Shown: positions 1-64,000 of the stretch, one piece after another
How positions within the stretch are numbered: position 1 is the first letter of the stretch
How the letters are laid out: each line of letters begins with the position of its first letter
Made by a program: the position numbers and the translations under genes
The notes under the pieces: generated by a model
Told to the model about the DNA's origin: nothing
The model's database searches: none
What the model saw: the letters and a program-made list of their open reading frames with translations, nothing else
Source of the DNA: Halichondria panicea
Lineage: Eukaryota > Porifera > Demospongiae > Suberitida > Halichondriidae
Length of the DNA stretch: 64,000 nt
Assembly (NCBI RefSeq): GCF_963675165.1
Contig: NC_087377.1
Location: 7,705,122-7,769,121 of the forward strand
Reading direction: 5' to 3'

Positions 1-472
1 TTTTGGTAAAGATCATTACATTAAGTTTTGCATAACATGGCAAAAAATGCATATCATATGCATGGATCAGTTCAGGTCAAGTCAGCAAGATAACACTGAG
101 AATCATAAATTATTATTAATGTCTTGTGTCAGTTGTGTGCTGTGTTTATAATTATAATTATGTCTATATAATTATACGTCTTAATTTCGTCTATAATGTT
201 GTTGCATGCTAATATTAAGCCTCCCACTCACTTATGTCTCAGGGGTGAACCCAAAGAACCCTCTCTGGATCTGCCGTGTAAGGCTATAGTTATATTGTGC
301 GAGGAATAATAGGCGATTTGATGGACTTGAGCATAAAACATAAATAAATTGGTATAAACATCAGGAGCACATGAAATAAATTGCTATAACACCCTTAGCA
401 TAGAGTATAGCTGCATGGCCATGCATATTGTATTTGGAACACTTGTGACTAATTGGCCAGGTTCTCCAGACA

Positions 473-680
473 TTAATTCACACAAGCAGTGTCCATGCAC
501 ACTCGCAGAGAACTGAAGAGGGTGCTGGGTGGGGGGAAAACCAAATGAACGACTTGGCATAATAATTATATTGCTGAAAAATTCTACTACCGTATTACTA
601 GAATGTGTTGCGAGTATCAAACATTTGCGAACTTTGCGATGGTTGATCAATTCGCAACAATAAAATCCGCAAAACCATAG
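473..680. repeat. Dispersed repeat, copy 1
   Basis: This stretch is closely repeated at 3165-3360. Shared landmarks in the same order include the block GAACGACTTGGCATAAT, then GATGGTTGATCAATTC and AAAATCCGCAAAACC. The copies differ by scattered substitutions and small indels. No long coding frame is conserved between them, so I treat it as non-coding repeat. Confidence 0.75.
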
Positions 681-681
681 T

Positions 682-1245
682 AGTACAAGTGCAAAAAACA
701 TTTTTGAAAAAATAGGGAAGAGTAGGGCTGGAAGAGCATGTGCATGCATTGAAGTAACAAAAAGTTCGAAAACAAGATCGTGGGTTTGTAGTCTTTGCAT
801 GCTCCAACTAGTTGGGAGTGGGGCTCAATCTTTACGATCTTTACCAGTTGGGTCCAGCACTACTTCTCGTTCACCTTTTTCTTTATGCGAGGCGTTCGAT
901 CCCCATTTGACCATCAACTTGCATGTGTTTCGATACAGGAGACTTTTCTTTCCACCAGGGAGGACCAGCACCGAAACACATAGTGTATAATTACAAGAGT
1001 GCCGCATGAATAGCACTCCTGAATTTGAGACTCTACAGATGAGCCCTGCCCACCAAAACTCAAAGTAGTGCTGGACCCAACTGTTAAAGATCGTAAAGAT
1101 TGAGCCCCACTCCCAACTAGTTGGAGCATGCAAAGACTATATACCAACCCACAATCTTGTTTTCGAACTTTTTGTTACTTCAATGCACATGCTCTTCCAA
1201 CCCTATACTCTTCCCCATTTTTTCAAAAATGTTTTTTGCACTTGT
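682..1245. mobile_element. Foldback element with ~180-bp inverted arms
   Basis: The left arm (about 682-865) is repeated in reverse complement at about 1062-1245, around a spacer of roughly 196 bp. Matching landmarks are CATGCTCCAACTAGTTGGGA near 798 and its complement near 1112, and AAAACATTTTTGAAAAAAT near 697 against its complement near 1214. The arms are nearly identical, which suggests recent insertion or gene conversion. No transposase frame lies inside, so it is a non-autonomous foldback or MITE-like element. Short ORFs across the arms are by-products of the palindrome. Confidence 0.8.
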
Positions 1246-1386
1246 TTGCAAACTTTTTTCACTGCATGCATGCATAGAGTGGTCCTGGGAGGCCACGTAA
1301 CTTGTTAATGGGTGGTTTTTTTAGGGTTACCAATCTTGTGCACTCCCTTTTTGGTTTGAACAGCTTATCCAACATGCAACCATAGA

Positions 1387-1610
1387 TACCGTATAGCGCG
1401 AAATTTTCGAGGCACTTATATTTCGTGGATTGGCCTCTAAAGCATTTCGTTGCACAATGTTCGCGGAATGACTGCTTACCGGAAGCCACGCCTTTGCACG
1501 TTATAGCAGGTATTTCTAATTAAAGAACAATTTTTATGGACTTAATTTTCGTGTATGATTGCTAACCCACGAAATCTGTGAGCCCCTCGAAAATTTCGCG
1601 CTATACGGTA
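1387..1610. mobile_element. MITE, TACCGTATAGCGCG family, copy 1
   Basis: The ends are near-perfect terminal inverted repeats: TACCGTATAGCGCGAAAT at the left and its reverse complement ending CGCGCTATACGGTA at the right. TA at both ends fits a TA target site. The interior has no ORF of note. Related copies lie at 26717-26957, 57240-57439 and 62443-62651. Confidence 0.85.
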
Positions 1611-2007
1611 GTCTACTTCTCACCATTATTTTTTTCACAAATACACTTGTTTGTACACTTTTTTCTTATAGGTACCAGCACATAGATTCTATGGTGCTAC
1701 CTAGATCAAATATCTTCAGTATATAGGTGGCATTACCATAGTACTATGATAAAAAAGAAAGCTGCTCAGATAAGAGCTTGTGTCAACTTAACTTGCATGC
1801 ATGCGAGGAGCTAGCCTAGCCTCCTTCACCGGTGCGGCCGTCTAAGAGTGATTAAGTGCGGCCTAGGATCGAGGCTAGCAAGGAGCATTAACTGGAGCGG
1901 TAAGAATCGACAGTGCAAAACACTACTGTTGCTATAGATCTCAAGTGGTTGCTAAGATGCGACAGAGAACAGTACGGTGCCATTAGTTTGTCCAGTGGAC
2001 ACTAATG

Positions 2008-2917
2008 ATTTACACACGATCCTTGCCAGAACGCAATAGTTAGAGTGCAAAGGGTCAAATTGTCTGCTGATTTGGTTCATTCGCAAAGGTTTTTTTACCT
2101 GCCGGTATAGACATTAATTTTATTGACTTGGCCAACCCATGTACATATGCAGTCTAAAGTAGGCCCTGATAAATTGTAGCTTTGAGACCGTTCGTTATCG
2201 AAAGATAAAAATAATGTGCTAGACTATATCTATTCTATAATTCGAAAAATGTGCCTATTATTCTCAGATTATGAACATAATAATTATAGTGACGTAAACA
2301 CAAACGCAGCAGACAACTGACACACGACATAATTATGCCTCGAGGGATACGGTAAAGCTGACTGTGTGTGTTTGTGTGTGTGTGTGTGTGTGTCTGTTCC
2401 AGCTGTAACTGCTCAACGGTTGCAATGCGACGAAAACTAACAGCTTCTATAGGCTTCTAGCCACGTTCTCTTGGATTTTGATTCGTGGATTAGCAAACTA
2501 AAGCTTCTTTCTCGAGTTATGGCTAGTTTGACTCACATTGAAGGCTGTTGCAGTTCTCTTTAGAATCTTTCATAGCATCATCTGTCCGCACAAACTTTCT
2601 ATTCAACATATGAGTTAGCCTTGCACTAAAGTGCTAGCTTTTTGTTAGCTACAAAACTCAGAAAATACCTAAATTATGCACTTCCGCTTATAATTAATTG
2701 AAAACAAAATCTTCTTCTTTGTTGCTTCCTAGATCCTTGAGGTCCTGGTATAAGCAGCTACTAAACACAACAATGATACCATAATTATACAATTGAAGTC
2801 AGTTTTAGACAGATTATTTTATACACTTTTTCCTCTTCTATACTTCCTCTTCTATACTTTTGAGCGAAAGCAAATCATGGCGAGAGGCATTAGCACAGCG
2901 CCAGCTTGAACACTATG
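2008..2917. repeat. Segmental direct duplication, copy A
   Basis: This region is repeated in the same order and orientation at 3374-4180. Shared blocks are the start TTTACACACGATCCT (2009 and 3375), a (GT)n-containing block (2340 and 3480), a block around CTTCTATAGGCTTCTAGCC (2443 and 3583), and GAGCGAAAGCAAA...GCGCCAGCTTGAACACTA (2862 and 4112). The copies differ by indels of up to about 250 bp. The GT run at about 2360-2393 is a simple repeat. No gene is evident. Confidence 0.75.
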
Positions 2918-3373
2918 TTTCTCTTGCTGACTTGAGTTGATCCATAATCTTCACCTTATAATGTAATTTTAATCGAGCTAAAATTATTCCGAACATAATT
3001 TATCAGGGCCCACAATGGTTCCAGCGCGCATGCTCCTATGTGGAGTTTTATTTTCTCATAAATATATTAATGAGCTATTTGCAATTACTCTCTTCCCTTT
3101 GCAGTTTGTTTCCTGCTCCCTGCACCAATTTATTACACGTGGCAGGAACTAAAAATTATTGGTCAGGTTTCACACAAGCAGTGTCACACACTTGCAAAGG
3201 GTAGTCCGTGAGAGCAGAGTAGTACTGTTGAATGAACGACTTGGCATAATAATTATATTGCTGAAAAAAGCCATAATTACTAGAATGTGTTGTGAGTATC
3301 AAACATTTGCCAACTTTGCGATGGTTGATCAATTCATAACAATAAAATCCGCAAAACCTAAATTATTACTGGT

Positions 3374-4180
3374 ATTTACACACGATCCTGCAATAGTTAG
3401 ATCACAAAGTGTCAAATTTTCTGCTGATTCGGCTCGTTCGCAAAGGTTTTTCATGAGCAAATTTTATTATGCCTCGAGGCGTAGCCGCACGAGGGATACG
3501 GTAAAGCTGACTGTGTGTGTGTGTGTGTGTGTCTGTTCCAGCTGTAACTGCTCAACGATTGCAATGCGACGAAAGCTAACAGCTTCTATAGGCTTCTAGC
3601 CACGTTCTCTTGGATTTTGATTCGTGGATTAGCAAACTAAAGCTTCTTTCTCGAGTTATGGCTAGTTTGACTCACATTGAAGGCTGTTGAAGTCTCTTCA
3701 GAATCTTTCATAGCATAGCTTTTTGTTAGCTACAATACTCAGAAAATATCTGTTAAAACAGCTAGGACACACCCTTTAATTATTCCTATGGATGTAATGC
3801 GCATGCGCGCTCATTCCCCATGAAAATAATACCCAAGATCCAGATCCAGATCCTCCTGGCAGAATCATCTTTGTCTTGAGGGCCTGGTAAGCCACAAAAC
3901 ACTACCATATAACAATATAGATAACAATATGCAAGTACACAGGTCTTTTCTTCTTAGATATTGAACTACAGATCGTCTTTCTTGAGGTCCTGGTAAGCCA
4001 CATAATACAATAACAACAATAAATGCATGTAAATAAGTCTTTTCTTCTCAGTGACTTTATATAGATAAGCTAACTTTAATATAAAATTCATTATAGAAAC
4101 TAACACTCTAATACTTTTGAGCGAAAGCAAAAACATGGCGAGAGGTACATGTATTAGCACAGCGCCAGCTTGAACACTAG
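3374..4180. repeat. Segmental direct duplication, copy B
   Basis: Second copy of 2008-2917, with the same order of blocks. It includes a shorter GT run (about 3510-3532) and the same internal element, whose relatives lie at about 27310-27530 and, inverted, at 22700-23095 and 27780-28010. An ORF at 3159-3599 spans the repeat and its poly-Val-Cys stretch is just the translated GT run, so I do not call it a gene. Confidence 0.75.
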
Positions 4181-4296
4181 TTTTGGGCTCAGTATTTTAC
4201 GGAATCACATATAAGTCCGAATAATACCATACCCACGTATTTACCTCCAACTGCACGCGAACTTTAAACATTGAAGAGGTATATCAGCTGGCCAAC

Positions 4297-5392
4297 ATGA
4301 GCAAGAGGAAACCATTGTGTCTTTCCAGGAAGAAACCTGACCCTCTCAGGAGGAATTCGAAACCCAAGCCTCTAAGCCAGTTAACCAGGAGAGGTGTACA
4401 ATGGCAATATAGCTTATCCACCAGGCTTTACCAACCTAGCGTCAAATGGCTATATGAATGCTGTCCTTCAATGCATGTTCAACACTCCCAGCTTCTCGTA
4501 CATTTTCAATGGGTTTCCAGGATACATTCAGGAGATTGCGACAAGAACTGTTGCTGGATTAGTAAGTACAGAGGAGACTCTTTAATATAGGGAGATAGAA
4601 TCTATCCACATAAAAAGGCTCTTTTAGCTAGCTTCGAGGGGAAAGTAGATATCTCTCTTTTATCTATGGTGTCAGGTATTAATTTAGAAGTCATCACGTG
4701 ACGTGTGATATTTGCGTACATTATATCGCATGCGTTCAATTGCCATAGAACAGTACAGTATAGTAGTTAAAGAGTCACTATAATTACTACCGATGCCTTG
4801 ACAAGAAGGTAGAATTGGAGATAAGTAATGAACTGGGGGCGTTACCAAAATGCCTCTGTATTCACGTAAATCAACCAAGATACACACGTAAGTTTCAAAC
4901 GGGGTGAACAAAGAGTTCTCATACAGAAATTGTACAAACTTCAAAGTCCAAATTCAGGTACTTAATAATTATGCCGACACAGTCAGAATGATAATAACTT
5001 GCTGTTTTCTTACTTATAGACGAGTATACTCTCCGCGTTCCAAGCAAACAAAGTGTGTAGACATTGATGGCAGTTGTACAGTACACAATCAGTTGACTGT
5101 CACACTGGGACATTACACAGCCTTCTTTCGGTCAATCAAGGATCAATCTAAATGGTTTCGTGCAAGTGACAGTGATGTAAGTATGACATAATTATACAAC
5201 ACGGATAGACACTAATTTTGTACAATTTGAAACTATAGGTGAGCTTAGCAACTGTATTGCAACAAATGTTGAATTGGTTCAAGGTAAGTATGCATGTACT
5301 GCAGTTAGAAACCGCAGCTGTATTTGTTCCATACAATACAGGTGACCGACCACCCAACAGTTTTGTTATTGAATACCAGTCGGAGACTTTGA
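4297..5392 (+). CDS. Ubiquitin-specific-protease-like gene with degenerate Cys box, possibly a pseudogene
   Basis: Two hallmark USP (peptidase C19) segments occur in the right order. The first, about 4394-4561, reads GFTNLASNGYMNAVLQC, matching the Cys box GxxNLGNTCYMNAxLQ, but the GNTC core is ASNG, so the nucleophilic Cys is absent. It ends at a good donor (TTA|GTAAGT). The second, 5020-5176, holds the His box LTVTLGHYTAFFRS...KWFRASDSD and ends at a phase-0 donor. Exons 5239-5283 and 5342-5392 follow in phase 0 and end with PTVLLLNTSRRL and a TGA, like the end of a USP domain. An ATG at 4297 opens a basic leader (MSKRKPLCLSRKK), but it is in a different frame from the Cys box. The exon or exons between 4561 and 5020 were not resolved. 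The domain is far shorter than the usual 300 or more residues. It is probably a non-catalytic USP-like protein or a decaying copy. Confidence 0.6.
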
Positions 5393-6050
5393 TGGCTAAA
5401 TGCTGAGGTACATGTATAACGCATCGCATATGATGACACACAATTATAATGATTGTACATTGAAACACTGATATCAACAGAAGCCACTGATGTACATGTA
5501 AAAGTAGTACTACGTTATAGCATAGAAGAGGGATTGGTAACGGAAGTACCCTCGTGTAATATCCGCTTTACCTGCGAGGCTGTACATTCTAAACGGGAAG
5601 CTATTGTAAGTATACAGTATATGTACCTATTATGTAATCAACAGATTTACCCAACCCCTTGTGTTCACACAATAATGTAGACCTGCCGGTGAGAGAACAG
5701 ACCTCTTCAAACAGAGAACAGGCAATTACTGTCTGTATTATGCTCCTAATATAATTATTTTTAGAGCTAAAGAGAGCAAAGAGATTCCACCGCATAGCGT
5801 TGTCTTCACTTACATGTGAGTCATTGACAAAAAAAGATTGAAACATCATCAAAGCAACGTACACTCTCTGATATCCTTCCGAAATCCCGTCACTACAATT
5901 GCAAAAGACCAAAAAATTTCCACAATTTGAACCTAAGAGTTAGAACCTAAAAGTTAACAATAGAAATTTAGGCCTGTTAACTGTTCGTCATATCCATGTG
6001 ATTATCTTAAAATGTAACGATCTTTAATTATTTCAAGCATAATTTATGAG
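5393..6050. other. Intergenic, no gene seen
   Basis: AT-rich sequence between the USP-like gene and the GC-rich retroelement relic. Short ORFs on both strands show no domain, signal peptide or codon pattern that I recognise. No repeat with a partner elsewhere in the window was found. Confidence 0.5.
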
Positions 6051-6054
6051 GGCC

Positions 6055-6985
6055 TAGTCCATGCAGCCTCGATTCCAGGCCGCAAAGAGAAAGGCGGCCT
6101 GGGTATTGTATCAGGTTGTTGTTGTTTTTATTTGACCCTCGCAGCATTGCACCTAGGGTCCATGCCCGCTTCCCATGCTCTAGGAGCGCTATAGGAGTCA
6201 GCACGCTGGTCGGTCTGGCAGACACACCTCCTGTTCTGCTGCCCGGCAAAACCCCGGACACCATTGTGGTGCTGCCGGGGATCCCACCGCTCAAGTGATC
6301 GGTGGTAGAGCACATTCTCTCGGGGGCCTTTTTGGACTTTAGCGAGCTGCCCCCTGCCAAGGGATTCTCGAGGCCAGTGTTGTCCCTGCTGCAAAGGCAC
6401 AGGGGCAACATTTGTGGTGGCAAACGCTTCCGAGCTGGCGGACTCAACTCGGGTAGTCCCAGACTTCAATACTTGGGTGCAATGTTTTGCGATATACACA
6501 GCTGTGCTGATTGCTAAATCACCAGAGCGAGCCCCGTTCCTCCTCAGCTACACATCACTATTGGCCCAATTCAGCAAAAGGTATCGGTTCCCGTCGTGGC
6601 TACTGTGTGACCGGAAGTTCCGTGGCGAGGCAGCAGAATCCGGCAGACCGATTGGTCGAAGGTGGATGGTTTTATCGGGTGTTCGGGCTCAGGACCCCCC
6701 CCTCAATGGGTTCGAAACGTCTCTTCCCGGCCTCCAGCAAGCGATCACTCAAGAGGAGGGGCTGGGTGTTTGGGCTCAGGACCCCCCCCTCAATGGGTTC
6801 GAAGCGTCTCTTCCCGGCCTCCAGCAAGCGATCACTCAAGAGGAGGCCCCCTCTGGGCGTCGATCCTGGAGCCTTGTCGGCGGTAGAATCGGCCGGGGGA
6901 GCCTGACCGCCCGTTTGGGGTCGATTGCATCTACTTGCATGTTTGTACAGCTTGCAAACGGGATCACCCAGAGTTGAGGTGCCCT
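6055..6985 (+). pseudogene. Retroelement gag-like relic (GC-rich)
   Basis: This is a GC-rich island in otherwise AT-rich DNA. Segments in two plus frames resemble the gag-like first ORF found in animal DIRS-type retroelements. One segment (about 6302-6400) has the pattern VVEHILSGAFLDFSELPPAK, with an in-frame stop just before it at 6297. A second, frame-shifted segment (about 6414-6625) reads VPDFNTWVQCFAIYTAVLIA...PFLLSYTSLLAQFSKRY. The frame break and the stop make it non-functional as read. Downstream, an 80-bp unit coding PLNGFEASLPGLQQAITQEE is present twice in tandem (about 6677-6760 and 6765-6845). The family name is a judgement from memory of related elements. No reverse transcriptase or recombinase follows. 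Confidence 0.5.
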
Positions 6986-7266
6986 AAGCAGCGTCCTGCT
7001 TGAGGAATCGGAACAATTCAGAACATTGTGGCTAGCTAGTGTAGTAGCGTAGGTTGTGGCATGCGTTGTGTTGTGGAAAGATAGAAGGATCTCCACTAGA
7101 ATACAAACATACGGAACAGTTTGGTCCAAGATGAGTAGGTGGGAATGAATATTCCATGTCATATCCCCTCCTATGTAGCTGAAGCTCAATGGAGAATAAT
7201 AGGCTAGAATCGTGGAATAGAACTGGTGTAATTAAACAAGGGGTGGATCTCTGCACACTGTAAAAA

Positions 7267-7668
7267 ATGGTGTGCGTGGTTTTCATGTCAGTAAAGCATG
7301 TAGAAGGAGAAGAGCATGGAAATACCACTGACCTTGTGTGCATTGTGGGTGGTCATAACTCATGCAGGAAACATTTTTTTATCCAGGATGATTCATGTTG
7401 CTTCGTGCGCTATTATGCAAACACGTGCCTTGCTGGAAAAGTGCGGCTCTCCTCTGATATGTCTCAAGATGAAATTCTAAGGGAAATCAGCTGGTATTTG
7501 GAAGAGTCTGTACCCTTTTCGATAGACACACGAATGTCGATTTATCAAGTGAGATCTATCATTACCAAAATGTTTAACAATTCTATTATCTACATGGAGA
7601 GCCGGATATTGCTAGCGGTACCTCTGCGGCCTAATGCTTGGTCTAGTCTGGCCATGTGCAATAATTAG
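7267..7668 (+). CDS. Hypothetical ORF, 133 codons
   Basis: One of the longer uninterrupted frames in the first 30 kb outside obvious repeats. The predicted protein is soluble-looking, with a charged middle (DMSQDEILREISWYLEESV) that could be helical, and no signal peptide or membrane segment. I recognise no domain. A possible acceptor (TTTTTATCCAG) at about 7386 suggests the real coding part may be one exon starting at DDSCCFVRYY. The next 600 bases show no convincing continuation. It could be an isolated exon, a gene fragment or chance. Confidence 0.3.
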   Translation: MVCVVFMSVKHVEGEEHGNTTDLVCIVGGHNSCRKHFFIQDDSCCFVRYYANTCLAGKVRLSSDMSQDEILREISWYLEESVPFSIDTRMSIYQVRSIITKMFNNSIIYMESRILLAVPLRPNAWSSLAMCNN

Positions 7669-8176
7669 TTACTCGTTTCCCTCATATATAGTTTCTCATC
7701 TGTTATTCGCATAGACAAAACCAACAAGAAACCGTCTTTCTTCATTCCACTGACCCTACCTCACGGCAATGGCATGACAAAGACAAGGGCTAACACGCTA
7801 CGAGGTAATAAACCTCTAACGACAAGTGTGTACTGATGGAGAAAAAGGATTCGTTTCAGTATTTACCCTTGTTGAGTAAATCCTTCAAAACCCTCAGATA
7901 TGTTATGAGGTATTTTTAATGGCTGAAGTACCTCTCAAGTTGCAAGGACAATTGTAAAAACGTATATAGCAACCATAGAGTTAGGTATAATAATTATTTG
8001 TATTAAGAATAGCTACTAGTTTAGCGTTTAGATTCAGCAAAACACAAACTGACTACACTAGTTAAAATTAATGCCAACAAGATTCTCAACTCCTTCCCAC
8101 AGAACCAGACACTCTAAAAAACATTTATTACTGTTGTATTAGGCGGCAATCTAGTATTATTTTGTGCTTTAATATT

Positions 8177-8841
8177 CTCAGGTGCATTAAGGACTGGGAC
8201 CAACATAAAAAAGACATTTATAAGAGGCACTTCAACCTGCTGCTGTTTACTGTGTATATTTATCTGTGTAAAACTTTTATGATGAAATGAAACACTGGCT
8301 TCCATTCTCTAGGAAAATATTAAAATGAAGCCCCGCCCACTAATTGATCAGTGGGGGTGGTCCGTTTTGTCGAAGCACTATTTCACTTTTCTATTGAAAA
8401 ATCGGCGTTTAAACACTAAGTCTACTAGCTATTGCTGCTGCTCATTATACTTAGTTCTATCTAAGCTAACAACTCACTCTAGCGCTTAGCCCTCCTGGTC
8501 TTTGCAAGGGAGAAATAACAGAAAGTTGTTTGATGTAGCAGTCTCATCTTGGATAGTAGGCTTCCCAGGGACACGGTCAACAATTTTTTGACAAAGTACA
8601 AGGATAAATCAGCTAAGGAAGGCTTATGGAAGTCATCTATTGCCTCGCAAGCTTTACTAGAGGGTGTTTTAAACGCCGACTAAGTCACTTCTCTAAACTA
8701 GCTGAATTACTGCAAAATGAAAAGGGAGTGGTACGTTGAAGTAATGAACGCGTGGGCAGAACCATGGCGACCGTGTGGGCGGGGCTTATAATTTGCAAAT
8801 TCAGCAATAATTGAAGGTCCCAGCCCTTAATGCACCTGAGT
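8177..8841. mobile_element. Foldback/MITE-like element, ~665 bp
   Basis: The left end has CTCAGGTGCATTAAGGACTG and the right end its reverse complement with one mismatch (CAGCCCTTAATGCACCTGAG). Inside these, GAAGCCCCGCCCAC near 8327 pairs with GTGGGCGGGGCTT near 8772, and CGGCGTTTAAACAC near 8403 pairs with GTTTTAAACGCCG near 8673. The nested inverted pairs indicate a non-autonomous element with composite arms. No coding sequence is seen. Confidence 0.65.
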
Positions 8842-9299
8842 TTCAATTAACGTTTTCACATTACCCTTTAAAAAATAAGAGAAGGTGGATTATAATTTAC
8901 AAGAAACGTAGCTAACAATAATTATAGCGGTCAATTATTCACATCCAGTGACTTGTGTCGGTATTGATCCATTTGTGGGGGAAAGGAAGATACTGTAAAG
9001 GAGCCAGTCTCTACCAATAAAGCAAGCTGTTTGTGAAACTTTAGAAAAGCAATTGCTTCCCTGAATTCTATGTGAATTGCTTGACAGCGAGTCCAAGCAG
9101 CCAGTTTGTTATGGATAAGAAATCGTCTACACGACAATAATGTTTCTAAAGATAAAGTGGCGATCCAGTAGAGAATGATGGTGTGCGAAATTATCCCTAA
9201 ATTATACTGTCAATGGCATGTATGGGGGTTGCTCTGGAGAGTGTCTTGGAGGAGGTGCGGTCCCTCTTGGGGGACAAGGTCTCTTGGTGTATCCAAAGT

Positions 9300-10245
9300 G
9301 ACCTTATAAAGTCAGGTCGGGTAAGGGACATACAAGTCAGGTCGGGTAAGGGACATACAAAAGGTTTACACCCAAATCTTTGTAGAGCAAGAAGAGCATG
9401 TGAATAATGAGAATGTCGGAGAGGATCAAGCAAGAGATGAGAAATCTCTCTCACATGATGATAGCATGTTAATTATAGAGCATAGTTTTTATATAACCAG
9501 GCATAAAGTATCTATAAAGAATTAAGAGCGGTCATCACATTTTGTATCCGATCCACCCCACTTAGTAAAGACTGTCCATGATGATAGCATGTTAATTATA
9601 GAGCATAGTTTTTATATAACTAGGCATAAAGTATCTATAAAGATATTAACACTCTCCAAGAGGAAAGGTGAGTGCATGCCCTGCCTGCATGGTCAAAACT
9701 TCACTAAAAAAACTAACACAAAAATATGACTGACAAGAGCTGTACACCAGAGCGCCGTCAAGGGCCACCACCGATCGCAAGGCCTGCCGAAGGTTACAAG
9801 CAAGGTCTAGGTAGGTAAAAGTTACGACTCAATGCAGCTTTTGTTGTTGTATATAATAGTTATGGTCTCTAGAGACATCACACTTTGTATCCGATCCACC
9901 CCACTTAGTAAAGACTGTCAGAAATTGTTTAACGTGAATAGAACCCGGGTACTTTCGTTTCCAATCCCTCTCTTTCCTTTATCTATGGTAGAGGTAATTA
10001 TTAAGTACCCAGACATAATTTATTATGAATGAAGGAAAGAGAGAAGGATACAATTTAAGATCAAGAGGAAGGTGGATGGGTAAAAGAGATTAGAGTGGTC
10101 AAAGAAACGCATACAAAAGGGAAGGGACATACATGAGTGTCTTGGAGGTGCGGATTCTCTTGGCGGACAAGTGTATCCAAAGTGACCATAAAGTCCTGCA
10201 TCTTATCAGGTCGGGTAAGGGACATACAAAAGGTTTACACCCAAA
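9300..10245. repeat. Cluster of short direct repeats
   Basis: GTCAGGTCGGGTAAGGGACA occurs twice in tandem at 9312-9360 and again near 10208, there followed by the same AAAGGTTTACACCCAAA block. A 65-bp block starting ATGATGATAGCATGTTAATT is at about 9456-9521 and 9579-9643. TTTGTATCCGATCCACCCCA occurs at about 9540 and 9882. A short open frame with a good donor (about 9727-9810, MTDKSCTPERRQGPPPIARP) lies between the repeats and may be an exon remnant, but I found no partner exon. Confidence 0.6.
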
Positions 10246-10539
10246 GTAGATGTCTCGTGCCTGAACTGAGGGGGCGAGGTTTCCCCAACCACAAGGGCCC
10301 ATACAGCTTGAACATCATGGCAATGAAATCTGGATCTCTCGTAAGGGCAAGTACAGCCCTATTCTTCTCTGATATCAATTTTATATCGGTTTGGTTTTTG
10401 TGTGTCCGCTGATAAAATAGCATACAGCATAAGATGAGTAAATGCGTAAATGCATGTATAATTCCTTAATTGACTTCTGGTCACACGTGTAAGACTAGGG
10501 AAAATCCCAAGAAAGTTCCATATTATAGACTGCTACAAA

Positions 10540-10640
10540 CATGCAGTAAACTGCATGGATACAGATTTCATTTGCTGGTGAACTTTGTGAAATATCTAGT
10601 GAAGCAAGGCAAGTGTGACGTTGAGGTTATATGCAGCTTT
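10540..10640 (+). pseudogene. Ankyrin-like coding snippet
   Basis: The plus-strand frame reads HLLVNFVKYLVKQGKCDVEV, which has the helix-turn pattern of an ankyrin repeat (compare the common form LVKYLVEVxKCDVN). The same snippet, with VKYLVEVLKCDVEVY, recurs five times at 13.97-15.03 kb. No flanking ankyrin repeats are found, so it is an exon fragment and not a gene. Confidence 0.4.
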
Positions 10641-10689
10641 TCAACGTATAAATTATATTCAAGTTGGCGTATACATACTCCGATTAGAG

Positions 10690-11050
10690 TTTAGCGTGTA
10701 GAGGGAGGGAGGAGAGTACAATCAGTAGTTTAGCGTGTAGAGGGAAGGGTGTACAATCAGTAGTTTAGCGTGCATGTAGAGGGAGAAGAAGAAAAGTATA
10801 AGGAAGGATCAGCTCAGCAAACAACACGTAACAAAAAGTAGCCGTATACTTTTTCTGTTTATTTAGCTAACTATAATTATCTAGTGGTGATCACTCACCG
10901 AATTTGAAGTACAATTATTTAGCAGAAAAACACAAGTATTGTGATCAACTGATTGTTTTAACATAATTATTATCCACATACAAAAGGAACCCAAAAACTA
11001 GGGACATAAAGACACGTACTGTAAGGGAGCTAATCCCCACCAATAAAGAG
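10690..11050. repeat. Repeat unit shared with 12.75-13.68 kb and 21.4 kb
   Basis: TTTAGCGTGTAGAGGGA occurs three times at about 10690-10785. It is followed by AACAAAAAGTAGC, TATTTAGCTAACTATA and GTGATCACTCACCGAAT, then a block with AACCCAAAAACTAGGGACAT and a run ending CACCAATAAAGAGAGGTG. The same order of blocks is present at 12755-13120, 13415-13680 and, for the final block, 21410-21545. Confidence 0.65.
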
Positions 11051-12085
11051 AGGTGGGTGTTATGGGTAATTCCATTAGTGATATAACAAAATTAATGCGT
11101 ACATAACCATTTTCCTTTATTTATTTATGTAAACCTCCAATGACAAAATTTATTTGATGACTTCGAGTTACAGCTCATGTTAAAGATGAATTGTAATGAA
11201 GTTTTGAAAATCTAAGAACATGTGGAGCCGACTATCACATGCACCTATGCAGATGGTCATTTGTCACTTAAGGCGAGAAAATTTTCGTGGATTGCATTGT
11301 GTAGTTTGCGAAATTATCTTATAATACAGTGGCGTAGGAACAAAGGGCTGCAGCCCCCCCCCCCTTTATGGTTCACAAAATAATTCTTGATTGTTCAAGC
11401 CACTATACTCGATCTCTGAGCATGCAACATTTTTCTTGGGGATAACCTTTACCATTATGTTTTATATTACTCCAGAAAATTGAGGATCTGGAGGCAAAAA
11501 AGGGGAAAAAGAAACTTAAAAACTTTTTTCTGATGTTTCTTCTAGCATTTGCAAACCAGAAATCGAGATGTTTTCTAGACTTTCCTGCATATTGTGGCAA
11601 CATGGTCTTCTCAGGGCTGGTAGGATAGGGACACTGAATAAATGGTTCAGCTGCAGCGTGTTCATCGGGACCCAGAGGCACTCACCAAATCACGAGAGAA
11701 AATTTACCATTGTTATACCACAATTATTTTAATCAATCGTGTTCAATTATTTAATCGCACGTTTTTTCTGACAAACCGTTAATAAATTCTGATCATGTGA
11801 CCTACAGCCAATGACATCATCAAACCCAGTCATGTGACCATACAGTGAAGTGTGCTTTTTTTATTTTATACTCGTGATTCACCACTATTCAAGTCATCCC
11901 AGTCATCCCAGCTTGAAGCTAGGTAGCGTGATCAGCAATAACACAATTAGCAAGCCAGTGTGTTTTAATGCTGGTGCACTCAGATGATGCAATAATGCTC
12001 ACGGTTGAGTCACTCCAGTATTTTTGTTACATTCTTGTTATAATAATTATATACATTCATTTTATATTCATTTTCCCATGTACAC

Positions 12086-12560
12086 ATGTTCCTTAAGTGC
12101 TTAATCATCAATAGCTCCAATCTGAAAGAGAATGGGCTTGTGCCAAGGGTACACAAGAACATCATTCAATTCTTGTTGAATTATTCTGAGGTGAACGGAG
12201 TTCTTCTTCCCGGGAGAGTACCTGGGTACAGTAGCTCCGACATCAAGCTGCTCCCATCCAGCAGCGGTGTATTTGGAAGCTGTACATGGAATCAATGGGT
12301 CAGGAAGAAAGTCGAGCAGCTGCTAACAGGACTTTTTGTCGCCTATGGCAGCAATTCCTACCATACCTTGTCCTCATGAAGCCGATGACCAACCTGTGCT
12401 GGGTGTACCAAAAAAACAGCACAGCCGTATTGAGAGCAGTAAACGATCCTGAGAGTGTTAAATCATCCACGCTCAAGGCCTTTGAGGGTCACTTGACACT
12501 GGTACAGCTTGAGTGATCCTACTATCAGACAACATTGGACCAGTGCAAGGAGTCGAACAT
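12086..12560 (+). pseudogene. Transposon-associated ORF relic
   Basis: The first frame (12086-12300) includes VNGVLLPGRVPGYSSSDIKL, then LPSSSGVFGSCTWNQ. Coding similarity continues in another frame (12286-12516) with QFLPYLVLMKPMTNLCWVYQ and AVLRAVNDPESVKSSTLKAF. After the TGA at 12514 the frame stays open with SYYQTTLDQCKES. I recall this segment from repetitive genes found in many copies in sponge and coral genomes, often beside DNA transposons; that link is from memory. The frameshift and stop make this copy defective. A second partial copy lies at 13118-13250. Confidence 0.45.
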
Positions 12561-12754
12561 ATTATGTCTGTTTTTCCCAAAATTCACTGTGCCATTGAGC
12601 AATGTTGATGTCTTGCAAAAAAGTACAGTAGACAGCATGTTAATGAATCTATAATACGGCTAAGTGCCTCAGTCGTTGGCCACTTGTCAAAAAGAAATAA
12701 TACGGAAATTCTTTGATAAAATAATGTAGGTCATAATTATGTGACACGCTTCGA

Positions 12755-13680
12755 TTAGAGTTTAGTGTGTAGAGAGAAGAGAGAAGAGAGAAAATATAAT
12801 GAAAGATCGACCAGCTCTGCAACAAAAAGTAGCAGTACTGTTTTCTATTTATTTAGCTAACTATACATACCTGGTGGTGTGTAGAGAGAAGAGAGAAAAA
12901 TATAATGAAAGATCGACCAGCTCTACAACAAAAAGTAGCAGTACTGTTTTCTATTTATTTAGCTAACTACATACCTGGTAGTGATCACTCACCGAATCTG
13001 AAGTACAATTATTTGAAAGTCAGCAGAAAAACAAAAGTATTGTGCTCAGTTATAATAAATAAAAGGTATCCACACCAACAGGAATCCAAAAACTAGGGAC
13101 ATGAAGACACTGTAAGGGAGCAGTGAACGATCCTGAGAGTGCACGCTCAAGGCCTTTGAGGGTCACTTAACACTGGTACAGCTCGAGTGATCCTACTATC
13201 AGACAACATTGGACCAGTGCAAGGAGTCGAACATATTATGTCTGAATTCACTGTGCCATTAAGCAATTGATGTCATGCAAAAAAGTACAGTAGACAGTAT
13301 GTTAATGGATCTATAATACGGCTAAGAAAAGTTGTGCCTCAGTCGTTGGCCACTTGTCAAAAAGAAATGATACGGAAATTCTTTGATAAATGTAGGTCAT
13401 ATGTTGTCATTACGATTAGAGTTTAGCGTGTAGAGAGAAGAGAGAAAAATATAATGAAAGCTCTGCAACAAAAAGTAGCAGTACTGTTTTCTAGCTAACT
13501 ATATACCTGGTGGTGATCTCACCGAATCTGAAGTACAATTATTTGAAAGTCAGCAGAAAAACAAAAGTATTGTGCTAACATAAACCAGTTATAATAAATA
13601 AAAGGTATCCACACCAACAGGAATCCAAAAACTAGGGACATGAAGACACTGTAAGGGAGCTAGTCCACACCAATAAAGAG
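12755..13680. repeat. Complex tandem duplication block
   Basis: A block beginning GATTAGAGTTTAG(T/C)GTGTAGAGAGAAG and running through CAACAAAAAGTAGCAGTACT and GAATCTGAAGTACAATTATT occurs at about 12755-12865 (truncated), 12877-13115 and 13416-13660. Between the last two, 13118-13400 repeats the end of the 12.4-12.72 kb relic, including CTACTATCAGACAACATTGG and ATACGGCTAAG. The order suggests unequal exchange between units of about 500-650 bp. Confidence 0.75.
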
Positions 13681-13959
13681 GTGTTGATTGGTCAGTGTAT
13701 CTGTTTCTTGTACATGGAAAACCCTGGACCTGAGGTCACCATCCACCTTTTATTGCGATGGTGACATAATCACTTGCCGGGTCAGTGGTTCTGTGATTTT
13801 CCACCTCACATCAACACACCCATAGGGAATCTTTTGCAAGACACACCGCCTTCTACTAACACGTTTGCTGGTGCCTCACTAGCAAAAACCCTCGACATCA
13901 GAGTTAGTGTTAAAGAGTATATCCACGATCAACGTGTATTGCGTGGTAAGTGAAATTTA

Positions 13960-14640
13960 GACTGAATCATCGTCACTTGCTAGTGAAAAAGATAGTTGTG
14001 AAGTATCTAGTGGAGGTGCTCAAGTGCGATGTAGAGGTTTATGTATTATAATTATGAATGTTTAGAAACTATGGTTCAAAAATAGCCCCTTCAAAGTGGA
14101 CCAATTTGTTCGACCTCCCACTGTCGTAATCCGATGTCTGACTATCACACAGTACCTCACTAAACTTGGCAATCATCACTTGCTAGTGAAAAGATAGTTG
14201 TAAAGTATCTAGTGGAGGTGCTCAAGTGCGATGTAGAGGTTTATGTATTATAATTATGAATGTTTAGAAACTATGGTTCAAATATAAGCCCCTTCAAAGT
14301 GGACCAATCTTCCACTGTCGTAATCCGGACTATCACACAGTACCTCACTAAACTTGGCAATCATCACTTGCTAGTGAAAAATAAGTTGTGAAGTATCTAG
14401 TGGAGGTGCTCAAGTGCGATGTTGAGGTTTATGTATTATAATTATGAATGTTTAGGAACTATGGTTCAAATATAGCCCCTTCAAAGTAGACCAATTTGTT
14501 CGACCTTCCACTGTCGTAATCCGATGTCTGACTATCACACAGTACCTCACTAAACTTGGCAATCATCACTTGCTAGTGAAAAAGATAGTTGTGAAGTATC
14601 TAGTGGAGGTGCTCAAGTGCGATGTTGAGGTTTATGTAAG
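13960..14640. repeat. ~200-bp tandem satellite with ankyrin-like snippet
   Basis: Four units start at about 13966, 14172, 14364 and 14568. Each begins TCACTTGCTAGTGAAAAA and contains GTGAAGTATCTAGTGGAGGT, GATGTAGAGGTTTATGT (or GATGTTGAGG...) and CTATCACACAGTACCTCACT. The reading VVKYLVEVLKCDVEVYV stays open in each unit and looks like part of an ankyrin repeat. Each unit contains only this short coding patch, so it is probably amplified exon debris. Confidence 0.75.
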
Positions 14641-15330
14641 TTATGGATAATTGGTTCCGGAAAAGAACCACAACGGTATATGTGATAGAGTTTAGGAAAA
14701 TGATTGTTACAGTAGTGTATTTCAACATGGAAATGCCCTAAAGAAAACGAGCACTTGTGGTCTGTCTCTTTGATCTATCGCTTTCGAGTATATATAAGGG
14801 AGCATGTGAGGACCCGATGGACTAGGACATTGGAAATCTCCCTGCTAAAATTACATCATGTTGTCCGTGGGGTAACAGGCAATTGGGATAAGCATTGGAA
14901 CAGGAAGTACCCATGTCTGGTAACCACCCCGTGTGCACTCCAGGTGAAGTACTCGCGGTTAGTGAACCAAGGTGAAAAACGTTTTTGTAAAGTATCTAGT
15001 GGAGGTGCTCAAGTGCGATGTTGAGGTTTATGTACTAATTTATAAGTTATGGATAATAGGTTCCGGAAAAAAACCACAACGGTATGTGGTAGAGTTTAGG
15101 AAAACGATTTATACATTAGTTAATTTCAACATGGAAATGCCCTAAAGAAAGCGAGCACTTGTGGTCTGTCTCTTTGCTCTATCGCTTGAGGGGAGCATGT
15201 GAGGATCCGATGGACTAGGGCATTGGAAACCTCCCTGCTGAATTTACATCATGTTGTCCGTGGGGTAACAAGCAATTGGGGTAAGCATTGGAACAGGAAG
15301 TACCCATGTCTGGTAACCACCCCGTGTGAA
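14641..15330. repeat. ~350-bp tandem duplication
   Basis: The block beginning TTATGGATAATTGGTTCCGG at 14641 is repeated from 15048 (TTATGGATAATAGGTTCCGG). Both contain CAACATGGAAATGCCCTAAA, GCACTTGTGGTCTGTCTCTT, ATCATGTTGTCCGTGGGGTA and GTACCCATGTCTGGTAACCA. Between them, 14980-15035 carries another KYLVEVLKCDVEVY snippet. The ORF at 14755-15024 crosses the repeat and is not supported as a gene. Confidence 0.75.
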
Positions 15331-15339
15331 TAATACAAT

Positions 15340-16510
15340 GTAATAAGGCCACGTGACTCCACAAGCTAATATTGGGTTCCAGGTCCAAACTTTGTTCACT
15401 AAAAAAAAACTTTCACTCTGATAAACTCAGTGCCCTCCTGGCGGGAACTTTGACCCCAACGATGCACCAGCATATTATTTACCTCCTCCTCATCCCAACA
15501 ATCCATATCCTATAGTTCCACCTAACGTCACAATGACGTTTAGAATTCCGCAATTTCATCACCCCTATGATGGCTGGGGACACTAATCCAACAATTCTTC
15601 TGCTACTTCGCCATCACTAATTGTTGGTAATGAACCCGTACAATTTGCAGAACTAGTGTATTATAGAATATATAACGGAACTATTGTTCAAATAATATAG
15701 CTCCTTCAAAGTGGAATAATTTGTTCGACCTTCCACCGTCGTAATTGGTTTTTTAATTTAACAAATAACCCCCTCAATCCTATTCTGGCCGTAATTCCTA
15801 AAAATGTATTTTAGTGGCCAACACATAGAAAGTGCTCAAACAAATGATCATGGAGAAAACACTACACATTGTGGGGTGTAAGGATCGATGCAAAAATAGT
15901 CCCTGGATTCAAATTTGGTCAAGCTCTTCTTCTGTTTGTTAGTAGAGAAATATGAGATTACAAACCACTGGATGATGGGGCAGAGACAGAGATTCTGTCA
16001 ACAGCTCTGTAACTGATGTAGGGGATACTGATGTAGGCCTGGTGGTGAGTGGGACCACTCCTCTTCAAGAGAGCTCATTACACACGGAGGGGGCTACTAG
16101 AGTCACCCCTGTTACTGAAGAGAAGGGACCATTCAATGACACCATCTGAAATGGTACTGGCAAAAAAAGATTAAGCGACATGCGTATTGATGAAAGACGC
16201 AATGTACATTCTGTTAGCAAAAATTAATGTATTTGTGGTATGATGCTGCATTAATTGAATTTATTGCGTTGTTGTGTTCCGCAATAACATAATACATAAC
16301 ATAATTAACGCTCACGCTAAATAGACAAAGAAACTTAATACTTGCGAAAGTCGTTTACACACAAAACATGCATGATTGTGTAGACGTTTCTTACAGTGTA
16401 AAATCTGTCAATTTTGTGTTTTGAATTGAGATTGAGATTGACAATTAAAATAAACACCAATTTTCGTACTTGCACTATAATTATTCTTCCCATAATTATT
16501 CTGATTCTAT
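15340..16510. other. Intergenic, no gene seen
   Basis: AT-rich DNA with a remnant of the satellite (about 15675-15745, CTCCTTCAAAGTGGAATAA and CGACCTTCCACCGTCGTAAT). No convincing coding frame, RNA gene or inverted repeat was recognised. Confidence 0.4.
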
Positions 16511-16670
16511 TCTAGTCAGACGGACGCCAAAAAAATGGATCAAGGAAGCAGTACTGTTGTATGTCTGTTATTATAATTATAATATGTGCTTACCCTTGTA
16601 GAAACTCAGTAAAGAAAATACTAACAATAAGAATCAGAGTCTGTACCTTTTTCCACCGACACATGAAGTA
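16510..16670. repeat. Duplicated 160-bp block, copy 1
   Basis: CTAGTCAGACGGACGCCAAA, ATCAAGGAAGCAGTACTGTT, CTTGTAGAAACT and TCCACCGACACATGAAGTAC occur here and again, in order, at 17330-17487 with few differences. Two splice-acceptor-like sites (CTATTCTAG and CCCTTGTAG) are preserved in both copies, so a duplicated pair of small exons is possible. No protein family is recognised. Confidence 0.6.
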
Positions 16671-17329
16671 CTTGCCCCCTGGCTGCATGTTTGGTGCTAA
16701 AACACAAAACCTACATGGAGAGGGAGAAAATCCACAGAAAACGCTGCAAAATGTAAGAGTCAAAAAGAAACTTTTGCTGGCTAATTTTTTAATTAAGTGC
16801 ACAACCCAAACAATGTGTAGGGCTTATACCCAGGTAGTATAATAATTATATACTTTGACACACAGAGCTTATGGCGGCATATAAATTGCTTAATCGAATG
16901 AAGGAAGACAAAACTATTGAATCAGATTGCAGTATTTCAATGTGTGGGGGAGGGGGGAGGTTGTTTACAGCTCGTTTGCATGCAGTACAGCCGAGGGGTT
17001 GCATTTCAGTACTCTATTGACGGCGTATCTGAAATCAGCAAGTGAGGGGACTTGCATAGACGATAGTTGTGAAAGTACTGATGAAGACCCTGATACTGTG
17101 CTCAGGGAGCCACTGAAACCCATCATTGATGATGAGGTCGCTATTGAAAGAATCCCAATAGTGGTGATCGAGTATGTTTGTTACATTTTGTACTTTATAT
17201 AGATCCATTAATGTTTTTCGTTTGCAATGACTGAGCTGTGTTTATAGTATAGGTGTGCCAAACACTACAATAATTTTATTGTTAGTTTAATTGTTTGTTA
17301 CATTTCTGATTCAAATAAAATGTATCTAT

Positions 17330-17487
17330 TCTAGTCAGACGGACGCCAAAAAAATTGATCAAGGAAGCAGTACTGTTGTATGTCTGTTATTATAAATATA
17401 ATTCATGTGCTTCCCTTGTAGAAACTAAAGAAAATAATAACAATAAGAATCAGGGTCTGTACCCTTTTCCACCGACACATGAAGTAC
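17330..17487. repeat. Duplicated 160-bp block, copy 2
   Basis: Second copy of 16510-16670. An open frame between the copies (16927-17202, acidic, ending PIIDDEVAIERIPIVV) has no recognisable domain. Whether the two blocks and this frame form a gene cannot be decided from sequence alone. Confidence 0.6.
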
Positions 17488-18390
17488 GACAATATTTACA
17501 CTTACCAAGTGACAAATGTAGACTAGGTGTAGACTAGGTGTATATAATTACAGGTTACAGATATAGTCAACTATTTTAATAGATACGCGTCATGGAAAAT
17601 GAGAGCACGCATCTCTATGGGATCTATTTGTTCAGTGACAGGATCGGAATCCAAAATCATCAATATATGCATTGTCATGTGTACATAAATCTGTAAAAAA
17701 ATCTTTTTTCAAAGCTATATATATAGCTCATCATGGAAAAAACGGCGGCTACCGCAAAGACTCCAGATCACCCCGGGCCGCCCAAGGCACCACCAAGGGC
17801 CAAACCAAAGTCAAGGTAAAGTTAATACTTGCTAAGATTCCTGCTATTGTTATAGTCTCTCAGTCTGCATGATATGCATGGTTTTGATTAATAGCTTCTA
17901 GTCTCTATAGTCTGCATGAGTGTTTGATTAAAAATCAGTGGCGTAGGAATCATGTAGGGGCTGCTTGATGCTGCTACTCAGCTGTTGTGTTCAGTTTTTT
18001 CACTTGATGGCCTGTGTTCACCAGTAACTTCTAGGCATTTGTCAACTTCAAATTCGTCCTCCTGAATTTCTGTTTCTATATGCAGCCATGCATGTTTCCA
18101 TTAGTATAGCAAGTTGTTCATTGCTAGCTACAATTATAGCCGTACAGAACTGAGAAGCTAATTGCCGAACTCAGAAATTGACGGTCATATAACGAACACG
18201 GCTGCGATGCTTTTCGGTATACACTGCAGTACTGATCTCCAAATACCCGGAGAGGGCCACTTCCCTTCTCCTGTACCAAAAAAACATTGCCTACAGCCTT
18301 AAGATAAAAGCCACTTTCACTTGCGGTGAGTGTACATGCGGTGCAGTGCACATAGGATCTGGTCAACAAAATGTTGTAAAGAAAACGCAC

Positions 18391-19290
18391 GTAGAAAAGG
18401 CATGCCTAATTTAACTGTTGAAATGTTCCGTTCGTGGATAGATAATAAACATGAGTTAAGTAAAGAAACAGCTCATAAATGGTTGCATATATTGGGAGTT
18501 GAACCATCAAAAAGGTGTCTATTTTGATGGGCATGAAAGGGACCGACGTAGTAGCATTATAGAAAACAATTTCTTGATAAATTAGATAGTAGATGTGTGC
18601 TACGGCAATCATACTCCAATTTTACTTCCAGGAGAGTTGCCCCTTGTTTCCATCCACCATGATGAGTCCACATTTTTTGCTAATGCAGACCAGGATTATT
18701 ACTACGGTGATGACTCTATTACCATACTAAAGCAAAAAAGTTTGGGACAATCTATAATGGTGTCCGATTTCATAGAGGAGGCAAGTGTAGATTTTTTACA
18801 GCATGATGGTGTTGAAGCATGTTTGTTACTAGAGACTCAAAGTGAGCGATGCAATAGATTTTTGATACAGGTAAATAAAGCTATTGATATAATTATTTAA
18901 CAGTAAATACCCTGATAAACAAGCTCTGTTTATATTTGATAATGCTCCGTCTCATCGTAAACGTAGTGATGATTCTCTTAATGTAAAAAATAAAAAATAA
19001 ATGTGGGTCCTGGTGGAAGGCAACCTGTCATGAAAGATACGGTGTTTGATAGGAAGGTTCAAAAATTGGTTAATGATAGTGGTATTCCTATGGGTATGAA
19101 ATTAGACACTTTGGGGATGAATGGGGATGAATGCCGAAAAAATGAGAGAGAGGTGTTGGGAAGTCATGAAGAATTTCAAAGTGTCAAAACACTTGTTGAA
19201 GAACTGGTGGAAAGCAGGTCCAACATATGCTTGGTTTTCCTTAAAATTCAAATTAATGGTTATAGTGTGTGTTGACAGTGCAACCAAAAT
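18391..19290 (+). pseudogene. Decayed DDE-superfamily transposase
   Basis: Consecutive plus-strand segments follow the order of a known DDE-superfamily endonuclease type of animal and fungal transposons. They are a helix-turn-helix-like start (KETAHKWLHILGV, about 18457), then FDGHERDRR (18523), HDESTFFANADQDYYYGDD with the first catalytic Asp (18659), KQKSLGQSIMVSDF (18732), FIFDNAPSHRKRSDDSL with the second catalytic Asp (about 18930), and VGPGGRQPVMKDTVFDRKVQ (19004). At least three frame changes and stops separate the segments. No ends with matching inverted repeats could be assigned. Confidence 0.7.
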
Positions 19291-21325
19291 ACACGGTGTT
19301 GTAGCACATGCATCCTCACATACATCATATAATTGTTATTAATTTTGCTGAAGCACGTGGTGGAGGACTGTACACGTACATGATGACGCATGCATGCAAG
19401 GAAAGAGAAGGTAACCACTAACAATTGAGTAAAATAACTTCATAAATTATTAGGAGTATGAAACAGAGCCGGAAGAAGCGCTTCGACCAAGCCACGTGCT
19501 TGCATATAAATTTGAACACGACAGTTGTTTATTTAGTATACTACTTACAGATAAAATTGTCAGGTTTTTTCATGACCAGTACATTCATCATTATAGCTCC
19601 TTATTTAAAACCAGAATGATTACGTTTACCAAAGTATGTTCTTATATTCACTCAAACGGCGTTAATTCATTGCATCATCATAATAAAGTGAAGTGAAATG
19701 TCATGTCAAATCTGACCCGTGTCTGTCAGGTACCTTGCCATTTTTTTTTTGATTACCAGTCTTGTGCTACTATGAAGTGTATTAAAGACGACGAAGGAAC
19801 TTGCACAGCACGTATTGAAGTGATTAGTGCGATACACACACACACGAAGAAGAATATCCCATATACAGGAGGAGTACAACGAAGCTTGTAACAGGTACGT
19901 GACTCTGGCTTTGTATAAGTGTTGTATATAGTATATCATGACATGCACTGGTAGATTTATACCCTTCACACACCATAGCGCAACAATTATTTGACCACCC
20001 ACCCAATGATTATTACACTAAACTCTACGTTGTGTAAGTCCCATCGTCTTCAGTTTACAGACAAAGTGGGGCTTATCTTGAGTGTACCTCTGGTAGAGGT
20101 CCAGTGCTGTGCTGATCTTGAACTTCCTGAAAGTAGGTATGCAGGGAACTTGGAAAGAGAAGCTGAAACAAATATTTGGAACGGGCGTAGGAAAGAATTA
20201 ACGCTCAGACCATGAAGAAGATACGCTTCCTAGAAATTCTGAAAACACGTAGTACTGCTGCTAAAACAGAAAACAAAGATATGCTGAAAAAGTATGCTAT
20301 AAGAAGGTCCAAGGCGATTACGAAAGGATTTTAAACATGATTGTAGATGATGCCAAAAGGTGTACATCAACCATGCAATCTATTTTCAAGGTTTTTAACA
20401 ATTATTATGTAATAATTATATACGCTGCCATAAGTTTTGTCTTCACACCCCTGGAGGCCATGCCGAGCTGAAGTCCGTGCTGGTCTAGTCTGCTTTGTTG
20501 CAAGTGAGTGTAAACTGTTGTTTCCTTTTACTTTCCTGTGGAGTTGGCTGCCATAAGTTTCGTCACACTGGATTACAATATAAACATGCTTCTCGTATGC
20601 TGCCCTGAAACTGATGTTCATGCGCATCTGTCACAACAAGAGTCTGATGACAGCTTATCATAGCCACGGCTCAAGACTAATCCGATTATCAGTAGAAGGA
20701 CCTCCACTAGATTATGTGTAACTGTTTGGTCTTCAAAAACTAAACTAACAGAAAAATAAAAGTGTGAAACTGTGTTTGTTGTATTCAAAAGCTCTTCAAT
20801 TTCTTCCAAATTGTGGCTCCCCATTCTGATCGACATGTAGAACAAAACATTTCTGAGGGAGCGCCTCCATTCAGTCCGGCCATAGCCAGGTCCCACTGTT
20901 TGAACTTCACTCTATAGTGGAAACACTGTAGATCTGTTTAGTTTAATATATAAAAATAAAAATAAAGCAGCTATCCTCTCGCTCAAGAAGTCTTGCTTTT
21001 TTACAGAAAAAGATTCCGGTGCATGTTCTAGAAGGTAGACTTAATTATTGTGGTTATTTTTAGTTACCATAAATTATAAGGAATGTTTATTAGTTAATTA
21101 TCTTCTTGGAGCAGATACCTCAATAGTCTTTTGTTACAAAGTTATTGTAAAGAGGCCTGCATGTCTCTGTGTACTATACCCTAATTGCACGTATGTTAAG
21201 TTCTGTCAGTTGTTCTCATTGATATACCTATTGTTGTGTGAAGTTCTATCACTCAAAACTAAAGTCGAAGATACGCGCTGTACCGCTGGTGCTTGTTCAA
21301 ACACTCTTGCCAACAAACAACAGAT
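19291..21325. other. Intergenic, no supported gene
   Basis: AT-rich DNA with short ORFs on both strands, none recognisable. Some may be distal parts of the transposon whose transposase relic precedes it, for example the Cys-rich 19703-19891 frame, but no family match can be claimed. Confidence 0.4.
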
Positions 21326-21327
21326 TA

Positions 21328-21545
21328 TTTGAAGGGTGCTGTATGGAAACCCTTTCGCCATAGGCTGTTACGTATCACCAAAGAGGATGAGGACTGGTAT
21401 CCAGAGCCAGTAGAAAAACACAAGTATTGTGAGTCTGATCAACTGATTGTCTTAACCTAAACCAGTTATAAGGTTATACACATCTAACAGGACTATGGAC
21501 GTGAAGATGCAGTAAGGGAGCTAGTCCCCACCAATAAAGCGAGGT
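21328..21545 (+). repeat. Zinc-finger relic fragment joined to shared repeat
   Basis: 21330-21412 reads KGAVWKPFRHRLLRITKEDE, a near-copy of the C-terminal part of the zinc-finger relic at 22258-22310 (KGAAWKPFRHRLLRISKDDD). It is fused to the block AACACAAGTATTGTGAGTCT...CACCAATAAAGCGAGGTGTG, which is shared with 10.93-11.05, 13.02-13.11 and 13.55-13.68 kb. Confidence 0.6.
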
Positions 21546-21915
21546 GTGTGAAACTCAATGGGTGTGTGATAATTACTTAATGATAAAAAATAGAACCAAC
21601 AACGGCAATGGCAGGACTAACACTATAACTGCTGCATCACAACCCTATACATGTAGCTCATACATGAACATGTACATGTACATGTAATCACTATAATAGC
21701 AAACAGGTTTAAACGCCTCAATTTATCACTTAGGTCCATAGAGACATATGGTAAATGGAACAATCGGGACACGAAATGTTGAGCCTCATCCCTCAACATG
21801 ATCTTCAATAAAGATATCTTATATCATCGATCATTTTGGGATTATTCCACACATTTATACTTGCGGTCACTCACCTCATTACCTGTCAATCACAGTCAGT
21901 CAACTGAGCATCAAG

Positions 21916-22430
21916 TATGGAACCTCAACAGAAGAGAGCCAGAAAAGAGTGTACAATCTGCCACACAACGTATGACTGATAGACCACCTGGCAAGGGTAC
22001 ACAAGCAGGACACTAAGGAAAAGGGGCAACCTTTCATGGATGAGGCCAAGGCCAAGACCCCTGACTTCAGTAACCTACTACATCTACCTACCATAAAGCA
22101 TGCTAATTATACATCTTTTCTTTCAGAGAGACTAGGAGCTGAAAAAGCCAGGGAGTTCACTCCACCTGTTAAGAGGAGTTCTTGGGCCTGTCCCTTCTCT
22201 GATTGTGATACTGTGTCTAAGAGATTGGCAGACCATTTGGTGTCAAAGCACAACTTAAAGGGTGCTGCATGGAAACCCTTCCGCCATAGGCTGCTAAGAA
22301 TCAGCAAAGATGACGACAATTTGTACCAAGAAGAAGTAGACATGTTGGAACAGTTAGTTGGGAAGGTGGAGGATTTTGAGGTAGAGAGTATAATTATCTT
22401 TGGACTATTTGCGGCCGGACTGTGATCAAT
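21916..22430 (+). pseudogene. Two-finger C2H2-like relic, frameshifted
   Basis: An ATG at 21916 opens MEPQQKRARKECTICHTTYD, the start of a C2H2-type finger. It stops at once in that frame, but the expected LIDHLARVHKQ follows one base out of register. The main frame continues from 22036 to 22425 and has a second finger, CPFSDCDTVSKRLADHLVSKH, then KGAAWKPFRHRLLRI and an acidic helix (YQEEVDMLEQLVGKVEDFEV). This finger pair is typical of repetitive, transposon-linked genes in lower animals (from memory). The single-base frame break implies a pseudogene or a sequence error. Confidence 0.55.
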
Positions 22431-22699
22431 TGATTGAAGAGCTTATGTTTCCAGTGCCGGAATGGGACCAAGTTTTACTACTTAAATGTACGAGCATTTC
22501 CCATAATTATAAGGAACCACAGGGCTCAACACTTTTATCCATGTGGCAAACTCCAGTAGCAACCATGAGTTTCTAGCTAATCAGATTTGAATGTTCTTAT
22601 CTCTAGAGTGTTGTCTACATGTACATGATTGTCTAAGTAAGTACACGGTTTTCTAATTTTTGTAGGCCGTGGAGCCGGAGGTGGACGTGGGATGCTTTT

Positions 22700-23095
22700 T
22701 TCTCACTCTTGCAGCTACCAACAGATCATTCTAGTGCGAACTAACTACTAAGCAATGGACAAGTTTTGCTACGCACTGTTCAGAAAAAGCTACAATGGCA
22801 TTCCAAGTTAGCTCTAATTCAAGAACGAAGCATTATTTTGCAATCGCAATCAAAGAAAACGAGCTCTTACTTGCAGTTCATTGAGCGGCTGTATAGCAGT
22901 CTACAAACACACACACAACCAAACTCGGTGAATGGGTCTCAAAGCTATAAAGTTACTAGCTAAATACACAAACACACTACCGTAAACCTTGCTGCGCATG
23001 TGCACATGCAATAGACACCAGGTCGTGTTTTCTGTCTAGAGAAAAATCGGCCTGGGAGCAAGGCTAGCTCTGGTAGCTGCAAGAGAGAAAAGAGC
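22700..23095. mobile_element. MITE-like element, TCTTGCAGCTACCA ends
   Basis: The left end TCTTGCAGCTACCAACAG (about 22710) pairs with CTGGTAGCTGCAAGAGAG (about 23071). The interior contains a block in inverse orientation that is related to 2340-2600, 3480-3720, 27310-27530 and 39840-40030, including an AC-rich run. No transposase is present. Confidence 0.6.
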
Positions 23096-24592
23096 TGCAC
23101 TGTTGCGACTTCAAACTTTTTTTTAGCAACAATCATGGTCATCATTTCCCACTCCTCCATAAAAGATTAAAGGGGGACAACCCCCTCCACACAAAAAACT
23201 CGAGTTGAAGGATGGATTATAAATTATATATATTATGAACAGATGCAACTGAGCAGTGCCAGAGCGATGGTTGATGTTAGTCATCAGGGCTTCATAGAAG
23301 GTGGGGCACAGCACAGGGGGGCGCTCGCCCCCCCTGGCAACTGTAAATTTTCACATTGAAAATATAGGCTATAACGCACTGTGTTACGGCCTGTGACACA
23401 CCAACCAAACAAGGAGCGCTGCCTTAATATTCATAACAACAATAGAGTTATTTAATTAAACTGCTATTCTTCGACTCTTTCTGTTCCATACGTCCACAAT
23501 TTCTTCTAACTAATTCACTATCTATAAGGGGGTACGTGATTCAAGATTGATTTTCATTTAAGTGATAAAGGCTTGTGTCGGCTCAGGCTATCATCATTAT
23601 GGATTTTATCTAGATTCAGCCAAGGCAATTGCTTTTTTATTACATTCTACAATACTATTTACAGTACTTAATATATGCACTAGATGCGATGTACGACAGT
23701 TTCTAACACAAAAATGTCCTTGGGCACATGCCCCCAGACGGCTGTGTGCGTTAGCAGACACGGATAATCACCCCCCCCCCCCATTTTTCTGAAATGTTGA
23801 TTTTGCCCCCCCTGTCAATTTTTTTTATGAAGGCCTGGTCATCATTGGATTTATAATGTAAACACTCCTTTTAATTCAAGTACATGCATGGTAAATAATG
23901 TCAGCACATCAAATTTATACGGCACTCACAAAGCAGGAACAAAAAAAAGCTAGCCTCTCCCAATTTTGACCATACCATGCAAGTATTTTCCTCTGCACTG
24001 CACAGAAACACAGCAATCTATGGAGGCAGGAGAACCCTAACAACCTGCAACACATAGCTGTCAACAAATTGCTTCTGCTTCAAAGTATGTGTTAGACAAC
24101 ATCGTAATATCGATATTGAAGAAAACAACACCTCTTATAATTTTCCAGAATGCTATAGTTCAAGCGGGCTTATTGCAAGGGGACAATCAACGATGCATCT
24201 CATACGGAACAGCTGCCTGATTGTTTTGAGCCAAACTGAACATTGTTGTGTATTTTAATAAGTGCACGTTTTATATGTATTTCCATGCATGTTCATTTTC
24301 ACATACGGCTCTTAATTAAGCTTAACAACATGCGGCGGTGACAGCTACTAAATACACAAATGGAGCAACTACAAACATTCCGGTAAGAACAAAAGAAAAG
24401 TTAACAAAACGAACATGTTGCTCTTGCAAATCCTTTACAAATAATTATTATAATTATTGTCCGTATTATGATTCTCCCGCGGTGCCTAGATTTCCTAACT
24501 GCAAAACCTCTAGGTGGCCAATACTGAGTAGGTAGAAATAATTATGCCCCCTATTATGCCCCAAATTCAGCCTATTATGCTTGTGGCCATTA

Positions 24593-25652
24593 TGTAGTCG
24601 GGCGTCGCCTCCCTCTGAAAGGAGGTCGGGAATCAAGCCTATCCACAGTGTTGTTCTGGCCTGTTACGCAATTAGCCTCGTTCCCAGGCCTTACTTTTTC
24701 TTACTGTTGTCACTGTTCATCCATAAACATAAGAAAGACATAGCGAGGCAGCAAAGAAAGAAATGGGCGTACAGTTAAGAAAAAGTAAGGCCTGGTTTGG
24801 GAAATCGCGTGATCCACAAGGATTTTTATGAACGTGGGCGATATGTAGCCCACAATCGTGACGTAAGGTATTCTCCCACGCATTCAGAGTAAGACTGTAC
24901 TGTACTGTACTGCACTGAGACAACCACCAAGCTGTGCTGCAAGTCAGCTCAGAGAACCAGCGTGGCCAGCTCTGGTGGCAGTAGCTACCTGCTATATGAT
25001 AATGATGACTAAGCTATTCTACTATAGCATGTAGAAAGACACAAGAAAAGGTAATAGTGATAGAATCTAAACACACAATCTAGACTAGTAGATCATCTAG
25101 CTAAGCCTAAGGTATAGCTAGCTCTATATAGTGCTTGCAAACTTCCAGTTCCAAGTCCATGTCCAGCTTGCTGCAGGCAAAGTTTTATTAGTCGTAGACC
25201 TCTGCGTGGGCAGTCCAACATCTCTAGCTCAGTATGCCCACGCTCATTTTCACCCTTCTACCACCCTTCTACCCTCACGCGACTTCCCGATACAGGCTCT
25301 CCTTTTTCCTAACTCTACGTCTATTTCTTTCTTTATTCCTCCAATTACTTTATTCCTCCAATTAATACCGTATTTTATCTCATTGAACGAATAATACAGT
25401 ATTTTATCTTATTGAACGATGTGATAAAGAACAGAAAAAGGAGAGCCTGTGTAGAGGCTAACGCAATAGCATCATGAATATTATTCATTCTAGCCAATAG
25501 CGATGATTAAAGTGGATGCTCAGTCAATCCAATGTGTGCAAAATTTACACGTGGTAAAATTACTGAAATACTGCAATCAGAACAAAACTGTACATAGGCT
25601 TGGTTCCCGTCCTCCTTCCGTGTAACGGTGAGGGCGGCGATGCCCGTCTAGC
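24593..25652. mobile_element. MITE (GTCGxGCGTCGCC ends), split by a nested element
   Basis: The left portion (24593-24672) starts TAGTCGGGCGTCGCC and includes AGGTCGGGAATCAAGCCTAT. The right portion (25461-25652) continues with CAATAGCATCATGAATATTA and ends with the inverted counterpart (TTCCCGTCCTCCTTCC...GGGCGGCGATGCCCG). A full-length relative at 37931-38277 has the two parts contiguous. The interruption is the nested element at 24673-25460. Confidence 0.8.
24673..25460. mobile_element. Nested foldback element, 788 bp, 7-bp target duplication
   Basis: It begins TAGCCTCGTTCCCAGGCC and ends AGCCTGTGTAGAGGCTA. It is flanked on both sides by ACGCAAT (24666-24672 and 25461-25467), and the uninterrupted relative at 37931-38277 has a single GTTACGCAATAG at that point. 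The target duplication is 7 bp, or 8 bp with one mismatch. Such lengths are typical of hAT-like transposons (general knowledge). Inner inverted pairs (CTTACTTTTTCTTA/TTAAGAAAAAGTAAG near 24688 and 24774) show composite structure. No transposase ORF is present. Confidence 0.8.
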
Positions 25653-26716
25653 CCATTATGTCCCACATTGAAGTCATAAATGCTATGTCATTGTGGTCAG
25701 TCAGCCCCCTGGGATTTAGATGGTGTCTACATAAGTCAGTTTTAGATACATTATCTTATACACTTTCCTCTAACAGACTGCTTGTTATAGATACTACTAC
25801 TTTCTACTCCAGTACAAAGAGGTACGATCTCACCATCTTGGGACTAGCACTCACAGGCCAAATAAAGCTAACTTATCTATGAGCTACACAAACAGCCTGT
25901 GCCAGAAATCCAGAGGAGAAGAAGACCTTTGTTGAGAAGCTTTTTGAATTCAATTTGTCGATTCAGCAGTAAAATTATGAATGCGTACAGAATGGAGGGC
26001 GTCACAACGTAAGAATCTTTTTTGTAATCATAGGCGAGCATGCGAGGACTTCAGAGAACAAGACAGCGCAAAAAGGAATTCTGTTTCAGGGGTAACCCAT
26101 ACTTTGTTGTGAGGCAGCAAAGAAGGCTGCGGAAGGGTGACAGGTCAAGAGTGAAAAGCACCATGCCTCCGTCGCTTAGGCGGGAATATATGCTGCAGGA
26201 CACCTGTTTGAATCAAATTCTAAGTAAAGTTTTTAAAAAGTGGACTGGTTTTAGCTATGACAAGAACTGAAAAGTCGCTAAGCCATTGCGACCTGCTTCC
26301 TCTCACTGATTCAAAACAATTTGTATGTGCCTGCAGTGGCAGTCTGTTAATTGTTTTGTGCTTGACATTAATTTTTACTGGGGTGCTGATGCCTCTGGTA
26401 TACGACAGGAAGAACATTAGTGAAAAAGTGGGAAATGATAGTTGCACGTATGTAATCTAATGACACACAGTTCACCCCAAAAGCTAACCACAGTCACGTG
26501 ACCCCCCAACCTCTAATCCAACAGGGTACGTGAGACCTGGTAGTACCAAAATATACCATGATTCGGATATGACACACTAGTTCCTGCGTACTCTTGAGAC
26601 CATGGCTAATTCTTATTCTTAAAGCAATGGGAAGTTCTGCAGGACACCGCGCGACCTTCAGGGCCAGCATATATCTCAGATCTACGGTTCTTTTCGGATT
26701 ACAAAAAAGTCATTAC

Positions 26717-26957
26717 TACCGTATAGCACGACATTTTTGGGGCACTTATATTTCGTGGAATGGCCTCTAAAAGCATTTCGTTGCACAATGTTCGTGGAAT
26801 GACTGCTTAACGGAAGCCACCCCTTTAATCTTTGCACATTATAGCAGATAATTCTAATTAAAGAACAATTTTCGTAGAGATAATTTTTGTGCAGGATTGC
26901 TAACCCATGAAATCAGCAAAAATTTAAGCCCCTCGGAAATTGCGCGCTATACGGTAC
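26717..26957. mobile_element. MITE, TACCGTATAGC family, copy 2
   Basis: Ends are TACCGTATAGCACGACATTT and ATTGCGCGCTATACGGTA, with interior blocks TTATATTTCGTGGAATGGCC and TGCACAATGTTCGTGGAATG shared with the copy at 1387-1610. It is more diverged at the left end than copy 1. Confidence 0.8.
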
Positions 26958-27309
26958 CTGAGAGTTTGACACCCTTTCGGTCACTTATTAACAACGTAAG
27001 CTGTCAATATATCAACAGGTATACCTTGTACAAAAGGATGCCTAAGAACTGTACCAATACATACCACATGATGCTTTTAGCTGGCTTAAACTTAGCTACA
27101 AAACATTCATGCCTAGATAAATGATCACAGAACACTTCAAACCTCTAAATTGACGATGGTAGCACAGGCACTCTTCGATATTCTCTTCTAGACTGACATT
27201 GATATAGACCTATAAATGGGAGAAATACGTAGCTCTTATTGCGATATAGAATGCATAATTATAATTATATGCACAATAATTATTGAACGAACATTTTTAG
27301 ATGAAAATT

Positions 27310-27530
27310 AGTTGTTATGCCTCGGTGCGCATGCACAAGCGAGGCATACGGTAGTGTGTTTTTGTGTGTGCGTGTAGACTGTTTCAGGATCAATGAAGTG
27401 CAAGTAAGAGTCTCTATAGGCTTTTAGTCATGTTTTATTGGCTTGGTATTTGTGGATTTGCAAAATAAAGCTTTGTTCCTGACTTACTTGGAATGCCATT
27501 GCAGCCTTTTCAGAAGAGCACGTAGCTAAA
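27310..27530. repeat. Copy of the GCCTCGxxxxCGAGGCATACGG repeat
   Basis: Starts GCCTCGGTGCGCATGCACAAGCGAGGCATACGG, contains a GT-rich run, then TCTCTATAGGCTTTTAGTCA and GGATTTGCAAAATAAAGCTT. The layout matches 2338-2580 and 3470-3700. An inverted copy is at about 27780-28010. Confidence 0.65.
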
Positions 27531-27663
27531 CTCTACATGTCTCTATACATACATGTTCAAATTTGTGTCCCACTTCCCGTACTTCCCCTGCAAGGGCGGC
27601 TTTGCCCCCATCATTTTAAACCTCCTCTCAAAATTCCTGGCAGAACCCTGCTCACATGCCATA

Positions 27664-27754
27664 ATTGGTAGCTGCAAGAGTGAGAAGAGAGCTGTAAGGT
27701 TGCAGCCATTTTGGCATCATTTGCAGCTCTCTTCTCACTCTTGCAGCTACCAAT
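27664..27754. repeat. Perfect 31-bp inverted repeat hairpin
   Basis: 27664-27694 (starts ATTGGTAGCTGCAAGAGTGA) and 27724-27754 are exact reverse complements around a 29-bp loop. The size suits a small-RNA precursor, but the same arms are the ends of the MITE-like element at 22700-23095, so a transposon end-to-end junction is the simpler reading. Confidence 0.75.
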
Positions 27755-28139
27755 AGCTAGTGTTCTAGTGTAGAGCTAACTACAAGTAGAGTAGCAACAC
27801 TCCATGGACAAGTTTTTATACGCATTCTTATGAAAAGGCTGCAATGGCATTCCAAGTAAGCAAAACTAGGCGTAACTCGAGAACGAAGCATTATTTTGAA
27901 AACCCACAAATTAAAATCCAAGAAAACATGACTAGAAGCCTATAGAAACTCTTACTTGAACGTCATTGATCCTTGAGCAGCTGTAGCAGTCTACACACAG
28001 ACAGACAGACACTGTTTGCACATGCACACCGAAAACAACAGGCAGCAATTTCAAGATCACTTCTAGGGGAGCTAGTCTGTTAGAGTGTGAAGGAAGTCAA
28101 AGATGCAGGCGCCTTTTCAGGGTGGTGTCATACAGGGGG

Positions 28140-28520
28140 AGGGGGAATAATTATTATACCAACGAATGGGTTTTTTTTATATAACCGCAAGGCCTTAGAA
28201 CGTTCAGATAAGATAAGCCCACATGATAATTTGTGACCTTTTGACATTGGCTCTGATATAATTACACTATAATTATGCATCTATTGGTGTGTTGCTCCCC
28301 CCGGGAGGGGTCGGGCCAACATGGGGGATTTGACTATACCTCAGGTCCAATTCCCCCTGGTGGGGGATAATTATTTGTTCAAATCCCCCTATTCCCCTCA
28401 GCCAACACGGTGTTTTGAGCCCCAAGCAGTTGCACGCTTAAAAAAAAGTAAGTATTTACTACGCAAGGCCAGGTAAAAATGGGGCCAACATTTCTAGTAT
28501 CTGGGGGGGGGGCAACACAT
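28140..28520. other. Homopolymer and CCCC/GGGG-rich stretch
   Basis: Contains repeated near-palindromes such as CTCCCCCCGGGAGGGG and TTCCCCCTGGTGGGGGA, plus a G9 run near 28502. No gene was recognised. It may be a degenerate element. Confidence 0.4.
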
Positions 28521-29689
28521 GATAGGTCATTATTAAATCAGCAAAATAAGTACGTATAGTGGAACTTCAAATTATTCCCTCTAAAATTAATGGTCACGCG
28601 TCATTCCATAATTATATCTATAGGCATCAAAGAATGAGCATCCATTGACAAACCTGGGAAGAAAGGTTCAAGGTCTTCCTCTTCATCTTTGGAACTGATC
28701 CATTAATCGTTGATTTCAGAAGCGCGTCCTAGATCCTGGAGCCAGCCTTTGTTATATTGCCCTGAGGTGCCCTCTTATCATCCAGTCTTAATCTCTATGA
28801 TCGCACTGTGTACGTGTCTGAACAGACAAAGACAACATTTTTCACTTCTCCACGAGGTCACTGCATCTACTGCGCATGTGCAATAGACTCGCAAGCCACT
28901 CCCTTTTCTCTGATTGGACGGGGGCGGGAGAAAAGCTTCCATTCCAATAATGATAAAACGGGAACTGACTTCTAGTACACGATAGTACACAAATCGAATA
29001 TAAATGTCACGAAAGTGAACGAGAATATCCATTTGTCAGAATCTGACAAATGACTGACGCATGCGCAGACAACTAGTACCAGGCCCAGTTGTTCGCCTAA
29101 CCGTTATAAAAGCGAAAACTCGGCCTGGGATCGAGGCTACAGCCCTCCCTAAAGAATCAAGCCAAGGAAGAAGTGTACAGTACAGTGTGCAGCTTTTTCT
29201 TTGAGGAGAACGAACAAGCAAGCACGGCATCCGGTTTCTTAGATTAGAAGTGCAGACTCTGCAACTAACAAACGTTGTAAATGGCTCCAAGCAGGATTTG
29301 TCTGTAAGTCAACAAAGAACATGAAAGGTAGACTCGTACTCGCGGGCTGTCACTTTTATACGGCGAAAGGTACTCTGGTCAAATTCAGTGCAGTAACGCA
29401 AGTGGTGTAGCCTCTTTCGGGACCCTTCCTTTTTCTTGTTTTTGTCACAGGGTATAGGATTATAATAAGGGGAAGAATTGGAGGGAAAGAACGAACTGTT
29501 AAAGAAAAAGCAAAACCAACCTCGCTATAATGTCGCATGACGGAAGGCAAGTGGTAGACAAGTGAAAATAAACATGGGTAGTCAATCGCTGGGCGGAGCC
29601 TGGCAGGGCCAACAAATCCACAGCAGCCGACACATTACAGACTTTCACCTATTAAAAAGCTGCAGCATGATAATTGTAATTACCAGAAG

Positions 29690-30090
29690 CAAGCCATAAT
29701 TCCTCATGGCAGTGCATGTTTTACTTGAGTCTCTTCAGCAAATCCCCAATATAATTTGAGATTCTTCGTGGATGCATGGTTCCTTTTATATCACAGCGAT
29801 TCTCAGGGCAGATCTACAAACACATGCAGCTTCCCAAGAATTGGTGAGTATTTATCACCTCAACTGCATGTAACTCCCTAATGTCCACATGTGTTTTGTT
29901 GATGTCATATCAATTATAGGCCTGCCAATATATAGCAACTCCTTGGAAATGTACTGTTACTGCTATAATTATCTCAATCAATCATCGATCCCCTCCAGTC
30001 CTCTCATGACGACACCGCCCATTCATGAGGCGATTGTGCCCCTGCACGGCTCATCCCTATTGTCAAGGATAATTTATCGCCAAGTCACAA
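29690..30090. repeat. Dispersed repeat shared with 42.5-42.83 kb
   Basis: Blocks AGCTTCCCAAGAATTGGTG, ACTCCTTGGAAATGTACTGT, CCCCTCCAGTCCTCTCATGA and GAGGCGATTGTGCCCCTGC recur, in order and orientation, at 42547-42790. The ORFs across both copies differ in frame and have no recognised domain. Confidence 0.65.
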
Positions 30091-30099
30091 ATTTACTGT

Positions 30100-31180
30100 A
30101 GTAATGTGCATAGTGTTTACTTTTAGTTGTGTTAATTAACTCATTTCCTGTGGTTAACTTTACTTCCTGTATTGTACTTTTCTGTTATTGTGGTTTCTGT
30201 TCGTTAGTAGGTTCTTTCTGTATAGTTGTTCTTTGTTCCCTTTGTGCCTAGCTATAGGGGCCCGCTCCAGGCGGCTCTTTGTGTATGGGAGCCTCTGCTC
30301 CACTGCCTTTTGTCTTGTACATACTTATACCTTTGTTCTTGTGCATTTTATCAGTTGTTGAATACGATTTCACTAAACTCAAATGTCTGCATGAACCTGC
30401 GACATAACATTTACGCAATATGATAGGCACTCGCATAAGTACTATAGGATTAGTTTGTATCACTCATACATTTCTATAGCACTATGGTGTGATCGCCTGA
30501 AGAGTATTTTGAACTAAATGAGAATGATAATTAGAACCAATTTGTCAACACTAAGACCAAGTGGGCCTCCTATCTTTCTCGGGATATTTAGAGTGTCCGC
30601 TATAATTGGAGCAGATATTGGTATTGAGCAATAGCCAGATTTATGGACTGCAGTGTATAATATCATAATAATTTTTTCTTAGCTTAATAGTTAATTATCT
30701 ACAGTCTTTCTACCACCTCTCTGCAAAATCTGATGCCCTGAATCCAACGCGTTCCACCGAAGCGCTTTGTCTAAGCAGCCACGTACCATTACCCAATTTA
30801 GCAATCTTTAAGTGGCCGTTTCTCAATACCGCTATTTCAAAACTTTGAGTTTCTAACCAGCATAACTCATGCAGGCATGAAAAGAGATATGTGCCAACTA
30901 AGCATATCAATGCATAGGCAATTCTTTGCTCTGTCATCTGGTATTTAAATCACAAAAATTGTAGCCTGCTCTAATATGGCCTGTCACAATTATTAGAACA
31001 GTGAACATTTCCCAGAAAATTGTTTGGAAGTGTTCAATAAATTAGAGAAAGAACAATGAAAAAATAAAATTGTATATTACATATAGTGGCTATCTGTCCG
31101 GTAAACGACTTGTCAAGGTCTATTGCTTAAATCATTCAAACACAAATGAGCAAAAAATATTAACGCAATGTGTGTGTACT
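30100..31180. other. Intergenic, no gene seen
   Basis: AT-rich DNA downstream of the death-domain gene and between repeats. Short ORFs on both strands show nothing recognisable. Confidence 0.4.
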
Positions 31181-31189
31181 GTGTAGTCC

Positions 31190-32282
31190 TCACAATTCCT
31201 CATGAACATATTCTTGTGAATACTGGCTCTCTATATCAGATGCTAAAACAGCTAAACCTGATTCTTTCAAAGCCCAAACAAACGTTTCCCAGGTAACTGG
31301 TGTTTTTCCAGAGCCCTTTAGCCACACTTTTATTATTTGAACCACAATATCCTTAACTTGATACTGATTGCTTTTTTTAATGTTGTCCACCTTATTTGCA
31401 TTACCAAGAAGGAGCACTCCAAACTTTTCATAATCAGTTCCTATTTCATTTGTGATGTCAATTGTGTCTTTCCTGAGTTTGAAGCTTAAAAGGTCAGTCA
31501 TTCTCGGGCGGTCATCTACAACAATATTATTGTTAGTCAAGTTTTACTATATACAAAGGCACATAATTATACAAACCTTTCTTTATAACAGTGCCTTTAA
31601 GTATGGGTTGATTTTTTTGTTTTGATATCTTCTTAGATGATGGGGAATGCTCAGGTACCACACCTACAGATAATTATTATACACATAGTACAATGAATTC
31701 AGTAATTTACGCTTTCTGTTGTATGCTCTGTTCAAAACACGGTAATCTTCATCAGATGGTTCATCAACCAGATAACCATGAGAATAGTCACGTTGATGAA
31801 CACCATTAATTATTCTCCTTTCCTCTGACGTGAGTTTTGCATACTCAGGGCTTCTTTTGTCTTGATATTCTGGCTTCAACCACTTTATGTCGAACCTGCA
31901 TGCATGAGTGCAAAATAATAGTTATGTTGTATAACAATTCAAATGCGGACTATAAGCGAAGACCTATGTCCCCCTAAGAGGAAATCATCTAAATACTGGC
32001 TTTGTATTATTATTACAGCCAGTACGTTGTAATTAGGATTGGCAGAGGGTTAATGTTTTATCTCTGCAGGGAAAGGCCAAATCTGGCACAGCTATTTTCT
32101 TGAGCCTTTATTGTGTATTTATGTATAATGTGTTCTATGATAGTTTAAAAACGTTCACATGCAGAAAAGTTGTAGGGAACTCCCAAGCCCAAAAGTGAAT
32201 TATCTAAACTTTGTCTTTTGGTGGTTTTTCTTGCTTACCAACCAATCTGATAAGATACATCACGTCGTGGTTTGTCTAGCAT
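31190..32282 (-). CDS. Death-domain protein, 213 residues, 4 exons
   Basis: Minus-strand exons 32282-32239 (ATG, ends phase 2), 31895-31711 (ends phase 1), 31663-31577 (phase 1 to 1) and 31515-31190 (to stop) join in frame to 642 nt. All junctions have GT/AG; the donors include GTAAGC and GTAAAT. The last exon, about residues 106-213, reads as a death-fold domain: ...DYEKFGVLLLGNANKVDNIK, then VVQIIKVWLKGSGKTPVTW and ETFVWALKESGLAVLA. This is the classic WL..tg....TW..L..aL...g pattern, a homotypic adaptor module of apoptotic and innate-immune signalling. The N-terminal part (GWFDIKWLKPEYQDKRSPEY, EERRIINGVHQRDYSHGYLV) is unrecognised, followed by a basic Lys/Arg/Ser linker. There is no signal peptide or membrane segment, so a cytosolic or nuclear protein is expected. 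Upstream non-coding exons are possible. Confidence 0.8.
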
Positions 32283-32368
32283 TGGTAAGTTACACTTATT
32301 GTGAATGATTTCACTTTTTGTTGTTGCTGCTTCTACATAATAATTATTACCCCCGTGCGCAGCAGGGG

Positions 32369-32436
32369 TAGTGGGACTGCTTTAACTGCTAATGAGACAG
32401 TATACTGTCTCATTAGCAGTTAAAGCAGTCCCACTA
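32369..32436. repeat. Perfect 68-bp palindrome without spacer
   Basis: 32369-32402 and 32403-32436 are exact reverse complements (arm starts TAGTGGGACTGCTTTAACTG). It lies about 90 bp upstream of the death-domain gene's ATG, on the 5' side of that minus-strand gene. Confidence 0.95.
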
Positions 32437-32466
32437 TAGTTGAAAATAATAGGCTGCATGGTTATA

Positions 32467-32648
32467 CAGTGGAACCCCTCTATAACGGACACCTTTGGGG
32501 AACAATGTTTTGGCCTTTATACAGTGGCCTTTGTTGAGAGGTTGTTTTGTACACAAAGTGTTCATTTGGGACCTATATACATGGGTGTCTGGCCGTTATA
32601 TAGCAACCGGCATTTATTCGTAGGTGGTTGTTAACAGAGGTTCCACTG
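32467..32648. mobile_element. MITE with CAGTGGAACC ends, TA target site
   Basis: Left end CAGTGGAACCCCTCTATAAC, right end AACAGAGGTTCCACTG, flanked by TA on both sides. These ends resemble those of pogo/Tigger-type elements (general knowledge). No transposase is present. Confidence 0.75.
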
Positions 32649-33171
32649 TAGTTTATAGATTCACGATCATTCTCCATAATGATAATGTCATTTACGGTAA
32701 ACAGTTATCGTATCCGTTTTTCTGCTGTGCAATCAGAGATGGTGCAATGAAGCTCAACGCACGGGGTGCATGCTCTATGAGCATCTTGTTATGTGATTTA
32801 ATTGTTCAAGCAGCAGTGGCTAGTATAGTACTGGAGAAATCACAGGTAGATGCCAGCAATTAATGCTAATCTACCCGCTACTCTACCAAACAACATACTA
32901 TATACCTTTATCTCCAAAAAAACATGGTTTAAACTCGGGCAAACGTATGTGTCTTGCCTACTTGTTTGATGAATATAATCTGTCATTTTTTTTTTATCAA
33001 CTCAAACATTTTCAACAACATAATTGGTTATAAATATTAATTCATAATACGGCTCATGTCCTGTCTTTAAATCTTGAACTTCCACCGGATTCATTGGAAT
33101 TTGCTCTTAAAGTCCCACGAATCTAGCTTACTTCTGTACATTTCCAAAATTGTGAAACATTTTTAGGGGGA

Positions 33172-33475
33172 TCAGGTTATACCAGGGGAAGCACCAACAC
33201 GTGTGGAAACAAGAAAGCAGGAGAGAGCAGTATGTCAATCTGTCATAAACAGTCTAGATTAGCGTTTAGGCAATCATAATAAAAGACATGGTCCACTTAT
33301 ACATAATTACATTACGTGGAAAACATTACACGGTGTATGTACGTCATAAACAATTATGTTTGCATTATTTAATTGGCTTTTGTGCATGTTCATGTTGTTG
33401 TGATGGATTAAAGTACGACACTCTCTCGCTTTCTTGTTTCCACGTATATTGGTGCTTCCCCCCGGCAAATCCTAG
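33172..33475. mobile_element. Inverted-repeat element around GGGGAAGCACCAA
   Basis: 33185-33227 (GGGGAAGCACCAACACGTGT, GGAAACAAGAAAGC) is the approximate inverse of 33421-33462 (GCTTTCTTGTTTCCACGTAT, TTGGTGCTTCCCC). The ORF in between (33288-33542) has no recognisable domain. Confidence 0.65.
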
Positions 33476-33510
33476 GAATTTTCACATTGCAAATGTGTTT
33501 TTGGAAAGTA

Positions 33511-34140
33511 ATAGTATGGCTAAGAGTGCAATATGGGATTAATAGCACGAGTAACAAGCAATGGCAAGGATACTAATTGCACGAGGCGTAGCCGTGTGCT
33601 ATTAACCTTGCCAGTGCTTGTTATGAGTGCTATTATAATCCTTTATTGCATGAGTAAACGGATATGATAAAGTTCTCTGCAGATATTTTTTAGCCGCGGC
33701 CGTTATTCGAAAACAACCCGTTGTCATTGACAGTGTGCAATTACTCGATAGATAATTGCACGCTGTCAATGACGATGTGCAATTATACTGGACCGTATGT
33801 GATACGGGCTGTACACTCTCCAGTCACTATTAGCAGCACATATGATTAATAGTATGGCTAAGAGTGCAATAATTATGGGATGAATAGCACGAGTAACAAG
33901 CAAGCAAGGATACTAATTGCACGAGACGTAGCCGTGTGCTATTAACCTTGCCAGTGCTAATTGTTATGAGTGCTATTAATCCCTTATTGCACGAGTAGCC
34001 ATACTATTGATTGTTAATCGTTTGTGATGCAGTTTTAAGGACATGTTTAGCTGCAGTTTCAGTAAAAAATTAGCCTCGGCCGTTATTCGAACGTGTGGTC
34101 GTCAAGGCAGTAATTGCATGTCGTGACGACGTGCAATTAC
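33511..34140. repeat. Tandem pair of foldback units (~340 bp each)
   Basis: Unit 1 starts near 33511 and unit 2 near 33850. Both begin with TAGTATGGCTAAGAGTGCAA, then AATAGCACGAGTAACAAGCA, GTAGCCGTGTGCTATTAACC and a GCCGTTATTCGAA block. Within each unit the first about 40 bp are mirrored (for example AGTGCTATTAATCCCTTATT...AGCCATACTATT at 33967-34013), so each unit is itself an inverted-repeat element. Confidence 0.75.
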
Positions 34141-34664
34141 TGACACGCGATTAACCACTGTACGAATCACTGAATAATATGACAACATGCGATTATGCTG
34201 TTAATTATAATAACAGGATAATTATAGTCACACGTACCTAGGCCTGTGCCAAATATTCAAATTGTTTCACCTAATTATTTATTCGCACTTGATATTCAAA
34301 TTATTCAGCATACACAGCAGCGAAATTATATAGCACCAAAAAATCATTACTTTTTAATTTCAGCAGCAAATAACAAACTTTAGCACAAAATAATTATGTG
34401 GTTTCAACATTATTTTATTGGACAACAATCATAAAATCATAAAAATTAGGTTTACTGCCATGTAAATGTGGCCGTGTTCTGAGCTACTGCGCATGTGCAA
34501 CTCAATAAATATCATTAAACTATTTTCACAGTTGAAATTATTCCGGAATATTTGGCACAGGCCTACGTGACGTACCAGAGTTCTTGTCATAATTATGCTG
34601 TAAGCTCTATATTTAAGAGAACACTCTGGCACTCCAATTAAAATGCAACACCTAAAAGAAAATA

Positions 34665-35067
34665 CAGTAGACTCTCGTTAATCCGGCTCTCTCAAGTACG
34701 GTAACCTCGATAAATTATACTGGTTATTCCACGTATTGCTAGCTTGATCATTACTGCACAAAACTCGCCCTTAAATGCGACCACTTGCTATTCAGTTCTA
34801 GTTGGGCATGGCCCCACCCTGGACGCGAACGTAGGCATCCAGGGTGGGGCCACACCCAACTAATTCAGTTCTGGCTTCCTCAAACTAGATTTTTGATGTT
34901 ATTTTACACATCATAGTTACGGCTCTGGTTACGGCCAGGTAATGATGTTTTGGGTGTGGTTTGGCAGGTACAAGGATTACACAGAGCATAATAATTCATT
35001 ATCCTCGAGTCAGAACTGTAAAATTAGTCATTAGATTTGAGGCAGAAATGCAGACGAGAGTCTACTG
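34665..35067. mobile_element. pogo/Tigger-like MITE, copy 1
   Basis: Left end CAGTAGACTCTCGTTAATCC and right end ACGAGAGTCTACTG are inverted and flanked by TA. A sister copy is at 44064-44471. It sits 74 bp beyond the last readable exon of the minus-strand metalloprotease gene. Confidence 0.85.
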
Positions 35068-35140
35068 TACCATTATAATTATGAACATTTGCTTTTCCAG
35101 CTGAGTTGTTTAGAGATAAAACAAGATTTGATGCTCTTAC

Positions 35141-36110
35141 CAGTAATGCATGATGCTGTTTGGGTCGTACTCGGATTGCTCTGTTTCATTAATAGGAGTA
35201 TCAGTTTTACTCCTAAAAAATTGGTCACCAGCTTTTTGACATCCACCAATTCCGTTCCTCATGTTTTCTTTCCCAATGATGAATCGATAATGGTCACCTT
35301 CCTTCTGGCCCAGTATGTCCCAAAAGTTGGAGCGCTGGTGTTCGTGGTCTAATCCTAATACATGGCCGAATTCATGAATAACATTGCTTTTTTTGGCTTT
35401 GTCATCCAGATGGAGCAAGCTGAGGCTCATTGTAGCCCGACGACGATAGTTAGGGTCCAGGGCATCGTTTCCAACTAAAGACCAGCTCACAGTGTCTTTA
35501 GCTGCAAACGATCGACATGCACAAAAAGAATGAGCTGTATGATACGTATAACCTTGCAATACTAACTGCATAATTATATCATGTATACAGGAAGATCTAG
35601 AGGCTGCTGAATATAAAGGGTATAATAATTATTATGCTTCAGATCACCTAACTTTTGAATTGAGAATTCAATTCCCCTGAACCCGGTTGAAGTTAGGGGG
35701 TTTGTGAGAGAGATGATTACACGTATAGTTATTATCTGAAAAGAAGTGCCACGTAATTACTAGTCAAGGCCCCCATCCCTGCAATCACTACAAGGCAATA
35801 GCTAATCTGATAATGCCAGCAAAGATTTTTTTATAACTAACATGAGTCAAACCACACTCGAATGTGCGCATCCTGCTGCTGCTCTTTCATGATGGGGTCC
35901 AGAGAGATAATAGGGTAGAATTTAGAATTTTTATTCCACGGGTCTACCCAATCTAAAATTTGTGCAGGGTTTAACTGAAAACCACGATACGTCCAATTGT
36001 CTTCCGCAAGCACATTAGGATTCATGAAGTGGATCTTAAGTTCTTTGACAGCCCATAACTGGCTCAATCGCATTGACCCGTACAAGGCTTCAGGTGGTGG
36101 CTTGTCTGCT
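35141..36110 (-). CDS. Astacin-like zinc metalloprotease (partial)
   Basis: Two exons are clear: about 36110-35842 and 35501-35141, joined in phase 1 across a GTTAGT donor and TTTGCAG acceptor. The join restores IRVWFD|SSKDTVSWSLVG, the usual strand before the active site. The second exon has the full astacin signature VIHEFGHVLGLDHEHQR (HExxHxxGxxHE: three zinc-binding His and the catalytic Glu) and the Met-turn YDPNSIMHYW. It ends at GTAAGA just after the Met-turn. The first exon begins ...KPPPEALYGSMRLSQLWAVK; its start codon and any signal peptide are further upstream and were not found. A candidate first exon near 37063-37019 (ATG, GTAAGT donor) has the wrong phase. No exon follows the Met-turn before or after the MITE at 34665-35067, so the 3' end is missing or cryptic. 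The family is secreted or membrane-linked proteases; the substrate is unknown. Confidence 0.75.
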
Positions 36111-36129
36111 ATGAGATGTTGGCTAGTGT

Positions 36130-37930
36130 GAATTTCCTTTGTACAGAACTATAAGTAAAGAAAGTAGATCTATAATTATACATTTAGTAAAAATGCACCA
36201 GCTAAATTCCTTAATTTCTCTACAACTAGATGTATAATACTGAAACTTTGTTCGATAAAAAAAATTCGTTAGCACCATATGCATACTGACTACCGCAGGT
36301 GATGTAATTACAGCATTGATTAACTCAGACTGAACGCAAATTTTTTAGGTCCTAAAAAGCACCAACGGTTGCTGTTATGGCGCTTATAAAAAAGGCATGC
36401 CAAGGCAAGTGGCTTTTACTTTTTGGCCTATATAACTATTATGCGCATGCATCTGATGCATAGCTGTGTTCTATAACTGTCTAGATGCAGCTGTAATATA
36501 CATGCAGATACCAAAAATCAACATTAGATCCACCTGCATATTAAGAGACGGCACTACTAAATTAGCGCACTAGCTTTAATTGTTGGGCGGGTCGCTCCAA
36601 AGTGTAATTATTTTTCGAGCGCTGCAATTATAAGACTCTAATTAAGGCAACCCTCCAAATATGCAACACTTGCGAGCTTAGGCAATTTTATAAACGTAGT
36701 CATAAGAACAGCTGCGTTGACAATTAATTTTAATGTCGTGTCCTAAATAGAGGTAAATCTAGCCACACCCTAGCCTCGATTCTAGCCCATGCACTGGAAA
36801 ACACATTGTTCAAGTGGCCTGAAATCGATAAGTGAAGCTACCTCCAATTAGATGCGAACCTCTAAATATGCGACACCCAGGACTTAACATAATTTTTCAA
36901 CCTCCGAAAGAAGTGATTTCTGGCTTCGTAATTATTAAAAATGTCGCCTTAATTAGATCTAGTATGGTAGGTCTATGGTACTCACTGTTTAAGATTTAAC
37001 TAATTAGCTTAGACTTACAACATTACCAGCACCTTCTGATGATTCTATTACAAAGAATGTCATGAACACTCCTAAAAGTAGTGAGAACTGAGAAGCTGCT
37101 TGAAGGAAAGGATATATATTAATATAATAGGGTGAGAGAGATATCATTCACAACTGAGATACTATATAATTATACTGTATATTTTAGATAGTACACATGA
37201 TAGCTCTAATACACTAATTGAGAGGTACCTTGCATACTGCTAAATTCCATACATGAATCCTGAGCTTAGGTTCTAGTCTTTAATATATTTGGGGGGGATC
37301 CCCATTATCACCTGACGTGATTTGGGGTGTTGGGAGGAGGGTCCTAGTGCACTAGTGTTTTTAGGCCCCCCATATCTAGTGTTTAGGCACTTAGGGCCCC
37401 CCTAGAAAAGTCTGCAGTGTCAGGTCAAGAGAGCTGAGCACAACAGCTAGATGGGCGTGGCCCGCGCCCATCTACACAACAGAGCATGCATGGACACAGG
37501 TACGTTGAGTTAAGAAATACTGTAGAATAAATCTTTAGCGGGTCTTGCTACATATGCATGTATAGATCGTATAGAGGGCTATACTGTTAGACACGGTTTT
37601 GGAGGTGGCTGGGATTTAGAAGCACTGATCATGATTTAGTATCCCGAGCATAGCAACTCAGAATTTGTTACTCACAGCTAAACCGCTTCTGACACAATCT
37701 GAACCACCTCCGAAGGTGGGTCGAATAAAACCCGTTTAACAGGAATGCGATCCGGATTCCAACCCTGATTAATTAAAGGCCTCGTGTAAACAGGGCTTTA
37801 TAAGTCCGGCCCATAGTTTACTTCCTCTGAGGCACTTTTCCAATGTATTTCTCACGTATATATTTCCCATGTAGATCTTATCAATAGTGTCTAATTGGGT
37901 ATTTTTATATTTTTTATTTACTTCAGGTCC
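36130..37930. other. Intergenic or 5' region of the metalloprotease gene, no other gene seen
   Basis: AT-rich DNA. It may contain unrecognised upstream minus-strand exons of the metalloprotease gene. A weak inverted pair (TAGCCTCGATTCTAG near 36771 with GCCTGAAATCGATAAG near 36819) belongs to the AGCCTCG/CCAGGCC end family. Nothing else is supported. Confidence 0.4.
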
Positions 37931-38277
37931 TAGTCGAGCGTCGCCGCCCTCCTTGAAGGAGGTCGGGAATCAAGCCTATCCACAGTTTTGTTCTGGCCTG
38001 TTACGCAATAGTATCATGAATATCATTCATTCTATGTGAGTGCTAACCAATAGCGATAAATATCATTTATTAAAGTGGGTGTTGGCCTCGCCTCTCAGTC
38101 AATCCAACGTGTGCAAAATTCACACGTGGTACAGTTGAGTGGGTGTGATCAATCCCCTTGAGTACTGCAATCTGATTGGAGCTGGTGGAATTGTTGGAAT
38201 TCCTAACAACATAACAAAACTGTGGATAGGTCCCGACCTCCTTCCGGGCAACGGTAGAGGGCGGCGGCGCCCGACTA
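37931..38277. mobile_element. MITE (GTCGAGCGTCGCC ends), full-length copy
   Basis: Left end TAGTCGAGCGTCGCCGCCCT...AAGCCTATCCACAGTTTTGT; the right end is its inverse (ACAAAACTGTGGATAGG...GCGCCCGACTA). It is the undisrupted relative of the element at 24593-25652. The ORFs reading through it (38070-38408) are artefacts. Confidence 0.85.
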
Positions 38278-38600
38278 TTCAGGTCCCTGATTGTACACTT
38301 TTTATTTTGTATCAAGTACAATTTGGATCACTAGTAGGATCTAAGAGTGGTACCCTTACGCATCTGGAAATGTTTCCATCACCTTCTCACTTCCTACTAA
38401 CATTTTAATAAGTATCTCTGTCACAATCACTGGAATTGACCTGATGTTTGAGAGCAGTTTGATAAGTGAGTAAAATGTTGTTTCACCTTGCACTAGAGTC
38501 GTATATATATGCTCTTCAGGTATTAGTGATATTCAAAGACTTCTACCTGAAACTGCTTGTTCTGAGAGCATCAGTGTGTGTGGTCGTATTAATATATTAT

Positions 38601-40949
38601 ATGCTGTGGATTCTGTTTCTCCTGGGGCTCTACTGTACTTTGTTTCCACCACAAGTGCATGAGCCACTAAACTCATACAGCAGCATTATGTTGGCTGTGC
38701 CAAGAAATACGGGTGATAATTTCAGTATCAGTCACACACCTCCTGGAAGATACAGTGTCTTAGCTTTTGACCTGGAGAACAACAGTCTGCCAAGAATGCC
38801 ACTCTCTCTAGCATCTACAAGTGAAATACTGGAAGTGAGGACCTCACGAGGTACGTATATATAATAGTTGTACAATGTGCAATAATTATAATTATGTATT
38901 TGCTTTATGTAGAGTATACTAACTGCATGATGTGCACATGTCTGCATGATATTCAATGCCGAACATCAGATGTTTGTGTGTGTGCGTCTATGACAATGCA
39001 CTTTGGTGCATGCGTGCATCTCTAGGAACTGCTGCTCCCCTGCCCAGTAGTGTAGGAATCACTGCCGTTAAACTACTTTGTGGAGATGTCGAAGTGACTT
39101 GCTCTATACCTGAAACAAGCTGCCTAGTATTGGTGCATTCAATCAACTCTCCAGAACAAGTATTTGTCCGGCTCTTTAACTCCACTGATGTCCGAACTGT
39201 TGTCTTCTCTGTTGATCTCATTGGTCTGTGTATCAGTGCTTACTTGGGCAAAAAATGACTCGATATTTGACAGTCAGTTGTCCTTTGTCACCCAACTGAA
39301 AACACCCACCGGTAAGATGATTGAATGGTTGTGGGTATTAGGATTTGGTGCGCATAATTATAATTATAAGAAAACATTATTTGGCGTCATGTATTGAACC
39401 CAATTTGGTTTATTAGAATTGTTTACTCATTGCTCTTGTTGCAGCCGTTCTTCCTACTACAACCGTTCCCGCTACAACGTCCAATGTACAAACAAACCCA
39501 CCTCCTGAGATTGAGTCACGTCATCCACTTTCAACAGCAGTTATAGCTGGTAAGCACATACTGACTAAAGATATTGATATTCCAATAGTTTGTGAAAAAG
39601 CACTGCATGCGGGTACTGATGCCACGGTTGATCAGGTGCCAAAGCTTTACGGCAATATTAATGAAACTTCAGTACACTAGCAGACTATTAATAAATGCGC
39701 ATACAGTACAATTACACTTGCATGCAAGGAATGATGAAAACGAGTGGGAAATGATTGACCATGATTGTTGCCAAAAGGTGCCGAAAGTTCAAAGTCTAGT
39801 TATTAATGGCCGCAAAACTCATAAAACAGTGCGGGTTTGCAACTCTTGCAGATGCTAACGTTCTAGTGCAGAGCTATAACTACTAAGTAGAATAGCTATA
39901 TTCATAGATTTTGCTACGCACGAGTCTGCAACAAGCCTTCGAAGTAGGCAAACTAGCCATAACTCGAAAGAAGCAGTATTATGTTTGCAAATCCACTAAT
40001 TGCAATCCTAGAAAACGTGACTAGAAACCGAGGGGCCGGCAACAGGACTGGTGTTTCTAGCGTATACAAACGATCAATATTTCCAAGCATATAGATTTCT
40101 GGCTTCAATAATAGATTCCAGTATAGATTTCATGGATGGCTCTATGCTCTATATGTAGGCAAGAGGCCATGCCTTTTACCTGCGGGAGGGTTACTGTCGA
40201 CTATACCAGAGTCTGATCGACTGCTTGTCTTCACACTGCCTCCAATTCAGGCCTCTTTTGATTTGAGGCTATAATTATGAGGAAAGGCCACGCACACACT
40301 ACAGTATACCTCGCTGTGTATGCACATCCAAGGCATAATTACTTAGATACAGGGTATACTGCTAACAATGCACAGTAAAAACACATTCGTTACAGTAATA
40401 TAAAACATGCATGTTAAATAAAATGATTAGATAACATAAATAAAATGCATCTTTTGAGTAGAAATGACATACATTTCTGACACTAAAATATACGATGATT
40501 CATCAAGTGTTTTTGCTGTGTGTACACTTGTAGGGGTATCTATGGTGGTGGTGATTCTGCTATTGTTTGTAGTCACCACTGTTGCAGTTGTTGGAGCTTT
40601 GAGTAAAAGGAGACATCATGAAGGTACTTGGTATATACCTAAACAATTGTGTTCTCCTTGCATTGAACAATATTATTGACATGCAGTTGAGGTTCCAGAG
40701 TCAGATGGAAGAGTGGATTGGTCATCAACATTTGCAGGCATTGAGCAGCCCAACGAAGCTTATGCTTCAGTACTGAAGAATAACATTGCCTATGGGCAAA
40801 TAAAGAAACCACAGGGACAGAGGATCGATGACTCACAAGCCCCGGCAACATTAGAGGGAGAGTATGAGATCATTGAGCCAGTTCATGTGTACGAGGATGT
40901 GTTGCCTCAGGGAAAAGCAAGTCGTGCAAATTATGTTAACATTAACTGA
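38601..40949 (+). CDS. Single-pass receptor with tyrosine-rich (ITAM-like) tail, 5 exons
   Basis: Exons 38601-38850, 39026-39311, 39445-39549, 40534-40623 and 40687-40949 join through phase-1 introns. The start MLWILFLLGLYCTL is a good signal peptide. The ectodomain has PPGRYSVLAFDLENN, then a Cys-containing segment (VKLLCGDVEVTCSI...TSCLVLVHS) of Ig-like beta character, and a Thr/Pro stalk (VLPTTTVPATTSNV). Exon 4 is a membrane segment (GVSMVVVILLLFVVTTVAVV) followed by SKRRHHE. The 87-residue tail has YASV and YGQI spaced by six residues (ITAM-like; IAYGQI also fits the ITIM consensus), then YEII, YEDV and a C-terminal YVNI (Grb2 SH2 type YxN). Exon 2 needs one base less in the A6 run at 39250-39255 to stay open: its length is 286, and 285 would be in phase. 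Function in recognition or signalling is inference. Confidence 0.7.
39840..40030. repeat. Repeat fragment inside receptor intron
   Basis: GAGCTATAACTACTAAGTAG, AAACTAGCCATAACTCGAA and AATCCTAGAAAACGTGACTA match, in inverse orientation, the repeat at 2440-2560 and 3590-3700. It lies in the 984-bp intron before the membrane exon. Confidence 0.6.
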
Positions 40950-42240
40950 TTATGTATCCTACCGTAATTATACTTCATTTATTGTCTAGACATTTATACG
41001 TATAATTATGGGACAATCAATTCACTAAAACTCGAAAATTGTACAAAGTTACATAATACGATTACTAGAGCTGTTTAAAAATTGGTTTCCTGTTGTTATC
41101 TGTACCGGTGTATGCGTATAGCTCATCACTCATCTATGGCCTCTGTTTTGCCTCGAGTGTCATACAGTTAACTTATGGGACGAGAGTAGCTGTACTTATA
41201 CCGGCTATCGTTACGTACTTACACTAAATGTATGGTAGATCTAGTAGTCTAACTATGATTTGGGCTTTTCACACTGCTTATATTTTGATGGAGCATTATA
41301 CAATTCACTTTCCTTTGATAAAAGGTATAAAGTCGCGTATTTGTGGGGGTTCCAATTGTATAGTACTCAGTCACCGGTACTGCTTTTATAGAAAGCTATC
41401 CAGTATACCACTGCATGCATTAATGAATCGTATATACAGAGATTATAACTGCAGTGGGGTGTCGTGTACATTTCAATATTGGATGATTAAAATTGTGCAT
41501 GTATCGGGTGGATTCGTGACAATGCATGGAGAGAAAAAATCAGTGTTGAGTTTATTATTATTTTACTTGTTAGAGAGATGCACATGTAACAAAGCAAATT
41601 TTCGCTATAGGTTCCAAGTTGCATGTACAAGTTCACTTGTACCATGTGGACTCCGACGTACTAATGACTACCTCCTCAACTGTTCAGTCGCAGATCCTCT
41701 AGCTGTTTGATATGGCTCGCTCAGTTTCTTCCTCCCCCACCGACAAAATGACAAAATACATATTATACCGTGTCACATGCACTGACTGTGAGGATTAATT
41801 ATTCCTATATCAGTGAGTCTTGTATAATTATGTGTGTTCTTTTGAACCGATACTAAGTTCTCTCATGCATGCAGGCATAAGTATGTTTGACGTTCAACAG
41901 CCTGCATGCTAATCATAGTGACTGCCTGTTTCGTTTGTTGACAGGCCGGTATAACAAAGGAAGTAAAAAGTACACCCTAACGGAGTAACCCTATACATAC
42001 TAATTGTAATTATCTAGAATCAGTCATGATCTTCTGTGTATACAGCAATTGCTGTGTATACAGCAATTGCTGTGTATTATGATGGTTATAACTTATTGTG
42101 AAAATAATAATTATTCATTCATTCCTACGTATAGGGTAAAAACATTCAATCGAGGAAACTAGGTGCTACATTTCAGTGATACACTGAATCATGCATTGAA
42201 AGTATGTAGCTAGCTACATACATGTATAAAAGTTAATGAG
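40950..42240. other. Intergenic, no supported gene
   Basis: Includes a 160-codon plus-strand ORF (41228-41710) with no recognisable domain and no splice partners. Otherwise AT-rich DNA. Confidence 0.4.
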
Positions 42241-42270
42241 CTGATGCTGAAAAGCCTTAATTCCTTTAAA

Positions 42271-42562
42271 TTCTTGGGAATCTGTGTTCATAATAGATAC
42301 TATAAATATGTTGTGTTTGTTGATCTGCCCTGAGTGATACAAAGGGAACCATGCATGCACAAAGAATCTGAAATTACACCGTAGGAATTTACTGAACAGA
42401 CTGAACGGACTAAAAATGTTAGTCTGTTCATCAAATTCCTAGTGTGTAATTTGATATTCTTTGTGCATGCATGGTTCTTTTTGTATCACAGAGATTCTCA
42501 GGACAAATCAACAAACACAGCGTAATTCATAATTATTTATAGTATCTATGAACACAGCTTCC
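42271..42562. mobile_element. Foldback hairpin, ~140-bp arms
   Basis: The left arm starting TTCTTGGGAATCTGTGTTCA is mirrored by the right arm ending TGAACACAGCTTCCCAAGAA. Inner landmarks are GCATGCACAAAGAA near 42353 with its inverse near 42460, and AACAGACT near 42394 with AGTCTGTT near 42420. The centre is only about 20 bp. The right arm continues into the dispersed repeat shared with 29.7-30.1 kb. Confidence 0.8.
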
Positions 42563-42879
42563 CAAGAATTGGTGTCACCTCAGCTTTATGTTATCCCAAC
42601 TCCCTAATGTCCATGCACGTTTGCATGTTTTGCTGATTAATTATAGGCCTGTCAGTTATGCCGATAGCAAATCCTTGGAAATGTGCTGTTTCTGCTGCAT
42701 GTATATCAGTTTCAATCAACTCATCCCCTCCAGCCCCCTCATGACGACAACACCCCCACCAGTCACCCACGAGGCGTTTGTGCCCCTGCTCGTCCGAAGA
42801 GTGGGAGGATAATATCGCCACGTCACTATGCTTTGACGAGGGTAGAGTGACAAAATCTTCACCAACAATAAGACAAATC

Positions 42880-44060
42880 TTCAAATATCAAACTGGTGAT
42901 GTATTAACGTGCATTGCAGTCACTCTTATTGGGAGGAGATACTGACGGACATAGGGGAGCATGGGGAAATACAAGTGGTGTGTGTGCATGGGGACGCATT
43001 ATTAATTGATGAGAATCCCTTAATTCTAGAGTGAACTATTCAACTATACAGTAGTACTGTACTCTGCAACTGCTGCATGTCGATGATTTTATAAGTCATT
43101 TTAGTCGGGATTCTGTATACCCCCTTTCGTAATTCTACCTAAGTTTGAAGAATCATTAGTATGTCTCGAACACATTTTGCTAAAATTGATTTGTCTTTGC
43201 ATGGTACCGTACGCCTATACTGCAGAATTACTATACAATGTAAATTGTATGCATGAGTGCATGCCGGTATATACCATAGAAACTGATTAATAGCTTGACT
43301 GACTATGGGATAACATTACCGGTACATCCATGGCTGCTGATTGTAACCAATGATTGTACAGTCATGCATGGTTATGCCATTCGTAAGTGTTTATATATAA
43401 TTATGGTGTTGGTAGATATTCATGATTGTGCCAGCACAGCATGTGCTCTCATTATACTGATTATGCTCTTCGAAGTTTTCATCAATAACATATAATTTTC
43501 AAGTGATATATAGAAACAGGAATAAAAGCGCTGACGGCCGTGACGGGTTTGAGTATAACGTTAGTCCCACATTCATTTACATGTAATAGGTGGCATAAAG
43601 TTGGCTGCAATAAATAATTGGATGTGGTACAGTAGTATTAAACAACTTTTCATACGGCTGCATGGACGTGGTCTGATTAGTACCCTATTATAAGTCCCAC
43701 CCTGTGGGTATGCATGATGTATGTATGGCACGTATATATATGTATTGACGGGAACAAATTGATATGCATGCGTGTCTGCACTATAGAGGCCACTTTTTAT
43801 GTCACTGGGTTATTTGCATTGCAATTGCATTTAGTTCCTGCCCCTTTGTCTCAGTTTTGTGGGAAATACTCCCAAATTAGTCAAATGTTTACCGAATTAC
43901 CCATTTTTCTTGAGTCCTCATAATTATACTGCATATCCTTATAATTATGTTTTTCCCAAACGCGGCTGCATATAATGTGAGCATTGTGCGTTCCTTATAA
44001 ATTATGAGGAAATGCTCATAACTGGAGTAGTAAAACGGACTAGATCTACTCGATCTGTGT
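42880..44060. other. Intergenic, no gene seen
   Basis: AT-rich DNA with many GCATGC and ATAATTAT motifs and scattered short ORFs. Nothing is recognisable. Confidence 0.4.
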
Positions 44061-44063
44061 ATA

Positions 44064-44471
44064 CAGTAGACTCTCGCTATTCCGGCTCTCTGAAGTACGG
44101 CCACCTCGATATACCGGCCATTTGGCTTGGCACGGAATGCTAGCTATAATTATGTTTACTGCACAAAACTCACCCATGAAGTACGGCCACTCGCTATTCC
44201 GTTTACCGGCCAGTGCTGGCTGTCCCAAACAAGGTAATTTTATATACGGCCGGATATGACGTTTTGGGTGTGGTTTAGCAAATAAAATTGGATTACACTT
44301 AAATAGAGAACAGAATGATTCTTTATCCTCGAGACAAGAACCGCAAAGTAGTCATTAGATTCGAGGTAAGGTCGTTTTTAAGCCGCGGCTATTTCCTGAG
44401 CTACAGCACCTCGCTATTCCGGCCAAGGTGCATGTGGTCCCAAGGGTGACCAGATTAACGAGAGTCTACTG
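44064..44471. mobile_element. pogo/Tigger-like MITE, copy 2
   Basis: Ends CAGTAGACTCTCGCTATTCC and TTAACGAGAGTCTACTG, flanked by TA, colinear with the copy at 34665-35067 (shared interior ACTGCACAAAACTC, TGTTTTGGGTGTGG region and TTATCCTCGAG). Only the ends are inverted. Confidence 0.85.
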
Positions 44472-44749
44472 TACATAATTATTCCAAGGAATGCTTAACG
44501 CTCTACGCTTTTACTATAGTGTGTTGCAAAGATTCTGCAAACTCCAGTACACTCTGCATGGAGCAAACATGCATTCTACTAATTTTTTACTACCTTTTGC
44601 GGGAAGAAAACCTAAGAATTCACTCATGTGGCCCTCGGGATTATGTTGCTCCAGTGCAATATAATTTTATGGCATGCATGTTGCACGAGGGCGCCTGACT
44701 GCAATAACTAATATACATGTGGGGATGCGAGAGTCTTGTGATAATTATT

Positions 44750-45075
44750 AGTATCTTGTTATAATTATTGTACACACTGCTGACTTATTTAAGATAAGAG
44801 CGAAATAGTTATGTTTGTGATGAGATCATGAGCCATTGGTATGTGTCAATAACGCTTCATAGATTAATGTAAATTTGAACTGGGCTTCAATGTTTGTACA
44901 CAACAATTATTGTAAAATTCCAGATAGCTACTGGATTTTTGTAACGACGAAACAAACCCTTTAAATGCAGCTGCAAATACTAAGTGTCTGCAGATCCAGC
45001 TTGACCACAAACATAACTATTTCGCTCTTATCTTAAATAAGTCAACAGTGTGTACAATAATTATAACAAGATACT
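44750..45075. mobile_element. Foldback element abutting the Calx-beta gene start
   Basis: 44750-44819 and 45006-45075 are reverse complements over 70 bp with one mismatch (arm starts AGTATCTTGTTATAATTATT), spacer 186 bp. The right arm ends 16 bp before the ATG of the large Calx-beta gene, so the element must form part of that gene's 5' UTR or core promoter if the start is right. Confidence 0.85.
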
Positions 45076-45091
45076 CCTTGCTTTGACTGCT

Positions 45092-48000
45092 ATGCTTGCA
45101 AGAGTACTGACTGTGTGTTTGATGGTTGGAATATTAATGAGCAATGAAAGTAAGTGTGCACATGTGCATGCATGCAAGTATAGTAATGTTATTTAACACT
45201 TGATTTTAATGTAGTAGGCATATCCATCTCCATTACCATAACTTTATCTTAAATTGTGTCATTTCTGTCAGGAATAGCTAGAGTGCTATAACTTATTTTG
45301 ACCTGCTCAAGACATGCACGGTGCCGGTGTTGTGTATAGCTATCATTCACTTGAGTGCTGCTTTCTTTATACGCTGAAGATTTATTATAATATTTCATTC
45401 CCCGACTTGCACAACATGCAGCCAGTGCAACCTGCCCCCCACTACTTGGTGTAACAGATACTGACATCATATACACCCAAGAACCTGTTGTCAGTGGTAA
45501 CTTCTCAGTCGATACTAGAGCCTTGTACGAGTGCACTAGTGGAGAGCTTTTTGAGGGGGATACTATACGAACGTGTCTCGCTGATGGAAGCTGGTCTGGA
45601 GTTGAGCCCATCTGTCTTCGTGAGTGGAATTGCAGTGAATAAATGGCATTGTATAAAGTGCAACACATATAGGGGCACCATAAAACATGAAAATTGTACA
45701 AAAACTGGTCGCTTATTCGGAGAGGTTTGTACATGTACAATGTGTTTTGTGAAAAAAACATTTTTTGAAACATTTTTAATAAGGACATACATGCAGTTAA
45801 TTCTGGATGCATGTTATTGTATGTTTCAACTTTAACTTTAAATTAGCTGCCTGTTCCATACTAAGTCTGGAGGATGGTTTCGTATCCTACACCACTCTTC
45901 ACAATGCCAACGGAAACTTCCAGCTTGGGACTAAAGTCAATTTCACCTGTGTCACAAAAGGAACTGGACTAGATGGACCGCCTACCATCAATTGTACCAA
46001 TTCTGTTGACAATAGCGGCTGGAATGATGCTCCACCCACTTGTGAAGGTTAGTATGGCAACTAACCCATTCTTCACAAACAAAATTATAGGATAATTATT
46101 ACCGTCAACATAATATTTTGCTTAAGTGCACTAAGTATAATTTTACAGATATTACTTGCCCTCCACTGGAAGAAATAGCCAATGCAAAGTCTATCGAATA
46201 TGACTCTGGCCCTGACGTCGATGACAACTATCCATTTGGAACCGAGGCTTATTTCATGTGCAAACGTGGGTACAAGTTGAAAGGTCCAGATCACAGTCAT
46301 TGCAATGGCAAATCTAGTAATGCTACTGGAAGATTTCGTCCGTACCCACCGACTTGCAAACGTGAGTTGAGAATGCATGCATGTAATAATCATGACACTA
46401 TAATTATGATGTGGCATATTCCTCTCTAGTGCGTCGTCCATCAATTTTCAAGCAGCCTGAAGATGAACAGTTTGTCGAAGAGGGCTCGAGTGTGAAGTTC
46501 CGTGTGAAAGCTGATGGAAGAAATTTGATCTACCAGTGGTTTAAAGATTCCGAGATGATATTTGATATTGATGGAGTGTTCTCCGGTACTGACTCTCCTG
46601 TCCTGTATATTGAAAATGTGACTCTTGCTGAGGTTGGGAGGTATGCTGTCAACGTGTCCAATGACGCTGGCATAGATCTGTCAGATATAGTGACTCTTCT
46701 GACAAGTAAGGAATTAATAATGGTGATACGTGTGATTTTAAACTCTGTCTGCATTAAGTCCGGTTAATTACACTTAATTATCAAAAATTTTGGAATGCTT
46801 CTCTTTAATGTGTTTCCCATTGTAAGGCTAATTGGTGCTTGATAACTGCATTGCCAAGGACGGTACTAATTACCTGGTTTTCTTCTCATAGCATCCAGTT
46901 ACATGCTCAATGTGAGTGTCAACATTTCTGAGCCTACGCTTGAAGCATCGGAGCAGAGTATTGAGTATGTGGTCAGTCTGGGAAGAATTGATGGGAAAAG
47001 GATCCGATTTATTCCAAGACCACTTTTTGTCAAACTGGTGTCTTTTGGTTTTCCCGAGAATGTGACTGGTAAGATGCAGTACTACTGTGTAGTATTATAC
47101 GTACCCTGCATATTCACATAATTTGTTGCAAGCAAATAAAATGTGCCTATAATTATACCCACCCACATGAGTGGATCAATTATTTTGATCAATACAAAAA
47201 CCATTAATTTAAGAATAAAAGATAGAAACATTTCTACCCATGCACAGAAGAAGGAGATGACTTTGACCTCGGTTTCCACAGCTTTGTCTTTGGCCCGTGT
47301 CGACGACGTTGTATCCCTCCATTACTGTACAAGCCTGGCTTCATTTCAATCAGGGATGACAATGACTTGGAGTTTGACCACGAGTTCTATGTTGGGTTTG
47401 ACCCGGAATTTGTTAGCCTGTATGGGATATCACTTGGCGAACCTGAGAAAATCTACATCATTGATGATGGTAAAGTAGTTTGTGCTATAATTGTGTAATT
47501 GTGTTTTTCATCTTACTCGTGTGCTTGCTGCCAATTTTGTCAAACTATGTACTCTGCTGTTTTCTTATCTACAGAGCAATTAACTGTTGGGGTATCATTT
47601 GATCAAGCTAACTACATAATAGCTGAAGGGAACACCCTCACTGTTACTGGTAGACTCACCAGACTAACTGGACAGCTGAAGACCAACTTCTTTCTGACCC
47701 TCAAATTGGACTTTGATGTCGACCAAGTTACTAGTGAGTAGCACAGAAGTAAATCAAGCCTGGGGATGGATTGTGTTATGTGTGCCTGAATTTTTAACCA
47801 TGGATGATATTGTTGTGTGTGCATAGGCCTATACATGGCTTCATGCTATTGTGTTTAAACCAATCAACTAGAGTTACAAATTATTATAGACTTCTAACGA
47901 TTCAATGAATTTGTGAAATCAATACACTCTTTCCCTATGCAGATGCTAGTGAGATCATGATCTTTCCCGATGACCTCACCATCAATTTTCTGGCTGGAGA

Positions 48001-51000
48001 GGACACTAACTTCACAATATCCTTGACTGTTGAAGACAACAACAGGTTTGAGGGGTTTCACTCATTTGTCATATCTCTGCCAACTGACTCTGACTATATT
48101 GTACCAAGAGAGGACGATAATGGCAACACCACCATCACCATCAGTGATTTTGATGGTATGGCACTATGAAAGTTCTTTTACTGGTCCTAGCAACCGTGAC
48201 TTAAGAATGGCGTACCCGATTAGTCCACTAATATAGATTTCCAGACTGACACTTATACCTTATTAATTGGCGCCACTCTTTATAAGTACTGAGTAAATAG
48301 TTGAAATTGCTACTTCTCATTTCACTCTAGCAACCCATATCTTATGGCTTTCCATGTTATGAGAAGCCAGATTTATAGCATAGCATCATTAGCACTATAA
48401 ATGCTTCCATGCAGATGCTGTAATTCAAGTGTCAACAATGAGTCTGGAGGGTAATGAAGGAACAAATCTGACTGATGTCATCTGTGCTAGCCTCACCGTC
48501 TCCTCTACAAATCCCATCTTGAAAGATATTGAAGTTTCCTTTGAGCTTGTCGCTGGAATAGCAGGTACTCACTCATGTTAATTTTATGCGAGTTTGACGT
48601 TGCTGTACATGTAACAAGCCATAAAAATATGAGTATACGGGTTTGCTACATTAATAAATATAAGTGCAGGGCCCTACGGTATCAATAAAACTTGCTGGGA
48701 TGCATAATTATAATTTTTTTAAAGGTTTGTTTTGTCATTGTAAAATGGCCATTAATATCTATGCCTTCACCTCTACGCCTGCTAGTGACAGGTGTTAATG
48801 TTCCGTTGATTACTTCAGAATCAGTATAATGCACACCCCACGTTATATAACACCTCTCTATTATCAAAGGATAAATCAACTGTTTTATCTACAACAGATG
48901 CCAGCGACTATACTGCTATTGGCAGTCTCCAAACTATGTTTCCAGTAAACTCTGTTCCTGGTTCCACTCCAGACGCTTGTGTCACTGTTAGTCTGATCGA
49001 TGATGAAATTCTAGAGTCCACCCAGGAATTCTCAATCATTCTCAGCTCTGATAATGCACAAGTCAGTACTGACCGGATTGCAGTGGATATCATGGATGGT
49101 GAAGGTATGCATTAGGTTCTGGAGTGAATCTATAATGAGTAAACTGTTACAGTATTAGCTGCATGCCGGTTGGAATTTGCTATACATGTGTAATGGGTAT
49201 AATTATATGCATCAGCCTGCAGTTTTATTCACATTATCTACTAGCTTTCTCCGTCCATTACAGTATTGAATTTACCCCCTCTCAGACATCACTCTTCGAT
49301 TCACTGCCGATGAGATCATAGTCAAAGAGGGAGTAGACATGTACGCTTTGTTTCAGCTGGTAATGACTAATGTACCCTCTGGGGGCCTCGAGGGGACTAT
49401 TGAGTACACAGTTTTTGTCAGCCCAAGTGGTGCAAGTGAGTAGACAGTAGCGAAGAAATTGTCTGATTTTAACATGAATTTTGTAGAGTCCATATCACAA
49501 TCAGTAATAATTATGACGAATTGTTTGTTGCATCTGCAAAATGAAGTGTATTAATTACTCTAGAGATCATGCAGTGGATCTGATCTCATAATTACACATG
49601 CCTGCCCTCCTTGTGTATAGCATTGAACCAAGACTACCGCTCTAGTCGGACTGTGTCTCTGTTGTTTGGCACATGTGGTGAGATCACCCCTCAGGCTACC
49701 TTGGTGGGATCACTCTCCACTGTGGGGCAGGTGGAGATAGTGAATGATGAGGTGCTAGATAGTAACTCAGAGGACATCGGGTTGTTCTTGTTAGAAACTG
49801 GCAATTTTGCGCTATTGACAATCATCATATTGGATGATGAAAGTAAGCAGTAATATTTGCATGTATGACATATAAAAAATTTACATGCACGCTTAATTTG
49901 TGTCATTCTATTGTTTTCGCTAGCAACATTCACTAAGGATGCATGACACTACTCATACATGTATACAGTCTGATATCAGCATGCATGCATATCCATTCAA
50001 AACCTGCATGTTCTCGTGCTACATTGCTCAGGGGCTACACTTGTGTTTGAGTCTCCCAGTTACACAGCAGACGAGGGATCAAGTGTTACCCTCACTCTAG
50101 CACTAAGGGACATACCAGCAGATGGGCTGGACGATAATGTCATTGTTTCTCTACAGACAATTGATATCGGGAAAACTGGCCGTACTTATTATTAAATGCC
50201 CGTCACATGTCTATACAATCATGTAGTGGTTTTTAGGCAAGCACTTACATATCAGTACGTGCTGTAAAAACGTGAAGCAGAAGGGATCATGAACTATTTT
50301 TATTATAGGTATATATCTCAAGCTGTACTGCATGCATGACAGTGTTGGTTATTATAATTATGCAGCTACTGGCATCGACTACGCTCCCCCTTCTTTCTTT
50401 CAAGTGACTTTTCTGGCCACTACCCCTTCACCCACCAATATGTCACAGACATTCGTCATTGCTATATTGACAGATAATGTATTAGAAGACCTTGAGCTAT
50501 TTGAAGTGGTGGTATCGGATGTTAACTCTCTGTATGTGGTATGCGACAGTGAGGCTGACTGTACAACTCAAGTGGTCATTGAACAGGAGGGATCTGATTG
50601 TGAGCAGTGTGTATATAATTATAGATCGACTGACAGACTAGTGAAAATAGTTTTGTTTTACTACAGTACTTTACTATAAACACAGAGAGTATAATAGTCT
50701 TTCCCTGTAATTTTGGTGAATGTTGAATGTACAGAGGACCATTTTGTTTTTTTACATGCAGAAATGTTCATGTAGAATTGGTAAATTCTTTCATCATAAT
50801 AAGTTTGTGAAGTTGCTGATGGTCTTGCATGCATGTCTTATACGTATATACATACAGTATAGAAATAATTGCGTGTACAAATCTTTTCACAGTACCTAGT
50901 TGGAACCTTTTACCAGCCACTGGTACAGAGGGTGACACCGTTGCAGTGTGTGCTACCCTGTTCGGGTTGCCAGCTAATGGTTTAGAGTGTGACTTTGTGC

Positions 51001-54000
51001 TACAATTGATCATCTCCGAGGAAACCATACCAAACACAGGTACACACTTGTTATTTTATCATACTACGCGTGGGGGATACAAGTTTGTGTGTACTGATTT
51101 GTTCCTTAACTCGAGTGTACATTGTATACGTTATATAGATCATAATCAATCCTATAGCTACTGAAGGAGAAGACTTCACTCCTGTTGGGGACTTTCAGAT
51201 AGTGTTTGAGAGCACTATACCAACCATGACCACCATGAGATATGCTCAGATCAACCTCACTGATGACAATACCACTGAAGGAGATGAAATATTCTTTGTG
51301 ACGGTGTCTGAAGTTACTCCATCTTTTGTTTTATTTGCTTCCAGTAACTTCACTTCTGTCAACATCCAGGACAATGACAGTGAGTCTGCCCATAATAGCA
51401 GTTGTGTGTGATCGAGGACATCAATATCAGTTTGAACGCACAAGCACATGCTTTACTATACACATAATATTTTTACTTTTTTATGCAGTTGTTTGTGACC
51501 TAAGCTTTGTGTCGACCAGTTACACTGTGAGAGAGGATGAGGGTTCTGTCAGCGTGTGTGTCAGCATCTCCGGAGTACCCTCTGGTGGGCTGGCTGTGGA
51601 CTTGGTGGTGGAATTCAGTTACTTGGCCAGCGACAAAACTAGTGAGATTTATTCCTAGTCTGTTGCTACCTGAACTTTTGAACACGCTGACTTATAATTA
51701 TGTACGCAGCACATTTTTAGCATTGAGGTATTCCCGTAATTCTTGTCACATCAACTAAAAGCCCGATTCTCTTTCCAATTACATGCAGTGCCATGTATTG
51801 ACAGAATGCATGATTTTCATTTCTTCAGCTTCAGATGTTGATTTCACTCCCGACTATGAGGTAGTGTTTCCAGCTGGGCTAACTGGTAGTGGTTGCATTC
51901 AATGCCTAGATATTGCTATTATGAATGATGCTATGTACGAGGGAGATGGTCAGCTGTTCAATGTGTCTTTTGATGAGAACAATCTGAACGTTTCATTTTC
52001 TGGTGACTCTCTGGCAACTGTGTACATTTTAGAGGATGCTAGTGATGGTACGTCCACAGGTCTCTAATTAGTGGTTCAGCACACTCTTATAAAGTATTCG
52101 TAGGTGTGCATGCTCGTTCTAGAGAAGAAGAATGTATCCATGCATTTTTAATGAGCAATATGTATTTATACCAGTCTTTCTTACTGAGATGTCATCATGC
52201 ATTAATTCCTACTCTCTGCATGCAGTGCCTGCCGTGAGCCTTAACTTTGATCAGCTGACTGTGATAGAGGTTGAAGGAGTGGTGAGTGTGTGTGCCACCA
52301 TTTCTAGTGTACCTGCAGGCGGTCTGAATTGTCCCATCACGCTCTCCCTGTCAGCAACCGGCACTGGAGACAAACCAGGTATTATTAAGTTGTTCTGTGG
52401 AGCCTATTATATATATAGACTCTGATATTGATACAATCTAGTATAAGTGTACAAGTTTGATAACAGTGAAACCTCAAGGAACTTGTACAAATGTCATGAC
52501 TGTAGTTTGTCAATAAGGTCATAACACTTATATATTATACACGTATGCAGCCACTGACGGAGAGGACTATGTTCTACCCGGGGACTTCCAGATTGTGTTT
52601 GACACTAATGTCCTATCAGGTGACTCAGAGTGTGTCAATATCAGCATCACTGATGATGAGCGAGTGGAAAATGAACAGGAGTTTGTTGTTATGGTGACCA
52701 GCATATCATCACAGGTTGAGCTACCTGGATTTACTTCAGTGTACATCACAATTGAAGACGATGACAGTGAGTCTGCCCACAAATGATGTAGCTTTGTTCA
52801 ATTGATTATTGCTTAGTTAATGATCTTTACCCATCTCATTATAAAGTGAATGGAGTCATTTGGCACATTGTTGCCTATACATCACTGTAGCTGCAGTGGC
52901 TTCCTTCTCTCCTGGCGGTATCACAGTAACTGAGTCTAACTTCATTAATGCTACTGTGTGTGTGGAGCTGACCTCTCTCCCTACTGGTGGATTGGAGTGT
53001 GACGTCGATATCAGCTTGTCTCCGAGCTCTGGATCAGCAGGTATGCTCTAGTATGATATCTATGCTTCTGTGTCTATCATTGTTCATAATTATAGCTATA
53101 TTATGCTCATTGGAAAAGAATGTAGTTCTCAGCCTATTTTGTTTTGCACTGTGGTTGACACCTATCACAAGTGTCTTAAAATATGCAGCACTCAATGAAG
53201 ACTATGAAAGTTTTGTACTTGTCATAACTATCCCTGCTGGAACCAGTCTGAGTCAACCAGTGTGTGCCTACTCCGTCCAGTTGGGTATCATCGATGATCA
53301 GATTGTTGAGGATACTCAATCATTCACCCTTTCTCTCGTAACGGCCTCCCCTGAAGGCACTGTCAATAGTAGTGGTGTCTTAGAAATCAATATCATGGAT
53401 GATGACTGTGAGTTTACACTAGCGCTAGCTGAATGTACGTACATTGTATGTAATAGTTTTAATCATCCATGTATTTTTACGTTGCAACAGTCGTTGAAGA
53501 AGCCAACGTTATTTTTTTTACTGTTGTTGTGTGTGTCTCAGCTAAATAGCAGGATTGAAATTTTTCCAGATTTGTTTGTGGACCTCCAGTCATCTGAGTA
53601 CCTCCTGAATGAGGGCAAAAATGTTCCTGTGTGTGTATTGTTCTCCAGTCAGTTGCAGCGATCGGTCACCGTGAGCAGCCACTACGAGGACCTCACCAAC
53701 CTACTCAGAGGTGCTGGTCGATTGCATATAATTATATTATAGTGGGGTAACGTATTATAATTATATGCCGTATTCATAAGAATCCGATGCTATAGTGTAT
53801 CGTTTATTTATACATTCGCTTTCTCAAAAAGTTGATTCTGTCTGCATGTAGCAAGAAACTGTTGCCAGTTGAAGTAAATGCTATAATTATTTTCTTATAC
53901 CAAAATGCCATCTTCGCCTGTAATAATTATATGTGACGGTATAAAAAATTTCATTGTGTAAAATATATACATTTGCAGGAGAAGTAAGGTTAGGTATTAC

Positions 54001-57000
54001 TGGCCCATTGTACCTGATTGGAGCTGGTGCTAGCTCCACCAACACAGTGGAGCCAGGGATGGTGTGTGTGTCAAAGAACAACAAAGAAGACACTGTGAAA
54101 GAAGGAACCACACTCTCTGTACTCAGACTAAACAGCTCTGAGATGGCTGTGAAGATTGGTTGTAGGCAAGCGCTGTTCATCGAGACTGCTAATGATGGTT
54201 CGTCGTACAATTTTATAACTTGAACAATTGTGGCCATACTGACAGAAATAGTGTTTGCATACTATAGAGGTTGTTCTGTGTGCTGCTGCACTAATGGTTG
54301 TGATGTTTTTCCTCTCCAGTCGTGTTGGCTGAGTTGGTCACTTTGAGTCCAATGGTGTATGAGAATGAGGGTGCGGTTGAAATATGCGTGCAGCTGGACC
54401 ACCTACCAGTGGGAAGTATCGTCACCGTGGCACTGACAACACAACCTTTGATTGCTACAGGTATCCATGCAGCAAATTAATGACTTATCAGCACCCAGCT
54501 GATGTATAATTTATGTAGTGTATGCATGCACATCTTGCGTGTGGTTATTTTCCCCATCAAAAATGGTTGGTGGTGAAGCCTCAAAGGTTCACACAGCTAT
54601 ATACCCTCTGCTCTCACTGCTACCCACCCCCACAGAAGATGAGGACTACCTGTCATTAACTGCAACCCTAGAGTGGCACTACGACTCCCCCAGCGTGGTA
54701 CAGTGTGTAAGTGTGCCCATCATCAATGATGAGTGTGTGGAAGAGAAAGAAGAGGTGTTCACCGTCTCTCTGTCCACGGAGCAGGCGTGTGTTCAGTTGG
54801 GGGCTAATCTGACAACTGTCACCATTCAAGACGATGATGGTGAGTACAGTATATTAAATAGCTTAGTATAAATTAATATGCAGTACTTGCATGTGCCGAG
54901 AATGATCGAATGCATTAAGCAATCTATCTAATTTTATAATTATGTATGCTACTTTAAAAGTGTATGTTTGTCAACTAGTAAGAGTATTTTGTCATCTTCT
55001 TACAGTGCTGGTACTTGACTTCAGACCAGTTGGTGTTATTACTGAATCCAATGGCATGGTGGACACCTGTATCTATGTTTGTGATGGCCAACTGAAGAGA
55101 AATTCCTCCATCACTGTCAGCTTCTGGAATGGAACTGCTCAATGTGAGTACATTTCTTATTATGCTTGTACATTATGGCTGGGGTGAAAATCCATGTGTT
55201 GGGTTCTTAAAACTCTGCATACACATGTACATACAGTATCTATAGGCTCAAAAAGGTATAATCAAGTGTTTCTCCTACTTTGATTTTGTCGTAAGATTTG
55301 TAGCTACGTATTTGTCAAATTGTTCTATGCTTATCTGTGCAGCAGGTATGTCTCGATTTAATGCTTGTTCACCCTACGTTACTTAGACCCAGCAGACTTC
55401 ACCAGGCCTCTTCTATCTGAAGAAGTGGTTCTCACGCCAAACAACACTGCCAGGTGGCTCTGTCTACTGAGGATGAATGTGTACTGTTTAAGGAATCATC
55501 TGTTACACTGGATATTGTGGACAATGACTGTGAGTGTATGTATATCCATATGCATAATTATATTATTAGTGAAGATTGTAATAATTTTGTTATGCTGTAT
55601 TGCTGTTTTTGTCAGTTAGCCTATGAAATGAAGAATGGCTCGATCCGAATTAGTTTGTGATTGTAATCATCGCCACAAACACAATGAAACCTACATTGTA
55701 TCTGCTACGCTAAACTTCTTAACTTTGTCATCCCAGGTGTTAACATTACCCTATCCCATGAGCTGTATGCTGTATCTGAGAGTGATGGTTTTGTGGAGGT
55801 ATGCGTGAGTCTGGAGGGAGAGACGGAGGTCACAGTCGAGGCATCTGTCTTCACCATAGCAGGATCTGCTCAAGGTGAATAATAATATATTATTATCAAT
55901 GTATAAATCGAGGGCCTAGTGCGTGATATACATACTGTGTTTTACGCCTATACTACTTAAGTCTGCTCGGTAATTATTAGCGGAGGATTAGCAATTACTT
56001 TAGTGCCAGTGTATACTAGCTAACCAATTGTACTTCGCGACTGTTATGCACTATCGTTCAAAGCATGATTTCCTTCCTACACACGCACAGCTGTGGCTGA
56101 CTTCACTTTCGGTGACACTGACCTGGGATCATCTCTTCTGTTTAGCAGTCCGGGTGAGCAGTGTCTCAACCTCACCATCCAGATGGACTCAGCACTGGAG
56201 ACCAACGAAGACTTCTATGTAGTGCTGCTCTCACAGCAACTAGCTGTTAAAGTGCTCCAGAGGTCCGCTCAAGTCATCATTTTAGACACACCAAGTAAAG
56301 ATGCACAATTGTATATGCAATGTAACTGCACTGCGAAGAACATTATAGAAGTTGAATTTTTATGTCAAGTATAGTTATAAATATGTATCCCATCACTTCA
56401 GGAAATTTGTTGAGGGAATAAACACCTCAATCGGCGTTTAATGTCTACAATTTATTCAGTAGAGGGATTGATTTACTAATAATTATAAGAACAGAGCGGT
56501 GTTTCAAATAATTGTATATATGCCTTTTTCATACTAATAATTATCAATGCTATCCGTCTCCAGTTGTGACGGTGGCGTTCCAGAAGACCAGACTGGAGTT
56601 GCCTGAGGAGGAGTCTGGAGAAGGGACAGTGTTCCAAGTGTGTGTGGAGGTGCTCTCTCCTGGGATCCTCGAGAGACCAGTGGACGTCTACCTCACTCTG
56701 GAGGAGGGTTCCGCTACTGGTGAGGGTCTGATAACAAGTCTGTATGTCACAGCAAACCTAATTATGGAAATCACAAATCTACACATCAGCTCATTAGCTT
56801 ATTTGAATGGGTTGTGAGTAAGGTTGCTCCTTCCAATGACTTCTTCCCTCTGTAGCTGATGTTGACTACGTGGACACACAAGAGGTAAACACAGTGGGTC
56901 TCACCATCACCACACCCCTCCTCTCTGGTCGACGGAGGCGCAACGTCTCACCGTTTGTCCAGTGCACTAATCTCAGTCTCCTGGCTGACTCCATTGTGGA

Positions 57001-60000
57001 GGAGGATGAGAGCTTCAATGTGATTCTGGGCTCCTCTGACAATGGAGTCAGTGTGGACCCCACTCCCCTCATCGTGGTCATACTGAACAATGACTGTGAG
57101 TTCTTTGAGGGCTATAGTGCTGCATGTACATATTATATGTATGCAGTTATGTTTTGAGCGGTATTCTTTATTTCCTGTTTCGGTAGAGAGTGTATGCTTA
57201 ATTATGTGATTAACTGAAACCTACCTGTGCAATGTTGACTACCGTAATTTTCGTGGGGTAAAATATTCGTTATTTTCGTGGGCAGGCTGACCTCCACGAA
57301 ATTTTAGCGTAGGCGTGGCTTATCGGAACGTAGGAATGCCGTGCAGCCACGAGACTAAACGAAATTTTTACTCACGAAAACCACCGTTTCTCGAGTTGAA
57401 CGAATTTCTTACCCCACGAAACTTACCCGCTATACGGTATAAGTTTTATTAGACTGTGCAATTAGTGGTTGCCTTTCACTTCGGACAACTTTTACTTGCT
57501 TTCCCAACTAGCTAATTATATTGTTGTGTGTTTGATCGACATTTTCTTGCTTGTAGTTGCGAATGTATCTCTGGAGCTTGCTAATTACACTGTGGGGGAG
57601 GGTGACGGGTACGTGACTGTGTGTGCCTCTCTGGAGGGGGTCCTGGAAAGGATCATCATCGTCAATATGACCACCACTGAGGACTCAGCACTTGGTGAGT
57701 CTCTTTATAATTATAGTCCTTATATAGACCATGCTACATGTAGCTCATATACGTGTGTCAATAAACTAGATACATTTTTCTGTCATAATATAGCAATATA
57801 TCTTTAGCAAAAACCCAGGTCTGTATATAGGTTTTCCCCCACCCAGCCATCAGTGACTACTCTGCTCTCACGGACTACCCTCTTCAGTTCTCTGCAAGTG
57901 TGGACACTGCTTGTGTGAATGTCTCCATCTTGGAGGAGGACATCGTTGAGCCTGACCAAGTGTTCCAAATATATCTAGCCAGCTATGATCCAGTTATCCT
58001 CACTCCCAATTCATCAGCCTCTGTGACTATTCTGGATAATGATGGTGAGTCAATTCCTATGGGGTGTCATGCATTAATTTTACATACACGTGTAATTACA
58101 ATTAAAGCAAACCCTGCATGCACATTCAAACATGTGTATACCAGTCCTATATAATATACTTTGTGGTAAATTACATGGCCATGATGCGTACTATGTATTA
58201 ATTGTCAAATTGATTTGCTAGATCTGTTTTCACATACATCTCTTATAATCCAGTGCTAGGTATTGGTCTCAGCTCAGCATCAGTGATGGCTAGTGAGGTG
58301 GCATCTCCTCTCTCTGTTGCCGTAGTGATTTTGTCTGGCAGTCTGGAACTAGATGTCACTGTCAGTGTGGCAGCATTCAGTTGGGTCAATGACACTGCCA
58401 CTGAAGGTGAAGGGAGATACGTGTGTGTCTATAGTGTCTGATTGAGATAATAGTTACATTGACCAGTATATTCCTCAGCAAGTGTGTATAGTATCCAGTT
58501 TTTCATGATTATGTTTTCAAAATAATGTGTAGTCGAGAACTTGAAGGGAGATACGTGTGTGTCTATAGTGTCTGATGTTGAGATAATAGTTATATTGACC
58601 AGTATACTCCTCAGCGAGATTTGTGTATATATATAGTATCCAGTTTTTACTCGAGTGTATAGATAATTCGTAGTCAAAAATTTCTTATGATATATAAATG
58701 TTGCACACAGATTTCGACTATCGGTCATTGAACAAAACCATCACCTTCACTTCTGGGTCAGGGGTGGGCTCCATGGAAACCTTTGATGTCATCATTATCA
58801 ATGACATCATTGTAGAAGAATTGCTTGAAACATTCACACTGAGGCTGACCATACCCACTGGAGCACCTGTTGCCGTGATCGGACTGGAGGTGGCCACTGC
58901 ATTCATACAAGAGGACCTTACTGACAGTGAGTTGTCAACTCAGTGTGTGTTATTCATGACTGGAATCATGTGGACGCATCTAATATAGTGGGTACTCCCT
59001 AGGTCGAGAAAGCAAGTGGTTTTAACTGACTTAGAGCGTATCAGTTTTAAGTAGTTTAGTTTCGTGTTAGTTTAGGTTAGAGTGTATGAGGTATTATGTT
59101 CTAAAGGAAGATTGTGTGACCAGGAGTGAAAACTATTATAGTAATGTTTTCAATTTCTAAACAGTCTCCACTTTATTGTTTCTGTACATCCCAAAGGTGT
59201 GACTGTGAGTTTGAATGAATCTAGCTACGTACTGACTGAGGGAGAGGGTGTGGTCATATGTATGGAGCTGGTGGGAGTGCTAGAGAGAGATGCTGCTGTA
59301 AATATCACCACTGTGGATAGCACTGCAACAGGTAGAGTCAATAGTACGGCTAATCAAACTTGTGTATCATTCGTAAGTAATTCTTATGTGGAGATATAGC
59401 CTCAATCCCAGGCTGCACTTTCCTCAGTGCTACTAAATGAGCAGTTTTTAAAAATGGACCGTCCTTATGTAGAGTTTAAAAAAAGTGTGGAACCATGGAA
59501 AGTAACATGAGGCTTGCAGGGGTCAGGATTAACTTGCCGCAGGAAGGCTGCACAATAAATGCCTAAACAGCTTGATGGTTGTACAACATATCTGCGACTC
59601 TGTGACGGGATAATGTACATGCATGCAGTCCCTCATTTCCAATTCCCACGTGTAATTCAACTGTCTTTCTCCCCGGCAGTGTTGGACTACATTGATATCT
59701 CTACCACCCTCACATTCTCTTCCGGCACCTCGAGTGCCTGTGTGCAGTTATCGACCATTGACGACAGTACGTACGAATCTACAGAAGGGTTGAGTGTAGA
59801 GCTGGAGTCCACTGACTCCCAAGTCACTGTAGCCACTCCCTCCGTACTCGTCACTATAGTGGACAATGATGATGGTCAGTAGTAACAACAGAGCTTCAAT
59901 GTACATGTACAGTATTTTATTATATACAACACAATTAATCGTACTTGTGCTAGTTATAAATGTATCCCACATGTGTAGAACTTTTAGCGACAGTACTATA

Positions 60001-62858
60001 CTCATAATCTAGATCATGTTTGCCATAAATACTGCAATTTGATTGGCTAAAGGAAGTGTTCTATCCAACTTAGAAAATCATGTACTTCACTTAGAAAATC
60101 ATGATTAGATAAGAACATTCAAATCTGATTGGCTAAATACTCATGGTTGCTATGATCTAGACACTGTTTGGGAAGTTTCCATATGATTTAGAAGTCCTCA
60201 GGGCTAGTAGAACCCTCACTGCGTTCGGGATACTACAACTAGCCCTTTGGGCTTCTAAATCATGTAGAAACTTCCTAAACAGTGTCTAACTATTATATAT
60301 ACGCTACCAAATAAGAGTCAAGTTGTGTACATAATTATGTAGTTTTGCTTAAATGCCAGAAGTGCAAGATCGTTTGTTTTCACTATTTTCTCTCCCCCTG
60401 CATGTAGTTGTGCTTTCCCTGTCTGCCCCTGAGTTTGTGTGTGAAGGAGATGGTGTCGTGCAGATCTGCGTCACCTTGGAGACTGACATTGAGAGAGATG
60501 TGGAAGCTACCATAGAGACCGCTGATGCATTCGCAATTGGTAAATCCTATTGGTACAATGCTATAAAAGCGTTGAGGTATCAACTGTTTATTTGTTGGGA
60601 GGGCTATCCATACTAATTATTACTGGTACTGTATACACAATAGATGCACAGTAATAGGCATACTCTGGTTACTGAAGACCTATATACACATGTCGTTGCA
60701 TACATTATAATTATGCACAGCTTATACATTATTCCACCTACACATACTCTCAGATTCTGAAGATTACCAGAGTATTACCGTCACCTACTCCTACTCCGCC
60801 CCCCTATCTTCCCCCCTTACCAACTGCACACTAGTGACAATACTCGACAATGACATTATCGAGCCATGTGAAGACTTCAGGGCCAACCTTAGCTCACCCT
60901 CTGAGAGAGCGGTGCTCAGTCCAAGCTCACTGAGTATCATCATTCATGATGATGAAGGTAAGGGGGGCTATTTTAAGCAATGATGAGGTGTTAATGTTTC
61001 CTCGTGCATGTATTCTGGAAATAGTGGTCATTATTTGTTATTTTGTTTCTAAGGCACCCATTCTAATGCTCCAATTTGGTATGTAAGTATTAATAATTAT
61101 TCTCTTCAAAGGTCACATCTATATATTTGGATGTGTGCCAAATATGTACATAATGATATAGGCTCAAATTGTTTATCCTGACTTGATCAGTATTAAATTG
61201 CTCTGCATGTATATGCAGAGAGAGTTCAAAACAGCCAATTTGCTATTCACCTGTCCCTACTTGTATGTAGACATCACCTCCCCTCTGTTGTTGTTCAACA
61301 ACTCACCTCAAATCAGTGGGAGCGATCTGACAGCCTACTACAACCTGACGGGCTGTGCCAGGGTCACTTGTGAGGTCAGGAATCAACAAGATTGTGAGTT
61401 CTTATAAATTAATACAATACAGTATAGGACGTGTCGTTTACACCAATTTTAATCATTAAATGTTAGTGCATGAAGTCTAATAAACTTTGCAAATACCAGT
61501 CACGGTATACTGCTGTCACAATAATTATTTTAGTGTAATGTCGTTCAATAACTGTCAATAACTGGAGTTATTGAACTCTGATAGATGTAAAAGTGCACTG
61601 ACTTATAAAAACAGCTACAAAATGTTCCAGGTATACAATACCTAAAAGTATTGACATCTAGAAGGTTCTACATCTATTAATATTTTGCCAAGGTCCTAGT
61701 GATTTTCTAAATAAAATTCCTATAGTATATAATAGTGTATGCATGATTGTAATAACACTCTGTTCCGCAGGTTCTCAACCTGTCGGTAGTTTCGAGGGTG
61801 TGTGGTTTGGACAGAATGCGATCAATAGGAGGACACTGCAACAGTTTGCTATTATCGTGGATGCATACTGTCCCAACCAAATAGTCCCAGTGTTCGAGGA
61901 CAGGCCAATCAGAGGTGGTGAGTCTTTCAATTAACAGTCACTCAGTAAGATACTGTACGTAATATAGGTGATGCAAAGACTGTACATGCATGTACTATGA
62001 TTCAGTATTTATGAAGATGCATTCTGTCTGTTCTGAGACTCTCCAACTTATACAGATAATACTCAGTGCAGTCAGCACTTCACTGACCAACAGTATGAGT
62101 TTGACCCCGTCTCTGGAAATGTGACTGTGGAGTGGGAGGGAACTGGACCCGATGCAACTGTTCAAGTTAGCCAGTTTATGTGCAGGTTACCTAACACAGA
62201 CACATTTTCGTGTAAGTTCAGAAGAAAAACTGACTTTAGTCTGCGTATAAGTAACCGTATAGCGAGTAATTATTTTTGTATGGTGGATTTTCGTATTGTA
62301 GAGTCATCTGAAAATTGATCTACCTAACCGCAATAGGTTCTACGTCACTAGAGTTGTATGAATATTCAAAAAACAAAATATTTAATTGGATATATATAAT
62401 TATATAGTTGGTACAAAAATGTCCACTAACGAACCCGCTATATACCGTATAGCGTGTAATTTTCGTGGGGCAAAATATTCGTGGTTTTCGTGGTTGGTGA
62501 TCTGACCACGAATATTTTACCCACAAATGAAGCGACCTTGCCTACCTTACCTGCAGTGCAAGCTCCAACCATGAAAATATTACCCACAAAATGTCTCAAT
62601 ATTGCTGAACCGCGAATATTTTGTCCCCCGAAAATTACCCGCTATACGGTAGTATAATTTTGTGTAGTGCATAATTATAAATCATAAAATAACCGTATTG
62701 CTTTGTGATCACGTTATTTCGTATTTTTATCCAATAAAGGTGTTAGTCCCCTTGTTATCACCGGTCTGTCCTCTGGAAGCCACACCCTCTTAGTCACACC
62801 AGTGGGAATCAGTGGGTGTACAAGGATGGTCACTAGGAGCTTACTCATAACCATCTGA
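45092..62858 (+). CDS. Giant secreted CCP/Ig/Calx-beta protein, 45 exons
   Basis: Joined exons give about 7.95 kb of coding sequence, roughly 2,650 residues, ending with TGA at 62856. Order: signal peptide (45092-45149), three CCP domains, one Ig-like domain, about 18 Calx-beta units each coded by a short plus a long exon, and four tail exons. All introns are phase 1 with GT/AG ends. There is no membrane segment and no GPI-type tail, so a secreted, Ca2+-binding matrix or adhesion protein is expected; Calx-beta domains bind calcium. Arrays of Calx-beta repeats are the hallmark of demosponge aggregation-factor core proteins. The resemblance is real, but a VWD domain was not seen and the tail was not recognised as the wreath domain, so this is aggregation-factor-like and not proven. 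One exon (55387-55529) is 143 nt and shifts the frame. The start rests on the signal peptide and on phase agreement with the next exon. Confidence 0.8.
45422..46361 (+). other. Three CCP/sushi domain exons
   Basis: Exons 45422-45619, 45847-46047 and 46149-46361 each code one complement-control-protein module with four Cys. Landmarks are TCPPLLG...ALYECTSG...RTCLADGSW...ICL; ACSILSLEDG...VNFTCVTKG...INCTNS...PTCE; and ITCPPLEEIANAKS...AYFMCKRGYKLKG...HCNG...PTCK. One exon per module with phase 1 at both ends is the usual CCP gene structure in animals. The modules may bind partners at the N-terminus of the Calx-beta rod. Confidence 0.9.
46430..46705 (+). other. Ig-like domain exon lacking the disulfide cysteines
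   Basis: The 92-codon exon reads as an I-set-like Ig domain: PSIFKQPEDEQFVEEGSSVK, then YQWFKD with the core Trp, and VTLAEVGRYAVNVSNDAG where canonical domains have (D/E)xGxYxCxVxN. The B-strand position reads KFRVKA and the F-strand YAVNV, so both Cys are missing. Phase 1 at both ends. Confidence 0.8.
55387..55529 (+). pseudogene. Broken Calx-beta C-half exon (out-of-frame deletion)
   Basis: Entered in phase 1 it reads YPADFTRPLLSEEVVLTPNN then TAR. From about 55454 the expected sequence resumes in another frame: VALSTEDECVLFKESSVTLD then IVDND and a GTGAGT donor. The central strand with the acidic DD...E..E.F motif is missing. The exon is 143 nt, against 195-240 nt and a multiple of 3 for every sister exon. 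About 58-61 nt appear to be lost at the CCAG|GTGG junction. It may be a real mutation, a haplotype or an assembly collapse. Confidence 0.8.
57240..57439. mobile_element. MITE in Calx-beta gene intron, TACCGTA...TACGGTA ends
   Basis: The left end TACCGTAATTTTCGTGGGG matches the inverse of the right end CCCACGAAACTTACCCGCTATACGGTA apart from an 8-base insertion. The interior (TTATTTTCGTGGGCAGGCTG, CGAAATTTTTACTCACGAAA) is related to the element at 62443-62651. Confidence 0.75.
58408..58650. repeat. Intron tandem duplication next to an exon end
   Basis: A block starting GAAGGGAGATACGTGTGTGT at about 58409 recurs at about 58543 with TCTATAGTGTCTGATT/GTTGAGATAATAGT, CCAGTATAnTCCTCAGC and AGTATCCAGTTTTT. 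Copy 1 begins right at the donor of the exon ending 58406, so the duplicate carries donor-flanking sequence into the intron. Confidence 0.75.
60155..60295. repeat. Inverted repeat in Calx-beta gene intron
   Basis: TAGACACTGTTTGGGAAGTTTCCATATGATTTAGAAG (from 60159) pairs with CTTCTAAATCATGTAGAAACTTCCTAAACAGTGTCTA (to about 60288), with further pairing GGGCTAGTAG/ACTAGCCCT. About 55-bp arms, short loop; a foldback element. Confidence 0.75.
61271..62858 (+). other. C-terminal Cys-containing module of the Calx-beta protein
   Basis: Exons 61271-61393, 61771-61917, 62056-62211 and 62740-62858, phase 1 throughout and then a TGA, code about 181 residues. Landmarks: DITSPLLLFNNSPQISGSDL, YYNLTGCARVTCEV, GSFEGVWFGQNAINRRTLQQ, FAIIVDAYCPNQIVPVFED, VTVEWEGTGPDATVQVSQF and ITGLSSGSHTLLVTPVG. 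The last two segments have a beta-sandwich, fibronectin-like feel. I do not recognise the family. No membrane anchor follows. Its first exon is duplicated at 63892-64000. Confidence 0.75.
62443..62651. mobile_element. MITE in last Calx-beta gene intron
   Basis: Ends TACCGTATAGCGTGTAATTT and AAAATTACCCGCTATACGGTA. The interior has repeated TTCGTGGTTTTCGTGG/CCACGAATATTTTACCCACA pairs. Same end family as 1387-1610. Confidence 0.85.
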
Positions 62859-62975
62859 ACAGTTATTCAGGACATTTTAATGCTGACATACGTGTGTGCT
62901 CCTATTCATATAATGCCTTAGATTATAATTGTCGACAATTTAAAGACAAATAGATAAACATCATAGCTACTATTG

Positions 62976-62981
62976 AATAAA
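62976..62981 (+). terminator. Polyadenylation signal AATAAA
   Basis: AATAAA 118 bases after the TGA of the Calx-beta gene, followed by a T-rich stretch (TGTTTTCTTTATTG). This supports the gene ending here. Confidence 0.6.
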
Positions 62982-63114
62982 AATGTTTTCTTTATTGTCA
63001 AGTTGACTGAATGTTTTGCATTTTGTGCGTTGTGAGTGTAACCCCCTTGCTGCCTTACAGGATTGACACCTTGTTCTCGACACAGTCTTTTTCGTCAGCT
63101 GAAACACAACTGCA

Positions 63115-63147
63115 TGAGAGAGAGAGAGAGAGGGGGGGGGGGGGGGT
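63115..63147. repeat. (GA)n followed by G-run
   Basis: Simple repeat: about eight GA units followed by a run of about 15 G. ORFs across it are artefacts. Confidence 0.9.
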
Positions 63148-63647
63148 AAATAATTATGGTAAACAAGATAAAAATCAATGGCCAAAAAATCTGTGTGACT
63201 AAAATATAATTGTTTAGTTAATGATCTTTACCCACAATAACAGCTTGAAACTTGCACTTGACAACATTAATATATAGGTCAAATTACTTGCCAAGGATTG
63301 TTCACAGTACATTATTGTTATCCTTGTAACTAAAGCTCAGACAATTAATTAAGACACAGACTCTTGAGACCACCGGCACACCTGCAGTAAAAACTTGTGA
63401 TAATAAACCGTCTTTGTCACATAAATATTTAACAAAGAAGATAAGCAACTCCGAAGCTATACTTCTGCTTTTCTAACGTCATTATAACATCGACTACATT
63501 ATATCCATAGCCAGCCGGCCGTGCAGCTAAGTCTCAGCTATGGTCTCAGAGTCATGTGCACTAGCTAAATAGGTGACTGACAACATGAACAAACTGCATC
63601 AAATTAAACACGGTGAACTCAAACGCTTCCACTCACCCCATGACATC

Positions 63648-64000
63648 TTAATTTTGTCACTTATAATTTTTGTTTCTAGGGCACCTATTCTATTGCTCCA
63701 ATTTGGTACGTACGTATCAATAACTATTCTCTTCAAAGGTCACATCAATCTGCATTTATGCAACTGTGGTGTTATAGATATAGGCTCTTAGAAATTCAAC
63801 TTAATTGTTGATCCTGACTTGAAGTATTACATACGTACAGAAAGAGTTTATTTGCTATAAGTTTTTCCCTGTTCCTATATACTTGTATGTAGACATCACC
63901 TCCCCTCTGTTGTTGTTCAACAACTTGCCTCAAATCAGTGGGAGAGATCTGACAGCTTACTACAACCTGACAGGCTGTGCCAGAGTAACTTATAAGGTCA
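63648..64000 (+). CDS. Second copy of the tail-exon region (partial, runs off window)
   Basis: 63648-64000 is colinear with about 61040-61384: GCACC(C/T)ATTCTA(A/T)TGCTCCAATTTGGTA, TTCTCTTCAAAGGTCACATC, TTGTATGTAGACATCACCTC and the exon start. The exon frame from 63892 is preserved: DITSPLLLFNNLPQISGRDL then TAYYNLTGCARVTYKV, where the Cys of VTCEV is now Tyr. The copy may be the tail of a tandem paralogue or a 3'-end duplication; the next exons lie outside. Confidence 0.75.

What the first reader, a model, noticed from the sequence alone, without database searches (positions are those of the whole stretch)
45092..62858. Aggregation-factor-like Calx-beta protein with a CCP3-Ig head and a strictly phase-1 exon code
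Seen: 45 exons, all reconstructed introns phase 1, about 18 Calx-beta units each built from an N-half exon (132-177 nt) and a C-half exon (195-240 nt, one broken at 143), a signal peptide, three CCP modules, an Ig-like exon, a unique tail and no membrane anchor. Known: demosponge aggregation-factor core proteins are Calx-beta arrays involved in cell adhesion and linked to allorecognition. Inference: this is a related or variant family in which a CCP/Ig head replaces the VWD or wreath parts, well suited to exon gain and loss between individuals.
Basis: partly seen in the sequence, partly recalled or inferred. Interest (0 to 1): 0.75.

Follow-up and report, generated by a model that had tools for sequence, protein, structure and literature searches.

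The report
Sponge protein: variable head, fixed stalk
A demosponge gene encodes a large secreted protein with a small binding-type head on an 18-part calcium-binding stalk; a related gene in the same genome keeps the stalk parts one for one while heads differ greatly between relatives, a design suited to cell adhesion or recognition whose function has not been tested.

Summary
A gene search with intron phase left free recovers one gene at 45092-62858 with every intron in phase 1; the final table has 45 exons: signal peptide, three CCP, one Ig, 18 two-exon Calx-beta units, four tail exons. Controls give nothing comparable. The genome is a silicatein-bearing demosponge's. No VWD was found in this gene, and Calx-beta and NIDO-VWD stretches lie at another locus, so "a head replacing VWD" is not supported and aggregation-factor membership is not shown. 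Instead the gene belongs to a clustered family with a shared tail unknown to PDB and, in this gene, to Pfam. In paralogue F1 the 18 units match the window's 18 one for one, despite near-saturated synonymous divergence; F3 gained one unit, F4 lacks eight, F2 has two or three. Heads range from 3 CCP exons to about 34, with recent near-identical copies. Gain and loss concentrate in the head. Local copies of the 3' half are damaged. The window gene has one exon broken by a 64-nt deletion absent from two near copies. Expression, polymorphism and function are untested.

The parts
45092..45149 (+). Exon 1, signal peptide (MLARVLTVCLMVGIL...)
   Evidence: Free-phase gene search, table; signal peptide judged by eye
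45422..45619 (+). CCP1 exon, 198 nt
   Evidence: Best Sushi stretch
45847..46047 (+). CCP2 exon, 201 nt
   Evidence: Probably the second Sushi stretch, whose place is not printed; cysteine pattern by eye
46149..46361 (+). CCP3 exon, 213 nt (the gene search had cut it at 46265)
   Evidence: Pfam Sushi E 1.7e-9 with the full exon
46430..46705 (+). Ig exon, 276 nt
   Evidence: Pfam Ig_3 / I-set
46892..47469 (+). Calx-beta unit 1 (46892-47068, 47248-47469), divergent
   Evidence: no Pfam hit; best hit of F1 unit 1
47575..48155 (+). Calx-beta unit 2 (47575-47733, 47943-48155)
48415..49104 (+). Calx-beta unit 3 (48415-48564, 48898-49104)
49286..49842 (+). Calx-beta unit 4 (49286-49435, 49621-49842)
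50032..50599 (+). Calx-beta unit 5 (50032-50181, 50366-50599)
50893..51379 (+). Calx-beta unit 6 (50893-51039, 51158-51379); start moved by hand from 50917
51489..52047 (+). Calx-beta unit 7 (51489-51641, 51829-52047)
52226..52766 (+). Calx-beta unit 8 (52226-52378, 52551-52766)
52891..53407 (+). Calx-beta unit 9 (52891-53040, 53189-53407); end moved by hand from 53434
53570..54197 (+). Calx-beta unit 10 (53570-53710, 53979-54197); the calcium-site aspartate is lost, yet it is among the best conserved units
54320..54839 (+). Calx-beta unit 11 (54320-54460, 54636-54839)
55006..55529 (+). Calx-beta unit 12 (55006-55143, 55387-55529); C-half broken by a 64-nt deletion absent from two near copies
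55737..56294 (+). Calx-beta unit 13 (55737-55874, 56091-56294)
56564..57095 (+). Calx-beta unit 14 (56564-56719, 56856-57095)
57557..58044 (+). Calx-beta unit 15 (57557-57694, 57847-58044)
58254..58926 (+). Calx-beta unit 16 (58254-58406, 58711-58926)
59197..59874 (+). Calx-beta unit 17 (59197-59331, 59680-59874)
60408..60957 (+). Calx-beta unit 18 (60408-60539, 60754-60957)
61271..62858 (+). Conserved tail, four exons T1-T4 (61271-61393, 61771-61917, 62056-62211, 62740-62858); no PDB relative, no Pfam hit in this member, no membrane anchor seen by eye
63893..64000 (+). Start of a second, decayed tail (T1' to T4', running to about 65013 beyond the window): stops in T1' and T2', acceptor of T2' lost

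Best explanation
This is one gene for a large secreted modular protein (about 2,600 residues without the broken exon) of a demosponge: signal peptide, CCP1-CCP2-CCP3-Ig head, a stalk of 18 Calx-beta domains, and a family-specific C-terminal tail. Shown: the anatomy, the phase-1 exon rule, kept calcium-site residues, a paired-cysteine pattern, the family with variable heads, and purifying selection on the stalk over the divergence of the family. Inferred: in seawater calcium the Calx-beta units form a stiff rod, the tail docks to a fixed partner in the matrix or on cells, and the CCP/Ig head presents the binding surface, so that paralogues with different heads would offer different recognition or adhesion surfaces on one scaffold. 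Phase-1 borders let whole domains be added, lost or skipped without a frame shift; that happened mostly in heads and, in blocks, in the stalks of paralogues F2, F3 and F4. In the window copy, skipping the broken unit-12 exon, or the whole unit, would keep the frame.
For: Anatomy and phase. Family: 19 places with the third tail exon, the gene's own included. Stalk order: F1 units 1-18 have window units 1-18 as best hits in order, 18 of 18, with small margins at units 12 and 17; a tree joins window and F1 units of the same position at 14 of 17 testable positions, 13 of them well supported. Selection: dN/dS 0.28 window-F1 (dS 1.6, near saturation), 0.37 F1-F3. Heads: 3 CCP exons here, 34 exons between two Ig exons in F1 (23 of 34 hit my CCP profiles), 10 in F3, 13 in F4 (11 of 13 hits); F2 has 15 Ig-type exons (11 of 15 hits) and 9 exons that hit CCP profiles. 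Nine CCP triplets of F1 are 93.5-99.7% alike. Calcium sites: E, D and E kept in 16, 15 and 16 of 17 units, by eye; profile match of 8 of the 18 units to sodium/calcium exchanger domains, E 6.5e-17. Cysteine pair: both in 10, neither in 5, one only in 2 of 17 units, Fisher p 0.003.
Against: No transcript, protein or binding data. One exon is frame-broken, so the assembled allele may give a truncated protein. Against its near copies the exons are no more conserved than the introns (98.0 v 98.1% for D2, 97.3 v 97.4% for D3), and changes on the window branch are 5 synonymous to 8 non-synonymous, too few to show present constraint. Signal peptide and lack of a membrane anchor were judged by eye. 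The paralogue gene models are automatic, with a codon table trained on the window gene; first exons of F1, F3 and F4 were not found and some tails are misread. Nothing ties the head to a ligand.
Confidence: 0.6

Rival explanations
1. It is a true variant of the sponge aggregation-factor core family, carrying a CCP/Ig head in place of VWD or wreath parts.
For: Demosponge; secreted-type Calx-beta array; clustered paralogues on C1. [quoted passage not shown]
Against: No VWD in the gene at E up to 1; Calx-beta exons and a NIDO-VWD stretch stand at a separate locus whose six read units show no positional match to this array; the tail has no PDB relative and no Pfam hit in this member. The defining paper is not held.
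Confidence: 0.15
2. It is a plain structural matrix protein: a spacer rod with adhesive ends, with no part in self or microbe recognition.
For: The stalk is conserved in number and order between the window gene and F1 and is under purifying selection; the pooled CCP triplets of F1 show pN/pS 0.47, not positive selection.
Against: Heads vary from 3 to about 34 CCP exons and from 1 to about 15 Ig-type exons, with recent near-identical copies, which a plain spacer would not need.
Confidence: 0.25
3. The window gene is a recently inactivated member: the 64-nt deletion in unit 12 truncates the protein, and the locus is decaying like its local copies.
For: The deletion is absent from both near copies; local copy D3 has 5 frame-broken exons, a lost donor and no unit-17 N-half, D2 lacks the head and has a frameshift, and the second tail has stops; window branch 5 synonymous to 8 non-synonymous changes, and exons no more conserved than introns.
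Against: The other 44 exons are open with GT-AG sites; phase-1 exons can be skipped in frame; the deletion may be one allele.
Confidence: 0.2
4. The stretch holds two or more separate genes, for example a CCP-Ig gene and a Calx-beta gene.
For: No transcript evidence in hand; D2 and D3 consist of the 3' part alone.
Against: Paralogues F1, F3 and F4 show the same order of Ig, Calx-beta units and tail; splice phases chain throughout; introns are short (at most 533 nt).
Confidence: 0.05

Closest known systems
Sponge aggregation-factor core proteins (Amphimedon AF cluster, Clathria MAFp3/p4)
   Same: Demosponge, secreted, Calx-beta, gene cluster (cluster and extracellular Calx-beta: PMC10815962 passages; the rest recalled)
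   Different: CCP/Ig head, no VWD found, unidentified tail; wreath domain not testable here
Calcium-binding domains of sodium/calcium exchangers (SLC8, Drosophila Calx)
   Same: The Calx-beta fold; best solved relatives of the units (3rb5, E 6.5e-17); calcium-site letters align
   Different: Exchangers are membrane transporters with two such domains (recalled); the units here carry a cysteine pair that the aligned exchanger domain lacks at those places and form an 18-unit array
Adhesion GPCR V1 (ADGRV1/VLGR1)
   Same: Long extracellular Calx-beta arrays (recalled)
   Different: No GPS, 7TM or EAR module found in the joined protein at E up to 1; no sequence of it was held for a tree
CCP-rich proteins of the complement-regulator and SVEP1/CSMD type
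   Same: Tandem CCP exons in phase 1 (recalled)
   Different: CCP modules here are joined to Ig and Calx-beta modules and an unknown tail

Membership tests
Sponge aggregation factor (AF) | Array of Calx-beta domains | tested here: met
   14 Pfam Calx-beta stretches, 18 exon-pair units
Sponge aggregation factor (AF) | VWD domain (recalled as typical of the Amphimedon genes; not every AF may carry one) | tested here: not met
   No VWD in the joined protein at E up to 1; the 21 VWD matches of the genome lie elsewhere, for example C5:853 kb
Sponge aggregation factor (AF) | Wreath domain | not testable with these tools
   No hit of that name in the Pfam scans; whether Pfam holds such a model was not checked; the defining paper is not held
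Sponge aggregation factor (AF) | Found in demosponges | tested here: met
   Four silicatein-type exons with serine at the active site; best solved match of the one searched is silicatein alpha 6zq3; that silicatein marks demosponges is recalled
Sponge aggregation factor (AF) | Clustered genes | tested here: met
   Tail or Calx-beta hits clustered at C1 7.76-7.97, 15.27-15.42 and 16.2-16.4 Mb
Sponge aggregation factor (AF) | High polymorphism between individuals; proteoglycan core of the aggregation complex | not testable with these tools
   One assembly only, no reads, no protein
Adhesion GPCR V1 (VLGR1) | GPS and seven-helix membrane part | tested here: not met
   No such Pfam hit in the joined protein; last exon ends in a stop without a hydrophobic anchor, by eye
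Sodium/calcium exchanger | Exchanger membrane domains | tested here: not met
   No such Pfam hit
Calx-beta domain family (PF03160) | Profile match above cut-off and calcium-site residues | tested here: met
   over cut-off for all three parts of the protein; residues; unit 1 alone has no Pfam hit

The most novel reading that the evidence does not exclude
A demosponge recognition system apart from the aggregation factors: a clustered family of secreted proteins that set swappable, recently amplified CCP/Ig heads on one ordered 18-domain Calx-beta stalk with a new C-terminal docking domain, diversified by in-frame gain, loss and skipping of phase-1 exons, and used in allorecognition or microbe recognition.
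Probability: 0.25. Interest if true: 0.8.

Novelty: new variant of a known kind. Interest (0 to 1): 0.5.

Why it matters
Sponge self-recognition and microbe discrimination still lack well-defined receptor families beyond aggregation factors, SRCR, NLR and similar sets (recalled). If the variable-head, fixed-stalk reading is right, this family gives a concrete, testable candidate with an obvious variable part (CCP/Ig head) and an obvious constant part (stalk and tail). It also shows a long repeat array whose units have kept separate identities and order through an old gene duplication, against the expectation that such arrays turn over freely.

Tried and rejected
Rejected: (1) phase 1 as an artefact of my search: other DNA of the window, the minus strand and shuffles give only short, low-scoring chains. 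(2) The second tail after the gene as an alternative 3' end: it has stops in two exons and a lost acceptor. (3) D2 and D3 as sister genes with other heads: no CCP or Ig exon of the window's kind was found in the parts fetched, save one weak CCP1-profile hit (E 0.01) at C1:7837753, past the second tail of D2, nor in the genome search with the head, which scored 94 of 1982 candidates, and both copies are damaged. (4) Identifying the organism by mitochondrial genes: only a nuclear COX1 fragment was found. (5) Naming the tail: no PDB relative at E up to 1; Pfam gave weak hits (Kre9_KNH 0.0019, NUC153 0.0077, Phostensin 0.16), each to one of five members and none to the window's own. (6) Comparison with VLGR1 and with other sponges: no such sequences held. 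(8) Literature: eight searches, seven with Calx-beta (with aggregation factor, wreath, scavenger receptor and immunoglobulin, sushi, intron phase, genome, domain architecture) and one with aggregation factor, Porifera and allorecognition, listed no paper whose title or abstract start describes a CCP/Ig/Calx-beta family of this make; subscription papers are not held. I saw passages of PMC5450542, PMC8242945, PMC6208332, PMC11229196 and PMC10815962, no whole text. What I say of the 2017 aggregation-factor gene family paper is recalled.

Full report
What was checked. The window is C1:7705122-7769121 of a 131-Mb, 39-contig genome. A free-phase gene search of mine gave a single chain from 45092 to 62858 with 44 exons and 43 of 43 introns in phase 1 at exon cost 11; at cost 8 it gave 48 exons with 43 of 47 introns in phase 1; an earlier version with cost 3 and a lower minimum exon length broke into 107 pieces in mixed phases. 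With the phase forced at cost 8, phase 1 scored 683, phase 0 212 and phase 2 227. Nine other 12-kb tiles of the window (four plus, five minus strand), the minus strand of the gene region and five first-order shuffles scored 9 or less; the tile that holds the first part of the gene scored 343 with 28 of 28 introns in phase 1. The codon table of these controls was trained on the gene, which favours it. The final table has 45 exons. I adjusted three exon ends by hand: CCP3 to 46361 (then a Sushi hit at 1.7e-9), unit 6 to start at 50893, unit 9 to end at 53407; and I added the broken exon 55387-55529. All 44 introns are GT-AG, 68-533 nt.

Domains. Pfam at E up to 1 gives two Sushi stretches, Ig_3/I-set and 14 Calx-beta stretches, no VWD and no membrane-receptor part. 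Unit 1 has no Pfam hit and is called Calx-beta from its exon pair and its match to paralogue units. Eight of the 18 units, aligned, match sodium/calcium exchanger domains (3rb5, E 6.5e-17), and the conserved E, D and E line up with the same letters there; that these are calcium ligands is recalled. By eye they are kept in 16, 15 and 16 of 17 units (unit 12 left out). A cysteine in the N-half goes with one in the C-half: both in 10, neither in 5, N only in 2 of 17 (p 0.003); in one of the two odd units a C-half cysteine lies close by, off the column. In F1, F3, F4, G1, G3 and G4 the counts of both, N only, C only and neither are 12-1-0-5, 12-1-0-5, 7-1-0-2, 4-0-0-2, 6-0-0-7 and 19-0-0-0; these are related and so not independent. 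It suggests a disulfide inside each unit that ties the two exon halves together.

Organism. Four exons of the cathepsin family carry serine at the active site with silicatein-type letters (three at C2:655-669 kb, one at C6:204 kb); the nearest solved protein to the one I searched is silicatein alpha 6zq3. I take the genome for a silica-making demosponge; the species is not known.

Local copies. The 3' part (window about 53.0-63.3 kb) recurs 60.8 kb (D2) and 184 kb (D3) downstream, mostly at 83-98% identity. No head exon of the window's kind was found in the parts fetched there, save one weak CCP1-profile hit (E 0.01) at C1:7837753, past the second tail of D2, nor in the genome search with the head, which scored 94 of 1982 candidates. 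D3 has five frame-broken exons, a lost donor and no unit-17 N-half; D2 begins in a decayed unit 9, has a frameshift in unit 10, large inserts and one exon (unit-16 N-half) not fully aligned. A second tail just past the gene has stops and a lost acceptor. On gap-free exons, unit-12 C-half left out, dN/dS is 0.30 for window-D2 (1049 codons), 0.30 for window-D3 (815) and 0.21 for D2-D3 (765), but exons are no more alike than introns (98.0 v 98.1%, 97.3 v 97.4%), and the window branch has 5 synonymous and 8 non-synonymous changes. So past constraint is indicated, present constraint is not shown.

The broken exon. The C-half of unit 12 lacks 64 nt that both near copies have; in D2 the exon reads 207 nt. 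F1, F3 and F4 also have a unit at this place that my models read as intact. The deletion therefore arose in the window copy or allele. If the exon is used, the protein ends early; if it or the whole unit is skipped, the frame is kept because all borders are phase 1.

The family. The tail query hits 52 places; its third exon is found at 19 places, seven of them (own gene and relics included) at C1:7.76-7.97 Mb, ten elsewhere on C1, two on C4. I sampled four paralogues. With the same free-phase search (codon table from the window gene) their introns were in phase 1 in 73 of 74 (F1), 51 of 51 (F3), 36 of 38 (F4) and 33 of 33 (F2); the exceptions in F1 and F4 lie in their tails. Other loci gave 16 of 16 (G1), 25 of 26 (G3) and 27 of 28 (G4), and the NIDO-VWD stretch G2 8 of 10. 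The phase rule is thus general for such genes in this genome, and phase 1 is the usual phase of shuffled extracellular modules (recalled).

Fixed stalk. Best hits of F1 units 1-18 are window units 1-18 in order, 18 of 18; margins are small at unit 12 (46 v 44 bits, only half of the window unit being usable) and unit 17 (49 v 47). F3 follows the same order with unit 16 doubled; its unit 1 was read only after the later fetch, and its unit 12 had window units 17 and 12 tied. F4 lacks units 3-7 and 14-16; the unit at place 12 hit unit 17 slightly better than unit 12, and that at place 17 beat unit 15 by one bit. F2 has units matching 17 (weakly) and 18 before the tail and perhaps one more that I read by eye. 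A tree of 61 units (17 window, 18 F1, 26 other: 6 G1, 13 G3, 7 of 19 G4; F2, F3 and F4 not included) joins window and F1 units of the same place at 14 of 17 positions, 13 with strong support; 14, 15 and 17 are unresolved, columns are few, and the bootstrap had not settled. Stalk divergence window-F1 is dS 1.6, dN 0.45, ratio 0.28; F1-F3 dS 0.21, ratio 0.37. The array was thus complete before the old split and has been kept in number in the window gene and F1, though not in F4 and F2.

Variable head. The window head is CCP1-CCP2-CCP3-Ig. F1 has 34 exons between two Ig exons, 23 of them hits of my CCP profiles and the rest not matched but CCP-like by eye in the stretch printed, with nine triplets of 207+225+210 nt at 93.5-99.7% identity (pN/pS 0.47). 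F3 has 10 CCP exons (one of only 111 nt) before its Ig. F4 has an Ig, 13 exons (11 hits) and an Ig. F2 has 15 Ig-type exons (11 hits; one unmatched kind was checked and is Ig in Pfam), in part three near-identical triples and a fourth sharing two of the three exons, then 9 exons that hit CCP profiles. First exons of F1, F3 and F4 were not found, so these are minima.

Reading. The best-supported account is a secreted modular protein with a binding head on a calcium-stiffened rod and a docking tail. The rod, the docking and any recognition role are inference. A Calx-beta-domain gene was down-regulated after microbial patterns in the sponge Aplysina aerophoba (table passage in PMC6208332), which only shows that such genes can respond. 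The aggregation-factor reading is not filed: VWD is absent here and sits near other Calx-beta exons (C5:833-856 kb: LDLa-like just below cut-off, Calx-beta, then NIDO, VWD, C8-3_MUC4; the two pieces were fetched apart and not shown to be one gene); wreath could not be tested.

Noticed in passing
G000 C2:269000-278900 (-), L033: Eleven consecutive, near-identical whole Calx-beta units, each one exon of 342-348 nt, 405-409 bp apart: a recent amplification in which the intron between the halves is absent.
   Followed up: partly
G000 C1:6379654-6443722 (-) and C5:2062198-2079538 (-): Many Ig-type exons in tandem, several with identical scores, found as hits of the window's Ig exon; they look like other large Ig-exon arrays.
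   Followed up: no
G000 C5:833000-856000, L030 and L031: LDLa-like and Calx-beta exons followed some kilobases on by NIDO, VWD and C8-3_MUC4 domains; a better place to look for aggregation-factor-like or mucin-4-like genes.
   Followed up: partly
G000 C1:16366000-16383000, L012: F2 head: three near-identical triples of Ig-type exons (357+279+243 nt) about 1.27 kb apart, and a fourth that shares the first two exons.
   Followed up: partly
G000 C2:655500-669000 and C6:199900-206500, L024-L026: Clustered silicatein-type exons with serine in place of the catalytic cysteine.
   Followed up: partly
G000 C6:2382998-2383231 (-): A Calx-beta hit inside an open frame of 10,065 residues.
   Followed up: no
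window 35137-35628 (-): Open frame with a metalloprotease-like HEFGHVLGLDHE motif, read by eye as astacin-type.
   Followed up: no
G000 C1:5280527-5280718 (+): Fragment of mitochondrial COX1 in the nuclear assembly, with two in-frame TGA.
   Followed up: no
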